From: Comamonadaceae bacterium
Lineage (GTDB): Bacteria; Pseudomonadota; Gammaproteobacteria; Burkholderiales; Burkholderiaceae_C
Direction of reading: 5' to 3'
Length of the DNA stretch: 64,000 bases
Assembly: GCA_947373185.1 (NCBI GenBank)
Contig: CANBWP010000011.1
Location: 1-64,000 of the forward strand
Of this stretch, positions 1-64,000 are shown one piece after another. The notes under the pieces are model-generated. The model ran no database searches. It was not told the origin of the DNA and saw only the letters and a list, made by a program, of their open reading frames with translations. Position numbers and translations under genes: made by a program. Each line of letters begins with the position of its first letter. Position 1 is the stretch's first letter.

Positions 1-96
1 GTGTCAGTTTCGCTTCCTTCCAGAGTTTTTTAGGTTTGTTGATGCGTTTTTGGGGCTCCATCGCTTTTGTTTCTGTGTTTAGAGGAGTCCCTTTCA

Positions 97-579
97 ATGG
101 GCAAAAAACTATACGTCGGCAACCTGCCGTACTCGGTTCGTGACGGTGATTTAGAGCAGGCCTTCGGCCAGTTCGGTTCCGTGACCAGCGCTAAAGTCAT
201 GATGGAACGCGACACAGGTCGCTCCAAAGGCTTTGGCTTTGTGGAAATGGGCACTGATGAAGAAGCTCAATCTGCGATCAACGGCATGAACGGCCAGCCT
301 TTGGGCGGCCGTAGCGTTGTTGTGAACGAAGCACGTCCCATGGAAGAGCGTCCTCCCCGTTCCGGTGGCGGTGGCTTTGGTGGCGGCGGTCGTCGTGAAG
401 GCGGCGGCGGTTACGGCGGTGGCGGCGGTGGCGGCTACGGCGGTGGTGGAGGCGGTCGTCGCGAAGGCGGCGGCGAGTCCGGTTTCCGCAGCCCTTACGG
501 CTCTGGCCCACGTGGCGGCGGTAACGGTGGTGGCGGTCGTCGCGAAGGCGGCGGCGGTGGCTACGGCGGCGGTTATTAA
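97..579 (+). CDS. Glycine-rich RRM RNA-binding protein
   Basis: MGKKLYVGNLPYSVRDGDLEQAFGQFG and KGFGFVEM (RNP2/RNP1 motifs), followed by a GGGG/GGYGGG/GGRREGG tail. ATG at 97 preceded by AGAGGAG. Confidence 0.93.
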   Translation: MGKKLYVGNLPYSVRDGDLEQAFGQFGSVTSAKVMMERDTGRSKGFGFVEMGTDEEAQSAINGMNGQPLGGRSVVVNEARPMEERPPRSGGGGFGGGGRREGGGGYGGGGGGGYGGGGGGRREGGGESGFRSPYGSGPRGGGNGGGGRREGGGGGYGGGY

Positions 580-597
580 TCGCTGGTCCCCACGTGA

Positions 598-651
598 CTG
601 ACACTCTAGGGTGTCAGTCAAAAAAGAAGCCCTGCATTGCAGGGCTTTTTT
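598..651 (+). terminator. Intrinsic terminator, two tandem hairpins
   Basis: CTGACAC/GTGTCAG inverted repeat, then AGCCCTGCattGCAGGGCT followed by TTTTTT. Confidence 0.85.
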
Positions 652-704
652 CATGGGCGCTTCATTGATGAAAGCCTGTGGATGAGCCATCCAAGCGAGG
701 TCAG

Positions 705-1502
705 TCAGGTCGAAGACCTGTGTTTGCGGGGTTGGTTCCTGAACGCACGATCAAACCAAGCATTTGGCAAGATGCGCAGAATGCGGGCAGCCCAGGCCAT
801 GGGTGTTGGAATGACACGAAAACTTTGACCATTTCTGATGGTTTCAAATGCCGCAGCCGCAAAACGATCCGCAGCCATTAAAAATGGCATGGGAAATTTG
901 TTCTTTTGTGTCAGCGGTGTTCGGATGTAACCCGGTGCCAGCGTGACCACTTGAATACCTTGTGGTTTTAATTCCCCCCGCAAGCTTTCGCAGTAACTGA
1001 TGGCGGCGGCTTTGCTGGCGCAATAAGCGGCATGACCTGGCAAGCCACGAATGCCTGCAACGCTGGCAATGCCGACCAAAGTGCCTGCGTGCCCCTGATG
1101 GGTTGAACTGCTTGCGCGCAACAGCATGGGCTCAATGAATGGGTGAAAGGTGGCAGCCATTCCCAGCACGTTGGTATTCATGACTTGCTGCAGTACCGTC
1201 AAGTCTGCCTCAATGCGGGTGTCCATGCCCACACTGATGCCTGCATTGGCAATCACGACATCGGGCACCCCCATCTCGGTCATGCAAGCCTTGGCTGCGC
1301 TAATGATGCTGTCGGGCTGACTGACATCGGCGCTGTAACAGCGGGCGTCCTGCGCAGAGATGCCTTGCTGCGTCAGCCATGCTTGCATCTCGCTCACTCT
1401 GCGCGCTGCAAGCGCCAAACGCCAACCTGCTTGGTGGTAACGCAGGGCCAGGGCTTGGCCAATGCCACTGGATGCGCCGGTGATGAAAACCAAAGAAGTC
1501 AT
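705..1502 (-). CDS. SDR family oxidoreductase
   Basis: Translation MTSLVFITGASSGIGQALALRYH with ANAG and YCASKAA motifs. Confidence 0.9.
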   Translation of the reverse strand: MTSLVFITGASSGIGQALALRYHQAGWRLALAARRVSEMQAWLTQQGISAQDARCYSADVSQPDSIISAAKACMTEMGVPDVVIANAGISVGMDTRIEADLTVLQQVMNTNVLGMAATFHPFIEPMLLRASSSTHQGHAGTLVGIASVAGIRGLPGHAAYCASKAAAISYCESLRGELKPQGIQVVTLAPGYIRTPLTQKNKFPMPFLMAADRFAAAAFETIRNGQSFRVIPTPMAWAARILRILPNAWFDRAFRNQPRKHRSST

Positions 1503-1550
1503 GGGTGTTGTCCTTGCGGTGATTCAGCGTGCCATGTAGAGCACCCGTAT

Positions 1551-2156
1551 TTAGCGTTTAGCGGGGTGAATCACGCCACGCACTTTGCCGTTCAACTCGT
1601 ACTCACCGGTCTTGCTGTTCAATTGCATGCTGTTGGCCGAGAACACATCCTGACCACGACGAATTTCAACCGGACCATCACTGCTCAAATGCTCTTCTTT
1701 GAGCATGGACTGGATGTGCTGGCTGCGCAATTCGGTGGGCGCAGTGTCATTGCGACTGTTGCCCAGTTGTGTGAGCTGCACATCACCCAACAAGTTCACT
1801 TGCGTACCGTCACTGGTGGCGATGGCGCGATCGGCGCGAGCGTTCATGCGTTGACCTTCAGCGTTTTGCCCCCGCATGATCACATGGGTCATTTCGAGGG
1901 TGTCTGAATCAGGAAAGTGTTGGGCTCGCTTGCCACTCAACTCGCGTGTGAGGTGGCCCTTGCTGTCAAAGGACTTGACTGAAAATTGTTCAAGATAGTA
2001 ATCAGGTTCATGGCGCACGGCTTTGGTCGGTGCGTCGTTGAACATCGTGGGCAGGCTTCTCACCAACCACCAACTTCCCAGTGCAAACAAAGCCATGAGC
2101 ACGCCTGGCAGGTACAAAGCCAAGCGGTCAAGAGCGCGGCGAATGCGTCCCATCAT
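1551..2156 (-). CDS. lptC: LPS export ABC transporter periplasmic protein LptC
   Basis: N-terminal TM segment plus LptC-like domain; adjacent to kdsC and kdsD. Confidence 0.85.
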   Translation of the reverse strand: MMGRIRRALDRLALYLPGVLMALFALGSWWLVRSLPTMFNDAPTKAVRHEPDYYLEQFSVKSFDSKGHLTRELSGKRAQHFPDSDTLEMTHVIMRGQNAEGQRMNARADRAIATSDGTQVNLLGDVQLTQLGNSRNDTAPTELRSQHIQSMLKEEHLSSDGPVEIRRGQDVFSANSMQLNSKTGEYELNGKVRGVIHPAKR

Positions 2157-2740
2157 GGGGCCGTGTCGGTGCCAACGCGCGCAAGCAACTGCGCATAGTG
2201 ACCACTGGCCACCACCAGCAAATCGCAGAACTCACGGGCAGCACCTTCACCGCCTTTGCGGGCCGTCACAAACTGTGCAATGGCGAGGGCTTGTGCGTGT
2301 GCATTGACCGGTGCACAAGCAAACGCTGCACGTTGCATGACCGGCAAATCGGGCCAGTCGTCGCCCATGGCGGCCGCTTGATGCCAGTCCAGACCTAAAG
2401 TGTTTAAAAATTCTTGCGCTGCTGGCAATTTGTCTTCGGTGCCAAAGCGAGCATGTTCAATGCCCAAAGCTTTGAGACGAACGCGCAGAGGTACAGAGTC
2501 GCGGCCGGTGATGATCACGGGGGTAATGCCTGCATGTTTGAGCAGCTTCAGGCCGTGGCCATCCAAGGTGTTGAACCGTTTGAGTGTTTCGCCGTGTTCT
2601 GAAAAATACAAACCACCGTCGGTTAACACGCCATCGACATCAAAGAAAGCCACCTTCACGCCTTGTGCTTGCAACAGCAACTCGGGCGGAAAATTCAATG
2701 CAGGTTCAAGCTTTTGCATGGGGTTTTTGTGGCCAATCAC
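2153..2740 (-). CDS. kdsC: KDO-8-phosphate phosphatase (HAD family)
   Basis: VAFFDVDGVLTDGGLYFSEHGETLKRFNTLDGHGLK signature and context. Confidence 0.93.
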   Translation of the reverse strand: MIGHKNPMQKLEPALNFPPELLLQAQGVKVAFFDVDGVLTDGGLYFSEHGETLKRFNTLDGHGLKLLKHAGITPVIITGRDSVPLRVRLKALGIEHARFGTEDKLPAAQEFLNTLGLDWHQAAAMGDDWPDLPVMQRAAFACAPVNAHAQALAIAQFVTARKGGEGAAREFCDLLVVASGHYAQLLARVGTDTAP

Positions 2741-3718
2741 TTAGATGACCTTGGCACGCATCAAGTCGTTGCTGTTCAGGGCCCCGCACAAGAGGCCCTC
2801 TTGATTCACAACCAACACGCTGGTGATTTTGAATTGCTCCATCAGCTCGGCCGCCTCGACGGCCAGCGCGTCTTGGCTGACGGTGCGCGGCTTGGCGTGC
2901 ATCACCTCTTGCGCGGTGAGCGCACGCAAATCAACGCCCTTTTCAATCAGGCGCCTTAAGTCGCCATCGGTAAAGATGCCCAAAATGTGTTGCGTGTTGT
3001 CAATCACTGCAGATGCGCCCAGGCCTTTGTGGCTCATCTCACGCATCAGTTCAGAAAAGCTGGCGCTTGGCAAGACACTGGGGACTTGATCGCCTTTGCG
3101 CATGACATCGCTGACATGGGTGAGCAAACGCCGACCCAAAGAGCCACCAGGGTGTGAGCGGGCAAAGTCTTCGGCCTTGAAGCCGCGCGCATCTAACAAG
3201 GCCACAGCCAAAGCATCGCCCAAAGCCAATTGGGCGGTGGTGCTGGCAGTGGGCGCCAAGTTGAGGGGGCAAGCTTCTTTGGCCACGCTGCTGTCCAGCA
3301 CGACATCGGCATGCTGGGCCAGTGCAGAGCCCATGCCGCCGGTCATGGCAATGAGAGGCACACCTTGGCGTTTGAGAACAGGCAAGATGGACACCAGTTC
3401 ATCGCTTTCGCCACTGTTGGAAATGGCCAAGACCACGTCGACGGCTTTGATCATGCCCAAGTCGCCATGACTGGCTTCGCCAGGGTGAACAAACATGGCG
3501 GGAGTGCCCGTTGAGGCCAAGGTGGCGGCAATCTTGGAGCCAATGTGACCGCTTTTGCCCATGCCCGTGACGACCACCCGGCCTTTGACATGGAGCATCA
3601 TTTGGACGGCTTGGGCAAAGCGCGCGTCCAGCCGAGATTTAAGCCCCATCAGGGCGTCGGCCTCAATGTCCAAGGTTTCGCGAGCGAGTTGAAGGGCTTG
3701 TTCTGGATTGAATAACAT
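2741..3718 (-). CDS. kdsD: Arabinose-5-phosphate isomerase (SIS plus CBS domains)
   Basis: VVVTGMGKSGHIGSKIAATLASTGTPAMFVHPGEASHGDLGM and C-terminal CBS pair; next to kdsC. Confidence 0.95.
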   Translation of the reverse strand: MLFNPEQALQLARETLDIEADALMGLKSRLDARFAQAVQMMLHVKGRVVVTGMGKSGHIGSKIAATLASTGTPAMFVHPGEASHGDLGMIKAVDVVLAISNSGESDELVSILPVLKRQGVPLIAMTGGMGSALAQHADVVLDSSVAKEACPLNLAPTASTTAQLALGDALAVALLDARGFKAEDFARSHPGGSLGRRLLTHVSDVMRKGDQVPSVLPSASFSELMREMSHKGLGASAVIDNTQHILGIFTDGDLRRLIEKGVDLRALTAQEVMHAKPRTVSQDALAVEAAELMEQFKITSVLVVNQEGLLCGALNSNDLMRAKVI

Positions 3719-3797
3719 GCTCGTATTTTAGCGAGGGATCATGCAAAGCGTGACTATGATGGTGGTGCTGGCATGAATGCCAAATGGAAGTCAATAA

Positions 3798-4370
3798 ATG
3801 AGTCAATCTTTGGTCGAAGTGCCTTTGTCAGTCAACGACTACTTGAAGAACAACATACGAACCGTGTCAGATTGGCCTGTGGCGGGGGTGCAGTTTCGTG
3901 ACATCACGCCTTTGTTGCAAAATCCGCGCGTGTTTCGGGTGCTGATCGACGCGTTTGTACACCGTTACATGGCGCCCGACATGCGTCCCGATGTGGTGGC
4001 AGGGCTCGATGCGCGCGGCTTCATTTTGGGCGCCGTGGTGGCTTATGAGTTGAACGTGGGTTTTGTGCCGATTCGGAAAAAAGGCAAATTGCCGTTCACC
4101 ACGGTCGAAGAATCTTACGAGCTGGAATACGGCACCGCGACGGTTGAGTTGCACACGGACGCTGTACAAGCCGGTCAGCGAGTGCTGCTGATTGACGACT
4201 TGATTGCCACGGGCGGCACCATGATGGCGGGCATGAAGCTGCTTGAAAAATTGGGAGCGCAGGTCATTGAGGGCGCTGCCATTGTGGATTTGCCCGAGCT
4301 TGGCGGCTCGGCCAAATTGCGCGAAGCTGGGTTGAAATTATTCACCTTGGTGAATTTTGAAGGGCACTGA
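3798..4370 (+). CDS. apt: Adenine phosphoribosyltransferase
   Basis: PRPP motif [48 protein letters not shown]. Confidence 0.95.
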
Positions 4371-4416
4371 TTTCAATGCACCTGAGCGGGGCTGGCAACT
4401 GAGTGAGCCCCTTTCT

Positions 4417-6204
4417 TCATGCGTTGAATTGAAGCGCAGCCAATCCAGCATAAACGCCGCCCAGGGCCACCAACTCAGCGTGTTTGCCTTGCTCAACCAA
4501 GCGACCCTGTTCTAAGACCAAAATTTGGTCGGCTTGCTGTACTGTTGCCAAGCGGTGTGCAATGACCAGGGTGGTTCGGCCGCGCATGGCAGACTCTAAG
4601 GCGGCTTGCACCATTCGTTCGCTGTGAGCATCCAAGGCGCTGGTGGCTTCGTCCAACAGCAAGAGGGGTGGGTTTTTGAGCATGGCCCGAGCAATGGCAA
4701 TGCGCTGGCGTTGGCCACCTGACAAGCGCACACCGCGTTCACCCAAGAAGGTGTTGTAACCTTCTGGCAAGTCCACTATGAATTCATCGGCAAAGGCTGC
4801 CACAGCGGCCGCACGAACTTCTTCGTCAGTCGCATCCGGTTTGCCATAGCGAATGTTTTCAAGGGCGCTGCTGGAGAACAACACGGGCTCTTGTGGCACG
4901 ATGCCAATGCGTTGGCGCAAATCATGCAAGCTCAAGTTCTGAACAGGCACACCGTCCAGCACCACTTGGCCATGTTGCGGGTCGTAATAACGAAGCAGCA
5001 GCGCAAACAAGGTGGTCTTGCCTGCACCGCTTGGGCCGACCAATGCCACAGTTTGACCCGCCTCAATGTTGACTGAAAAATCTTCAAGCGCCAATTGGGA
5101 CGGTCTAGAGGGGTAGTGAAATTCCAAATTTTGGAATTGGAGTGTGCTGCCGCTTGCGGGAGGGGCTGATAAAACAGGATGCTTGGGCGATTGCACTGGC
5201 GAGGTGCTGCCCAGCAACTCCATCAGTCGTTCTGTGGCGCCGGCTGCCCTTAATAAATCGCCATAGGTTTCACCCAAGACGGCGACAGCGCCAGCAAAAA
5301 TAATGACATACAAAACGGCTTGGCCAAGTTGGCCCGCAGAGAGTGTGCCCGCCAGGACTGCTTGCGTGCCTTGGTACAGACCCCAGAGCAAAAATGCTGC
5401 ATTTGCAATGATGATGAAAGCCACCAACACAGAGCGCGCGCGGGTTCTTCGAATGGCCGTGTGAAAGCCTTGCTCGGTGGCCGAGGCAAAACGCTGTGCT
5501 TCGCGCGCTTCAGCGGTGTAACTTTGCACCACAGGCATGGCATTCAAAATTTCAGTGGCAATGCTGCTGGCATCTGCCACGCGGTCTTGGCTGGCGCGTG
5601 ACAAGCGCCGCACACGGCGGCCATAGAGCGTTGCAGGCCAAACCACCAAGACGACGGTGAGGACCAACTGCAGCATGACGGTGGGGTGAGCCCACACCAA
5701 CATGGCCAATGCACCCATGCCCATGACCGCGTTGCGCAGGCCCATCGACAAGGAACTGCCCACCACGGTTTGAACCAAAGTGGTGTCGGCCACCAAGCGG
5801 CTGATGACTTCACCAGTGGGCGTGGTCTCAAAAAAGGCAGGACTTTGTTGAAGCACGTGGCTGTAGACCGCGTTGCGTAAATCAGTGGTGACGCGCTCGC
5901 CCAACCAACTCACCGTGAAAAAACGCGCTGCAGAAAACAAGCCCAATGCAACGGCCACACCAAACAACATGAGAAAGTTGCCGCGCAAGGCCATGGCTTG
6001 TGCGCCGGGGTCTGGGTGCTGCAAACCATTGTCAATCAGTTGCCGCAATGCAATTGGAAATATCAAGGTGGATGCCGCCGCCATCACCAGGAACACAAAA
6101 GCCAAGCCGATCTGCAAGCGATAGGGCTTTAGAAACGGCAAGAGGCCGCTGAGTGATTTGGGGCTTTGTGGTGAAGGGCGATCGATTTTGGGTGTTTTGG
6201 CCAT
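4417..6204 (-). CDS. ABC transporter, fused TM and ATP-binding (MsbA-like exporter)
   Basis: Walker A GPSGAGKTT, signature LSGGQRQRIAIARA, Walker B LLLLDEATSALD, N-terminal TM domain. Confidence 0.93.
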   Translation of the reverse strand: MAKTPKIDRPSPQSPKSLSGLLPFLKPYRLQIGLAFVFLVMAAASTLIFPIALRQLIDNGLQHPDPGAQAMALRGNFLMLFGVAVALGLFSAARFFTVSWLGERVTTDLRNAVYSHVLQQSPAFFETTPTGEVISRLVADTTLVQTVVGSSLSMGLRNAVMGMGALAMLVWAHPTVMLQLVLTVVLVVWPATLYGRRVRRLSRASQDRVADASSIATEILNAMPVVQSYTAEAREAQRFASATEQGFHTAIRRTRARSVLVAFIIIANAAFLLWGLYQGTQAVLAGTLSAGQLGQAVLYVIIFAGAVAVLGETYGDLLRAAGATERLMELLGSTSPVQSPKHPVLSAPPASGSTLQFQNLEFHYPSRPSQLALEDFSVNIEAGQTVALVGPSGAGKTTLFALLLRYYDPQHGQVVLDGVPVQNLSLHDLRQRIGIVPQEPVLFSSSALENIRYGKPDATDEEVRAAAVAAFADEFIVDLPEGYNTFLGERGVRLSGGQRQRIAIARAMLKNPPLLLLDEATSALDAHSERMVQAALESAMRGRTTLVIAHRLATVQQADQILVLEQGRLVEQGKHAELVALGGVYAGLAALQFNA

Positions 6205-6208
6205 GCGT

Positions 6209-7654
6209 TTATTTACCGATACAGAAGCTGGAGAAAATAACGCCCAGCAAATCGTCGGCGCTGAATTCGCCAGTGATGTCGTTCAAAGCCGTTTGCGACA
6301 AACGCAACTCTTCGGCCAACAAGTCCAATGACTGCGCTTGCGCACGCAGCAGAGAGTCTGCCATTTCGACATGCGATTGCACCTGTTTGAGGGCTTGCAC
6401 GTGCCGCTCACGGGCCAAATACAAACCTTCGTTGGCGGGCTGCCAGCCGGCAGCGGCCAGCAGTTGGGCACGCAATGTATCAATGCCGTCACCTGTTTTG
6501 GCAGACAGCAAGATGTGGCTGGCTGAGTCCTCGAATGTGGGTGTTGCGCCAGTGTGTGTGGCCAGGTCAGATTTGTTCCATACGTTCAGCAACGTAACCT
6601 GGCTCGGCAGTTGCGCAGACAACATGGCCTGAATGTGTGCGTCTGCTTCGACGTAGTCTGGGAGGCCTTGTCGCGTCAGGTCGTGCAAGAACAAGACTGC
6701 ATCGGCTGCGGCAATTTGGGCCCACGCGCGTTGAATGCCAATCTGCTCTACTTCATCAATGCCTTCGCCTTCGCGCAAACCAGCAGTGTCAATCACATGC
6801 ACAGGCACGCCTTCAATTTGAATGGTCTCTTGCACCACGTCGCGGGTGGTGCCTGCGATGGGCGTCACGATGGCCAATTCGGCTCCGGCCAAGGCATTGA
6901 GCAAAGAGCTTTTGCCCGCATTGGGCTGGCCCGCAATGACCACCTTGATGCCTTCCCGAAGCAAGGCACCTTGTTGCGTGCGAGACAAAACTTGTCCCAG
7001 CTGAACCTGCAGCCGATCCAGTTGGCCTTGGGCATCTGCCTTTTGCAAGAAGTCAATTTCTTCTTCTGGAAAATCCAAAGTGGCTTCAACGAGCATGCGC
7101 AAGTGAATCAGCCCATCACGCAAACTGTGAATTTCTTTGGAGAAATCACCTGCCAGTGATCGACTGGCACTGCGAGCGGCTGCGCCTGTGGCCGCGTCAA
7201 TCAGGTCGGCAATGGCTTCAGCTTGAGCCAGGTCGATTTTGTCGTTGAGGAATGCGCGTTGGGTGAATTCACCGGGCTGCGCCAAACGAAGACCTTGTAG
7301 AAAAGGTGTGCCTGTGTTGGGGTTGATGTCGTTGGCAGCGTCGATGCAACGCGCCAACAGCAATTGCAAAACCACGGGGCCACCGTGCGCTTGCAACTCC
7401 AAGACGTCTTCTCCGGTGTAGGAGTTGGGCCCTGGAAAGAAGATAGCCAAGCCTTGGTCAATGGGCTCGCCTTTGGCGTCGTTGAAGGGCAGGTAGTGCG
7501 CAAGTCGGGGCTGCAGCACTTTGCCGCAGAAAGCTTCTGCCCATGTTTTCAGTTGTGGGCCAGACACGCGAACGATACCAACAGCACCTCTTCCGGGGGC
7601 TGTGGCGATCGCAATGATCGGATCTTGATGGCGTGACAACATGGTGTGAATCAA
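6209..7654 (-). CDS. mnmE: tRNA uridine-5-carboxymethylaminomethyl synthesis GTPase MnmE
   Basis: [21 protein letters not shown]1 [15 protein letters not shown]-terminal FCIGK. Confidence 0.97.
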
Positions 7655-7741
7655 ATCAAAAAATCAAATCTTGAAACCTTCAATGTCAAAGGGCCGCAAG
7701 AGCGGCCCTGTTGAAAAAGGTTCAATGAACTTTAGGGGTGC

Positions 7742-9421
7742 TCAATTGAATTTTGGCAGATTGAACTGAGGCGGTACACCCATTCTGGTGTTGATGACCC
7801 ATTGCTGCGCAATCGACAAAATGTTGTTGGTGATCCAGTAGAGCACCAAGCCTGATGGGAAGAAGAAGAACATCACGCTGAAAACCAGCGGCATGATCCA
7901 CATCATCTTGGCTTGCATCGGGTCTGGTGGTGCGGGGTTGAGTGCTGTTTGCAACAGGGTCGACAAAGTCATGACCACGGGCAAGATGAAGAAAGGATCG
8001 GGCGCTGACAAGTCGTGAATCCAACCCACCCAAGGCGCGCCACGCATTTCCACAGATGACAACAAGACCCAGTAAAGCGCAATGAACACGGGGATTTGAA
8101 TCATGATGGGGAAGCAACCACCCATGGGATTGACTTTCTCTTCACGGTAAATGCGCATCATCTCTTGCTGCATTTGTTGGGGGTTGTCTTTCAGACGCTC
8201 GCGCATTTCCATGATGCGAGGGTTGATGGCCTTCATTTTGGCCATGCTGGCGTAGGCTTTGGCATTGAGCCAGTAGAAAGCCAGCTTCAACAAGACGACC
8301 AGCGCCATGATGGACCAGCCCCAGTTGTGCAGGAAACTGAACAAACGATCGAGCAACCAATACAGTGGCTTGGCCAGGACAGTCAGCCAACCATAGTCTT
8401 TGACCAACTCCAAACCAGGGGTCAGCACTTCCAACATTTTTTCTTCTTGAGGACCTACAAACAAGGTGGCTTCCACCGCTTTGCTCTGGCCTGAAGCGAC
8501 TTCGCTGAAAGGTGTGATCATGCCCACAGCGTACAAGTTGGTATCGACTTTGCGTGCAAAATTTTCGCGGCTGGTATTGGCAGGCAAGACCCAAGCGGAG
8601 GCAAAGTAGTGCTGAACCATGGCCACATAGCCTTGGGCCGTGGTTTTCTCAAAATCAGCTTTGCTCTTTTCAATGTCAGCAAATTCAACTTTCTGATACT
8701 TCTTGGCTTCGGTGTACACCGCGGGGCCCGTGAAGGTGGAATAGAAAGAAGATTCGCCATCCGGCTTGTTGCCGTCACGCAGTAACTGAACGTAGAGCTG
8801 GGGCGAGACGGCCGCGGTGCCAGTGTTCACGACTTGATGCGTCACTTTGAGGGCATAGCTGCCGCGCGCCAAGGTGTAGGTTTTGATCAATTTCAATCCA
8901 CCCATGTCAGGCGATTCGAATTTCAGTGTGAGTTCGTTTTGTCCATCTTTGAGTTCACGCTCGCCCGTGAATTTCATCGGTGTTTTGTGGGTGGCAAACG
9001 CGCCGCCAATCAAGCCAGTTTGTGCCACGTAAACGCGCGCTTTGCCCTCGTCCAACAAGACGAAGGGTTTTGTCGGGTCGTGCAAGTCGCTGAACTTTAA
9101 AAACTCAGAGCGAACCAAGGTGCCGCCTTCCGTGTCAAAGCTGAGCTTCAAGACATCGGTGCTGACTTCAATCCGTTCGTGCGGTGTGGCGGCCACTGCA
9201 ACTGCAGTGCCCGGTACTTGGGCTGGACCTGCGACAGCGGCGCTGGCTGCTGCAGGAACGGCTGCAGGCGCAGTGGCAGTGGCGGTGCTTTCAGCACTGG
9301 CCACAACAGGTTTAGGGAAGAAAGTGGCTTTGTGGCCGTTGTAGATTTGCCATTGGTCCCAAAGCAGGACCATGGAAAAGCCAAAAATGACCCACAAAAA
9401 GGTGCGGCGAATATCGTTCAT
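7742..9421 (-). CDS. yidC: Membrane protein insertase YidC
   Basis: MNDIRRTFLWVIFGFSMVLLWDQW start (inside the longer ORF) and C-terminal insertase domain; next to yidD/rnpA. Confidence 0.97.
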   Translation of the reverse strand: MNDIRRTFLWVIFGFSMVLLWDQWQIYNGHKATFFPKPVVASAESTATATAPAAVPAAASAAVAGPAQVPGTAVAVAATPHERIEVSTDVLKLSFDTEGGTLVRSEFLKFSDLHDPTKPFVLLDEGKARVYVAQTGLIGGAFATHKTPMKFTGERELKDGQNELTLKFESPDMGGLKLIKTYTLARGSYALKVTHQVVNTGTAAVSPQLYVQLLRDGNKPDGESSFYSTFTGPAVYTEAKKYQKVEFADIEKSKADFEKTTAQGYVAMVQHYFASAWVLPANTSRENFARKVDTNLYAVGMITPFSEVASGQSKAVEATLFVGPQEEKMLEVLTPGLELVKDYGWLTVLAKPLYWLLDRLFSFLHNWGWSIMALVVLLKLAFYWLNAKAYASMAKMKAINPRIMEMRERLKDNPQQMQQEMMRIYREEKVNPMGGCFPIMIQIPVFIALYWVLLSSVEMRGAPWVGWIHDLSAPDPFFILPVVMTLSTLLQTALNPAPPDPMQAKMMWIMPLVFSVMFFFFPSGLVLYWITNNILSIAQQWVINTRMGVPPQFNLPKFN

Positions 9422-9702
9422 GAAGACTTCTTCGAAGAGGGATGATTTAACGGGTGATGCAATAAACGCGATAGCCAACGCGGCGCCTGTTGGGGCACCG
9501 GGTCGTGGCCGCCGCTGCACCAAGGGTGACAACGGCCTAAGCGTTTGAGGGTGAGATAGCTACCGACGCCCGCGCCGTGTTGCTTCAAGGCATCCAAGGC
9601 ATAGACTGAGCAGGTGGGCTCAAACCGACATGCCGATCCTAACCAAGGGCTGAGAAAAAGGCGATACCCTTTTACAAGGCCGATCAATAGTTTTTGGATC
9701 AT
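9418..9702 (-). CDS. yidD: Membrane protein insertion efficiency factor YidD
   Basis: KGYRLFLSPWLGSACRFEPTCSVYALDAL...CHPWCSGGHDPVP. Confidence 0.95.
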   Translation of the reverse strand: MIQKLLIGLVKGYRLFLSPWLGSACRFEPTCSVYALDALKQHGAGVGSYLTLKRLGRCHPWCSGGHDPVPQQAPRWLSRLLHHPLNHPSSKKSS

Positions 9703-10136
9703 GGCTTGTTGGCTGCTCGCTCAAACAATTGCGCCAATTCAAGCCGAACAGCTTGTTTGAGCAGCGTGGAGGTGGCGCTGATAAATTGCTTGCGGTCAAA
9801 TCCGGCGCGCAAACGCACGACATGTGCTGCACAAGGCAGCCGAACTTCATACTGCGCGCTGATGGCGTAGATCTGTCGTTTGATGGTGTTGCGGGTCACG
9901 GCTCGTCGTGCCCAACGCTTTGGCACCATGGCGCCAAGCCAAACATCTGAAGGATGAAAGAGGGGGTGCTGAGGTGGGTTCGCTGTTGCAGTGTTTCCCT
10001 CAGCACTGACTGGGGCGGCAACTGAATGGCTGGTGTCAGGCAGGGCCAAGCGATGCAAAGCGAAATGTGGCGTGCGAGAAACCATGCCGCCGGCAAGGGC
10101 GGCCTGGAATTGTGGACGGGTCTTTAAGCGCTGCAC
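9699..10136 (-). CDS. rnpA: Ribonuclease P protein component
   Basis: PKRWARRAVTRNTIKRQIYAI (RNR-type motif) and location between rpmH and yidD. Confidence 0.92.
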   Translation of the reverse strand: MQRLKTRPQFQAALAGGMVSRTPHFALHRLALPDTSHSVAAPVSAEGNTATANPPQHPLFHPSDVWLGAMVPKRWARRAVTRNTIKRQIYAISAQYEVRLPCAAHVVRLRAGFDRKQFISATSTLLKQAVRLELAQLFERAANKP

Positions 10137-10189
10137 ACCACTGCCGAGGCATTGGGTTGCTCAGCAGCCAAGCCAATGAAGGGCTAGGC

Positions 10190-10324
10190 TCAAGCAGCCA
10201 GGCGTTTACGGCCTTTGGCGCGACGTGCATTGATCACAGCACGGCCGCCGCGTGTTTTCATGCGAACCAAAAAGCCGTGTGTACGTGCGCGGCGTGTCTT
10301 AGAGGGTTGGTATGTGCGTTTCAT
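10190..10324 (-). CDS. rpmH: 50S ribosomal protein L34 (absent from the supplied ORF track)
   Basis: Reverse-strand translation [44 protein letters not shown]. Confidence 0.97.
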
Positions 10325-10543
10325 TTGAATCAGTTATTTTTGGGGGAAACCGGCGATTATCGCAAACTTTTCAGGGGCAGGCAAACCCTAGGAAGGCTGA
10401 CCCCCGAAAAAAACCTTAGATCCGATCAAAATTTCTGGTTTATGATCCCGCCAAGCCCCTTGTTCTGCATGTGGATAAACTCTTGATAATTTACTTTTTC
10501 GTCCCATGAATCTCCCATCTGTCCACAATCAAGGCGCTTGCCC
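10325..10543. other. oriC: Putative chromosomal origin region (oriC), rpmH-dnaA intergenic
   Basis: Perfect DnaA box TGTGGATAA (TTATCCACA on the minus strand) at 10470-10478, AT-rich CTTGATAATTTACTTTTTC, several GATC sites, flanked by rpmH and dnaA. Confidence 0.6.
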
Positions 10544-11944
10544 ATGAGCCTCGGTCCGCACCCTACTGATACAGATGATGCGGGTCAAGCGCTGTGGCAA
10601 GTTTGCTTGGACGAGCTGTCCCAGGAGATGCCTGAGCAGCAGTTCAACACATGGATCAAACCCCTGACGGCCCAAGTTGCCGATGACCTGTCCAAGGTCA
10701 CGCTGTTTGTGGCCAACCGTTTCAAGCTCGACTGGATTCGTGCCCAATACAGCGCTAAATTGGCCGATGTACTGTCGCGCTTGCATGGTCAAAAAATTCA
10801 AATTGAGTTAGCGCTTGCTACCCGAGAAGCGCCTCCAAAAACAGCATTTTCCATGGCCAAGTCGGCGCTTGAGGCGCGGCCTGACGTGGCCGATGTGGCG
10901 GAAGATGCGCAAGCCGATGCGCGTCGCCACCGTCTCAATACGGCGCTCACATTTGACACCTTGGTGGAAGGCTCGGCCAACCGAATGGCCAGGGCCGCCG
11001 CCATGCATGTGGCCACCATGCCGGGGCATCTTTACAACCCGCTGTTTATTTACGGCGGCGTTGGTTTGGGTAAAACCCACTTGGTCCACGCAGTGGGCAA
11101 CAAACTGTTGGCTGACAGGCCAGATGCCAAAGTTCTCTACATTCATGCAGAGCAATTTGTATCGGATGTGGTTAAAGCCTACCAACGCAAAACTTTTGAC
11201 GAGTTCAAGAACCGGTACCACTCCTTGGATTTGCTCTTGATTGATGACGTGCAATTCTTTGCCAACAAAGATCGCACCCAGGAAGAATTCTTCAACGCCT
11301 TCGAAGCGTTGTTGGCCAAAAAATCACACATCGTGATGACCAGCGACACCTACCCCAAGGGTTTGGCGGACATCCATGAGCGACTGGTTTCGCGATTTGA
11401 TTCGGGCCTGACAGTGGCCATTGAGCCACCTGAGCTCGAAATGCGGGTGGCCATTTTGATCAACAAAGCCATCAGCGAAGGCAGCGTCATGCCCGAAGAG
11501 GTGGCCTTTTTTGTGGCGAAAAATGTGCGTTCCAATGTGCGTGAATTGGAAGGTGCTTTGCGCAAAATCTTGGCGTATTCACGTTTTAACCAGAAGGACA
11601 TTTCAATCCAACTGGCGCGCGAGGCTCTGCGTGATTTGTTGTCCATTCAAAATCGGCAAATCAGTGTCGAGAACATCCAAAAAACGGTGGCCGATTACTA
11701 CAAGATCAAAGTCGCCGACATGTATTCCAAAAAGCGGCCCGCCAGCATCGCGCGGCCGCGTCAGATTGCGATGTATTTGGCCAAAGAATTGACCCAAAAA
11801 AGCCTGCCCGAAATTGGCGAATTGTTTGGCGGCCGGGATCACACCACCGTTTTGCATGCCGTCCGAAAAATCAGCGCAGAACGTCAGCAATTGACCGAGT
11901 TGAACCAGCAGTTGCACGTTTTGGAGCAGACCCTGAAAGGCTAG
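10544..11944 (+). CDS. dnaA: Chromosomal replication initiator protein DnaA
   Basis: [36 protein letters not shown]-terminal [15 protein letters not shown]. Confidence 0.98.
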
Positions 11945-12081
11945 TCCGCAGGGTGTTTGGGCGGGCGATACAAGGGCGGGGGTCCAGACCCCCTAAAGAA
12001 TGGTGAATTAAGGCTGTCAAAAGCCCAATTTGAGGCAAAAAATCAGCGAAAATCGGGGAGCCCCCGAAAACAGAGGAAGAC

Positions 12082-13191
12082 ATGATCGTACTGAAGGCCA
12101 CCCAAGACAAACTGCTGTCAGTTTTGCAATCCGTTTCTGGCATTGTGGAACGTCGTCACACCTTGCCAGTTTTGGCCAATGTGCTGATTCGCAAAACTGG
12201 CAAAGCATTGCAGTTGACCACCAGCGATCTTGAAATCCAGATTCGCACCACCGCCGAAATGGATGGCGATGCCGGTGACTTCACCACCACCGTGGGTGCG
12301 CGCAAACTGATCGACATTTTGCGCACCATGCCTTCTGATCAAACGGTGAGCTTGGAATCCAGCCAAAGCAAATTGATTTTGAAAGGCGGCAAATCCAAAT
12401 TCACTTTGCAGACCTTGCCTGCAGAAGATTTTCCGCTGGTGCAAGAAGCAGCCAGCTTTGGCCCTGTGTTCAGCATTCCGCAAAAAACCTTGAAGCAGTT
12501 GCTCGGCCAAGTGTCTTTTGCCATGGCCGTGCACGACATTCGCTACTACCTCAATGGCATTTTGTTTGTGGCTGAAGGCAAGCAGTTGTCTTTGGTGTCC
12601 ACCGATGGTCACCGCTTGGCATATGCCTCGGCCACCTTGGACACCGATGTGCCCAACAAGCAAGAAGTCATCTTGCCCCGCAAAACCGTGCTCGAATTGC
12701 AGCGCTTGCTCAGCGATGCTGAAGGCGCCATCGACATGCAGTTTGCCAACAACCAAGCCAAGTTCAGTTTTGGCGGCATGGAGTTTGTGACCAAACTCGT
12801 TGAAGGCAAGTTCCCCGATTACAACCGTGTGATTCCCAAAGGCCATCGCAACAACCTGACGCTGGGTCGTCAAGCCTTGTTGTCGTGCTTGCAGCGCACC
12901 GCCATCCTCACCAGCGACAAATTCAAAGGCGTTCGCCTCAATTTGGACCCTGGTACGTTGCGCGTGGCATCGACCAACGCCGAGCAAGAAGAAGCCGTGG
13001 ACGAACTCGACATTGACTACGGTGGTGACAGCATCGAAATTGGCTTCAACGTGACCTACATCATCGATGTGCTCACCAACATGGGCCAAGACATGGTGCG
13101 CATTGATTTGGCCGACGCCAACAGTTCTGCACTCATCACCATCCCCGACAACGACCAGTTCAAATACGTGGTGATGCCCATGCGCATTTAA
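12082..13191 (+). CDS. dnaN: DNA polymerase III beta sliding clamp
   Basis: MIVLKATQDKLLSVLQSVSGIVERRHTLPVLANVLI ... YVVMPMRI C-terminus. Confidence 0.98.
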   Translation: MIVLKATQDKLLSVLQSVSGIVERRHTLPVLANVLIRKTGKALQLTTSDLEIQIRTTAEMDGDAGDFTTTVGARKLIDILRTMPSDQTVSLESSQSKLILKGGKSKFTLQTLPAEDFPLVQEAASFGPVFSIPQKTLKQLLGQVSFAMAVHDIRYYLNGILFVAEGKQLSLVSTDGHRLAYASATLDTDVPNKQEVILPRKTVLELQRLLSDAEGAIDMQFANNQAKFSFGGMEFVTKLVEGKFPDYNRVIPKGHRNNLTLGRQALLSCLQRTAILTSDKFKGVRLNLDPGTLRVASTNAEQEEAVDELDIDYGGDSIEIGFNVTYIIDVLTNMGQDMVRIDLADANSSALITIPDNDQFKYVVMPMRI

Positions 13192-13217
13192 GGCCTGAGT
13201 TGCTGAAGGTAAGTTAA

Positions 13218-15899
<2,682 letters not shown>

Positions 15900-15983
15900 T
15901 GTCCATGCCCAGCTAGGCTTGCACTGCGCCATGTTCAGCTAAATTAACGGCTTGCTCGTCCCATCAGGACCCAGGCTAGAGCC

Positions 15984-16859
15984 TTATGCTTGAGTCGGCA
16001 TGCGCCGACCTGCCGTCATGGCGCTGCCCATGGAGGCGATCATGATCAGGCCAATGGCGCTGATTTGTTGGGTGCTCAGTTGCTCTGACAACACCCACCA
16101 GCCAGCCAGGGCACCTACGGCGGGCTCCAGACTCAGCAAGATGCTGAAGCTTTGTTTGGGCAAATGCTTGAGCGAATACATTTCCAAACTGTAGGGGATG
16201 GCGCTAGACAGCAAGGCAATGCCCAACCCAGCCAGCATCCAAGTTACGTTCAACAAAGAAGCGCCTGCTACGCTGATGCCGAACGGCAAGACCAACAAAG
16301 CGGCAACCATCATGCCCATGGGTGTGGCCAAAGCACCAAATCGATCGGCCACTCGTTGACCCAGCACGATGTAGCCGGCCCAGCACATCCCTGCACCCAA
16401 AGCGAAAGCCATGCCCACTGGGTCAATGGCGCGGTTGTCACCACCCAAATTGAATGAATCGCCCAATGGCAAGATCAAGCCTAAACCTGCCACTGCCAGT
16501 GTCACCCACAGGTAATCGATGGGTTTTTTGGATGACCACAAAGCCACAGCCAACGGGCCTGAGAACTCAATGGCGATGGCCAAGCCAAAAGGCAAGGTGG
16601 CGATGGCGCCGTAAAAGAGCAAGTTCATGGCGCCCAAGGTGGCGCCAAACAACATCAGGGGTGGTGCTTCGGCCCAAGTCCACTTGCGGCGCCAGGGTCG
16701 CCAAAAGGCCATGAGCAATAGGGTGGAAAACAGCAGGCGATAAGTGGTCGTTCCCTCGGCGCCCACATGGGGGAACAAGCCTTTGGCCAGCGAGGTGCCC
16801 GCGCACAATGTGATCAAACTGCCCAAAAGGGCGGCAACCGGTAAAAAAGGAAATCGCAA
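15984..16859 (-). CDS. EamA/DMT family transporter
   Basis: About ten hydrophobic segments, duplicated EamA-like architecture. Confidence 0.85.
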   Translation of the reverse strand: MRFPFLPVAALLGSLITLCAGTSLAKGLFPHVGAEGTTTYRLLFSTLLLMAFWRPWRRKWTWAEAPPLMLFGATLGAMNLLFYGAIATLPFGLAIAIEFSGPLAVALWSSKKPIDYLWVTLAVAGLGLILPLGDSFNLGGDNRAIDPVGMAFALGAGMCWAGYIVLGQRVADRFGALATPMGMMVAALLVLPFGISVAGASLLNVTWMLAGLGIALLSSAIPYSLEMYSLKHLPKQSFSILLSLEPAVGALAGWWVLSEQLSTQQISAIGLIMIASMGSAMTAGRRMPTQA

Positions 16860-16922
16860 GTTTTATTTCCCAAGAGATGGGCGCATCATAGCGGGGTGTT
16901 TCATCATTGAGAGTTCAAAGCC

Positions 16923-17333
16923 ATGTCGCAAAACAATGCCTATGCCAATTTCGCCAAAAAAGTGGCGCACGTGTGTGGCCGGCCTCGCACGTTCACCTTG
17001 GCGTTTGCGATCATTGTGGTTTGGATTTTGACGGGTCCGTTGTTTGCTTTCAGCGACACTTGGCAACTGGTCATCAATACTGGCACCACCATCATCACCT
17101 TTTTGATGGTGTTCCTGATTCAAAACACGCAAAACCGTGACACCGAAGCCATTCAATTGAAGCTGGACGAACTCATTCGTGCGACGCAGGGGGCACATAA
17201 CGCCCTTTTGGATTTGGAAGAATTAGAAGAAGAAAATTTGGACGCCTTCAAACAAAAGTACCAGGCACTGGCCCAATTGGCGAGACAACAGCTGGTTTTG
17301 GGACAGGGCGACACGGACACGCCTGAGCCTTGA
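16923..17333 (+). CDS. Low-affinity iron permease family protein
   Basis: WQLVINTGTTIITFLMVFLIQNTQNRDTEAIQLKLDELI family signature. Confidence 0.85.
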   Translation: MSQNNAYANFAKKVAHVCGRPRTFTLAFAIIVVWILTGPLFAFSDTWQLVINTGTTIITFLMVFLIQNTQNRDTEAIQLKLDELIRATQGAHNALLDLEELEEENLDAFKQKYQALAQLARQQLVLGQGDTDTPEP

Positions 17334-17474
17334 ACGGACCATTTTCAAGAAATCAGCCCCCGCGGCAAGGGCTTTCGATCGTGCAGGAGCCCCGCATACA
17401 ATCGGAGGTTGCCCTAGAAGGCTGACGCAAAGTCGACTTTCTGGGAATTTCTGTTTAATTATTCGTGGAGTCCG

Positions 17475-17813
17475 ATGATGTTCATTTCATCCGCATTTGC
17501 CCAAACCGCCCCAGCCGCTGCCGCCGCTGGTGGAGACATGCAATCTTCTTTGATGAGCATGTTGCCCCTGCTTTTGATGTTCGTGGTGTTGTACTTCGTC
17601 ATGATTCGCCCCCAAATGAAAAAGCAAAAAGAACACAAAGCCATGATTGATGCTTTGGCCAAAGGTGACGAAATCATCACTGCAGGTGGTTTCTTGGGCA
17701 AAGTCAGCAAATTGGGCGATGGCTATTTGAGCGTTGAAATTGCCAATGGCGTTGAAGTTCAAATGCAACGCTCTGCCGTGGTGCAAGTTTTGCCCAAGGG
17801 CTCGATCAAGTAA
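17475..17813 (+). CDS. yajC: Preprotein translocase subunit YajC
   Basis: FVVLYFVMIRPQMKKQKEHKAMIDALAKGDEIITAGGFLGKV; upstream of secD. Confidence 0.96.
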   Translation: MMFISSAFAQTAPAAAAAGGDMQSSLMSMLPLLLMFVVLYFVMIRPQMKKQKEHKAMIDALAKGDEIITAGGFLGKVSKLGDGYLSVEIANGVEVQMQRSAVVQVLPKGSIK

Positions 17814-17888
17814 TTGCAATGCGTCTTCAGGCGCTTGAGCGCCTGAGCGTGCTTGTTGCTCTATCTCTTATTTGAAGCGGCTGCCATC

Positions 17889-19781
17889 ATGAACCGTTAT
17901 CCGGTGTGGAAATTTGCGATCATCGTGATCGCGTTGTTGTTGGGCGTGGTCTATACATTGCCCAACTTTTTTGGTGAAGCACCGGCGGTGCAAGTGTCCT
18001 CCTCCAAGATGAGTGCCAAGGTGGATGAAGCCACTTTGATGCGTGTGGCGGATGCTGTCAAAGATGCCAATGTGCCTGGCGCGATCCTGACCCTGGAGGG
18101 CAACTCCATCAAGGCGCGCTTTGACAGCACGGAGCAACAACTCAAAGCCAAAGACGCGATTCAAAAGGCTTTGATTCCTGAAGGCACTGAAAATGGTTAT
18201 GTGGTGGCATTGAACCTGCTGTCACGTTCCCCAGCTTGGTTGACGGCACTGCATGCTGCGCCCATGTACTTGGGTTTGGACTTGCGTGGTGGCGTGCATT
18301 TCATGTTGCAAGTCGACATGAAAGCTGCATTGACGCAAAAGACAGACTCATTGGCGGGTGACATTCGCACCACCCTGCGCGAAAAAGACGTGCGCCATGG
18401 CGGCATTGTTCGCAATGGCCAAAGCATTGAAATTCGTGTCCGTGATCAAGCACAATTGGATGCCGCACGTCGCGTTTTGCTGGAGCAGTTTGCAGACTTG
18501 CAAACGGTCGATACCGCTGAGGGCGGTGAGTTCAAGCTGTCGGCCAGCATCAAGCCCGAAGCGGCACGTCGCGTGCAAGAGCAAGCCTTGAAACAAAACA
18601 TCACCACCTTGCACAATCGAATCAACGAATTGGGCGTGGCCGAACCTGTGATTCAGCAGCAAGGCTTGGACCGCATTGTGGTGCAATTACCAGGCGTGCA
18701 AGACACCGCCAAGGCCAAAGACATTCTGGGTCGCACGGCCACCTTGGAAGTGCGCTTGGTGGACGAGAGCAGCGAAGCCCGTTCAGCCGAGCAAACCAAT
18801 GGCTTGGTACCGTTTGGTGCTGAGCGTTATTTAGAGCGCAATGGCCAGCCCGTGATCGTTAAAAAGCAAGTGATTTTGACGGGCGACAACTTGACAGATG
18901 CTCAGCCTGGCTTTGACAGTCAAACACAAGAGCCTGTCGTGAACTTGTCTTTGGATGGCAAAGGGGCGCGCATTTTCAAAGATGTGACGCGAGAAAACGT
19001 GGGCAAACGCATGGCCATTTTGCTGTTTGAAAAAGGCAAAGGCGAAGTGGTGACAGCCCCCGTCATCCGCACTGAAATTGGTGGCGGCCGTGTGCAAATC
19101 TCGGGCCGCATGACCACCAGCGAAGCCAACGACACCGCCTTGCTGTTGCGTGCGGGCTCATTGGCGGCGCCCATGGAAATCATTGAAGAGCGCACCATTG
19201 GCCCCAGTCTGGGCGCTGAAAACATTGCCAAAGGTTTTCACAGCGTGACCTGGGGCTTCTTGGTGATTGCTGTTTTCATGTGTCTTTACTACATGATGTT
19301 TGGCCTGTTCTCAAGCATCTCTTTGGCGGTCAACTTGTTGTTGCTGGTGGCCGTGCTATCGATGTTGCAAGCTACCTTGACACTGCCTGGCATGGCCGCC
19401 ATGGCCTTGGCGCTTGGCATGGCCATTGACTCCAACGTGCTGATCAATGAGCGCGTGCGTGAAGAGTTGCGCTTGGGTGCCTCTCCTCAAGCGGCGATTC
19501 ACACCGGCTATGACCGTGCATGGGCCACCATCTTTGACTCCAACATCACCACCTTGATTGCGGGTGTGGCGTTGTTGGCTTTTGGCTCTGGTCCTGTGCG
19601 CGGCTTCGCGGTGGTGCACTGCCTGGGCATTTTGACCAGCATGTTCTCGGCCGTGTTCTTCTCGCGGGGCTTGGTCAATCTTTGGTATGGCCGCCAGAAG
19701 AAACTCAAGTCAGTGTCGATTGGCACGGTGTGGCGTCCTGAGGGTGCCGCAGCACCAACGAGCCCTGAAGACAAAGCATAA
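17889..19781 (+). CDS. secD: Protein translocase subunit SecD
   Basis: MNRYPVWKFAIIV, YLGLDLRGGVHFMLQVD, ALALGMAIDSNVLINERVREELR. Confidence 0.97.
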   Translation: MNRYPVWKFAIIVIALLLGVVYTLPNFFGEAPAVQVSSSKMSAKVDEATLMRVADAVKDANVPGAILTLEGNSIKARFDSTEQQLKAKDAIQKALIPEGTENGYVVALNLLSRSPAWLTALHAAPMYLGLDLRGGVHFMLQVDMKAALTQKTDSLAGDIRTTLREKDVRHGGIVRNGQSIEIRVRDQAQLDAARRVLLEQFADLQTVDTAEGGEFKLSASIKPEAARRVQEQALKQNITTLHNRINELGVAEPVIQQQGLDRIVVQLPGVQDTAKAKDILGRTATLEVRLVDESSEARSAEQTNGLVPFGAERYLERNGQPVIVKKQVILTGDNLTDAQPGFDSQTQEPVVNLSLDGKGARIFKDVTRENVGKRMAILLFEKGKGEVVTAPVIRTEIGGGRVQISGRMTTSEANDTALLLRAGSLAAPMEIIEERTIGPSLGAENIAKGFHSVTWGFLVIAVFMCLYYMMFGLFSSISLAVNLLLLVAVLSMLQATLTLPGMAAMALALGMAIDSNVLINERVREELRLGASPQAAIHTGYDRAWATIFDSNITTLIAGVALLAFGSGPVRGFAVVHCLGILTSMFSAVFFSRGLVNLWYGRQKKLKSVSIGTVWRPEGAAAPTSPEDKA

Positions 19782-19795
19782 AGCGGAGCAGCATC

Positions 19796-20749
19796 ATGGA
19801 ATTTTTCAAAATCCGCAAAGACATTCCCTTCATGAAACACGCGTTGATCTTCAACGTGATTTCGTTCGTGACGTTCCTGTTGGCAGTGTTTTTCTTGTTC
19901 AGCCGCGGTTTGCATTTGTCGGTCGAGTTCACCGGCGGCACCGTGATGGAGGTGAGTTACAGCCAACCTGCAGACTTGTCGCAAGTGCGCGGCGTGGTCT
20001 CCGGCTTGGGGTACAACGACGTGCAAGTGCAAAACTTCGGCACGGCTCGCGATGTGATGATTCGATTGCCAGCACAAAAGGGCGTGAGCTCTGCGCAGCA
20101 AAGTGATAAATTGATGTTGGCTTTGAAAGCTGACAACGCAGAAGCCACCCTGCGCCGCACAGAGTTTGTTGGCCCCCAAGTGGGTGAAGAGCTGGCGGCC
20201 GATGGCCTGAAAGCTTTGGCTTTTGTGGTGGCTGGCATCATGCTGTATTTGGCGGTGCGCTTCGAGTGGAAATTCTCGGTGGCGGCCATCATTGCCAACT
20301 TGCATGACGTCATCATTATTTTGGGCTTTTTTGCCTTTTTCCAATGGGAATTTTCATTGGCAGTGTTGGCCGCGGTGTTGGCGGTGTTGGGTTACTCGGT
20401 CAATGAGTCCGTGGTGATTTTTGACCGAATTCGCGAGAACTTCCGTCGCTATCGCAAGATGAACACGGTGCAAATCATTGACAACGCCATCACATCCACC
20501 ATCAGCCGAACCATCATCACACACGGTTCAACGCAGATCATGGTGCTCTCGATGCTGTTGTTTGGCGGTGAGACCTTGCATTACTTTGCCATGGCGCTGA
20601 CCATTGGCATTTTGTTTGGCATCTACTCGTCAGTGTTTGTGGCAGCGGCCATTGCCATGTGGTTGGGTATTCAGCGCGAAGACCTGATCAAAGCCGCACC
20701 CAAAAAAGACGAAGACCCAGACGATCCCAATTCAGGCGCTGTGGTTTAA
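19796..20749 (+). CDS. secF: Protein translocase subunit SecF
   Basis: VEFTGGTVMEVSY, GYSVNESVVIFDRIRENFR; adjacent to secD. Confidence 0.97.
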   Translation: MEFFKIRKDIPFMKHALIFNVISFVTFLLAVFFLFSRGLHLSVEFTGGTVMEVSYSQPADLSQVRGVVSGLGYNDVQVQNFGTARDVMIRLPAQKGVSSAQQSDKLMLALKADNAEATLRRTEFVGPQVGEELAADGLKALAFVVAGIMLYLAVRFEWKFSVAAIIANLHDVIIILGFFAFFQWEFSLAVLAAVLAVLGYSVNESVVIFDRIRENFRRYRKMNTVQIIDNAITSTISRTIITHGSTQIMVLSMLLFGGETLHYFAMALTIGILFGIYSSVFVAAAIAMWLGIQREDLIKAAPKKDEDPDDPNSGAVV

Positions 20750-21942
20750 GAGCGACGTTTGAGTTGTTGGTAAAGGCCGCCCGGCAAGCGGCCCAACGAA
20801 CCCTTCAATTCCAATTGAAACAATTCGGCCTGCAACTGCGCGGTGGGCAAACCGCTTCGCAGTTGCAACTCATCGAGGCCCACCGGGTCTTGGCCCAAAT
20901 GGTCAAGGACATTCAAGCTTTGCGGGCCATCTTGCGCTTTGCGGGACTGACTTTCCAAAGACGCCTCAAGTGAGGGCGTGCTTGACGCCCCATTCCATGG
21001 CGCGTCTGGCAAATCTTTCAGCTCTTCCAAAATGTCTTGTGCGCAATCGACCAGCTTGGCACCTTGCTTGATGAGGTCGTGACAGCCCTTGGCCACTGTG
21101 GTGTGAATCGAGCCCGGAATGGCGAAGACCTCTTTGCCCATGTCCAGCGTTTGGCGCGCAGTGATCAGGGATCCGGACCGTGTGGCCGCTTCCACCACCA
21201 AGCAGCCTTGGGACAAGCCTGCAATGAGGCGATTGCGCTGCGGGAAGTTGGACGAATGAGGTGGCGTGTTCAGGGGGTATTCGCTGATGAGCAAACCTTT
21301 GGCTGCAATGCGCATGGCCAGCGTGTGATTTTGTTGCGGATAGACACGGTCGAGGCCCGTGCCAACCACCGCCACGGTGTGCAATGGGTTGGCAGCGCTG
21401 CCACCGTCTAAAGCGCCTTGGTGTGCAGCAGCGTCCACGCCCAGCGCCAAGCCTGAGACCACGGTCAGCCCTGCTTGGGCCAGGGTGTGCGCAAAGTCTT
21501 TGGCATTGATGCGGCCTTGTGGCGTGGGGTTGCGACTGCCCACCACCGCCACGGCCTGCGGTGCCTTAAAGGGCGCTGGACTGAGCCAGCTCAGATGCTG
21601 TGTTTGACCCAATACATAGAGCAAACAGGGTGGATCGGGCGTGAGCATCAGGCTGCTGGGATAGTCCGCATCGGCCAAGGTGAGCAGACGCTTGCCAAAG
21701 CTGTCTTGGGCTTGAAGCCAAGCCCAAGTGGTTTCCAATGCGTCTTCGAGCGCTTGAGGCACGGCACACAGTTGTTGACTGACGGCCACGCTCACAAGGG
21801 CTTGCAAATCGGTGGCGCTGCGCTCAAAAATGGCCTCGGGCAAGCCAAAGCTTTGAAGCAAGGTCCGCGCCGTGACATTGCCGACACCTGGCGTCAGGCT
21901 CAAACGCAGCCAAGCCCGCAGACTTTCACGACTTGAGACCAT
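20746..21942 (-). CDS. dprA: DNA-processing protein DprA/Smf
   Basis: VAVVGSRNPTPQG, VVSGLALGVDAAAHQGAL, FPQRNRLIAGLSQGCLVVEAATRSGSLITA. Start could be 22008. Confidence 0.93.
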   Translation of the reverse strand: MVSSRESLRAWLRLSLTPGVGNVTARTLLQSFGLPEAIFERSATDLQALVSVAVSQQLCAVPQALEDALETTWAWLQAQDSFGKRLLTLADADYPSSLMLTPDPPCLLYVLGQTQHLSWLSPAPFKAPQAVAVVGSRNPTPQGRINAKDFAHTLAQAGLTVVSGLALGVDAAAHQGALDGGSAANPLHTVAVVGTGLDRVYPQQNHTLAMRIAAKGLLISEYPLNTPPHSSNFPQRNRLIAGLSQGCLVVEAATRSGSLITARQTLDMGKEVFAIPGSIHTTVAKGCHDLIKQGAKLVDCAQDILEELKDLPDAPWNGASSTPSLEASLESQSRKAQDGPQSLNVLDHLGQDPVGLDELQLRSGLPTAQLQAELFQLELKGSLGRLPGGLYQQLKRRS

Positions 21943-22057
21943 GGATTTTCCTTCACGTTTGAGCCAAGATGGGGGGCCGATTCTGGGGGCCAGCCGTGTC
22001 TTGGGCAAGGCTTCTTTAAATTAGAGAAAATAGAGGTATTGCTGAATACACATCACC

Positions 22058-22564
22058 ATGGCCCTTTTAAACATACTTTGCTATCCCGATCCCCGACTTC
22101 ACACGGTGGCCAAACCCGTCACGGTGTTTGATGACAAGCTGCGCGCGTTGGTGGCCGACATGATTGAAACCATGTACGAGGCCCAAGGCGTGGGCTTGGC
22201 CGCCACGCAAATCAATGTGCACCAGCGCTTGGTGGTGATGGACACCTCGGAAGAGCGTGACCAACCCATCGTGCTGATCAATCCAGAAATCACATGGGCC
22301 AGTGAAGCGCGCGTGAAGGGCGAAGAAGGTTGCCTGTCCGTGCCAGGAATTTACGACGGTGTCGAGCGTGCAGTGGCTGTGAAAGTGAAAGCGGCAGATG
22401 AGCACGGGCAGGTTCGGGAGATCGAAGGCGAAGGTTTGTTGGCGGTTTGCATCCAACACGAACTGGACCATCTGATGGGCAAGGTGTTTGTGGAGTATTT
22501 GTCGCCTTTGAAGCGCAATCGCATCAAGACCAAATTGCTCAAAGCGCAAAGAGAAGACGCTTGA
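22058..22564 (+). CDS. def: Peptide deformylase
   Basis: [30 protein letters not shown] motifs. Confidence 0.97.
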
Positions 22565-22583
22565 TGCTTGCGAAAGAAACCCC

Positions 22584-23543
22584 ATGCGCGTGATCTTTGC
22601 GGGTACTCCAGAATTTGCCCGCAGCGCATTGGCGGCGCTGCATGCGGCAGGCCATGACATCGTGGGTGTTTTGACGCAACCCGATCGACCTGCAGGTCGC
22701 GGTATGAAATTGCAAGCGTCTGCCGTGAAGCAATTTGCGCAAAGCCAAGACTTGCCTGTCGTGCAAGTTCACAGTTTGAAACTGGATGGCAAGTACCCTG
22801 ATGAAGCTGCGGCGGCGCAAGCCTTCATCGCGCAAGCGAACGCTGATGTGATGGTGGTGGCGGCTTATGGTTTGATCTTGCCGCAATGGGTATTGGATGC
22901 CCCGCGCTTTGGTTGTCTGAACATCCACGCTTCTTTGTTGCCACGCTGGCGCGGCGCCGCGCCGATACACCGCGCCATTGAAGCCGGGGATGCTCAGACC
23001 GGTGTCACCATCATGCAAATGGACGCAGGCCTTGACACCGGCGACATGCTGCTTGAAGAGGCCATGCCCATTGAGGCACAAGACACCACAGCCAGCTTGC
23101 ATGACAAACTGGCTGACATGGGGGCGCGCCTGATTGTTCAGGCTTTGACGCAAGTCGGCCAATTCAAACCGGTGAAGCAGCCCGAAGCGGGTGTGACTTA
23201 CGCGCACAAAATTGAAAAAACGGAAGCGGCCATTGATTGGACGCAATCAGCGCACGTGTTGGCGCAACGCATTCGTGCTTTTGACCCCTTCCCTGGCATG
23301 ACTTCGCAGATGGCCGGCGAAGTGGTCAAGGTCTGGCAAGCGCATGAGGTCAACGCACTTTCTGGGCCTCGCCGGGTTCAAGCGGGCACTTTGATGTCGG
23401 TGTCAGACTTGGGGCTGGAAGTGGCGTGTGGTGAGGGCGTGTTGTGCCTCACGCAATTGCAAAAACCGGGCGGCAAGCGACAAGCTGCGGCAGATTTTGT
23501 GCGCAGTTTCAAAGGCGCAGTTGGCGATGTTTTTCAAAGCTGA
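22584..23543 (+). CDS. fmt: Methionyl-tRNA formyltransferase
   Basis: [40 protein letters not shown]; next to def. Confidence 0.97.
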
Positions 23544-24261
23544 AAACTACAGACACCCTGGCTACTTGGCGGGTTTGCGCAATGCGGCACCGCAAGCGCC
23601 GGGTGTGGCGGCTTGGGGTTTGATGACGGGCGTGGCCATGATGAACTCGGGCATGAGTGTGATGGAAGCCATCGCCATGACCCTCTTTGTGTATGCGGGC
23701 AGCTCGCAATTGGCCGCCATTCCCTTGATTGCGGCAGGTGCACCCGCTTGGGTGATTTTGGCCACCGGCTTTTGCGTCAACTTGCGCTTCATGGTGTTCA
23801 GTTTGCATTTGCGGCCCTACCTGATGCATTTGCCGCGGCTCGAGCGAATGATGCACGGCTACCTGACCGCGGACATCAGTTATGTGATGTTCACCACCCG
23901 TTTTCTCAAGCCTGGCCAAGATGCCGCTGAACAAAGCGCACAAACGGCATTTCTGGCGGGCCACACCCTCACGGTGTGGGTGAGTTGGATGGTGGCCAGT
24001 TTCTTGGGCATTTTCTTGGCCAACATGATTCCCACGACTTGGGGTTTGGGTTTTGCGGGCACCTTGTGTTTGGTGGGCATTTTGTGTTCTTTGGCCAGCA
24101 CGCGCATGCGCATTGTGGCGGCCAGTGTGGCGGCCATCACGGCCATTGCGGCTTACCAATTGCCCATGAAGCTGAACATTGTGATGGCCATTGGTGCGGC
24201 GGTGATCTTGAGCATGAGTTTGGAGCGCTTTCCAAAATGGACCCAAGGGCAAAGCGCATGA
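23527..24261 (+). CDS. azlC: AzlC family branched-chain amino acid permease
   Basis: Hydrophobic, [52 protein letters not shown]; followed by AzlD. Confidence 0.9.
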
Positions 24262-24605
24262 ACTTCTTTGCGGGGACGGATCTTTGGACAGTGGCCGTGA
24301 TTGTGGGATTGACTTTGGTGACGATCGTGACCCGCAGTTTCTTTTTCATCTCAAGTGAGGAGTGGACTTTGCCGGCGTGGGCACAACGCGGTTTGCAATA
24401 TGCGCCCATTGCGGCCTTGGCGGCCGTGGTCTTGCCAGAAATTTTGATGCAGCAGGGCCAGTTCTTGCACACTTGGATGGATGCCCGCTGGGTGGGTGCT
24501 GTGGTGGGAGGCGCCGTGTATTTTTGGCGCCGCAATGTGCTGCTCACCATTGTGGCGGGCATGCTGGCCTATTTGCCCTTGCATTTGTGGCTGGCTTGGT
24601 CGTGA
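24258..24605 (+). CDS. azlD: AzlD domain-containing protein
   Basis: Start [10 protein letters not shown] overlaps the azlC stop; VTRSFFFISSEEWTLPAWAQRGLQYAPIAALAAVVLPE. Confidence 0.88.
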   Translation: MNFFAGTDLWTVAVIVGLTLVTIVTRSFFFISSEEWTLPAWAQRGLQYAPIAALAAVVLPEILMQQGQFLHTWMDARWVGAVVGGAVYFWRRNVLLTIVAGMLAYLPLHLWLAWS

Positions 24606-24762
24606 AGTTCGAATCGGGACCAACACGGTTCCTGTTCCTGCGGGGTCAGTTTTTGCAAGTTGGCGCGACTAAAATCTTGTCCGTACAGCGCGACGACCTT
24701 GAGTCGGACATCGTCATCAAGAGGGTGCGCTCTTTCCTCTTCCTTCCTTCAAGAGAGATTTC

Positions 24763-25953
24763 ATGAACGTCATTCGTTTTTCAGATTTGTGTGCTCAGGG
24801 CAAAGTCAAAGGCCAACGTGTTTTCATTCGCGCTGACTTGAACGTGCCGCAAAACGATGCAGGTGAGATCACAGAAGACACGCGCATTCGTGCTTCGGTG
24901 CCCTGCATTCAAATGGCATTGGACGCTGGCGCGGCTGTCATGGTGACCAGCCATTTGGGCCGCCCCACAGAAGGCGAATTCAAGGCCGAAGATTCATTGG
25001 CACCCGTGGCCAAACGTTTGGCCGAATTGCTTGGCCGCGAAGTGGCACTCAAAGCCAATTGGGTCGATGGTGTGCAAGTGGCCGAAGGCCAAGTGGTTTT
25101 GCTTGAAAACTGCCGCGTCAACAAAGGCGAGAAAAAGAACAACCCTGAGTTGGCGCAAAAAATGGCGGCCTTGTGCGACATCTTTGTGAACGATGCATTT
25201 GGCACCGCACACCGTGCAGAAGGCACCACCTACGGCATTGCTGAATACGCCAAGGTGGCGTGTGCAGGTCCGTTGCTGGCCGCAGAAATAGATGCCATCA
25301 CCAAAGCACTGGCGCATCCTGCACGCCCACTGGCCGCCATTGTGGCGGGCAGCAAGGTCTCTACCAAGCTCACCATTTTGAAAAGCTTGGCCGACAAAGT
25401 GGACCAACTCATTGTGGGTGGCGGCATTGCCAACACCTTCATGTTGGCCGCAGGTTTGAAGATTGGCAAAAGCTTGGCCGAGCCCGATTTGCTGGCAGAA
25501 GCCAAAGCAGTGATCGAGATCATGAAAGCGCGTGGCGCCGAAGTGCCTATTCCGACAGACGTGGTGACCGCCAAATCTTTCTCAGCCGATGCAGTGGCCA
25601 CTGTGAAGCAAGCCACAGACGTGGCCGACGACGATTTGATTTTGGACATTGGCCCTCAGACCGCGGCCAAATTGGCAACGCAGCTCAAGGCGGCCGGCAC
25701 CATCGTGTGGAACGGCCCTGTGGGCGTGTTTGAATTTGCCGCCTTTGAAAACGGCACGCGCGTGATTGCACAAGCCATCGCAGAATCCAAGGCTTTCAGC
25801 ATCGCGGGTGGTGGCGATACCTTGGCTGCCATTGCCAAGTACGGCATTGAAAAACAAGTGGGCTACATCTCTACCGGCGGTGGTGCGTTCTTGGAAATGC
25901 TAGAAGGCAAGACTTTGCCAGCCATTGAAATTTTGACCCAGCGCGCACAATGA
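24763..25953 (+). CDS. pgk: Phosphoglycerate kinase
   Basis: [63 protein letters not shown]. Confidence 0.98.
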
Positions 25954-25961
25954 TCTTGCAC

Positions 25962-25993
25962 AAAAAAGGCCGCTGATTCAGCGGCCTTTTTTC
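25962..25993. terminator. Bidirectional intrinsic terminator between pgk and desaturase
   Basis: AAAAAAGGCCGCTGATTCAGCGGCCTTTTTT. Confidence 0.92.
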
Positions 25994-26029
25994 TTGCCTT
26001 GGCCGACTTGAAAGTTGGCCCGTGTGTGT

Positions 26030-27139
26030 TTAAGACTTGGCCGGCAGGTTGCCGCGCACCGGGCTGGTCATGTGACCTTGGAAGTCGGTCCAGCATTCAC
26101 GCGAGAAGTCGTACAGCTTGCAGGCCTTGGCCGTTTTGAAATACCAGCCCCAAGAGAAGGGCTGGACAATGATTCGGCCTGGCAGCATTTCTTCCAACTT
26201 GGCCTGGGCTTGCTTCAAACGGTACAGCGGAATGCTCATGTCCACATGGTGGGCGGTGTGCTCCATGATGTGGTGCACCATGTTGCCAATTTTCATGGGG
26301 AACGTCAGGTGCACCGTGGTGGAGACAAAGGGTTGCGCTTTGGTCCAAGCCGATTTCTCGTTGTGCCAAGACACACGCACATGGGTGTGGTGCACATACA
26401 CCACGAAGCCAATCATGGTGTTCCAAAATAAGAAAGGCACGAAGACGCCCATGAGCAGTGTGAGTCCAACCGATTGACCGGTGGCCCCAGCGGCATAAGC
26501 CATCACGCCAAGCCAAATGGCACCAAACACGGTGACGAGCAAACTGTCTTTGAAAAAGATGGGGCGGCGGGTCGGCATGTGGGTTTTGTTCGGGAAGAAT
26601 TCGCGTTTCCACCAAATTTCAATGAGGTAGTAAAGGCCAGGTGCCCAACCACTGCGATACAGGTATTGCAACAAGCGATCCACAGGGCCCAAAGCCGCAA
26701 ACTCTTCGGCCGTCAAAGGGGTCCACACAAAGTCGACACCTTTCAAATTGGTGTAGCCGTGGTGCACCACGTTGTGGCCGGTGTCCCACAGGCTATAGGG
26801 TGTGAGTGAATACAAGAAGGCGTAGCGTCCTATCCATTTGTTCAGCTCGCGGTGTGGCGTGAGGCTTTGATGGCAGGCATCGTGGCCAATGATGAAGAGG
26901 CGGCCAATCACAAAGCCTGCAGACAAGCCGCACAGCAATTTGAGCCACACAGACTCGACCATCACAGTGCCTGCGATCAGGCCGATGAACAAAGCCGTGT
27001 CAACCAGCAGCAGGACAAAGGCGCGCAAGGTGGAGCGTTCGGACAAAGGCAAAAGCCATTGGCGAATGATTTTGCGATGCGGCATGTCCTGATCCAGGGG
27101 GATCGGTTGCGAATTTTCGGGTGAAGCGTTTGTAGTCAT
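26030..27139 (-). CDS. Fatty acid desaturase (membrane di-iron)
   Basis: His boxes HDACH, HNVVHH, HTAHH; TM segments. Confidence 0.9.
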   Translation of the reverse strand: MTTNASPENSQPIPLDQDMPHRKIIRQWLLPLSERSTLRAFVLLLVDTALFIGLIAGTVMVESVWLKLLCGLSAGFVIGRLFIIGHDACHQSLTPHRELNKWIGRYAFLYSLTPYSLWDTGHNVVHHGYTNLKGVDFVWTPLTAEEFAALGPVDRLLQYLYRSGWAPGLYYLIEIWWKREFFPNKTHMPTRRPIFFKDSLLVTVFGAIWLGVMAYAAGATGQSVGLTLLMGVFVPFLFWNTMIGFVVYVHHTHVRVSWHNEKSAWTKAQPFVSTTVHLTFPMKIGNMVHHIMEHTAHHVDMSIPLYRLKQAQAKLEEMLPGRIIVQPFSWGWYFKTAKACKLYDFSRECWTDFQGHMTSPVRGNLPAKS

Positions 27140-27426
27140 AAAAGGGGGCAAAAGCAAAGCTTGGGTGCTGTCAGGCGCAATCCCCCGAGTCTAAACCGAG
27201 AGGCTTTTCCCGTGACTGACATGGGTCAATCCGGCAAGATTTTGAGGACATCGGAAGGTCCCAGGCGCTGACGGTGTGTAAATGTGAGGAAAACTCAAGC
27301 AGCTTCGTAGCGTTTGGGTTGTTTTCAACCCTACGGCCTGTGAGCTCTCGTGCGAGAAAAGTACGATTCCCCTATGATCGGCGCTTCTTTTGACTTAATT
27401 CAATCGGCTTTGAAGCCTTAATTTTT

Positions 27427-28803
27427 ATGACTGCACGCAATACCACCGTCGTTGCCGACGCCAATGCCCCCGCCATTACCCAATTGTTGGCCGAATTTGT
27501 GGCCAACCACCCTTCCAAAGGCTGGTCAGATGCCGTGGAAGCGCAAGCGCACCGCACCTTTGCCAATTGGGCGGGCTGTGCTGTGGGACCAAGCACCCAT
27601 GAAACCATCGAAGCCGCTTTGGGCGCCGTGAAAGAGTTGGCCCCTTCTGCGCAAGCCTCCGTCTTGGGCCGCAGCGATCGCGTTGACATGGCCAATGCCG
27701 CTTTGCTCAATGGCATCAGTTCGCACACGTTTGACTTCGACGACACGCACCTGAAAACCATCATTCACCCCGCTGGCCCTGTGGCTTCTGCCATCTTGGC
27801 TTTGGGTGAGCACCTGGGCTCGACCGGTCGTCAATTGATCGACGCTTTGGTGATTGGCGTGGAGGTGTCATGCCGCGTGGGCAATGCGGTGTACCCCAAC
27901 CACTACGACCGCGGTTGGCACATCACGGGTTCGACCGGCATGTTGGGCAGTGCGGCTGCCTGCTCTCGTTTGCTCGGCCTGAATGCCAAACAAACGCAAA
28001 TGGCCTTGGGCATTGCCGCATCGCAGCCAGTGGGCTTGCGCGAACAGTTCGGCACCATGACCAAACCCTTCCACCCCGGTGGCGCAGCCAAAGTGGGCTT
28101 GATGTCTGCTTTGATGGCCAAACACGGTTACACCGCATCCCCCCGCGCATTGGAAGCACCGCGCGGTTTGATGCAAGTGTTCTCCGACAAAACCGATTGG
28201 AAAGAAATCACCGAGAACCTGGGCACTTCTTGGGAAATTGAACTCAACACCTACAAGCCATTTGCTTGCGGCATTGTGATTCACCCCGCCATCGATGCGT
28301 GCGTGCAATTGCGTGAGAAGCACAACATCAAGCCCGAACAAGTGGCCAAAGTGACTTTGAAGGCGCATCCCTTGGTGCAAGAATTGACAGGCAAGAAAAC
28401 ACCGACCGACGGCTTGTTGGCCAAGTTCAGCGTGTTCCATTCATGTGCCGTGGCATTGATCTACGGCCGCGCCGGCGAACATGAGTACGCCGACGACGTG
28501 GTGCGTTCACCTCTGGTGATTGGCGTGCGCGACAAAGTGGAATTGATTGTGGACCGCAGCATTCACGAGGCGTCTGTGGACGTGACCTTGGAAACCACCG
28601 ACGGCCAGAAACACCACATCTACATTGAGCGCGCCATTGGCAGTTTGGAAAAGCCCATGAGCAACGAGCAACTGAAAGCCAAGTTTGTCGATCAAAGCAC
28701 GCCTATTTTGGGTGCTGCCAAAACAGAAGAAGCTTGGAACTTGTGCATGAGCTTGGCTGCCCAAAAAGACTTGTCAGCCCTGCTCAAAAGCTTGACGCAA
28801 TAA
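27427..28803 (+). CDS. MmgE/PrpD family protein (copy 1)
   Basis: FDFDDTHLKTIIHPAGPV, FHPGGAAKVGLMSALMA, YKPFACGIVIHPAIDA. Confidence 0.9.
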   Translation: MTARNTTVVADANAPAITQLLAEFVANHPSKGWSDAVEAQAHRTFANWAGCAVGPSTHETIEAALGAVKELAPSAQASVLGRSDRVDMANAALLNGISSHTFDFDDTHLKTIIHPAGPVASAILALGEHLGSTGRQLIDALVIGVEVSCRVGNAVYPNHYDRGWHITGSTGMLGSAAACSRLLGLNAKQTQMALGIAASQPVGLREQFGTMTKPFHPGGAAKVGLMSALMAKHGYTASPRALEAPRGLMQVFSDKTDWKEITENLGTSWEIELNTYKPFACGIVIHPAIDACVQLREKHNIKPEQVAKVTLKAHPLVQELTGKKTPTDGLLAKFSVFHSCAVALIYGRAGEHEYADDVVRSPLVIGVRDKVELIVDRSIHEASVDVTLETTDGQKHHIYIERAIGSLEKPMSNEQLKAKFVDQSTPILGAAKTEEAWNLCMSLAAQKDLSALLKSLTQ

Positions 28804-28817
28804 GCAGACAGAACCCC

Positions 28818-28850
28818 AGTCCCGACGGTGCAAACCTCGGGACTTTTTTT
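28818..28850 (+). terminator. Intrinsic terminator or attenuator-like hairpin just upstream of the TctC-like gene
   Basis: AGTCCCGA-cggtgcaaacc-TCGGGACT followed by a T run. Confidence 0.8.
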
Positions 28851-28868
28851 CGAACAACGGAGACACCC

Positions 28869-29858
28869 ATGAAAAGCATTGTTGGTTTGAAGGTTGCCTT
28901 GGCATTGTCCTTGGCCTGTTTGAGCCTGTCCCAAGCGATGGCGCAGCCGGCCTCATCGGGTGCTGCGCCTGCACCCTATCCCGTAAGCCGCGTGACCTTG
29001 GTCACGCATTCAAGTCCTGGCGGTGGTACAGATGTGTTTTTGCGTGACTTGGGTAAGTACTTGCCAACGGTCATGAAGGCGGGCTTTGCAGTCGAAAACA
29101 TTCGCGGTGGCAGCGGTGCAAAGGCCATTGCCAATGTGGCCAAAGCAGCGCCCGATGGCAGCATGTTTTATGGCACCACGCCCACTTACATTCAAACCAC
29201 ACTGCTTTCAAAACCCACAGTGGGATATGACGGTTTGGATCCGATGTTGATTGTTTTCATTGATCCAGAAGTTATTTTCACTCGCGCTGAATCGTCTTTC
29301 AAAAGTCTTCAAGATGTGATGACGCATGCCAAGAACAATCCTGGTAAATCGCGTTGGGGCTCGTCCAACCCCGCATCACTCGAACGCATTGGCATGGAAA
29401 AGTTGGCCCGCGCCGGCGGCGTGAAAGTACCCATCGTCAGCCATGAGGGCGGTGCAGATCAGATGATTGGTGTGTTGAATGGTACGTACGACATTGGCAT
29501 TGGTGAAATTCAAGAGTTGCAAGGTCAACTTGAAGCTGGAAAGATTCGTTTGCTGGCCACCTTGTCGGAGAAAAGACTCTCAGGCATCCCCCAGTTGCAG
29601 ACTGCCAAAGAGCAAGGCTTTGACGTGGTGATCCGCAAATTCCGTGGCATTGCTGCGCCCAAAGGATTGCCCGATTCAGTGGCCAAGACTTGGGAAGATG
29701 CTGTGCGCAAAGTGTTGGAAATTCCGGCCTACAAAGCGGAGTACACCAAAGACAGCTTAACGCCCATGTTGTTGGGTCGTGAGGCCGCCAGAAAGTTCAC
29801 GGCTGAAGTGGCGGCTGAAACTGCAGCCTCATTCAAAGAAATGGGCTTGACCAAATGA
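28869..29858 (+). CDS. Tripartite tricarboxylate transporter substrate-binding protein (Bug/TctC family)
   Basis: Signal peptide; VTLVTHSSPGGGTDVFLRDLGKYL ... NIRGGSGAKAIANVAKAAPDGSMFYG; followed by TctB and TctA. Confidence 0.9.
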   Translation: MKSIVGLKVALALSLACLSLSQAMAQPASSGAAPAPYPVSRVTLVTHSSPGGGTDVFLRDLGKYLPTVMKAGFAVENIRGGSGAKAIANVAKAAPDGSMFYGTTPTYIQTTLLSKPTVGYDGLDPMLIVFIDPEVIFTRAESSFKSLQDVMTHAKNNPGKSRWGSSNPASLERIGMEKLARAGGVKVPIVSHEGGADQMIGVLNGTYDIGIGEIQELQGQLEAGKIRLLATLSEKRLSGIPQLQTAKEQGFDVVIRKFRGIAAPKGLPDSVAKTWEDAVRKVLEIPAYKAEYTKDSLTPMLLGREAARKFTAEVAAETAASFKEMGLTK

Positions 29859-30349
29859 ACGCACAACAAACAGATCGTTTGACGGGCGCTTTGGGCTTTT
29901 TGGTTGCCTCGGTATACGTCTATCAAGCAGGGTTGATCGAAGACAGCTTGTTGGCAGATGCTGTCGGCGTTGCAGGCGTCCCAACCGCCATTGCTTACTT
30001 GATGGCCGCAGCGTCCGCAGGTTTATTTTTCAAGTCGTTCTTCAAAAATGCGCCCACTGAAAAATCTGAACCTGAAGAAATTGAACCAGGCGGCAGCGAG
30101 CATCCTCATTGGAAAGCGTTTGGCTTGCTTGCATTGTTGGCCATTTTTGTGGCGATGGTGCCAGTGTTAGGTTTTGTGATCGCCATTGGCTTGACGGTAG
30201 CTGCTGTCGCTTATTTTGGCGGTGCGCGTGGCATCAAGACATTGCTGTGGTGTGCTGTGCTGACGGGGCCTGCGTTGTGGCTGTCGTTTGACTATGCCTT
30301 GGAAATTCATTTGCCAACCGGCATGTGGGCGCATTGGATGGGAAAGTAA
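29855..30349 (+). CDS. Tripartite tricarboxylate transporter TctB family protein
   Basis: Small four-TM protein between TctC- and TctA-like genes. Confidence 0.82.
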   Translation: MNAQQTDRLTGALGFLVASVYVYQAGLIEDSLLADAVGVAGVPTAIAYLMAAASAGLFFKSFFKNAPTEKSEPEEIEPGGSEHPHWKAFGLLALLAIFVAMVPVLGFVIAIGLTVAAVAYFGGARGIKTLLWCAVLTGPALWLSFDYALEIHLPTGMWAHWMGK

Positions 30350-30352
30350 ATC

Positions 30353-31837
30353 ATGGACAGTTTCTTGTTAGCACTTTCCAACCTGACATCAGGCTGGGTC
30401 ATCTTGTCGGCTTTTGCCGGCGTTTTGTGGGGTATCTTTGGCGGCGCATTGCCAGGCATTTCACCTTCCATTGCCATGGCTTTGTTGTTGCCATTTACCG
30501 TGGGCATGGAAGCCACCAATGCTTTGGTATTGCTGGCCAGTGTGTATGTAGGCGCTGAATATGGCGGCTCGATTCCTGCCATTTTGATTCGCACGCCTGG
30601 CACCAACTCAGCGTCTGCCACCGTGATCGATGGCAACGAAATGGCCAAACGCGGCAAGGCCGGTGAGGCTTTGGGCATCTCCTTGATGTCAGGCCTCTAT
30701 GGCGGTTTGTTTGGCTTGGTCATTTTGGTTTTGTGCACCGAGAGTTTGGCCAAAGTGGCTTTGGCATTTACGCCCGCCGCGTATTTCTCATTGGGTATCT
30801 TGGGCTTGTCGGTGATCGCAGGCTTGTCGGGCGGATCATTGTTGCGCGGCTTGATCGCCGCCTGCATGGGCTTGATGATTGCGTTCATTGGCAGCGACCC
30901 CGTGTCTGGTGTGCAGCGCTTCACATTGGGTTCAGAAGATTTGCTGGATGGTGTGAAACCCATTTTGGTCATGGTCGGCTTGTTCGCTGTCACAGAAATG
31001 TTGGTGCAAATCGGCGAGCCACCTTGGGCCCGCGGCAGTGGGGGTTCAACCCGCTTGAAACTGCCGGACTGGGCCATGAGCAAACGCTTGTTTAAACCGC
31101 AGGCTATTGGCGCTGTGATTGGTTCAATTGAAGGCGTCACCCCTGGCGCCGGCGGGACTGTGGCTGCGTTCATGGCCTATACCGAAGCCAAACGTTGGTC
31201 TCAACATCCAGAAGAATTTGGCAAAGGATCACCCGAAGGTGTGGCCGCACCAGAGTCTGCAAACAACGTGGTAACAGCCACGGCACTGGTGCCGCTGTTG
31301 AGTTTGGGCATTCCGGGCTCCAACTCGGCAGCCATTTTGTTAGGTGGATTTTTGATTCATGGCTTGCAGCCTGGACCCATGCTGTTTCAAAAAGCACCTG
31401 AAGTGGTGTACGGTTTGTATGGCGGTTTGTTCATTGCCAACATTGCAATGCTCTTGATTGGCCTGGTCATTCTCACGCCCTGCATGTGGTTGGTGAACCG
31501 CCCCAAGCCCTATTTGATTGCATTCATTTTGGCCCTGGTTATGGCGGGTGTGTTTGCCATTCATCAGAGTTTGTTTGACTGTGGGTTGGTCTTGGTGATC
31601 GGCCTGTTGGGCTATGTGATGAGACTCTTGAACTTGCCAGTCCTGCCAATGGTCCTGGGCATGGTGCTGGGTTACATGGTGGAATCCAATTACCGCCGCA
31701 GCCTGTTAATTTCTGGCGGCGACCACAGCATTTTTGTCACTGATACGGTTTCTTCTATCTTGTTAGGAATCGCTGTGGTGTTGTCCTCCTACACCCTCTG
31801 GAAAGAGATCTCTGATCGCCGAAAGTCTGTCGCATGA
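30353..31837 (+). CDS. Tripartite tricarboxylate transporter permease TctA
   Basis: GIFGGALPGISPSIAMALLLPFTVGMEATNALVLLASVYVGAEYGGSIPAILIRTPGTNSASATVIDG. Confidence 0.95.
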   Translation: MDSFLLALSNLTSGWVILSAFAGVLWGIFGGALPGISPSIAMALLLPFTVGMEATNALVLLASVYVGAEYGGSIPAILIRTPGTNSASATVIDGNEMAKRGKAGEALGISLMSGLYGGLFGLVILVLCTESLAKVALAFTPAAYFSLGILGLSVIAGLSGGSLLRGLIAACMGLMIAFIGSDPVSGVQRFTLGSEDLLDGVKPILVMVGLFAVTEMLVQIGEPPWARGSGGSTRLKLPDWAMSKRLFKPQAIGAVIGSIEGVTPGAGGTVAAFMAYTEAKRWSQHPEEFGKGSPEGVAAPESANNVVTATALVPLLSLGIPGSNSAAILLGGFLIHGLQPGPMLFQKAPEVVYGLYGGLFIANIAMLLIGLVILTPCMWLVNRPKPYLIAFILALVMAGVFAIHQSLFDCGLVLVIGLLGYVMRLLNLPVLPMVLGMVLGYMVESNYRRSLLISGGDHSIFVTDTVSSILLGIAVVLSSYTLWKEISDRRKSVA

Positions 31838-33231
31838 ATTCAACGTCTCCATCAATTTCAAAAGCCACCATTGCCCAACAACTTGCGCAAGGTATTCTGA
31901 AATCGCACCCCGAAAACGACACACTCGGTCAACACGTCGGCCAACGCTTGATCATGGATGTGGCGGGCATTTGCATCGCTGCGCGCCATGAGTCCTATGT
32001 CAAAGCAGCCCTCAGTTCGTTTGAACAAGATGGCAACTGCACGGTGTTTGGCTTTGCGCAAAAATGCGGCGTTGAAGGCGCCGCATTTGTCAACGGCATT
32101 GCTGCACACGGTGAAGACTTTGACGACACCTACGAAGGCGGCCCAGTGCACGCTGGCGTGGTCATCGTGCCCGCTTTGTTGGCCGCGGCTGAGCGTCATG
32201 CTTTGTCGGGCGAAGCTTTGTTGCGCGGCGTCGCCATTGGCGTGGAAGTGATGTGCCGTTTGTGCGCTGTGGCACCCACACGCGTGCACAAAGCAGGCTT
32301 TCACCCGACCGCTATTTTTGGTGTGATGGGCGGCGTGGCCGGTTTGGGCGCCGCACTCAACTTGACCGAAGAACAGTTGGTGAATGCCTTTGGCATTGCC
32401 GGCAGCATGGCGGGCGGCATCATTGAGTATTTGGCCGATGGTTCTTGGACCAAGCGCATGCACCCTGGATGGGCTGCGCAATCGGCATACCGCGCGGTGC
32501 GCATGGCTCAAGCCGGCTTCAAAGGCCCGGCCACTGTGTTCGAAGGCCACCATGGCTTGTTCCATGGTTTTGCCAACACCACCGATGGCAATTTTGACGC
32601 CATGATGAAAGACTTTGGCCAGTCTTGGATTTGGACCACCATTGCTTTCAAGCCCTACGCTTGCGGCACCATGGCACATCCCTTCATTGATTGCGCGCGT
32701 TTGATTCGCCAAGATTTGGCAACACAAAATGTGGCACTCACGGACATCGATCGCATTGAATGCGACACCGCTGAAGGCATCGTGCATCGCTTGTGGGAGC
32801 CCTTGTCGCTCAAGCATTCACCGCCCAACGCGTATGCTGCCAAGTTCAGCATTCCCTACGCCATTGCTGCCGGCTTGATGTTGGACGATGCAGGCCTCGA
32901 GGCTTATACAGAAGAAGTGGTGCAAGGCGCCGAGATTCGTGCACTGGCGGCCAAGGTGAGTTACATCGTCGACCCCCACAACCCCTACCCCCAACAATTC
33001 ACGGGCCATGTGCGCGTGCATTTGAAGAATGGCCAAGTGTTGGAACAGCGCCAGGGCTTTTTCAAAGGCGGCGTGGACCATCCGATGACCGATGCGGACC
33101 TGTTGCAAAAGTTCAAAGCCAATTGCAAATTTGGTGGTTTGGACGCATCGCAAACAGATGCCATCCTGTCGCAAGTCAATGGCCTGTTCAAAGCTGGCGC
33201 TGTGTCACTCACCAGCTTGGCGGTGAAGTAA
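31834..33231 (+). CDS. MmgE/PrpD family protein (copy 2)
   Basis: AHGEDFDDTYEGGPVHAGVVIVPALLA; KRMHPGWAAQSAYRAV; FKPYACGTMAHPFIDCA. Overlaps the tctA stop. Confidence 0.9.
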   Translation: MNSTSPSISKATIAQQLAQGILKSHPENDTLGQHVGQRLIMDVAGICIAARHESYVKAALSSFEQDGNCTVFGFAQKCGVEGAAFVNGIAAHGEDFDDTYEGGPVHAGVVIVPALLAAAERHALSGEALLRGVAIGVEVMCRLCAVAPTRVHKAGFHPTAIFGVMGGVAGLGAALNLTEEQLVNAFGIAGSMAGGIIEYLADGSWTKRMHPGWAAQSAYRAVRMAQAGFKGPATVFEGHHGLFHGFANTTDGNFDAMMKDFGQSWIWTTIAFKPYACGTMAHPFIDCARLIRQDLATQNVALTDIDRIECDTAEGIVHRLWEPLSLKHSPPNAYAAKFSIPYAIAAGLMLDDAGLEAYTEEVVQGAEIRALAAKVSYIVDPHNPYPQQFTGHVRVHLKNGQVLEQRQGFFKGGVDHPMTDADLLQKFKANCKFGGLDASQTDAILSQVNGLFKAGAVSLTSLAVK

Positions 33232-33274
33232 GCCAAGCGTTTTGAATTCAATCTAGCAGTACCGGAATATCATC

Positions 33275-34033
33275 ATGACAACTCTCAAGCCTGATCAAAA
33301 AGTGGCCCTGGTCACCGGCGCAGGTCGCAACATTGGCCGCGCCATTGCCCATGCCTTGGCCCAACAGGGCTTTGCCTTGGCCATCAATGTGCGGGCATCG
33401 GTCAGCGAAGGGCAAGCCGTTGTGGATGAACTGCGCGCACTGGGCACACCTGCTTTGTTGTGCGTGGCCGATGTGACCGATCGTCAGAGCGTGCAAGGCA
33501 TGATGGACTTGGTGCAATCCACGTGGGGTCGTTTGGATGTGTTGGTGAACAACGCCGCCATTCGACGCGAAGCGCCCATTGAGCAAGTCTCGGTCGAAGA
33601 TTGGCGCAACACCTTGGCGGTCGTGTTGGATGGCGCTTTTTATTGCAGCCAAGCGGCATTGCCCATGATGCGTCAGTCGACCATGGGCGCTGTCATCAAC
33701 ATCGGTGGTTTAACCGCTCACACCGGCGCCATGAATCGCCCGCACGTCGTCACTGCCAAATCAGGCTTGGTGGGTTTGACGCGCGCCTTGGCGCATGACT
33801 TGGCACCCAGCATCACCGTCAATTGCGTGTCGCCTGGCATGATCTCAACCCAGCGCAACAGTGGCTCTGCGTCTGCGCAGCCCAACCACCATGCCAAGCA
33901 CCATCCTTTGGTCGACCGTCGCGGCACGGCCGAAGAAGTTGCCGCCATGGTGACATTTTTAGCAAGTGATCAAGCGCGGTTTGTCACAGGACAAGTCATG
34001 CATGTGAACGGCGGCACTTATTTAGGTTCTTGA
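33275..34033 (+). CDS. SDR family oxidoreductase (FabG-like)
   Basis: VALVTGAGRNIGRAIAHALA, VNNAA, SPGMIST, VNGGTYLGS C-terminus. Confidence 0.92.
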   Translation: MTTLKPDQKVALVTGAGRNIGRAIAHALAQQGFALAINVRASVSEGQAVVDELRALGTPALLCVADVTDRQSVQGMMDLVQSTWGRLDVLVNNAAIRREAPIEQVSVEDWRNTLAVVLDGAFYCSQAALPMMRQSTMGAVINIGGLTAHTGAMNRPHVVTAKSGLVGLTRALAHDLAPSITVNCVSPGMISTQRNSGSASAQPNHHAKHHPLVDRRGTAEEVAAMVTFLASDQARFVTGQVMHVNGGTYLGS

Positions 34034-35079
34034 TGACTTTGGATTTAGAACGCTGGGCGCGCCTGGCATTGACGGTGGGCGCGGCCACTTTGGGTGGTTG
34101 GTGCGCTTTTCATTGGCATGTGCCATTGCCTTGGGTTCTTGGGCCCATGGCGGCCGTGGCTTGCGTCAGCATGGCCAATCGTGTTCACAAACAGCCGGTG
34201 TTAGCGCGCAAGTCTGCGCAAATTTACATTGGCGCATCCATTGGTTTGTATTTCACACCCGCTGTATTGGCCTTGATTGGTGGATTGGCGCCTTGGATGA
34301 TCTTCGGCGCATTCGTTGGCATCTTCATGTCCATCCTCTCAGCGCGTGCGCTGCAGAAATTGGCGAATGTCGATGGACCTACCGCCATCTATTCTGTCGC
34401 TTTGGGTGCTTCAGCAGAGATGTCTGTGCAAGCCCAGCGCGCTGGCGCAGACGGTGCGGTGGTGGCGTCTGCCCATGCTGTGCGCATCATGATGGTCACA
34501 TCAACGGCGTCTTACATTGCGTGGGCCAGTGGCGCGACGCCCATCATGCCGACGCCTGGCATCGGTGTTTTGAGTTGGCCCATTTCTATCGGCCTGTTGG
34601 TCGTTGCGACTTTCACCGGTTGGTGTTTCCAAAAAGTGAAAACACCCAACCCGTGGGTCTTGGGCGCTTTGTTGATTGCGGCCATTTGTGCCAATCACGA
34701 CATCGTTGGGCGTTTGCCTGATCTGGGTTTGATTGCCGCTCAAGTGGTGATTGGTTGGGGCCTCGGCCAGCACATCAACCGTGCCTTCTTCACCCGTGCC
34801 CCTCGCACACTGGCCTCTGTCGCGGTGGTCACCTTGGGCATTTTGGCAGTGTGCATGGCGGCGGCTTGGCTCATCTCCAGGGGCTCTGAAGTGGCTGTGA
34901 TGACGGCCTTTTTGTCGATGGCGCCAGGCGGCATGACCGAGATGGGCATCTTGTCCAAAGCTTTTGGCTTGGGCGCCCCCATCGTGACGGCATTTCACTT
35001 GACCCGAATTCTGACCACCATCTTTTTGACCAAACCGGTGTCTGAAAAAATGATGGCCACGGGTTGGGTCAAACCTTGA
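34030..35079 (+). CDS. AbrB family membrane protein (putative transporter)
   Basis: Polytopic; PWVLGPMAAVAC ... FLSMAPGGMTEMGILSKAFGLGAPIVTAFHLTRI. Confidence 0.82.
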   Translation: MMTLDLERWARLALTVGAATLGGWCAFHWHVPLPWVLGPMAAVACVSMANRVHKQPVLARKSAQIYIGASIGLYFTPAVLALIGGLAPWMIFGAFVGIFMSILSARALQKLANVDGPTAIYSVALGASAEMSVQAQRAGADGAVVASAHAVRIMMVTSTASYIAWASGATPIMPTPGIGVLSWPISIGLLVVATFTGWCFQKVKTPNPWVLGALLIAAICANHDIVGRLPDLGLIAAQVVIGWGLGQHINRAFFTRAPRTLASVAVVTLGILAVCMAAAWLISRGSEVAVMTAFLSMAPGGMTEMGILSKAFGLGAPIVTAFHLTRILTTIFLTKPVSEKMMATGWVKP

Positions 35080-35183
35080 GAGGAATTCTCTAGGGGTGGT
35101 TTCTATCGGGTCACAGCGGACCCGGCTTTGCCGCCATTTGCTGATTTAGATCAAGGCGCGCGCCAGCACGCGGTTTTACGATT

Positions 35184-35220
35184 GTTTCTCATGAGGGAAC
35201 GTTGTTCCTTCATATTGAAC
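35184..35220. promoter_or_regulatory. 37-bp operator-like element, site 1 (upstream of Rieske oxygenase 1)
   Basis: GTTTC-tcatgag-GGAAC-gtt-GTTCC-ttcatat-TGAAC. Confidence 0.7.
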
Positions 35221-35245
35221 AATCATTCCACATCGGAGACCGTAC

Positions 35246-36529
35246 ATGTTGAAAAAAGAGCAAAACGACCTGGTCACACAAACAGGACCTGGCACCCCTA
35301 TGGGCAATGTCTTCCGGCGCTATTGGATGCCGGCCTTGCTGTCACAGCAGTTGCCTGGCCCAGATTGCGATCCTGTTCGCCTCGAATTGTTTTCAGAAAA
35401 AATGGTGGCCTTTCGCGACACCCAAGGCCGCTTGGGCTTGATCGATGAATTCTGCGCCCACCGTGGTGTGTCTTTGTGGTTTGGTCGGAATGAAGAAAAT
35501 GGTTTGCGTTGCCCCTACCACGGCTGGAAATTTGACATCAAGGGCCAATGCACCGAAGTGCCCTCCGAGCCCACCTCCGGCTACTGTGACCGCATCAAGC
35601 TGAAGTCTTATCCCATGATTGAACGCGGTGGTGTGATCTGGGTCTACATGGGCCCTGCCGACAAGCAACCGCCCTTGCCTGAATATGAATTTGCCACAGT
35701 GCCGGCCGAGCAGTCGTACATGTCCAAGCGCTACCAAGAGTGCAATTGGCTTCAAGCCTTGGAAGGCGGCATTGACTCCAGCCACGTGTCGTTCTTGCAC
35801 AGCGGCAGTTTGAACACCGACCCTTTGTTCAAAGGTGCCAAAGGCAACCAATACAACCTCAGCGACTTGAGCCCTGTCTTTGAAGTGGCCGAGTCCACAG
35901 GCGGCTTGTTCATTGGCGCAAGGCGCAATGCAGAAGACGATCAGTACTACTGGCGCATCACGCCTTGGCTCATGCCCAACTTCACGGTGGTCCCCCCGCG
36001 TGGCGATCACCCTGTGCACGGCCACTTCTGGGTGCCTGTCAATGACCATGCTTGCTGGGCTTGGAGCTTTGACTACCACCCCACGCGCGCGTTGACGCAT
36101 GCGGAGCGCTCCGCGATGGAGGGCGGTGCCAGTGTTCACGTGAAGGTCGATGCCGACTACAAACCTTTGCAGCGCAAAGAGAACAATTACGGCATGGACC
36201 GTGATGCGCAACGCCAGCGTATTTTCTACAGCGGCATTGAAGGCATTGGCATTCAGGATGCGTCCTTGCAGGAAAGCATGGGCACCATCCAAGATCGGAC
36301 CAAAGAGAATTTGGTGTCCACGGACAACGGCATCATCATGACGCGTCAACGTTTGATGAAAGCGGCCAAAGCCTTGGCAGAAGATCCGAACACCCAGTTG
36401 CCAGGCATTGACCCCGAAGCGCAGAAAGTTCGATCGGCCGCTGTGTTGTTAAAGCGTGATTTGGTTTTCAAAGATGCGGCCAAGGAGGCTTTGCGGGCAT
36501 CACCAGGGAAGCCGCACAGCTCCGTCTGA
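35246..36529 (+). CDS. Rieske 2Fe-2S aromatic ring-hydroxylating oxygenase, alpha-type (copy 1; phthalate oxygenase-like)
   Basis: CAHRGVSLWFGRNEENGLRCPYHGW Rieske motif; mononuclear Fe motif GGIDSSHVSFLH. Confidence 0.92.
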   Translation: MLKKEQNDLVTQTGPGTPMGNVFRRYWMPALLSQQLPGPDCDPVRLELFSEKMVAFRDTQGRLGLIDEFCAHRGVSLWFGRNEENGLRCPYHGWKFDIKGQCTEVPSEPTSGYCDRIKLKSYPMIERGGVIWVYMGPADKQPPLPEYEFATVPAEQSYMSKRYQECNWLQALEGGIDSSHVSFLHSGSLNTDPLFKGAKGNQYNLSDLSPVFEVAESTGGLFIGARRNAEDDQYYWRITPWLMPNFTVVPPRGDHPVHGHFWVPVNDHACWAWSFDYHPTRALTHAERSAMEGGASVHVKVDADYKPLQRKENNYGMDRDAQRQRIFYSGIEGIGIQDASLQESMGTIQDRTKENLVSTDNGIIMTRQRLMKAAKALAEDPNTQLPGIDPEAQKVRSAAVLLKRDLVFKDAAKEALRASPGKPHSSV

Positions 36530-36554
36530 ACTTGAAATGCTGTGAGAATTGCTC

Positions 36555-36592
36555 GTTCCCATATAAGGAACGTCGGTTCTCTATGCTTGACA
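36555..36592. promoter_or_regulatory. Operator-like element, site 2 (upstream of second Bug protein); right half degenerate
   Basis: GTTCC-catataa-GGAAC-gtcg-GTTCT-ctatgct-TGACA. Confidence 0.55.
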
Positions 36593-36641
36593 GAGAGGCA
36601 CGTTTCACGGACAGTTCAGGGCTTACCCCTACACGGTTTGC

Positions 36642-37664
36642 TTGAAGGATTTGAACTTGAAACGCTTTTCTCTGATTCTAGGAATCATTCGTCATCAGGC
36701 CTTGGCCTACGGCTTGGGCATGGGCATTTGTGTTGCTGGCAGCATGGCTGCGGGCCTCGCCCAAGCGCAAGACGCTGCCTGGCCACAACGTGCCGTCAAA
36801 ATTATTGTTCCTTATGCTGCAGGCGGAAGTTCTGACAGCTTGGGACGGCTGATCTCTGTCGGCCTGACAGATGCTTTGAAACAACCCTTTGTGATCGAAA
36901 ACAAGGGTGGGGCAGGCGGCATGATTGGTTCACAACAAGTTTCCAAGTCAGCCCCCGATGGTTACAACTTGGTCATTTCGGGTGTGGCATCACACGTGAT
37001 TGGCCCTTCAGAAAATCCGAAAACTTACGATCCGGTCAAAGACTTCACACACATTGCGATGTTGGGTGGGCCCCCTATCGTGTTGGCGGTGAATGCACAA
37101 TTGCCCGTCACCGATTTGAAAAGCTTCATTGCTTATGCCAAAGCAAATCCTGTCAGCTGGGGCTCCCCTGGCAAAGGCACACATGGTTATTTGATTGGCG
37201 AAGCGTTTGAAGTGATGGCCAAAACCGACATGCAACATGTGGCTTACAAGGGCGGAAGTCCCGCAGTGGCAGATACCATTGCCGGCCACATCCCGGCATT
37301 GTTCACCACACTGTCGACAGCCAGTGCGCAGATTCAGGCAGGCAAACTGCGGGCTTTGGCGATCACATCATCCAAACGCATGCCCGAGTTTCCCAACGTG
37401 CCGACATTTGCGGAACAGGGATTTCCAAAGCTGGTGGCGCTCACATGGTTCTCATTGTCAGGTCCCCCAGGGATGCCGCCTGCGGTGGTCGACAAATTGA
37501 ACAAGGAAGTGCGCAAGATCATGCAAAGCCATACAGCGAAGGACTTGTTGGCCAAAAGTTCAATGGAAACCTTCGATTGGGACTCCGTCAGGTTTACCCA
37601 ATATGTGGGTGAAGAACTGAAGCAATGGGCACCCATGATCAAAACGGTGAAGCCTGAAAACTGA
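36642..37664 (+). CDS. Tripartite tricarboxylate transporter substrate-binding protein (Bug family), orphan copy 2
   Basis: Signal peptide; WPQRAVKIIVPYAAGGSSDSLGRLI; NKGGAGGMIGSQQVSKSAPDGYNLV. Confidence 0.9.
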   Translation: MKDLNLKRFSLILGIIRHQALAYGLGMGICVAGSMAAGLAQAQDAAWPQRAVKIIVPYAAGGSSDSLGRLISVGLTDALKQPFVIENKGGAGGMIGSQQVSKSAPDGYNLVISGVASHVIGPSENPKTYDPVKDFTHIAMLGGPPIVLAVNAQLPVTDLKSFIAYAKANPVSWGSPGKGTHGYLIGEAFEVMAKTDMQHVAYKGGSPAVADTIAGHIPALFTTLSTASAQIQAGKLRALAITSSKRMPEFPNVPTFAEQGFPKLVALTWFSLSGPPGMPPAVVDKLNKEVRKIMQSHTAKDLLAKSSMETFDWDSVRFTQYVGEELKQWAPMIKTVKPEN

Positions 37665-37691
37665 TCTCAGGCGGTGTCGTGAAACCCCCAC

Positions 37692-37722
37692 AAAAAAAGG
37701 CCCTGAAAAGGGCCTTTTTTTT
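37692..37722. terminator. Bidirectional intrinsic terminator
   Basis: AAAAAAAGGCCCTgaaaAGGGCCTTTTTTTT between convergent genes. Confidence 0.92.
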
Positions 37723-37763
37723 CACGCTGATGTGAGAAAAAGGATTGCGCCTTTGTCTCAAAT

Positions 37764-38081
37764 TCAGGCTTCGATTTCGATCTCATCGCCCTGCACACGG
37801 GCTTTGTAGGTTTTCAGGGGGATCATGCAAGGCGCAGCGACCACGGCCCCAGTTTTGATGTTGAAGGAGCCGTTGTGAAAGTCACATTCGACCACATCAC
37901 CCTCGATAGGACCTTCTGACAAAGAGCCTGGGCCGTGTGTGCAGGTATCGTCTGTGACGTAGTATTCACCGTCGATATTGAACACAGCCAAGGTCAGTCC
38001 ATCTTTTTCGACCTTGATGGCTTTACCTTCTGCAACTTCTGCAGCTTTGCACAAAGAGAGAAAACGGCACGCACCCGACAT
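37764..38081 (-). CDS. Rieske 2Fe-2S ferredoxin (non-haem oxygenase ferredoxin subunit)
   Basis: DTCTHGPGSLSEGPIEGDVVECDFHNGSFNIKTG. Confidence 0.92.
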   Translation of the reverse strand: MSGACRFLSLCKAAEVAEGKAIKVEKDGLTLAVFNIDGEYYVTDDTCTHGPGSLSEGPIEGDVVECDFHNGSFNIKTGAVVAAPCMIPLKTYKARVQGDEIEIEA

Positions 38082-38125
38082 AAAGAATCTCCAGTTGACA
38101 ATGACAAGTCGCTGATGATAACCTC

Positions 38126-38162
38126 GTTTCTAATGAAAGAACATTGTTCCTTTATGAGGAAC
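38126..38162. promoter_or_regulatory. 37-bp operator-like element, site 3 (divergent ferredoxin / Rieske 2 promoter region)
   Basis: GTTTC-taatgaa-AGAAC-att-GTTCC-tttatga-GGAAC. Confidence 0.72.
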
Positions 38163-38241
38163 GGTTAATTCAGCGAAAATTTCACACCGAAATACCCACC
38201 ATTTTATGACCCCGTGCAGATGCACTTGAGGAGAAACTTGC

Positions 38242-39525
38242 ATGTTGAAAAAAGAACTCAATGACTTGGTAACCCAAACCGGCCCCGGTACGGCCATGGG
38301 CAATGTGTTCCGTCGTTACTGGCTGCCCGCTTTGTTGTCAGAACAACTGCCCGGCCCAGATTGCGAGCCTGTGCGTTTGGAGTTGTTGTCAGAAAAAATG
38401 CTGGCCTTCCGTGACACCGAAGGCAAGCTGGGTTTGATCGATGAGTTTTGCGCCCACCGTGGCGTGTCTTTGTGGTTTGGCCGCAATGAAGAGAACGGCA
38501 TTCGCTGCCCTTATCACGGCTGGAAATACGATGTGAATGGCAATTGCACAGACGTGCCTTCCGAGCCTACATCAGGTTACTGCGAGCGCATCAAGCTCAA
38601 GTCTTACCCCATGGTGGAGCGCGGTGGCGTGATCTGGGTTTACATGGGCCCTGCAGACAAGCAGCCGCCTTTGCCTGAGTGGGAATTTGCCACCTTGCCA
38701 CGCGAACACACATACATGTCTAAGCGTTTGCAAGCCAGCAACTGGTTGCAAGCCTTGGAAGGTGGTATTGACTCGAGCCATGTCTCCTTCTTGCACAGTG
38801 CATCTTTGAGCCGTGATCCCTTGTTCAAAGGCGCCAAGGGTAACCAGTACAACTTGAACGACTTGAGCCCCGTGTTTGAAGTGGTCGAAGCCGATGGTGG
38901 TTTGTTGGTGGGCGCACGACGCAATGCGGAAGACGACCAGTATTACTGGCGCATCACGCCTTGGATCATGCCTTGCTTCACCATGGTGCCCCCACGCGGT
39001 GACCACCCCGTGCACGGTCACTTCTGGGTTCCCATCAATGATCACACCTGCTGGACATGGAGTTTTGACTACCATCCCACACGTGCACTGACCACCGAAG
39101 AAGTAGATGCCATGAAAGGCGGCGCCAGCATTCACGTGAAAGTCGACAAAGACTACGTGCCGTTGCAGCGCATGGACAACGACTACCTGATGGACCGCAA
39201 GGCTCAAAAGGAAGGCATTTTGTACAGCGGCATCGAAGGCATCGGCATGCAAGATGCGTCCTTGCAAGAAAGCATGGGCAGCATTCAAGACCGCACCAAA
39301 GAAAACTTGGTCTCAACCGACAACGGCATCATCATGGCGCGTCAGCGTTTGATCAAAGCCGCGCGTGCTTTGGCTGAGAACCCAGACTTTGAATTGCCTG
39401 GCTTGAACCCCGAGCATCAAAAAGTTCGCTCTGTGGCCATGTTGATCAAGCGCGATGTGCATTACAAAGAAGGCGCCAAAGAGCACTTCAAGTCTGCACC
39501 TGGCAAGCCACACTCCAGCGTTTAA
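38242..39525 (+). CDS. Rieske 2Fe-2S ring-hydroxylating oxygenase, alpha-type (copy 2)
   Basis: CAHRGVSLWFGRNEENGIRCPYHGW; GGIDSSHVSFLH; same length (427 aa) as copy 1. Confidence 0.92.
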   Translation: MLKKELNDLVTQTGPGTAMGNVFRRYWLPALLSEQLPGPDCEPVRLELLSEKMLAFRDTEGKLGLIDEFCAHRGVSLWFGRNEENGIRCPYHGWKYDVNGNCTDVPSEPTSGYCERIKLKSYPMVERGGVIWVYMGPADKQPPLPEWEFATLPREHTYMSKRLQASNWLQALEGGIDSSHVSFLHSASLSRDPLFKGAKGNQYNLNDLSPVFEVVEADGGLLVGARRNAEDDQYYWRITPWIMPCFTMVPPRGDHPVHGHFWVPINDHTCWTWSFDYHPTRALTTEEVDAMKGGASIHVKVDKDYVPLQRMDNDYLMDRKAQKEGILYSGIEGIGMQDASLQESMGSIQDRTKENLVSTDNGIIMARQRLIKAARALAENPDFELPGLNPEHQKVRSVAMLIKRDVHYKEGAKEHFKSAPGKPHSSV

Positions 39526-39548
39526 TCGATCGATTCAAAGGACCACTC

Positions 39549-40658
39549 ATGGGACAAACATTCAAAGCCGCCGTGGCCATGCCCAACGGCACCATCGAGA
39601 TTCAAAACTTTCAAACGCCCGATCCCAAGCCGGATGCAGGCTTGTTGAAGGTGGCGGTCACCGGTGTCTGCGGTAGCGATTGGATGTTTTTCCAAGACTT
39701 CCCCAAGATCCAAGGCCCGGCCATTTTGGGTCATGAGACCGTGGGATACGTTCAGGAAGTGGGCGCCATTGCGGGCCCTAAATGGGGGGTCAAAGAAGGC
39801 GACTTGGTGGCCTTGGAAGAGTACCTGCCCTGTGGCCATTGTGACTTTTGCCGAAGCGGCGATTTCCGCTTGTGCAACGCCACCGATTGGCGCTTGGGCG
39901 GCCCACGTTATGGCGCCACTGGCTTGAGCCGTGGCTCTGGTTTGTGGGGCGGTTTTGCCCAGTACCAAGAACTGCACATGAACACCGTGTTTCACAAAGT
40001 ACCCGCAGGACTTGACCCCAAATATGCGGCTTTGGCCTTGCCGATGTCGAACGGCATTGAGTGGACGTACCTGCATGGTGGCGCCGGCCCTGGCCAAACG
40101 GTGTTGATTCAAGGACCAGGCCAACAAGGTTTGTCTTGTGTGGTGGCAGCGCGCGAAGCGGGTGTCGACAAAATCATTGTGACCGGCTTGAACACGCCGT
40201 CCGACAAAAAACGTTTGGCCATGGCCAAGCATCTGGGTGCCAGCCACACGGTGGCCATTGGCGATGACGATTTGCTCGAATCAGTGGCCGAAATCACGGG
40301 CGGCCAAATGGCCGACTTGGTGATCGACTGCGCATCCGGTGGCCCTGGCTCCGTGATCAGCGCCATTCAATTGGCACGCAAAAAAGGCCGCGTGATTTTG
40401 GGTGGCATCAAGCGCCAAAAAGTGCCGCAGTTTGACAGCGACATGATCATCGCCAAATTCCTGACGGTGAAGGGCATGCGCGGCCACAGCTATGAGTCGG
40501 TGGAATTGGCGCTGCAATTGATTGCCGGCAACCGCCACAACGTGAAAGACATGAGCACACACATGTTTGGTTTGGATCAAACCGAATATGCCATTCGCTC
40601 TTTGGTGGGTGAAGGCGCGGAAGACGCCATTCACATGACCATCAACCCTTGGCAATAA
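39549..40658 (+). CDS. Zinc-binding alcohol dehydrogenase (MDR family)
   Basis: GHETVGYVQEVG, CGHCDFCRSGDFRLC structural-Zn-like motif. Confidence 0.9.
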   Translation: MGQTFKAAVAMPNGTIEIQNFQTPDPKPDAGLLKVAVTGVCGSDWMFFQDFPKIQGPAILGHETVGYVQEVGAIAGPKWGVKEGDLVALEEYLPCGHCDFCRSGDFRLCNATDWRLGGPRYGATGLSRGSGLWGGFAQYQELHMNTVFHKVPAGLDPKYAALALPMSNGIEWTYLHGGAGPGQTVLIQGPGQQGLSCVVAAREAGVDKIIVTGLNTPSDKKRLAMAKHLGASHTVAIGDDDLLESVAEITGGQMADLVIDCASGGPGSVISAIQLARKKGRVILGGIKRQKVPQFDSDMIIAKFLTVKGMRGHSYESVELALQLIAGNRHNVKDMSTHMFGLDQTEYAIRSLVGEGAEDAIHMTINPWQ

Positions 40659-40669
40659 AGCCCAATCCG

Positions 40670-40704
40670 TTTCAAATCTTGGCTTTATGTGCCAAGGTTT
40701 GAAA
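40670..40704. terminator. Long stem-loop between convergent ADH and CobW genes
   Basis: TTTCAAATCTTGGC-tttatgt-GCCAAGGTTTGAAA (14-bp stem with one G-T pair). Confidence 0.6.
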
Positions 40705-41791
40705 TGCCTTGTTGCGCAAGCCACAGCGCCGAAGCCTCTGGCAGTGGGCTGCTCACAATGACGGTCAAGCCACTGCGGGTGCTGTCAGCCCAACGCAACT
40801 CATCTGCGCACACTTCAGCCTGTGTTTCAAACGGCGCCAACTGAATCACATGGCGGCCTTGTGCCGTTTCAACACGGCCTTTCAAGCGCAGCAACCCTGC
40901 CCCCAAGGTCTGTTGCAATGCATGCACCTGTTGCGTGAGTGCGTCGATGGACGGGTTGTCAGCAATTGGCCACCAAAGTGCTTGCGCGGCATGAACGTGT
41001 GCGTGTTCATCTGCATGTTCGCATACGCTGCAGTGCTCGCCAGGCTTGTGCAGGTGCAAGGCGTGTTGCTGATGCACCTCAACAGGTTTCATGGCGTTGA
41101 ACGTCAAAGGCGTATCAATGACTGCTTGACTTGCGGTCGACGGATGCGCCAAAGTGTCCAGCAACGTTTGGGCAGACAAGCTGGCGTGTGACGAGGACAA
41201 CAAACTCGGTGACGTCGCAAGTTCTAAATGCGCCAGTTGGTGACGAACTCGCAAGATCAATTCACCTAAGTTTGCAGCGCTGACCAAATCTGTTTTGGTG
41301 ATGACCAAGACATCTGCACCAGCCAATTGCGCGCGTGCTTCTGCGTGTTGTTTCAAAACGGCATCGGCCGTGCTGGCACTGAGGCAGGTGATGACGCCTG
41401 CCAAGCGGTAACGCTCGTTCAGTAAATCGCTGCTTCGCAAGGCCTGGGCGACCGGCCCAGGTTCAGCCAGACCTGTGGTCTCAATGACCAAGTTGGGAAA
41501 GCGGTGCATGCGCCGCTCTAGGCGCGCCCAAAACAAATCTTCAAGGGCTTCGGCCAGGCCAGGCAGACCGGTGCAACACACGCAGGCATTGGCCACCAGC
41601 GCGCTGCTTTCGGTGGCGCCACTCAGCAGTTGATTGTCCAGCCCGACCTCGCCCAGTTCATTGATCACCAGTGCGGCATCTTTGAAAGCGTCTTGCCCCA
41701 GCCAGGCTTTCAGGAGGCTGGTTTTGCCACTGCCCAAAAAGCCTGTGAGCAAATAGACAGGGATGCGTTTGTCGGGTGTGGGGGTGTTCAT
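40685..41791 (-). CDS. CobW/G3E-family GTPase (putative metallochaperone)
   Basis: YLLTGFLGSGKTSLL, CVCC metal motif, TKTD; His-rich segment HADEHAHVHAA. Confidence 0.92.
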   Translation of the reverse strand: MNTPTPDKRIPVYLLTGFLGSGKTSLLKAWLGQDAFKDAALVINELGEVGLDNQLLSGATESSALVANACVCCTGLPGLAEALEDLFWARLERRMHRFPNLVIETTGLAEPGPVAQALRSSDLLNERYRLAGVITCLSASTADAVLKQHAEARAQLAGADVLVITKTDLVSAANLGELILRVRHQLAHLELATSPSLLSSSHASLSAQTLLDTLAHPSTASQAVIDTPLTFNAMKPVEVHQQHALHLHKPGEHCSVCEHADEHAHVHAAQALWWPIADNPSIDALTQQVHALQQTLGAGLLRLKGRVETAQGRHVIQLAPFETQAEVCADELRWADSTRSGLTVIVSSPLPEASALWLAQQGISNLGT

Positions 41792-41856
41792 GGGATGAGG
41801 GTGTTTCTTCTGCGTATCATGCAGCCATTCGCTGACTATTTCTGCAAGGCATTTTC

Positions 41857-42327
41857 ATGGAACGCATCACGATCTCAATTGAAACGGAACTGGCTGGTAT
41901 TTTGGACCAGTTGACCGAGAAAAATGGCTATGCCTCACGCTCGGAAGCCATTCGAGATTTGATTCGTGGCTGGCATTCGCAAGAAACCCTGCGCCAAAAC
42001 GAAAGCGAACATTGCATCGCCCATTTGGGCTATGTGTACAACCACCACGATCGAACCATGGCGGAGCGCATTGCCAATTTGCAGCATGACCATCATGACC
42101 TGACGGTGTCCAGCATGCATTTGCACTTAGACCATGACAATTGTTTGGAAGTGGCATTTTTGCGGGGCAAAACCAAAGAGGTGAGGCAGTTTGCGCATCG
42201 CATCGTGGCTCAAACAGGTGTGCGCCACGGATCGGTTCAAATTGTGCCGGTTACTTTGGAAAAAGCAGCGAAGGGGCACGACCATGGGGATGGTGTCCAC
42301 CATGTGCACTTACAACCTGCCAGTTAG
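41857..42327 (+). CDS. nikR: Nickel-responsive regulator NikR
   Basis: Ribbon-helix-helix MERITISIETELAGILDQLTEKNGYASRSEAIRDLIR; Ni ligands in SSMHLHLDHDNCLEV. Confidence 0.93.
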   Translation: MERITISIETELAGILDQLTEKNGYASRSEAIRDLIRGWHSQETLRQNESEHCIAHLGYVYNHHDRTMAERIANLQHDHHDLTVSSMHLHLDHDNCLEVAFLRGKTKEVRQFAHRIVAQTGVRHGSVQIVPVTLEKAAKGHDHGDGVHHVHLQPAS

Positions 42328-43117
42328 CATTTTTTCGGCGGTACAAGCGGGCACTGACCCAGTAGACCAACACGGCAATGCCCGTCACGCCCAGGCCAAT
42401 GTAGGCGCCCCAAGCGTCCCAAATGACCTCTAAGTTTTCAAAATGCTGACTGGTGTGACCCACCGCCACCACCATCAGCGACAGCGCGGCAATGACGCCG
42501 CTCATGATGCGGCCAGCGTTGTGCGCCAGGTCATGGCTTCGGTTGACCAGCCAGTGCATGAGCAAGCCATTGCTGGTGTCGGCCAGTGTCATGCCCAGAC
42601 CAAAACTCAGCGCCATGGAAACGATGGCAAAGAAGCCGCCCAATTCGTGGCCTTTGGTCGCCATGAGTCCGGCTTGTGCCAAAGAGTCAAAGGAAATGGC
42701 AAACCCAAAACCCACGCCCATGGGATGAGCCAATGGGCCCATGGCTTGCAATATTTTTCGTTGAAAGGGACTGCCAGCGTGGTCATGGTCGTCGGTGCCT
42801 GAAAAGCAAAACTTCAAATTGCGGTAGGCCAGCCAGACCAAGAAAAAAGTAGAAATCCAAAGACCGACCGCATCCAGCCACTCCGGCAATTGAATGCCAT
42901 ACAGGTAGAAGGCAAAGGTCGCCAACAAAATGGTGAGGCTGTGGCCGCATGCAAATTGGAAACCCGTTAGGCGCGCTTTCCAGTAAGCGCTGCCGTTGTG
43001 GCGCAAGCGCGTCATGCCATCGACCACGGCAATGTGGTCGGGGTCAAGGCCATGCCTGAAGCCCAATGCGAGCAACAAACCAGACGTGGCGAGCAGTGAC
43101 GTGGTGTTCAAATCCAT
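42251..43117 (-). CDS. NicO/HoxN-type nickel/cobalt transporter
   Basis: GFRHGLDPDHIAVVDGMTR and GFQFACGHSLTILLATF metal-transport motifs; polytopic. Confidence 0.88.
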   Translation of the reverse strand: MDLNTTSLLATSGLLLALGFRHGLDPDHIAVVDGMTRLRHNGSAYWKARLTGFQFACGHSLTILLATFAFYLYGIQLPEWLDAVGLWISTFFLVWLAYRNLKFCFSGTDDHDHAGSPFQRKILQAMGPLAHPMGVGFGFAISFDSLAQAGLMATKGHELGGFFAIVSMALSFGLGMTLADTSNGLLMHWLVNRSHDLAHNAGRIMSGVIAALSLMVVAVGHTSQHFENLEVIWDAWGAYIGLGVTGIAVLVYWVSARLYRRKNANWQVVSAHGGHHPHGRAPSLLFPK

Positions 43118-43118
43118 G

Positions 43119-43145
43119 GTGTGATTTTCTTCTGAATCGTCATAC
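43119..43145. promoter_or_regulatory. Candidate NikR operator upstream of the Ni/Co transporter
   Basis: GTGTGA-N15-TCATAC, right half AATCGTCATAC; 1-2 nt upstream of the transporter start codon. Confidence 0.4.
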
Positions 43146-43197
43146 TTGTGCGCGAAAAAAAAGCACAGGGGCTGCGCTTTTTAGTGGCGGACACCGC

Positions 43198-45003
43198 TCA
43201 TGGTTTGGCCTTGTGGGCCAAATTCAGAGCGTGCGGTGTGTCGTGTGAGTGGTCATGAGGATGGTCGTGGCCATGTGAGTGTCCATGGTCATGCGAGTGC
43301 CCATGCTGATGTGAATGGCCATCGCCATGCGAATGCGCCTTCTTGTGATCGTGACGGTGCATCTTGCCGTCTTCATGGGCATGCCACTCGCCGGGATCGG
43401 ACTTGCCATGGGCACGTGGGTCTTCATTGAAGACCAAAGACTTGACGGTGACCGGCACCGTCCAAGATGGCATGCGAATGCGGCCCAAGTCGACGAAGTC
43501 AAAGCCCCACAAAGTGACACCATCAATCACCAAGACTTCGCACTTCACGCGCTCGTCTTCTTTAAACAGGTGGCCAAGGTTGTGGGCAATGTCGCCATCG
43601 GTCACGATGTACAAATGGCGTTGCTGCTTCAGTGTTTCGGGCAAACCATTCAGGATGCCTTGTGACAATGCATGCAAGCGGCTGAAAGACGGCGCGCCAA
43701 GCCAGCGCAGCGAAATGGCCACATCTTGCGCGCCTTCTACCAAGTCGTGCCGGCGGAAGGACTTGCCCAGCGCCTCTGCAATTTCAACGGGGTCGATGGC
43801 TTCTGTGAGCGTCAGATTCAAGGGAATCACTTGCAGGTTTTTGCGCGGGAGCAGGGCGGCAGGTTCAGAAATGAAGGTGGTGTTGCCACTCAGTTGAACA
43901 CTGTATTCAGAGGCGCCCAGCACGGTCGCTCGGATGCACTCACCGGCAGGCAACAAAGGAACGGGCACAGCGTTCTGGTCCAGACGTTGGCGCACGGCTT
44001 CACCGAACAATTTGCCCAAGTCGCCAAAGTCACGCATTTCACGGCGATACACGTATTCGCCCACACCGCCAGAGAACATGATGCCATCGAGTTGGCCCCA
44101 GTCATCGACGGGGTCTGTCAAATACAGTTGTGCCAAATCTTCGCGTGAGAATTTTTGTGTGAGCACGCGCACCAAGGCGTCGGCCATCCACTGTGCCACT
44201 TTGGCCAAGTCTTGACGCGAGACTTGATCGCCCAGTTTCCAATCGAAGCCGGCTTGGCTGGCCAGGTAGGCGCCTGCAGGGTCGAGCCGTGTGAGCACAT
44301 TTTTTTCATTCACCACCATGAGACGGCCACCCAAATGAACGGCCGCGGTCGCAATCAGTTCACCGTTTTGAACCAAGCCCAGCTTGGTGGTGCCACCGCC
44401 AATGTCGATGTTCAAGATGCGGTGTTTTTCGTCGTACGAGCGCTTGGCAGCACCCGAGCCATAGACCGCCAACATGGCTTCCATGTGGTGACCGGCTGTG
44501 GCACATACAAACTCGCCCCCTTGCTCTGCCAATACAGCGGCAATGGATTCGCTGTTTTCGCGGCGCAGGGCTTCGCCTGTCAAGATGACGGCACCTGCAT
44601 CAATTTCATCGGGATGCAAACCAGACTCTTGGTACGCTTTGTCAATGATGGTGCCAAGGGCTTTGGCATCCATCAAGCTGTCGTTCAGGTAAGGCGTGAG
44701 GGAGATGGGCGATTGATACAGCGCAGTGCGTTCCACCACGGTGTAACGGCTCGACAAATCTTCGGCAATGCGGCGCAAATGGATGCGTGAAAACACCACC
44801 TGTGTGCCAGAGGAGCCCACATCGATGCCGACGCTGTGCAAAATCACATTGTCTTGACGCCACAGTGATTCTTGCGATGGATCGTCCCCCGCAAAGTCAT
44901 GGTCATGGTCATGGTCTGCTTCACCATCGTGCGTGTGATACGTGTCCGCGCCGTATTGGTGGTCCTGGACGCTGTGTTTGTTTTGAATGTCTTCGCTGCT
45001 CAT
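43198..45003 (-). CDS. EutA-like ASKHA-fold reactivase with His-rich N- and C-termini
   Basis: VGIDVGSSGTQVVFS, RILNIDIGGGTTKLGLV, GIMFSGGVGEYVY; tails HTHDGEADHDHDHD and HSHGDGHSHQHGHSHDHGHSHGHDHPHDHSHD. Confidence 0.85.
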   Translation of the reverse strand: MSSEDIQNKHSVQDHQYGADTYHTHDGEADHDHDHDFAGDDPSQESLWRQDNVILHSVGIDVGSSGTQVVFSRIHLRRIAEDLSSRYTVVERTALYQSPISLTPYLNDSLMDAKALGTIIDKAYQESGLHPDEIDAGAVILTGEALRRENSESIAAVLAEQGGEFVCATAGHHMEAMLAVYGSGAAKRSYDEKHRILNIDIGGGTTKLGLVQNGELIATAAVHLGGRLMVVNEKNVLTRLDPAGAYLASQAGFDWKLGDQVSRQDLAKVAQWMADALVRVLTQKFSREDLAQLYLTDPVDDWGQLDGIMFSGGVGEYVYRREMRDFGDLGKLFGEAVRQRLDQNAVPVPLLPAGECIRATVLGASEYSVQLSGNTTFISEPAALLPRKNLQVIPLNLTLTEAIDPVEIAEALGKSFRRHDLVEGAQDVAISLRWLGAPSFSRLHALSQGILNGLPETLKQQRHLYIVTDGDIAHNLGHLFKEDERVKCEVLVIDGVTLWGFDFVDLGRIRMPSWTVPVTVKSLVFNEDPRAHGKSDPGEWHAHEDGKMHRHDHKKAHSHGDGHSHQHGHSHDHGHSHGHDHPHDHSHDTPHALNLAHKAKP

Positions 45004-45012
45004 GGGGGCCGT

Positions 45013-46056
45013 TCAATAAAACTGATCAAAGTGCACTTGGTCCATGGGCACTTTCAGATCAATCAATGTTTTCAAGAGTGACTGGCCCATGAGTGCAGGG
45101 CCAGCAAAGTAAATTTCCATCTGTTGCAATCGCTCACCAAAGGTTTGAGCCACCGCGTCGTGTGCAAAGCCGCGCATGAAGTCGCTTGGCAAGTTGTCGG
45201 TTTCGCTTGCGCCAGAGACCACGGCTTGGTAGGTGCCGCGCTCAGACCAATGAGGCAGTGTTTCTAGCATTGCCAAACCGCACACATCTTGCAGCGCCCG
45301 CGCGCCGTAGAAAAAGTGAAGTTTTCTTTGGGTCATTTGCGGGCTGAGGAAGGCGCCGCGTGCAATCGACACCATGGGCGCCAAGCCTGAGCCACCGGCA
45401 ATGCACAACACATCACGTTCAATGTTTTCACGCAAGTAAGCCATGCCATACGGGCCGTCAATTTCAACGTGATCGCCTGGTTTCAGGTGGTCAAACAAAT
45501 GAGCACTGCCTTTGCCGTCAGGAACGCGCCGAACTTGAAATTCGATCAAGTTGCCCGCTTGTGTTTCGCCATTGAACATGCCAACGTTGCTCATGGAATA
45601 GGCGCGTGGCCCTTCGATGCCAGCCATTTGAATGAGTGCATATTGACCGCACAAAAATGGCAAAGGCAACTCAGTTTGAAAGCTGAACTCAGACAGGTCG
45701 TGCGTGATCACGCGCGATGAGATGAACTTGGCGGCTGTGCGCACAGGCGGGAACTGTGGTGCATATTTGTCGCTGGTTCTGAGTTTGATTTGAAGCGGGC
45801 CTGTGGGCCTGCTTTGGCAACCCAGACCTCTGTTTCTGGCACGGTCTTTGTCGGACAGGCCGGGTGCCTCGGGCCAGCAAGACGCCATGACGCCTTCCAG
45901 CAATTCGAATTTGCAATTGCCACAAGAGCCGACATTGCATTCATAGGGAAAAGCAATGCCGCTGCGCAATGCGGCGCGCAGCAGGGTGTCGTTTTCTGCG
46001 CAGGAGAAAGACTGATCTGTGCCAGCCAATTGAATGGTGTGAATTGCTTGAGACAT
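45013..46056 (-). CDS. 2Fe-2S ferredoxin-NAD(P)H reductase (oxygenase electron-transfer component)
   Basis: N-terminal plant-type ferredoxin CNVGSCGNCKFELLEG; FAD motif RAYSMSN; NAD motif CIAGGSGLAPMVSI. Confidence 0.9.
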   Translation of the reverse strand: MSQAIHTIQLAGTDQSFSCAENDTLLRAALRSGIAFPYECNVGSCGNCKFELLEGVMASCWPEAPGLSDKDRARNRGLGCQSRPTGPLQIKLRTSDKYAPQFPPVRTAAKFISSRVITHDLSEFSFQTELPLPFLCGQYALIQMAGIEGPRAYSMSNVGMFNGETQAGNLIEFQVRRVPDGKGSAHLFDHLKPGDHVEIDGPYGMAYLRENIERDVLCIAGGSGLAPMVSIARGAFLSPQMTQRKLHFFYGARALQDVCGLAMLETLPHWSERGTYQAVVSGASETDNLPSDFMRGFAHDAVAQTFGERLQQMEIYFAGPALMGQSLLKTLIDLKVPMDQVHFDQFY

Positions 46057-46061
46057 GAGGA

Positions 46062-46844
46062 TTAAGCGCGATAGCCGAGTTGGGTGGAAATGGCTTCGGC
46101 CGTGCTTAACAACACTGGGGCCAAGCCGCGTAATTTTTTCAGGGTGAGGCGCTGGCTGGGGCCGCCAATGCCAATGGCGGCAACCACTTGACCGGTGATG
46201 TCGCGCAGTGGCGCGCCAATGCCGCGCATGCCTTGTTCGGATTCCTCGTCGTCAATGGCGTAGCCATGCGCGCGAATCTCGGCAAACATTTTCATCAGTT
46301 TGGTGGGGTCGGTTTGGGTTTCTGGGGTGCGCGCTGCCAACGGGCTGTTGAGCACTTTGTTCATCAGCTCATTGCCACCAAAGGCCACGATGGCGCGGCC
46401 CTCGCAAGTGCAAAAGGCAGGTTTGATGGTGCCGATGTAACTCTTCATCCGGATCGCCTGACGGCTTTCCAAGTTGTAGAGGTACAAGATGTTGGTTTCG
46501 TTCATGACGGCCAAGTGAATGGTCTCGCCCGTTCTTTCGCGCAAGACATTCAGGAAGGGTTGCGCCATGTTGGAGACATCCAAACGGCGACGCACCAAGG
46601 CGCCCATCACGAACAAATTGATGCCCAAGCGGTAACGACCCGTTTCGGGGCTCTGCTCCAAAAGGCCTTCGCTGGTGAGTGTGACGGCCAAACGGTGGAC
46701 AGTGCTTTTGGCCAGAGACAAACGCTTGGCCAAACTGCTGATGCCAATTTCAGGCTCAACTTCTGAGAAACATTTCAGCACACGAACAGCCGCTGCCACT
46801 GAAGACAGTCGTGAGCTTTTGGATGAGGTGTTGTCAGTGGTCAT
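46062..46844 (-). CDS. IclR family transcriptional regulator
   Basis: HTH AAAVRVLKCFSEVEPEIGISSLAKRLSLAKSTVHRLAVTL; effector domain RGIGAPLRDITGQVVAAIGI. Confidence 0.93.
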   Translation of the reverse strand: MTTDNTSSKSSRLSSVAAAVRVLKCFSEVEPEIGISSLAKRLSLAKSTVHRLAVTLTSEGLLEQSPETGRYRLGINLFVMGALVRRRLDVSNMAQPFLNVLRERTGETIHLAVMNETNILYLYNLESRQAIRMKSYIGTIKPAFCTCEGRAIVAFGGNELMNKVLNSPLAARTPETQTDPTKLMKMFAEIRAHGYAIDDEESEQGMRGIGAPLRDITGQVVAAIGIGGPSQRLTLKKLRGLAPVLLSTAEAISTQLGYRA

Positions 46845-46980
46845 GGGTCTGTGACTTTGCAATCAATGCCTGTTCAAATGGGAGTCAATGGTTGGCCAAA
46901 TTGCAGGGGACAACCTGCAAAGTCTGGGTAAAGCCCTTGATTTCTTGGTCGTTCTGGTCAATTTGTGACATCATATCTAT

Positions 46981-47017
46981 TTCCCGCTCAAAAGAACATC
47001 GTTCCTTATAAAAGAAT
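46981..47017. promoter_or_regulatory. 37-bp operator-like element, site 4 (iclR / ABC operon intergenic)
   Basis: ttccc-N7-AGAAC-atc-GTTCC-ttataaa-AGAAT; leftmost arm degenerate. Confidence 0.6.
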
Positions 47018-47117
47018 GATGAGCTAAATCAAAGCTTGTGAAAAGAGGTCGGTGAGAGTCCCTTTCCCAATTTGCGAGAGGAAAACTCTCGATAGGGTAA
47101 ACCCGTTGGGCATCTGC

Positions 47118-47148
47118 TTGACACGTGCAGCCGATTCCCGCTTAATAT
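47118..47148 (+). promoter_or_regulatory. Candidate sigma70-type promoter of the ABC/cupin operon
   Basis: TTGACA (47118-47123), 18-19 nt spacer, TTAATAT; site 5 begins immediately downstream. Confidence 0.45.
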
Positions 47149-47153
47149 CGCTT

Positions 47154-47190
47154 GTGCCTTTATATGGACTGCGGTTCCGTATAAAAGAAC
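47154..47190. promoter_or_regulatory. 37-bp operator-like element, site 5 (upstream of ABC permease)
   Basis: GTGCC-tttatat-GGACT-gcg-GTTCC-gtataaa-AGAAC. Confidence 0.68.
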
Positions 47191-47238
47191 GATTAAAAAG
47201 AGCCTGTTTCAAGCGGGCTATTTCTGGAGAACTCATTC

Positions 47239-48972
47239 GTGCAAAGTTCAGTTGCGGTCGCTGCCAAACCCAAATTCGGGTCGGGATTTGACGCCAAGTG
47301 GTTGGTGATTGGTATTTGTTTGGCCATCGTCGCCGTGTTGGCCTTGGTCCCCTTCTGTTTCATGATTTGGCAGAGTTTCAACACGGCTGAAACAGCCGAT
47401 GCGCCTGCGGTCCTCACCTTGGGCAATTACGTCACGGCTTACACCAACCCCGAAACGGTGGTGACCTTCTGGAATTCAGTTCAGTTTGCCTTGGGGGGGT
47501 CCATGGTGGCCTTCGTGATTGGCACGGCCTTGGCTTGGATGAATGAAAGAACCAACACGCCCATGCGGCGTTTGTTTTTTGCCTTGTCCATCGTGCCCTT
47601 GATCATTCCCAGCATCTTGTTCACCATTGCTTGGATCATGTTGGCCAGTCCCAAAATTGGCTTGCTCAATACCGTGGCCATGTCTTGGTTTGGCTTAGAA
47701 ACACCGCCTTTCAATATTTACTCAATGTGGGGCATGATTTGGGTCGATGGTTTGCATTACTCGCCCATGGCGTTTTTGCTCATGTCATCTGCCTTCAAGG
47801 CCATGGACCCTTCCTTGGAAGAATCGGCGGTCATGAGTGGCTCGAGTGTTTTCAACACGCTCTACCGCATTACCTTGAAACTGGTGTTTCCGGCCATTGT
47901 GGCCACCGTGCTGACCTTGTTTGTGCGTGCCATCGAGTCCTTTGAGGTGCCGGCTTTGTTGGGCTTGCCAGGCGGCATTCAGGTGTTCACGTCGGCCATT
48001 TATCAGGCCATTCACCAGTACCCAAGCCAAATTGGTTTGGCGGCCGCCTACTCTGTCATTTTGTTGTTGCTCACAACGGGCGGCATCTATGTGCAAGCCA
48101 GAATTTCTGCATCTGGCAGCAAATACGCCACCGTGACAGGCAAGGGATTCCGCCCGCGCACCATCGATTTAGGGGCTTGGCGCTATTTCACATTGGCCAT
48201 CTTTGTGGTCTATTTCTTATTGATTGTGGTGATGCCATTTTTGGTCTTGCTGTGGTCCTCCTTGCAAAAGTTTTATGCGCCCCCTTCCATGGAGGCCTTG
48301 TCCAGAATCACCTTGGATGGCTATCGCTACATTTTGGGTTCCGACAACATTCGCACCGCTGCATTGAACAGCCTTTGGATGTCCATTACCACTGCGACCG
48401 TGGTGATGTTGTTGGCGTCAGTGGTGTGTTGGATTGTGGTGAAAACCAAAATTCCAGGTCGTTGGATGTTGGACAACTTGGCTTCTTTGCCGATGGTCTT
48501 CCCTGGCCTGGTGCTCGGCGTGTCGATCATGATTTTCTATCTCACGTTTGACATCGGCATTTACGGCACCTTCTGGATCATCTTGTTGGCCTACATCACG
48601 CGCTTTTTGCCCTACGGTTTGCGTTACAGCACCACCTCCATGTTGCAGATCCACAAGGACTTAGAAGAGTCTGGTGGCATGAGTGGCGCCAGCTGGTTGA
48701 CAGTGTTCACACGCATTGTGTTGCCCTTGCTGAAACCTGGTTTGGTGGCTGGTTGGATCTACGTGATGATCGTGTCGATCCGTGAATTGTCGACGTCCAT
48801 TTTGCTTTACAGCCCCGGCAACGAGGTGATCTCGATTGTGATTTGGGAGCTGTGGGAGAACGGCCAGTATGTGGAGTTGTCAGCACTGAGCGTGATCTTC
48901 ATCTTCATGTTGCTGGTATTGGTGGGCTTGGCCCAAATGGCCGGTAAACGATTTGGCGTCAAAGAGAGTTGA
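47239..48972 (+). CDS. ABC transporter permease, Fe(III)-type double-domain
   Basis: About 12 TM segments; two permease halves with EAA-like loops (EESAVMSGSSVFNTLYRITLKLVFPAI; EESGGMSGASWLTVFTRIVLPLLKPG). Confidence 0.9.
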   Translation: MQSSVAVAAKPKFGSGFDAKWLVIGICLAIVAVLALVPFCFMIWQSFNTAETADAPAVLTLGNYVTAYTNPETVVTFWNSVQFALGGSMVAFVIGTALAWMNERTNTPMRRLFFALSIVPLIIPSILFTIAWIMLASPKIGLLNTVAMSWFGLETPPFNIYSMWGMIWVDGLHYSPMAFLLMSSAFKAMDPSLEESAVMSGSSVFNTLYRITLKLVFPAIVATVLTLFVRAIESFEVPALLGLPGGIQVFTSAIYQAIHQYPSQIGLAAAYSVILLLLTTGGIYVQARISASGSKYATVTGKGFRPRTIDLGAWRYFTLAIFVVYFLLIVVMPFLVLLWSSLQKFYAPPSMEALSRITLDGYRYILGSDNIRTAALNSLWMSITTATVVMLLASVVCWIVVKTKIPGRWMLDNLASLPMVFPGLVLGVSIMIFYLTFDIGIYGTFWIILLAYITRFLPYGLRYSTTSMLQIHKDLEESGGMSGASWLTVFTRIVLPLLKPGLVAGWIYVMIVSIRELSTSILLYSPGNEVISIVIWELWENGQYVELSALSVIFIFMLLVLVGLAQMAGKRFGVKES

Positions 48973-49033
48973 GAGAGACAAGTCAAGCGTCACCAGACAA
49001 CGGACAGCTCTTAAGTTTTAACAAGGAATCAAC

Positions 49034-50140
49034 GTGTTAACTGTAAGTGGATTGCACACTGAATATGTCAGCGACAAAGGCGTGGTGGTGAAAGCTGCGC
49101 AGGATGTCAGCTTTGAAGTGCCCGAGGGCCAACTCTTTACTTTGCTGGGTCCCAGCGGTTGTGGCAAGACCACCACGCTGCGCTCTATTGCTGGCTTGGA
49201 AAAACCGACCCAGGGAACGATTGCGGTCAGTGGCACAACGGTTTACAGCTCAGCTCAAAACGTCTTTGTGCCGCCCAACAAACGCGGCTTCGGCATGGTG
49301 TTTCAGTCCTACGCCATTTGGCCGCACATGACCGTGTTTCAAAATGCCAGCTTCCCCTTGGAAGTGGGCCAAAAGAAATTCAGCCGCAAAGAAATTGAAA
49401 CCAAAGTCATGCGAGTGCTGGAGTCTGTGGAATTGGCGCAATACCATGACCGCGATGCCACACGCCTGTCGGGTGGTCAGCAGCAGCGCTTGGCCTTGGC
49501 ACGTGCATTGGTCATGGAGCCTAAGTTGTTGCTCTTGGACGAGCCTTTGTCTAACTTGGATGCCAAGTTGCGCGAGAAGATGCGTTTTGAGTTGAAGAAA
49601 ATTCAGCGCGAATTGGGCATCACCACCATCTATGTGACGCATGATCAATCAGAAGCTTTGGCCCTGTCGCATGAAATTGCGGTGATGCGAAATGGCCGGG
49701 TTGTTCAGTTAGGCAATCCGCGTCAAATTTACGAAACACCCAACAGCGAATTCGTGGCCGACTTTGTGGGCACCATCAACTTTGTCAAAGCCACCGTGCG
49801 ATCCATGGATGCGTCGACCAACAAAATGGTGGTGGACGCTGAAATTGGCGTCATTGAAGTGCCCATGATCAATGATTTCCATGTGGGGGAAGAGGTGCAA
49901 GTGTGCGTGCGTCCTGAAGACATTCACTTGAGTGACTCAACGCCGCCTGTTGACCATTCCAACCATTACTTGGGCACCGTTTTTGCCAAGATCTTCTTGG
50001 GCGAAGTGCTCGACTTCCAAGTTCAAGTCAACGACAAAGTCATGTTGGCACGTGTTCACCCCAGCCAGAAAACGCCAGTTGGCGCGCCCATCCACATTGT
50101 GGTGGACCCCTCCGACTTCATCGTTTTGAAAAACAAATAA
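49034..50140 (+). CDS. ABC transporter ATP-binding protein (GTG start)
   Basis: GPSGCGKTTTLRSIAG, LSGGQQQRLALARAL, LLLLDEPLSNLDAKLR, C-terminal TOBE-like region. Confidence 0.95.
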   Translation: MLTVSGLHTEYVSDKGVVVKAAQDVSFEVPEGQLFTLLGPSGCGKTTTLRSIAGLEKPTQGTIAVSGTTVYSSAQNVFVPPNKRGFGMVFQSYAIWPHMTVFQNASFPLEVGQKKFSRKEIETKVMRVLESVELAQYHDRDATRLSGGQQQRLALARALVMEPKLLLLDEPLSNLDAKLREKMRFELKKIQRELGITTIYVTHDQSEALALSHEIAVMRNGRVVQLGNPRQIYETPNSEFVADFVGTINFVKATVRSMDASTNKMVVDAEIGVIEVPMINDFHVGEEVQVCVRPEDIHLSDSTPPVDHSNHYLGTVFAKIFLGEVLDFQVQVNDKVMLARVHPSQKTPVGAPIHIVVDPSDFIVLKNK

Positions 50141-50166
50141 TCCAATCAATTACTTAAAGGAAAACC

Positions 50167-50769
50167 ATGAGTGCTGATGACAACAAAGCGCCCTCTGCGG
50201 AATTCGTTCCCAATGAGTCGCACTACCACAGCAAAAAAGACCGCACGTTTGTGCGTGCGATTGCTGGCCCTTACAACTTGGGCGATGAGCTCAAGCGCTT
50301 GCGCGCCATGCCCCGCGTGCGCAAAGGCAAGGACATCAAATTCAACGATGGCCCTCAAGCCTTCAGCCGTCACTACGTGGAGCCTAAAGATGGCATCACG
50401 CAAACGTTCCACATGCACTTGGAAGAGTACGGCCCAGGTGGCAACTCGCAAAAGCACGGTCACGTGAACGAAGCGGCTTTCTACATCTTGGACGGCACGG
50501 GCTACGAGATTCACGACGGCATTCGTTATGACTGGAAAGCCGGCGACATCGCCGTGGTCCACAACAACTGTGTGCACCAGCACTTTAACGCCAGCAACGA
50601 GCGCCCAGCGCGCGCGTTGGTGATCAAAACCAAACCCATGTACATGTTCATGAACATGTTGTTCCAACACCAAGTGGAACCCCGTCCAAGCGAACCCGCA
50701 CCAGGCGGCGAAGGCTTTGTGGCGCGCAACGACGAAGAAGACTTTAATCATCCAAAGGGAGGCTACTGA
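50167..50769 (+). CDS. Cupin domain protein 1
   Basis: KHGHVNEAAFYILDGTGYEIHDGIRYDWKAGDIAVVHNNCVHQHFN. Confidence 0.88.
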   Translation: MSADDNKAPSAEFVPNESHYHSKKDRTFVRAIAGPYNLGDELKRLRAMPRVRKGKDIKFNDGPQAFSRHYVEPKDGITQTFHMHLEEYGPGGNSQKHGHVNEAAFYILDGTGYEIHDGIRYDWKAGDIAVVHNNCVHQHFNASNERPARALVIKTKPMYMFMNMLFQHQVEPRPSEPAPGGEGFVARNDEEDFNHPKGGY

Positions 50770-50770
50770 G

Positions 50771-51367
50771 ATGGCTTGGGACGAATCAAAATCATGGTTG
50801 CAAGGCAACCAACAAGGTCAGTATTACCAAGGCTTGTTGGACGACGCAGAGCAAATGCCTGCTCGCAATTCCAAGCGTCACAAAGTGGTGCGCCCTGAAG
50901 ACATGCCATGGGAAATGGCGCGTCAAGGTTTGCTCAAGCACTTGATGAATGAGTCCATGAACACACGCATCGAAACGGTCGATGCCTACATGCAGATCAT
51001 TCCACCAGGCAGCAAGTCGGGCAAGCACCGCCACTTGGCAGAAGAGTGTGTCTATGTGCTGGAAGGTCGTGGCTACGATTTGCACCAAGACTGCGACGTG
51101 GAAATCACCGACACCTACCACTGGAAACCACAAGACGAAATCAAGCGTTATGAGTGGGAAGCCGGTGACGTGATCTACATTCCACCAAACACCATTCACC
51201 AACACTTCAACGCCGATCCAGATCGCCCAGTGCGTTTGATCTCCTCCATCAACCGCATTTTCAAATACTGCGGCTTGAACGATTTGGAGCAAATCGAGAA
51301 CGCCCCGGAGTTTGATCCTTCGGTCAAATTGGATGGCGAAGCCATCATGAAGTACTTACGCAAATAA
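50771..51367 (+). CDS. Cupin domain protein 2
   Basis: GKHRHLAEECVYVLEGRGYDL ... WEAGDVIYIPPNTIHQHFN, complete cupin motifs. Confidence 0.9.
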   Translation: MAWDESKSWLQGNQQGQYYQGLLDDAEQMPARNSKRHKVVRPEDMPWEMARQGLLKHLMNESMNTRIETVDAYMQIIPPGSKSGKHRHLAEECVYVLEGRGYDLHQDCDVEITDTYHWKPQDEIKRYEWEAGDVIYIPPNTIHQHFNADPDRPVRLISSINRIFKYCGLNDLEQIENAPEFDPSVKLDGEAIMKYLRK

Positions 51368-51379
51368 TCAGAGCAGAAC

Positions 51380-52495
51380 ATGGCAAAAGACGCACTCGTA
51401 TCGGAAGACCTCGCTTCCAAATTCGCAACTGAGAAAGAAACGCCTTACACCCGCTGGGTGAAAAATGAAGGCTTGGACATCATCAGTGCCCATTACATTC
51501 GCAGCTTGAACACTGTCGATTTGAAGCCTTGGGCTCGTCGCGGCGGCAAAGGTGTTTACATCAACCACGAAGCATCCCGCACGTCCAACGACTGCTACGT
51601 GTGCGAAATTGCGCCAGGCAAACAGCTCGAGCCACAGCGTCAAATCTTTGAAGAAATGATTTATGTGTTGTCTGGCCGTGGCTCCACCACGGTTTGGAAC
51701 GACCAAGGTCATCGCATCACATTTGAATGGCAAGCCGGCGCCTTGTTTGCGATTCCTTTGAACTGCATGCACCAGCACTTCAACGGCTCTGGCAAAGATG
51801 CCGCCCGTTTTGTGGCCGTGACCAATGGCCCACCCGTGATCAACTTGTATGAAGATTTGAACTTCGTGTTCAACACCCAGCACGACTTTGCCAATCGCTT
51901 CAACGGCGAGCCTGATTACTTCAGCGGCAAAGGTGAGCAAAAAGGTTTGCTGCTCGAAACCAATTTCGTGGCCGACGCCGTGAACTTGCCTTTGATCAGT
52001 GCCAAAGAACGCGGCGCCGGTGGTGGTCACATTCGTTTCAACATGGCGCGTGGCTCCATGAACAGCCACATTTCTCAGTTCCCCGTGGGCACCTACAAAA
52101 AGGCGCACTGCCATGGACCAGGCGCGCACGTGATCATTTTGAGCGGTGAAGGTTACAGCTTGATGTGGCCCGAAGGTGAAGAGCCCCGTCAATACGATTG
52201 GGAAGTGGGCGCCATGGTGGTGCCACCCAACATGTGGTTCCACCAGCACTTCAACACAGGCAACACGCCTGCACGATATCTCGCTTTCAAACACGAGGTG
52301 GTGTCGGTTCGAAATGCCCAGGGTGTGCCTAAGGCTTGGATCAGCCGCCGTGTGGGCGGTGACCAAATTGATTATGCTGACGAAAGCCAAGCAGTTCGCA
52401 CGCGCTTCTCAGACTCTCTGGCCAAGCATGGCATGGCGCCTCGCATGGAAGAGGCTTACGAAGCAGAACTGCCTACTTTGCCACCCAAGTCCTGA
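51380..52495 (+). CDS. Bicupin protein 3
   Basis: Two cupin cores ending in NCMHQHFN and NMWFHQHFN. Confidence 0.88.
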   Translation: MAKDALVSEDLASKFATEKETPYTRWVKNEGLDIISAHYIRSLNTVDLKPWARRGGKGVYINHEASRTSNDCYVCEIAPGKQLEPQRQIFEEMIYVLSGRGSTTVWNDQGHRITFEWQAGALFAIPLNCMHQHFNGSGKDAARFVAVTNGPPVINLYEDLNFVFNTQHDFANRFNGEPDYFSGKGEQKGLLLETNFVADAVNLPLISAKERGAGGGHIRFNMARGSMNSHISQFPVGTYKKAHCHGPGAHVIILSGEGYSLMWPEGEEPRQYDWEVGAMVVPPNMWFHQHFNTGNTPARYLAFKHEVVSVRNAQGVPKAWISRRVGGDQIDYADESQAVRTRFSDSLAKHGMAPRMEEAYEAELPTLPPKS

Positions 52496-52508
52496 TTGGA
52501 GATCACCC

Positions 52509-53576
52509 ATGAGCGTTTCTCGTTTTTCTCGTCGACAAATGATTCAAGCCGGCGCAGCATCTTTGGGTGCTGCCGCCTTGGGTCCTTTGATGGCGCAACC
52601 TTCAGCGGCCACCACAGCAGCCTTGGCTGCTTTGACGGGCGCAGAGCGCCTGAAGCGCTTGTCTGAAGGGGCCAAAAAAGAGGGCGTGGTGAGTGTTTAC
52701 ACCTCCATGCCACAAGACGACATGGGTGCCTTGGCGACCGCCTTTGAAGCCAAATACGGCGTCAAGGTCAAAGTCTGGCGCAGTGGTTCTGAAAAAATCT
52801 TGCAACGTGGTTTGTTGGAAGCCAAGGCCAACCGCTTTGAAGTGGATGTCTTTGAAACCAACAGTCCCGAGATGGAAGTGCTGTCTCGCGAGAAAGTTTT
52901 GATTGCGGCCAATTCACCGTTCCTCAGCGATCTGATTCCGCAGGCCATTCCTTCCCACAAAGAATGGATTGCCACGCGTTTGAACATTTTCACATGCGCC
53001 TACAACACGAAGTTGGTTCGCAAAGAAGATTTGCCCAAAACCTACCAAGATTTGCTGGACCCGAAGTGGAAAGGCAAGTTGTCGGTGGAAGCCGATGACA
53101 GCGATTGGTTGGCTGAAACCGTCATGAAAATGGGCGAAGAAAAAGGCATCGCCTTGTTCAAAGAAATTGCACGCAAGAATGCTGTTTCTGTTCGCAAAGG
53201 CCACACCTTGCTCGCCAACATGGTGGCTTCAGGTGAAGTGCCCGTTGCTTTGACTTTGTACAACTACAAAATTGAACAAATGAAAAATTCGGGCGCCAAT
53301 GTCGATTGGTTCTCTCTGGACCCTACCATTGCACGTCCCAACGCGAACGGTGTTGCCAAAAATGCGCCGCATCCTCACGCCGCCTTGTTGTTCCAAGACT
53401 TCGAGTTGTCAGAAGGACAGCAGATTTTAGGCAAGCGGGACTTCATTCCTACCAGCACCAAAGTGCCTTCTACTTTGAACAAAATGCCACTGACGTTTGC
53501 CAACCCCAAAACAACTTTGGACGATGGCCACAAGTGGAACAAAATTTACGACGAAGTCTTTAACCGCAAAGGTTAA
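52509..53576 (+). CDS. ABC transporter substrate-binding protein (Fe(III)-type family), Tat-like signal
   Basis: MSVSRFSRRQMIQAGAASLGAAALGPLMAQ; EGVVSVYTSMPQDDMGALATAFEAKYGVKVKVWRSGSEKILQR; KTYQDLLDPKWKGKL. Confidence 0.9.
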   Translation: MSVSRFSRRQMIQAGAASLGAAALGPLMAQPSAATTAALAALTGAERLKRLSEGAKKEGVVSVYTSMPQDDMGALATAFEAKYGVKVKVWRSGSEKILQRGLLEAKANRFEVDVFETNSPEMEVLSREKVLIAANSPFLSDLIPQAIPSHKEWIATRLNIFTCAYNTKLVRKEDLPKTYQDLLDPKWKGKLSVEADDSDWLAETVMKMGEEKGIALFKEIARKNAVSVRKGHTLLANMVASGEVPVALTLYNYKIEQMKNSGANVDWFSLDPTIARPNANGVAKNAPHPHAALLFQDFELSEGQQILGKRDFIPTSTKVPSTLNKMPLTFANPKTTLDDGHKWNKIYDEVFNRKG

Positions 53577-53627
53577 GCGCGTTGAGTGGCAGTGTTCACA
53601 AGGGTGTGAACCACACAGGAGATCCCC

Positions 53628-54668
53628 ATGATTCGCAAAGCATTTGTTTTGTTGGCGTGTGTGAGTGTTTGGGGGCTCAGTGCGCCTGCCTATGCTCAAA
53701 CCGATGTCAGTTTGTTGCGCAGTACCGCGCCAGATCGCGGTGCCAAATTGGCAGCCGCCGCCAAGGTAGAGGGCACCCTGACCCTCTACACCTCCATTGC
53801 AGAAAAAGACCTGAAGCCGCTGATCGAGCCGTTTGAGAAAAAATACGGCGTCAAAGTCAACACCTGGCGCGCCAGTGGCGACAGCGTCATGAACCGCACC
53901 CTGAATGAAACCAAGGCGAAGCGCTACAACGTGGACCTGGTGCATGCGGGTGCTGTGGAGCTGGAAGTGCTGCACCGTGAAAAAATGTTGCAAGCCGTGG
54001 CTTCCCCCCACTTTGTCGATTTGATGGCAGGCAGCGTGCCATCGCACAAAGAATATGCCACCACCATTTATTCCATGTGGGTGCAGGCATACAACACCGG
54101 TTCGGTTAAAAAATCGGAGTTGCCGAAAACCTACCAAGACCTGCTCGACCCCAAGTGGAAAGGTCGCCTGGGCTATGAGATTGAAAACATCGATTGGTTT
54201 GTGACCGTTGTGCAGTCCATGGGCGAAGCCAAAGGCTTGCAGTACTTCCGTGATTTGGCCACCACCAACGGCATCTCAGTCCGCAAAGGCCACACCAACC
54301 TCACCAACATGGTGGCGGCCGGTGAAGTGCCTGTGGCCCTGACGGTTTACAACTACATGCCCGAGCAGCTCAAGAAAAAAGGCGCGCCGATCGATTGGAC
54401 CGTGCTCCAACCTGCGGTGGTGCGTGGCAACGCGGTGGGCGTGATGAAGAACGCCAAGAACCCAGCGGCTGCCGCATTGTTCATGGATTACTTGTTGGGC
54501 GAAGGTCAGCAGGCGTATGCAGACCTCGAGTACCTGCCCGCCAACACCAAAATTGCCAGCAGTTTGCGCAACTACAAAATGTTGGTGGTGGACCCTGAAG
54601 AAAGCTTAGACCGCCGCGACAAATGGCGAAAGTTATACGACGAAATCATCATGCGTGGGAGCAAATAA
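53628..54668 (+). CDS. ABC transporter substrate-binding protein (Fe(III)-type family), second copy
   Basis: Sec-type signal; EGTLTLYTSIAEKDLKPLIEPFEKKYGVKVNTWRASGDSVMNR; KTYQDLLDPKWKGRLGYE. Confidence 0.9.
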   Translation: MIRKAFVLLACVSVWGLSAPAYAQTDVSLLRSTAPDRGAKLAAAAKVEGTLTLYTSIAEKDLKPLIEPFEKKYGVKVNTWRASGDSVMNRTLNETKAKRYNVDLVHAGAVELEVLHREKMLQAVASPHFVDLMAGSVPSHKEYATTIYSMWVQAYNTGSVKKSELPKTYQDLLDPKWKGRLGYEIENIDWFVTVVQSMGEAKGLQYFRDLATTNGISVRKGHTNLTNMVAAGEVPVALTVYNYMPEQLKKKGAPIDWTVLQPAVVRGNAVGVMKNAKNPAAAALFMDYLLGEGQQAYADLEYLPANTKIASSLRNYKMLVVDPEESLDRRDKWRKLYDEIIMRGSK

Positions 54669-55940
54669 ATGAGTACATCACAAGCTGCAGTGGCAGAGCC
54701 CACAACGTTGTCCAAATTGGACATTCGCAACATGGGCCTGATTACCTTGGGCCACTCGTTGACACACTGGTACCCTGCCACCTTTTTCATGCTCTTGCCG
54801 CTGATTGGCAATGAGATGGGCCTGACCTACAGCCAAATTGGCTTCATCATGACTTGCCAATACGCAGCAGGTGCCATTTCCAACGTGCCTGGCGGCATGT
54901 TGGTGGACATGTGGGGCAAGAAGGGTCAGTTGATGGCCCTTTCGCTTTTTTGGGTGGGCTTTCCCTACCTCATGATGGGTTTCAGTTCGCAGTATTGGAT
55001 GCTGCTGATATGCGTGATGCTGGTGGGCATTGGCAACAACCTGTGGCACCCCACCGCCATTCCCTTGCTGGGCAGCATGTTCCCCAAGCGCAAAGGCCTT
55101 GCCTTGTCTTTGCATGGCATGGGCGGCAATGTGGGTGATGCACTCGCCCCCTTGGCCGTGGGCGCGCTCTTGACCACCTTGTCATGGCGCGAAATTGTGG
55201 TGCTCAATGTGGTGCCCGGTGCCGCCATGTCCATGATGATTTTGTTTTTCTTGGGCACCATGACTTTTGCGCCTAAAAAGAGATCGGCCCCCATCGCAGA
55301 TTCGGCAGTGGCTGCCGCAGACGCTCAAGGTCAAAGCATGCGCAGTTATTTGCAAGGCGTGAAAGATTTGATGCGCACCCCGGGCCTGTTCTTGCTCACG
55401 CTGAGCTCTGGCTTTCGCTCGATGACACAAGGTACCTTGCTGACTTTCTTGCCCTTGTACTTGGCCAAAGAAATGCACTACGACGTCTTTTGGGTCGGTG
55501 CCGGTATGGCTTTGTTGCAACTGGCGGGTTTCATTGCGGCGCCGATTGCAGGCCACTTGTCCGACACCATGGGCCGCAAAACCATTTTGATGTCATCGTT
55601 TGGCATGAGCGGTGTGGTTTTGTTGATGATGACCTTTGTGGGTGGCTCGCCCTGGTTCGTGTTCTTGATTGCCGTGTTGGGATTCTTCCTGTATGCAGCA
55701 CGTCCCATCATGCAGGCGTGGATGTTGGAAGCCACGCCTAAAAACATGGGCGGTACCGCCATTGGTTTGATGTTTGGCATGCAGTCGGGCGCGCAAGCCG
55801 TGGCGCCAATCTTGGGCGGCATCGTGGCCGACCATTACGGCCTGTTGGCGGCCTTCTATTTGTTGGCGGCCACCATCATCATTGCCAACATCATGGTGGT
55901 TTGGATTCCTGCTCACTCAAAGGATGCTTCTCATGCCTGA
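54669..55940 (+). CDS. MFS transporter
   Basis: 12-TM pattern; DMWGKKGQL; GHLSDTMGRKTILM. Confidence 0.92.
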   Translation: MSTSQAAVAEPTTLSKLDIRNMGLITLGHSLTHWYPATFFMLLPLIGNEMGLTYSQIGFIMTCQYAAGAISNVPGGMLVDMWGKKGQLMALSLFWVGFPYLMMGFSSQYWMLLICVMLVGIGNNLWHPTAIPLLGSMFPKRKGLALSLHGMGGNVGDALAPLAVGALLTTLSWREIVVLNVVPGAAMSMMILFFLGTMTFAPKKRSAPIADSAVAAADAQGQSMRSYLQGVKDLMRTPGLFLLTLSSGFRSMTQGTLLTFLPLYLAKEMHYDVFWVGAGMALLQLAGFIAAPIAGHLSDTMGRKTILMSSFGMSGVVLLMMTFVGGSPWFVFLIAVLGFFLYAARPIMQAWMLEATPKNMGGTAIGLMFGMQSGAQAVAPILGGIVADHYGLLAAFYLLAATIIIANIMVVWIPAHSKDASHA

Positions 55941-57876
55941 TCCAGAAAATCAAACGCCATCCAAAGAACACCTGGAAAAACAAGTTGTCACGTCAGGGCG
56001 TAGAGATTTTCTGAAAGGCGTGGCCACTGCCTCGGCAGCAGGCGTGGCCATGGTGCAGCAAGCGCAAGCTGCCGCACCCGCCGCCCCAGCAGCGGCAAGC
56101 ACGCTGAGCCCTGCCGATGCCAAAGCCGTCGAGAGTGGCCGCTTGATTCCACGGCCCGGCTCAGACTTCATGGTCGATGTGATCAAAACATTGAACGTGG
56201 AATATGTCGCGGCCAATCCAGGGTCGAGTTTCAGGAGTTTGCACGAGTCGGTGGTCAACTACGGCGGCAACAAAAGCCCAGAGCTGATCACGTGCTTGCA
56301 TGAAGAGTCGGCCGTGGCCATTGCGCATGGCTATGCCAAAGCAGCTGGCAAACCGATGGCCGTCATGGCGCATGGCAGCGTGGGCTTTCAGCATGCGGCC
56401 ATGGGTGTGTACAACGCATGGTGCGATCGGGTGCCGGTCATCATGATTGGTGGCAATGGCATTGATGCCGACAAGCGGCGTCCGGGCACGGAGTGGTCGC
56501 ACTCGGTGCAAGACCCTGCGTTGTTGCTGCGCGATTACATCAAGTGGGATGACGCCCCAGGCTCTTTGCAACACTTTGCCGAATCAACTGTGCGCGCCTA
56601 TCGCGTGGCCACCACAGGCCAGATGGGCCCGGTGGTCATCATGGCCGACATTGATTTGCAAGAAGACGCCATTCACGGCAAGCCGCCCACCATTCCCAAG
56701 TTGCAACCGGCTTTGCCGATTCAAGGCGACACGGGCTCTTTGCAAGAGGCCGCCAAGCTGCTGCTCAATGCCAAGAACCCCGTCATCATTGCTGATCGCG
56801 CGGCGCGAAATCAGGATGGCGTGAAAGCCTTGGTGAGCTTGGCAGAAAGCTTGCAGGCCCCCGTGATTGATTTGGGTGGCCGCATGAACTTCCCCAACAC
56901 GCACCACCTGTGCCTCAGTGATTTGAAGCGTCCTTTGGTGCGCGATGCCGATGTCATTTTGATGTTGGAAGTGGCCGATCCTTGGGGCCAAGTGAATGCA
57001 CTCAGCGATCCCTTCAAGACCGTTCGTTCTGAGTCCAAGCCCGATGTCAAAGTCATCACCATTGGCATGAACGATGTGTCCATCCGCTCCAACTACCAAG
57101 ACTTCCAAAGATTCTTGTCGGTCGAGATGGCCATCCCGGGTGAGGCGCAAGCCTCGATGCCAGTCATCACTGAGTACATTCAAAAGAACGCCACAGCCGC
57201 CCAAAAGGCCGTGTTTGAAGCCCGTCGTGAGCCCATGAAGAAGCGCTGGGCCAAACAGTTGCAGGACGCCAAAGAAGGCGCTGCTTTGGGCTGGGACGCG
57301 TCACCCATCAGCACGGCCCGATTGGCCATGGAAACCTTTGAAGTGATCAAAAATGAGCCTTGGTGTTTGGCCGTGAGTGACCGCATTGCGTGGGCACGCA
57401 AGTTGTGGCCCACCACAGAGTTTCATCAAATGCTGGGTGGCTCGGGTGGACAAGGTGTGGGTTACGGCTTGCCAGCTTCTGTGGGCGCTGCCTTGGCCAA
57501 TAAATCCTTGGGCCGCATGACGGTGACGTTTCAGCCCGATGGTGATTTGCTCTACGCGCCTGGCGCATTGTGGACTGCAGCGCATCACAAAATTCCCTTG
57601 CTCATGGTGATGCACAACAATGGCGGCTACTACCAAGAAGTGATGCACTTGCAGCGCATGGCTTCGATGCACAACCGCCGCACCGATCAAGCGTGGATTG
57701 GCAACAGTTTGCGAAACCCCGACATTGACTTTGCAAAAATTGCGCAGGGCATGGGTGTTTGGGCAGAGGGTCCCATCAAGGACCCCTCTCAGCTCAAGGG
57801 CGCATTGCAGCGGGCATTGGCAGAAGTCAAACAAGGACGTCCTGCACTCTTGGATGTGGTGTGTCAGGCGCGTTGA
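55933..57876 (+). CDS. Thiamine pyrophosphate-dependent enzyme with Tat-like signal
   Basis: SGRRDFLKGVATASAAGVAMVQQAQAA; catalytic-Glu region CLHEESAVAIAHGYAKAAGKP; ThDP-binding-like PDGDLLYAPGALWTAAHHKIPLLMVMHNNGGYY. Confidence 0.88.
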   Translation: MPDPENQTPSKEHLEKQVVTSGRRDFLKGVATASAAGVAMVQQAQAAAPAAPAAASTLSPADAKAVESGRLIPRPGSDFMVDVIKTLNVEYVAANPGSSFRSLHESVVNYGGNKSPELITCLHEESAVAIAHGYAKAAGKPMAVMAHGSVGFQHAAMGVYNAWCDRVPVIMIGGNGIDADKRRPGTEWSHSVQDPALLLRDYIKWDDAPGSLQHFAESTVRAYRVATTGQMGPVVIMADIDLQEDAIHGKPPTIPKLQPALPIQGDTGSLQEAAKLLLNAKNPVIIADRAARNQDGVKALVSLAESLQAPVIDLGGRMNFPNTHHLCLSDLKRPLVRDADVILMLEVADPWGQVNALSDPFKTVRSESKPDVKVITIGMNDVSIRSNYQDFQRFLSVEMAIPGEAQASMPVITEYIQKNATAAQKAVFEARREPMKKRWAKQLQDAKEGAALGWDASPISTARLAMETFEVIKNEPWCLAVSDRIAWARKLWPTTEFHQMLGGSGGQGVGYGLPASVGAALANKSLGRMTVTFQPDGDLLYAPGALWTAAHHKIPLLMVMHNNGGYYQEVMHLQRMASMHNRRTDQAWIGNSLRNPDIDFAKIAQGMGVWAEGPIKDPSQLKGALQRALAEVKQGRPALLDVVCQAR

Positions 57877-58002
57877 CCTGCTGGCTGCTGCGCTGAGTTC
57901 TTCGCAGTAGATGTAAAGTCTTTGCAAATTTACGTTGGCGTGACAAGGCCCCGTCTTGCCGCGCTAAGATGGGCCTTGCTCAAACATCGAGGTCTTGACA
58001 CC

Positions 58003-58563
58003 ATGGACGCTTTCCTTTGGATGAAACAGAACAAGTTGCTGCTTGTGATCATGCTCAGTTTGAGCGGGGTCAATGCCTTTGCCCAATTTGGGGGTGGCAT
58101 GGGAGGGATGGGCGGTATGGGTGGCAAAAGATCAGGGGGGTACGAGCGATCAGGCCGAGGTGAAAACCCAAGAAGCCAGAATTCGGAAACCCCCATGCTC
58201 ACGCTGAACAATTCTGATCAACTTTTGACGCGGTTGGGTACCTTGCAGTTTGATTTGAAAATGACGGAAGCGCAATTGCAACCGTGGTTGTTGTTCGAAG
58301 GCAAGGTGAGAACTTACATTGAAGACTTGGAACGCGAAAAAATCAAATCCATTCCTGTTCCAGCCGGCGAGGTGCAAGCAGCAGGCTTTCTGACAGGCAT
58401 GGCCTACCTCAGCAAGATGGTGGATTCTGTGCGCAATCGCTACGCAGATTTAGAAGACATAGAAGCAGCGGCCAAAGGTTTGCACCTCATCTTGACGCCT
58501 GCTCAAAAGATTATTTTTGATGCACGCATTCCGTCTATCTTGGTCAAAGACATTGGCCGCTGA
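58003..58563 (+). CDS. Exported Spy/CpxP-like protein (LTXXQ-type)
   Basis: Signal peptide; Gly/Met-rich GGGMGGMGGMGGKR; MTEAQLQPW ... LTPAQKIIFDARIP. Confidence 0.65.
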   Translation: MDAFLWMKQNKLLLVIMLSLSGVNAFAQFGGGMGGMGGMGGKRSGGYERSGRGENPRSQNSETPMLTLNNSDQLLTRLGTLQFDLKMTEAQLQPWLLFEGKVRTYIEDLEREKIKSIPVPAGEVQAAGFLTGMAYLSKMVDSVRNRYADLEDIEAAAKGLHLILTPAQKIIFDARIPSILVKDIGR

Positions 58564-59942
58564 TGGAAGACAATGCGAACGGAAAAACCTTGCGGCATTC
58601 TGCTTTGAAATTCAACTTCGGCGTTGTGCACGGATGCAATTTGTTTGACGATGGACAGTCCCAATCCACAACCACTGCCGTCGATGCCTGCGATGTGATG
58701 GAAACGATCAAAAATAGTGGGCAGCTCAGTGGCTGGAATGCCCATGCCGCTGTCTTCAACTTCTAGGAAAGCGGCGCCATTCAGGATGCCACATTTCACA
58801 GTGACAACGCTGCCCTCTGGCGTGTAACGCAGCGCATTGTCAATTAAGTTGCCAATGGCCTCTTGAAGCATCCAAGACAAACCTGAAACATGGACTTCTG
58901 AGATTTCAAACCCCAAATCAATTTGTTTAGCCAACGCACGGTCGATGAACATAGAGGCCGAGCGTTCAATCACATCGGCAAGTCGAACTTGCTCGAAGCT
59001 GTCAGTCAGTGACATGGCGCTTTCAGTGCGCGCATAGCTGAGCAATTGACTGAGCAGATGTTCAATCCGTGTGGTGGCTTCTTCAATGTTCTCTTTTCGC
59101 GCTGGGTGCTGGCCAAAAATACCTTCAGCCACAGCAAGATCAATTTGAGTTTGCAAGCCTGCAAGGGGTGTGCGAAGCTGATGCGCAGCATCGGCAATGA
59201 AGCGTTGTTGAATGGCATTTGACTCGCGAAGCAGGTGAAACAATTCGTTCAATCGCTTGAGCAGGGGCCTTAGCTCGAAAGGGTTTTGCGCCAGTTCAAG
59301 TTCGCGCAAATCATTGACGGACCTGCTGGCTATTTCTTTTTCCAGTGTGTGAAGTGGCTCGAGGCCCTTGCGAACACCCCAAAGCACAGCCAGAAGAACG
59401 GTGAGCATGACCAGCAAATTGGGAACGACCATGGCCGTCAAAAATTTGTGGCTGGATTGCTCGCGTTTTTGGATGGTCTCAACAACTTGAATCAGCAAAT
59501 CCGAGTCATGAAGTTGGATTTGATGGTGGGCAATTCTGACGGGTTGTTGGCGATAGCTGCCATCGAGGAACGTCACGATGCGATGATCGACTTGCGATTG
59601 GACGGGCAATGCCGCGTCACCGAGCAAAGTCGTGCCGTCCGTATTGCGCACAGAGAAATAAAGTTTGTCAGGCGCATTGCTCAAAATCATCGCTTCAGAT
59701 TCGGCGGCCAAATTGAGATTAGACAGGGAAGGCTGCTTGCGTATGAGTTCTTCTAAGTCGTAAACAACGTCTGCCAATGCCACATCGTGCGCTGAATTGG
59801 CAGTTTGTTTGGCCACCACATAGTCCCAAATGCAGCTGATGCAAAAAATCACCATGAGTGGAATGCTCAGTGAAACGATCAGCCTTTGGTTCAAGCCCCA
59901 AGGTTGGATGTGGGACAACAGCTTCGAAAATTTAAGGCGCAT
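58503..59942 (-). CDS. Two-component sensor histidine kinase
   Basis: H-box RFIADAAHQLRTPLAGLQTQ; N-box NLIDNALRYTP; VEDSGMGIP; GSGCGLGLSIVKQI. Confidence 0.93.
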   Translation of the reverse strand: MRLKFSKLLSHIQPWGLNQRLIVSLSIPLMVIFCISCIWDYVVAKQTANSAHDVALADVVYDLEELIRKQPSLSNLNLAAESEAMILSNAPDKLYFSVRNTDGTTLLGDAALPVQSQVDHRIVTFLDGSYRQQPVRIAHHQIQLHDSDLLIQVVETIQKREQSSHKFLTAMVVPNLLVMLTVLLAVLWGVRKGLEPLHTLEKEIASRSVNDLRELELAQNPFELRPLLKRLNELFHLLRESNAIQQRFIADAAHQLRTPLAGLQTQIDLAVAEGIFGQHPARKENIEEATTRIEHLLSQLLSYARTESAMSLTDSFEQVRLADVIERSASMFIDRALAKQIDLGFEISEVHVSGLSWMLQEAIGNLIDNALRYTPEGSVVTVKCGILNGAAFLEVEDSGMGIPATELPTIFDRFHHIAGIDGSGCGLGLSIVKQIASVHNAEVEFQSRMPQGFSVRIVFHQRPMSLTKIDGMRASKIIF

Positions 59943-60600
59943 CGACTCTGTATCCAATCCCGCGAATGGTTCGGATGCTCACAGCGGCGTGCGCCAGTTT
60001 GCTGCGCAGCCTCGAAATATGAACTTCAATGGCATTGGGGGTGATGTCCTTGTCCCACCCCGCAACGCTTTGCAGCAAGCGGTCTTTGCTGACCACAGAT
60101 GGCGATGCCATGAGCAATATTTCCAAAAGGCCCCACTCACGTTTTGTCAGGTCCAGTTGGATGTTTTCTTTGTAGGTGGCGGTGCGAGTGAGGGTGTCAA
60201 GTTTGAGCTCTCCGTGGCGAATGCAGGCATCCGCCTTGTCGTGCGAGCGCCTGAGCAAAGCCCGAATTCGTGCGCCCAATTCAGGCAAGCGAAATGGTTT
60301 TGTCATGTAGTCATCTGCGCCAGCATCTAAGCCAAGCACGGTGTCTTCCATGGTGCCCCGAGCCGTCAGCATGAGCACTGGAAGGGTGTTGCCCATCGCT
60401 CGGAGTTGGGCAACAAATGAAAGGCCGCTTGCTTTTGGCAAGCCAATGTCGACAACCGCAATGTCAAACATTTCAGAGTTCATGATGATGCTGGCCTCTT
60501 CCGCTGACCTGGCCAGATCGACGGTGTACTGCAATTGCTGCAGTCCCTGTTTCAGGCCTTTGGCAACGAGGTCATCGTCTTCCACAATGAGTACGCGCAT
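59932..60600 (-). CDS. OmpR-family response regulator
   Basis: MRVLIVEDDDLVAKGLKQGL; DIGLPKASGLSF; C-terminal winged helix RLRSKLAHAAVSIRTIRGIGYRVDAP. Confidence 0.95.
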   Translation of the reverse strand: MRVLIVEDDDLVAKGLKQGLQQLQYTVDLARSAEEASIIMNSEMFDIAVVDIGLPKASGLSFVAQLRAMGNTLPVLMLTARGTMEDTVLGLDAGADDYMTKPFRLPELGARIRALLRRSHDKADACIRHGELKLDTLTRTATYKENIQLDLTKREWGLLEILLMASPSVVSKDRLLQSVAGWDKDITPNAIEVHISRLRSKLAHAAVSIRTIRGIGYRVDAP

Positions 60601-60612
60601 GGTGTCCTTGGG

Positions 60613-61194
60613 TCAAAGTTGTCTATGTGAGTCGACGCGGAGTTCATCTGGCGAATGCCCGCCCGCAGGCTCTTTGTGTGCGATGCCATAGTGACAATCG
60701 ATGCACGTTTTTTCGCCTGAGCGTAATTTTTGATGCTGTTTCTGTGCGGTCTTGCCCTGTTGTTCGGGATCCATCGTCGCGACGTCGTGACAATTTCTGC
60801 ACTCTTGCGAGTCTGTCGCTTTCATGTGTTGCCAAACACGTTGCGCCAATTCAAGCCGATGGGCTTCAAACTTGGCGGGTGTATCAATGGCACCTGTGAA
60901 GTGTTTGTAGAGGTCGTTGGACGCTTCAATTTTGCGAATGAGGGTGCCAACAAAATCATGGGGGACGTGGCAATCAGAACAAATGGCCTTGACGCCCGTC
61001 CTGTTTTTGGCATGAATGGTGTCTTTGTACTCCTTGTAATTGTTGTCCTTCATCTCATGACAGGAAATGCAGAAGCTCAAGGTGTTGGTGCGATCAAGCA
61101 CATTTTTTCCTGCCAGCAGGAGCGCTGCCCCCAATGCAATGAAGCACATTGCAAAGTAGAAAATTCTTTTCGCGGTACTGGCGTTTCGGCGCAT
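60613..61194 (-). CDS. NapC/NirT-type membrane-anchored tetrahaem cytochrome c
   Basis: N-terminal TM anchor plus four CxxCH: CISCH, CSDCH, CRNCH, CIDCH. Confidence 0.9.
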   Translation of the reverse strand: MRRNASTAKRIFYFAMCFIALGAALLLAGKNVLDRTNTLSFCISCHEMKDNNYKEYKDTIHAKNRTGVKAICSDCHVPHDFVGTLIRKIEASNDLYKHFTGAIDTPAKFEAHRLELAQRVWQHMKATDSQECRNCHDVATMDPEQQGKTAQKQHQKLRSGEKTCIDCHYGIAHKEPAGGHSPDELRVDSHRQL

Positions 61195-61239
61195 TCAATG
61201 ACTTTCAGTGATCAGATCGAAGATCTTTGAACACAGAGG

Positions 61240-61286
61240 CTTGCGAACACCTGACTAAAAACAAAGTTTCGTCAGGTGTTCGCAAG
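61240..61286. repeat. Perfect 16-bp inverted repeat in divergent intergenic region
   Basis: CTTGCGAACACCTGAC-taaaaacaaagtttc-GTCAGGTGTTCGCAAG. Confidence 0.9.
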
Positions 61287-61393
61287 TTAGTTCAATTGAG
61301 AATCACGGCACATTCACTCTTACCGTCTCTCTACGTATGTTGCCCATTCTTTCACTCAGAGTCGCTGCGCGCCTCGTCCATGCCCATCGTGCG

Positions 61394-62716
61394 ATGTGCA
61401 AGTCTTTTGCAGCAGGGATCATCTTGTTTTTCATGGCCACAATGGCCCATGCTGTGCCCAGCTACGCGCGTCAAACAGGCGCTGAATGCGCTGCGTGTCA
61501 TGTGGGCAGCTACGGGCCTCAGCTCACCCCATTTGGTGTGCGTTTCAAAATTGGTGGCTATGTGGACAGCGACGGTCAATCCGGCAAAACACCTTTGTCA
61601 GGCATGTTGGTGGTCAACACCACGCGCACAGCCAAGGATGCAAGTGAAGGCGATACGCTGGAAAATTTCAAACCCAACAACAATACAGCCGCGCAAGAAG
61701 GCTCTGTCTTTCTGGCAGGTCGATTGATGGACAACGTGGGCTCATTTGTCCAGGCGACTTACTCTGGCATTGAGCGCAAGTGGGGCCTTGACCAACTGGA
61801 CGTTCGGTATGCACGCAACTTCAGCTTGGCCGGTAAAGATACAACGGCGGGCATTTCTCTGAACAACAACCCAACCTTGACAGATCCATTTCACACCATT
61901 GGACAGTGGCGGTTCCCATACACGGCCTCAGATTTCAATGCGGGCTTTGGTCCTGCACCGCTCATGGAAAGTTTAGGGGGGGCGGTTTGGGGAACCAATG
62001 CCTACGCTTTGTTGGACGATCATTTTTATGGTGAATTTGGCTTGTACAGCAACCAGTCCGCCAAAGCCCTGAAAACATTCAATGGCAGTGACATGGGCGT
62101 TTTCAAAGGCCTTGGCAACTATGGCCGTCTGGCGTACTTTCAAGACAACAAGCGTGACAATTATTCTGTCGGTGTATTTGGCTTTGGTGCCAGTGTGCAA
62201 CCTGATCGTACGCAGCTGGGTGCTTCGGACAAGTACCGCGATTACGGCATCGATGCGGCCTATCAATTTCTTGGCAATCGCAAGCACATTGTGGCAGTCA
62301 ACGCCAGCTACACCTTGGAAAAGCAGCAGTTGAATTTCACGCATGGCGTGATCGACGAGGCGGATCAACTGAAAAATTCGTTGAAGCAATTCAAGCTCTC
62401 CACATCCTACAACTACAACAACACATGGGGTGCCACAGTGGGGCTGTTTGATACCCGTGGCTCAAGTGACGCGACCAAATACGCATCGGCTTTGAATGGC
62501 AGCCCCACCACACAAGGCTATGTGTTGCAGGCCGACTGGACGCCCTGGGGCAAAGACGGCTCTTGGGCCGCACCTCTTGCCAACATTCGCTTAGGTTTCC
62601 AATACACGGGCTATCGCAAATTCATGGGCGGCACAGCTTACTTGGATGGCAGCGGCAATACCCGACAAGCCAAAGACAACAACACCAGCATGCTGTTCTT
62701 GTGGACCGCCATCTAA
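61394..62716 (+). CDS. Fused monohaem cytochrome c-porin outer-membrane protein (Cyc2-like)
   Basis: Signal peptide, then AVPSYARQTGAECAACHVGSYGPQLTPFGVRFKIGGYVD, then about 380 aa of barrel-like alternating sequence. Confidence 0.75.
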   Translation: MCKSFAAGIILFFMATMAHAVPSYARQTGAECAACHVGSYGPQLTPFGVRFKIGGYVDSDGQSGKTPLSGMLVVNTTRTAKDASEGDTLENFKPNNNTAAQEGSVFLAGRLMDNVGSFVQATYSGIERKWGLDQLDVRYARNFSLAGKDTTAGISLNNNPTLTDPFHTIGQWRFPYTASDFNAGFGPAPLMESLGGAVWGTNAYALLDDHFYGEFGLYSNQSAKALKTFNGSDMGVFKGLGNYGRLAYFQDNKRDNYSVGVFGFGASVQPDRTQLGASDKYRDYGIDAAYQFLGNRKHIVAVNASYTLEKQQLNFTHGVIDEADQLKNSLKQFKLSTSYNYNNTWGATVGLFDTRGSSDATKYASALNGSPTTQGYVLQADWTPWGKDGSWAAPLANIRLGFQYTGYRKFMGGTAYLDGSGNTRQAKDNNTSMLFLWTAI

Positions 62717-62730
62717 ACGGAATTTGAAAA

Positions 62731-63105
62731 ATGAAATCAAAGAAATATGCAGGCGCATTGATGCTCGCAATGTTGTGCGTCCCCCTGGCATGGGCTCAAG
62801 GCAGCGCCAAAAAGGGGGCGGACACCTTTGCCGAAGAATGTGGCGACTGCCACAGCGCGCAGGGCAAAAATAAAAAAGGCCCCAGCCTGATTGGGGTGCT
62901 TGGCCGCAAAGCTGGAACGGTGGCTGACTATGCGGCTTACTCAGATGCCATGAAGGACAGCGGCATTGTGTGGTCATCTGAGAAACTCGATGCCTACATC
63001 ACACAACCCAAAAAGCTGGTCAGTGGTGGCAAGATGAAGTACGACGGTTTGCCAGAGGCAAAGGCGCGCGCAGATGTCATCGCCTTTGTCTTGTCGATGA
63101 AGTGA
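62731..63105 (+). CDS. Class I c-type cytochrome
   Basis: Signal peptide; FAEECGDCHSAQGKNKKGPSLIGVLGRKAG ... GGKMKYDGL. Confidence 0.92.
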   Translation: MKSKKYAGALMLAMLCVPLAWAQGSAKKGADTFAEECGDCHSAQGKNKKGPSLIGVLGRKAGTVADYAAYSDAMKDSGIVWSSEKLDAYITQPKKLVSGGKMKYDGLPEAKARADVIAFVLSMK

Positions 63106-63116
63106 GTGCTGCGCCT

Positions 63117-63479
63117 TCAGCGCATGGCATTTTTCAACAGTGAAATTTGAGAGGCTGCAGGACTCTGCGGCATGCTCTCCACAAACGCGTACAAGTCTTT
63201 CAATTGCGCATCGCTGATCACCTGAACCGGATAGCGCGGCATCAGGCTGCGCGGTGTGCGCAGTTGCAACTCAAACGCGACAAACGGCGTTGGGTTGGGG
63301 AAAATCTTCGGTCCTGCACTCCGCTCGCCACCTTGGCCGTTGGTGCCATGGCAGCTGTCGCATTGGTTTTGCATAAAAAGTGCCTCGCCGCGTTGGGCGG
63401 CTTCAAGGTCGGCCGCTTGCACAGCCGGACTGATGGCAACACTGCTCAAAATGAAGAAGTTTGTAATCAGATGTTTCAT
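63117..63479 (-). CDS. c-type cytochrome
   Basis: Signal peptide; GEALFMQNQCDSCHGTNGQGGERSAGPKIFPNPTPF. Confidence 0.88.
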   Translation of the reverse strand: MKHLITNFFILSSVAISPAVQAADLEAAQRGEALFMQNQCDSCHGTNGQGGERSAGPKIFPNPTPFVAFELQLRTPRSLMPRYPVQVISDAQLKDLYAFVESMPQSPAASQISLLKNAMR

Positions 63480-63559
63480 GTCAGTTGTCCGATGAAGCAT
63501 GAAAAAAGCAGGTGCTCCGTGAGGAACACCTGCTCAATCAATGCACCGAGGTGCTTCAA

Positions 63560-64000
63560 TTAGAACTTGATCAACACACCCAGACCCAAGTTGGTGGTTT
63601 TGCCACCCACTGCGCTGGAAGCAAATGTTGCGCTGTCGTTGGAATGGTTCAAACCATACATGGCAAACAAACCAATGTTCTTGTCATAGTTGTACTTGGC
63701 GCCCAAGCTGGTCAACGTACCGCCTTGACCTGTTGTTGAGCAAGCTGCACCACCTAACAAAGCACATGTACCGGCTGCACCACTGGCGTAGTTGGCGGCC
63801 ACATTCCATTGTGAACCAATGGCGTAGTCAGCACTGACTTGCCATGTGTTGGTTTTGTAGCTTTGGAATTTGCCTGTTGTCACAGCGGATTCTGTGTAAT
63901 TCAGGGTTGCAAAGTCTGCTGCCAATTGCAAAGGACCGCTCTTATAGCCAAAGCTCATGCGAGTGGCTGTGTCTTTGGAGTGGGGGTTTCTGTTAAGGAT
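63560..64000 (-). CDS. Gram-negative porin, C-terminal part (runs off window edge)
   Basis: NRNPHSKDTATRMSFGYKSGPLQLAADF ... GVLIKF; frame remains open to position 64000. Confidence 0.85.
   Translation of the reverse strand: MLNRNPHSKDTATRMSFGYKSGPLQLAADFATLNYTESAVTTGKFQSYKTNTWQVSADYAIGSQWNVAANYASGAAGTCALLGGAACSTTGQGGTLTSLGAKYNYDKNIGLFAMYGLNHSNDSATFASSAVGGKTTNLGLGVLIKF

Follow-up and report, generated by a model that had tools for sequence, protein, structure and literature searches.

The EutA-like ATPase encoded in the window (the whole 64,000-nucleotide stretch that was analyzed) very probably acts in partnership with a bicupin, a reading that comes from comparing gene content, gene order and trees across bacterial genomes. 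The pair in the window, together with a second pair on the same contig, is as follows.

43198..45003, minus strand: EutA-like ATPase of subfamily A, 601 aa, with a PF06277 match and ASKHA motifs
51380..52495, plus strand: bicupin of 371 aa, from the constant partner family, with C-terminal cupin ligands H243, H245 and H288 (H290) and no Glu
Contig 65246-68043 (L084): second bicupin and EutA-like pair, subfamily B, without His tails

The second EutA-like gene (contig 66502-68043) lies 2.5 kb past the window end, directly downstream of the gene for a 418-aa bicupin. This second pair is followed by genes for an alpha/beta hydrolase-like protein and by molybdenum-hydroxylase-type genes.

The EutA-like gene and its ATPase core

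The initial annotation had placed a EutA-like reactivase at 43198-45003 on the strength of the motifs IDVGSSGT, IDIGGGTTK and SGGVGEY. The open reading frame is real, running from 45003 to 43198 on the minus strand with an ATG start, and all three motifs are present in it. The resemblance to EutA was borne out by a match of residues 55-526 to the Pfam family EutA (PF06277) along the full profile (positions 3-475 of 475), with a score of 373.6 bits where the cut-off is 27. Unlike EutA itself, the protein fell below all four NCBIfam EutA equivalog cut-offs, where the best score was 311 bits versus 598. The ASKHA residues D61, G63, S64, D200, G202-G204, T205, S311-V314 and E316 were invariant in the clade (56 relatives), and most of these phosphate and adenosine residues are common to canonical EutA too.

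A structural comparison with EutA had also been suggested. Fold searching with the model of the EutA-like protein returned generic ASKHA proteins alone, at low TM-score, and no EutA-family structure for comparison was found in the PDB by sequence search. The ATPase core is similar to those of BadF/BcrA-type ATPases and 2-hydroxyglutaryl-CoA dehydratase component A (1hux), but the BadF/BcrA-type Pfam match was weak (35.4 bits), TM-scores were low and, unlike component A, the EutA-like protein has no known dehydratase partner.

Pairing with a bicupin across genomes

For comparison of neighbourhoods, 80 loci of relatives were fetched, and genes were called by codon usage and then clustered. Two of the six search patterns were taken from the His-rich ends, so that the set may favour tailed members; this bias leaves the bicupin statistic unaffected, and whole-genome searches with family profiles recovered untailed members. 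The bicupin family was the commonest neighbour family, found in 54 loci. At the level of whole genomes, a bicupin was present in 50/50 tested genomes with a EutA-like gene, whereas among 398 sampled Pseudomonadota a single genome had it, that of the Comamonadaceae bacterium itself. Searching a Burkholderiales sample by bicupin recovered its own genome and four others; EutA-like genes were present in all four of these and EutB in none, although G689, which belongs to these four, had the coordinates of G413 and is not an independent genome.

Copy number, position and ancestry follow the same pattern. Across 40 genomes, 84 EutA-like genes were counted against 87 bicupins, with a Spearman coefficient of 0.85 for copy number; 54 of these 84 genes had a same-strand bicupin neighbour less than 600 bp away, and 74 had a bicupin within 20 kb. 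Three EutA subfamilies (A, B and C) matched three bicupin subfamilies in 59/59 adjacent pairs, with two bicupins from a small side group pairing with subfamily B. The order of the adjoining genes varies, the bicupin coming first in Streptomyces and Blastococcus and the EutA-like gene first in alphaproteobacteria; it flips inside subfamilies A and C, not inside all three. Distance matrices for the two families were correlated at r = 0.94, a value that shows a lasting unit rather than contact, because linked inheritance alone would raise the correlation. Any two genes that sit close together in a single catabolic cassette would likewise co-occur and give matching trees.

Other neighbours were less constant. 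ABC, NicO, NikR, CobW and Rieske genes came and went across the subfamilies (few B and C loci had full flanks), and the small cupins, like the Rieske proteins, were not constant across the three. The general idea put forward earlier, that a reactivase or metallochaperone had been taken over to serve some enzyme of this gene island, fits the data in part. Cupins and Rieske proteins were then named as possible partners; the comparison points to the bicupin and not to the Rieske proteins or the small cupins.

The bicupin as a predicted metalloenzyme

A HxH motif and a third His, without Glu, are expected for a 3-His mononuclear cupin site. Both elements are found in one cupin domain of the bicupin: H243, H245 and H288 were present in 94 of 96 bicupins and are kept across subfamilies A, B and C, where H290 is likewise conserved and the usual Glu is absent. 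The N-terminal domain has no HxH motif, and the predicted metal site is that of the C-terminal domain. The model of the window bicupin (mean pLDDT 89.4) resembles MncA, oxalate decarboxylase and gentisate dioxygenase, and its C-terminal domain matched the gentisate dioxygenase 3bu7 (E 4.8e-6). The bicupin thus appears to share its fold with gentisate 1,2-dioxygenase and other bicupins, with oxalate decarboxylase and MncA folds similar, but it differs from them in its low sequence identity and in the N-terminal domain lacking HxH. The bicupin is a putative 3-His oxygenase. Two bicupins that adjoin EutA-like genes (L048:776 and L193:2693) have lost most of the metal-ligand His residues, and the proposed model does not account for this loss.

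His-rich tails and nickel genes

The EutA-like protein carries two tails.

44839..45003, minus strand: residues 1-55, a His/Asp-rich N-terminus (DHxxG...HxH...DHDHDHD), largely disordered by prediction
43201..43428, minus strand: residues 526-601, the His-rich C-terminal tail (23 His), largely disordered by prediction

These tails, which had been picked out in the initial annotation, are real, with 7 His and 11 Asp in residues 1-55; the C-terminal one, with 23 His in its 76 residues, has the composition of a putative metal-binding segment. AlphaFold confidence was low at both ends (below 50 for most of residues 1-41 and for 555-601), consistent with flexible tails. An N-terminal DHDH-type motif was found in 61/61 proteobacterial and 15/17 actinobacterial members of subfamily A. 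The C-terminal tail is proteobacterial, averaging 32% His in that part of subfamily A versus 2.3% in the core, with hardly any such tail in actinobacterial members. As judged by sequence, the tails are conserved and not a product of chance. When tail composition was compared across subfamilies, no His tails were found in subfamily B, which suggests that the tails are an addition to the bicupin partnership and not its basis.

Next to the EutA-like gene lies a group of genes of nickel-handling type.

42251..43117, minus strand: NicO-type Ni/Co permease
41857..42327, plus strand: NikR nickel-responsive regulator with an extra His-rich C-terminus
40685..41791, minus strand: CobW/G3E GTPase with a His-rich insert
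43140..43145, minus strand: GTATGA, similar to a half-site for NikR, immediately upstream of nicO (weak)

Between 40685 and 42327, His-rich stretches thus occur in both the CobW GTPase and NikR, and the NikR and nicO genes overlap at their 3' ends. The GTATGA upstream of nicO recurs in most close relatives, but GTATGA counts in the window were not above chance, and a search for a full NikR palindrome or operator found none. NicO, NikR and CobW genes adjoin the EutA-like gene in Limnohabitans-type loci; NicO and NikR are missing from most EutA-like loci. Urease was present in the Comamonadaceae bacterium genome and in most genomes tested, and it already explains nickel handling, so nickel was not accepted as the certain metal. 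In two Limnohabitans-type metagenome bins with nickel genes at the locus (L012/G403 and L017/G405), neither urease nor hydrogenase was seen. The metal would be Fe, Ni or Co; nickel in particular is doubtful, given that only some lineages have the nickel genes and that urease occurs in most genomes tested.

These features bear on one alternative, that the EutA-like protein is a general ATP-dependent nickel (or cobalt) metallochaperone tied to import through NicO or the ABC permease, with the bicupin as one client among others. Its tails, its NicO, NikR and CobW neighbours and the permease fusions described below all fit such a role, for which Helicobacter pylori offers a precedent: its metallochaperone SlyD binds NiuD, the permease component of an ABC importer for nickel (PMC7840056). 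A flexible His-rich tail near nickel-handling genes is indeed shared with SlyD and HypB, but the EutA-like protein differs from both in fold and in having the bicupin as its constant partner. Since the bicupin is constant in all three subfamilies whereas NicO, NikR and ABC genes are not, and subfamily B lacks His tails, we regard a general metallochaperone as unlikely, if the strongest of the alternatives.

Operon organization and the ABC importer

The remaining genes around the EutA-like gene are as follows.

46062..46862, minus strand: IclR-type regulator (domain match), first gene of the EutA operon
45013..46056, minus strand: ferredoxin-type reductase (Fer2, FAD and NAD domains) of the kind serving Rieske oxygenases, EutA operon
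43158..43182, minus strand: terminator-like hairpin and T-run between the EutA-like gene and nicO (z = -3.1)
47239..48972, plus strand: ABC permease with two BPD_transp_1 stretches, divergent operon
49034..50140, plus strand: ABC ATPase with TOBE domain
50167..50769, plus strand: single-domain cupin 1
50717..51367, plus strand: single-domain cupin 2
53628..54668, plus strand: ABC substrate-binding protein (SBP_bac_6/8)
35246..36529, plus strand: Rieske oxygenase 1
38242..39525, plus strand: Rieske oxygenase 2, clustering with oxygenase 1

An operon of iclR, reductase, EutA-like gene and Ni/Co permease had been proposed. The first three stand together, with gaps of 5 and 9 bp, but membership of NicO is doubtful: an 80-bp gap holds the hairpin with its T-run, and nicO is therefore probably its own transcription unit. 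The hairpin sequence occurs in close relatives too; it was not among the hits of a consensus terminator scan. The divergent operon comprises the ABC importer, the two small cupins, the bicupin and the binding protein. In Streptomyces-type loci the two small cupins (50167-51367) appear as one fused 351-aa bicupin (L066:11625-12677). Within 35246-39525, a tripartite-transporter (Bug) binding protein and a small ferredoxin of Rieske type are encoded between two Rieske oxygenases of the same family. A paper on the riboflavin/lumichrome pathway, with which the locus and its Rieske oxygenases, cupins and TPP enzyme were compared, mentions no Eut protein (PMC12746152).

In four separate metagenome bins (L023, L025, L037 and L039) the EutA-like protein runs on, by way of a His-rich linker, into an ABC permease related to that at 47239..48972, the two parts being 58-59% and 65-66% identical to the window proteins. 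Such fusions connect the EutA-like protein with import, at least in certain species. Together with the order EutA, permease, ATPase seen in several loci, they would suit an ATPase that regulates the ABC importer or gates its transport, with the bicupin degrading the imported compound. Subfamilies B and C are, however, mostly without nearby ABC genes, and several subfamily A loci keep the EutA-bicupin pair without them, making a gating function improbable.

Separation from canonical EutA

The initial annotation had found no EutB in the window, and this was confirmed genome-wide: no EutB was found in the Comamonadaceae bacterium genome (2.79 Mb, 99.94% complete), and with it no co-regulated eutBC locus elsewhere. 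EutB was absent from 38 of 50 related genomes; in the 12 that have it, EutB was encoded on another contig than the EutA-like gene. Canonical-type EutA, examined as a control in the phylum sample, had EutB as its direct neighbour in 5/5 genomes, whereas neither this linkage nor the co-occurrence was found for the EutA-like gene of the window. In the tree, subfamilies A, B and C were each monophyletic and stood jointly apart from six canonical EutA sequences (UFBoot 100), placing the EutA-like protein outside the canonical clade. Compared with Escherichia coli EutA (b2451), it shares the full-length family match and the phosphate and adenosine motifs, but differs in its separate clade (subfamily A 29-36% identical), its His-rich tails and its partner, which would be the bicupin and not EutBC. 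Several EutB-positive genomes (G408, G409, G412, G400 and others) have EutB on a separate contig while their EutA-family genes are all bicupin-linked, and EutBC in genomes of this type may work without a EutA of its own.

With EutB missing here and in 38/50 relatives, canonical EutA function was rejected as the main reading. We consider it a slim possibility that the protein is still a cobamide reactivase, for ethanolamine ammonia-lyase or another B12 eliminase, with the bicupin link incidental. Full-length EutA homology speaks for this, as do the 12/50 genomes with EutB, in which the EutA-family genes recovered are of the bicupin-linked kind; against it, in addition to the distribution of EutB and the adjacency seen for canonical EutA, Acinetobacter baumannii EutBC works without EutA (PMC9426561), and no diol-dehydratase large subunit was detected in 43 genomes by a search that had no positive control and leaves absence unproven. 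Least probable of all is passive co-inheritance, in which the EutA-like gene would ride along in a catabolic cassette, functionally unconnected to the bicupin: the genetic evidence does all come from linked genes, but the pair persists in three diverged subfamilies despite differing neighbourhoods and flipped gene order, and additional bicupin copies accompany additional EutA-like copies.

Proposed role and implications

We infer that the EutA-like protein and the bicupin interact physically, with ATP hydrolysis and metal transfer by the former. That the EutA-like ATPase is a dedicated accessory factor of the bicupin metalloenzyme, rather than of ethanolamine ammonia-lyase, we hold to be an evenly balanced proposition on present comparisons, and the likeliest of the readings; it would be an ATP-driven reactivase or a metal-loading factor. 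Metal exchange as its mechanism is put at slightly less than even, and is proposed by analogy, EutA using ATP to release damaged cofactor from its enzyme and so exchanging spent cofactor there (PMC9426561). The EutA-like protein would bind the bicupin, and an ATP-driven movement would open the 3-His site of the C-terminal cupin (H243/H245/H288), letting a wrong or damaged metal out and the right metal in. The disordered His tails of subfamily A could act as a local store of metal, though storage would not be essential to the pairing, as subfamily B has no tails; in some species the protein would be tethered to the permease of the adjoining ABC importer. More tentatively, the EutA-type family may supply mononuclear metal cupins with a factor that uses ATP to reactivate them or to insert their metal, the cofactor-exchange machinery of B12 enzymes being put to use at a bare metal site. 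A literature search, whose coverage left out most subscription papers, found no publication that connects EutA with cupins in this way.

Annotation based on family membership would label these proteins ethanolamine ammonia-lyase reactivases in genomes without that enzyme. The fixed EutA-bicupin gene pair offers a direct way to test how cupins come by the correct metal, a question that nickel quercetinase, for example, poses (PMC4416304). If the bicupin is the partner, the EutA family reaches beyond B12 enzymes, and a dedicated ATPase would keep a cupin oxygenase metallated and active.
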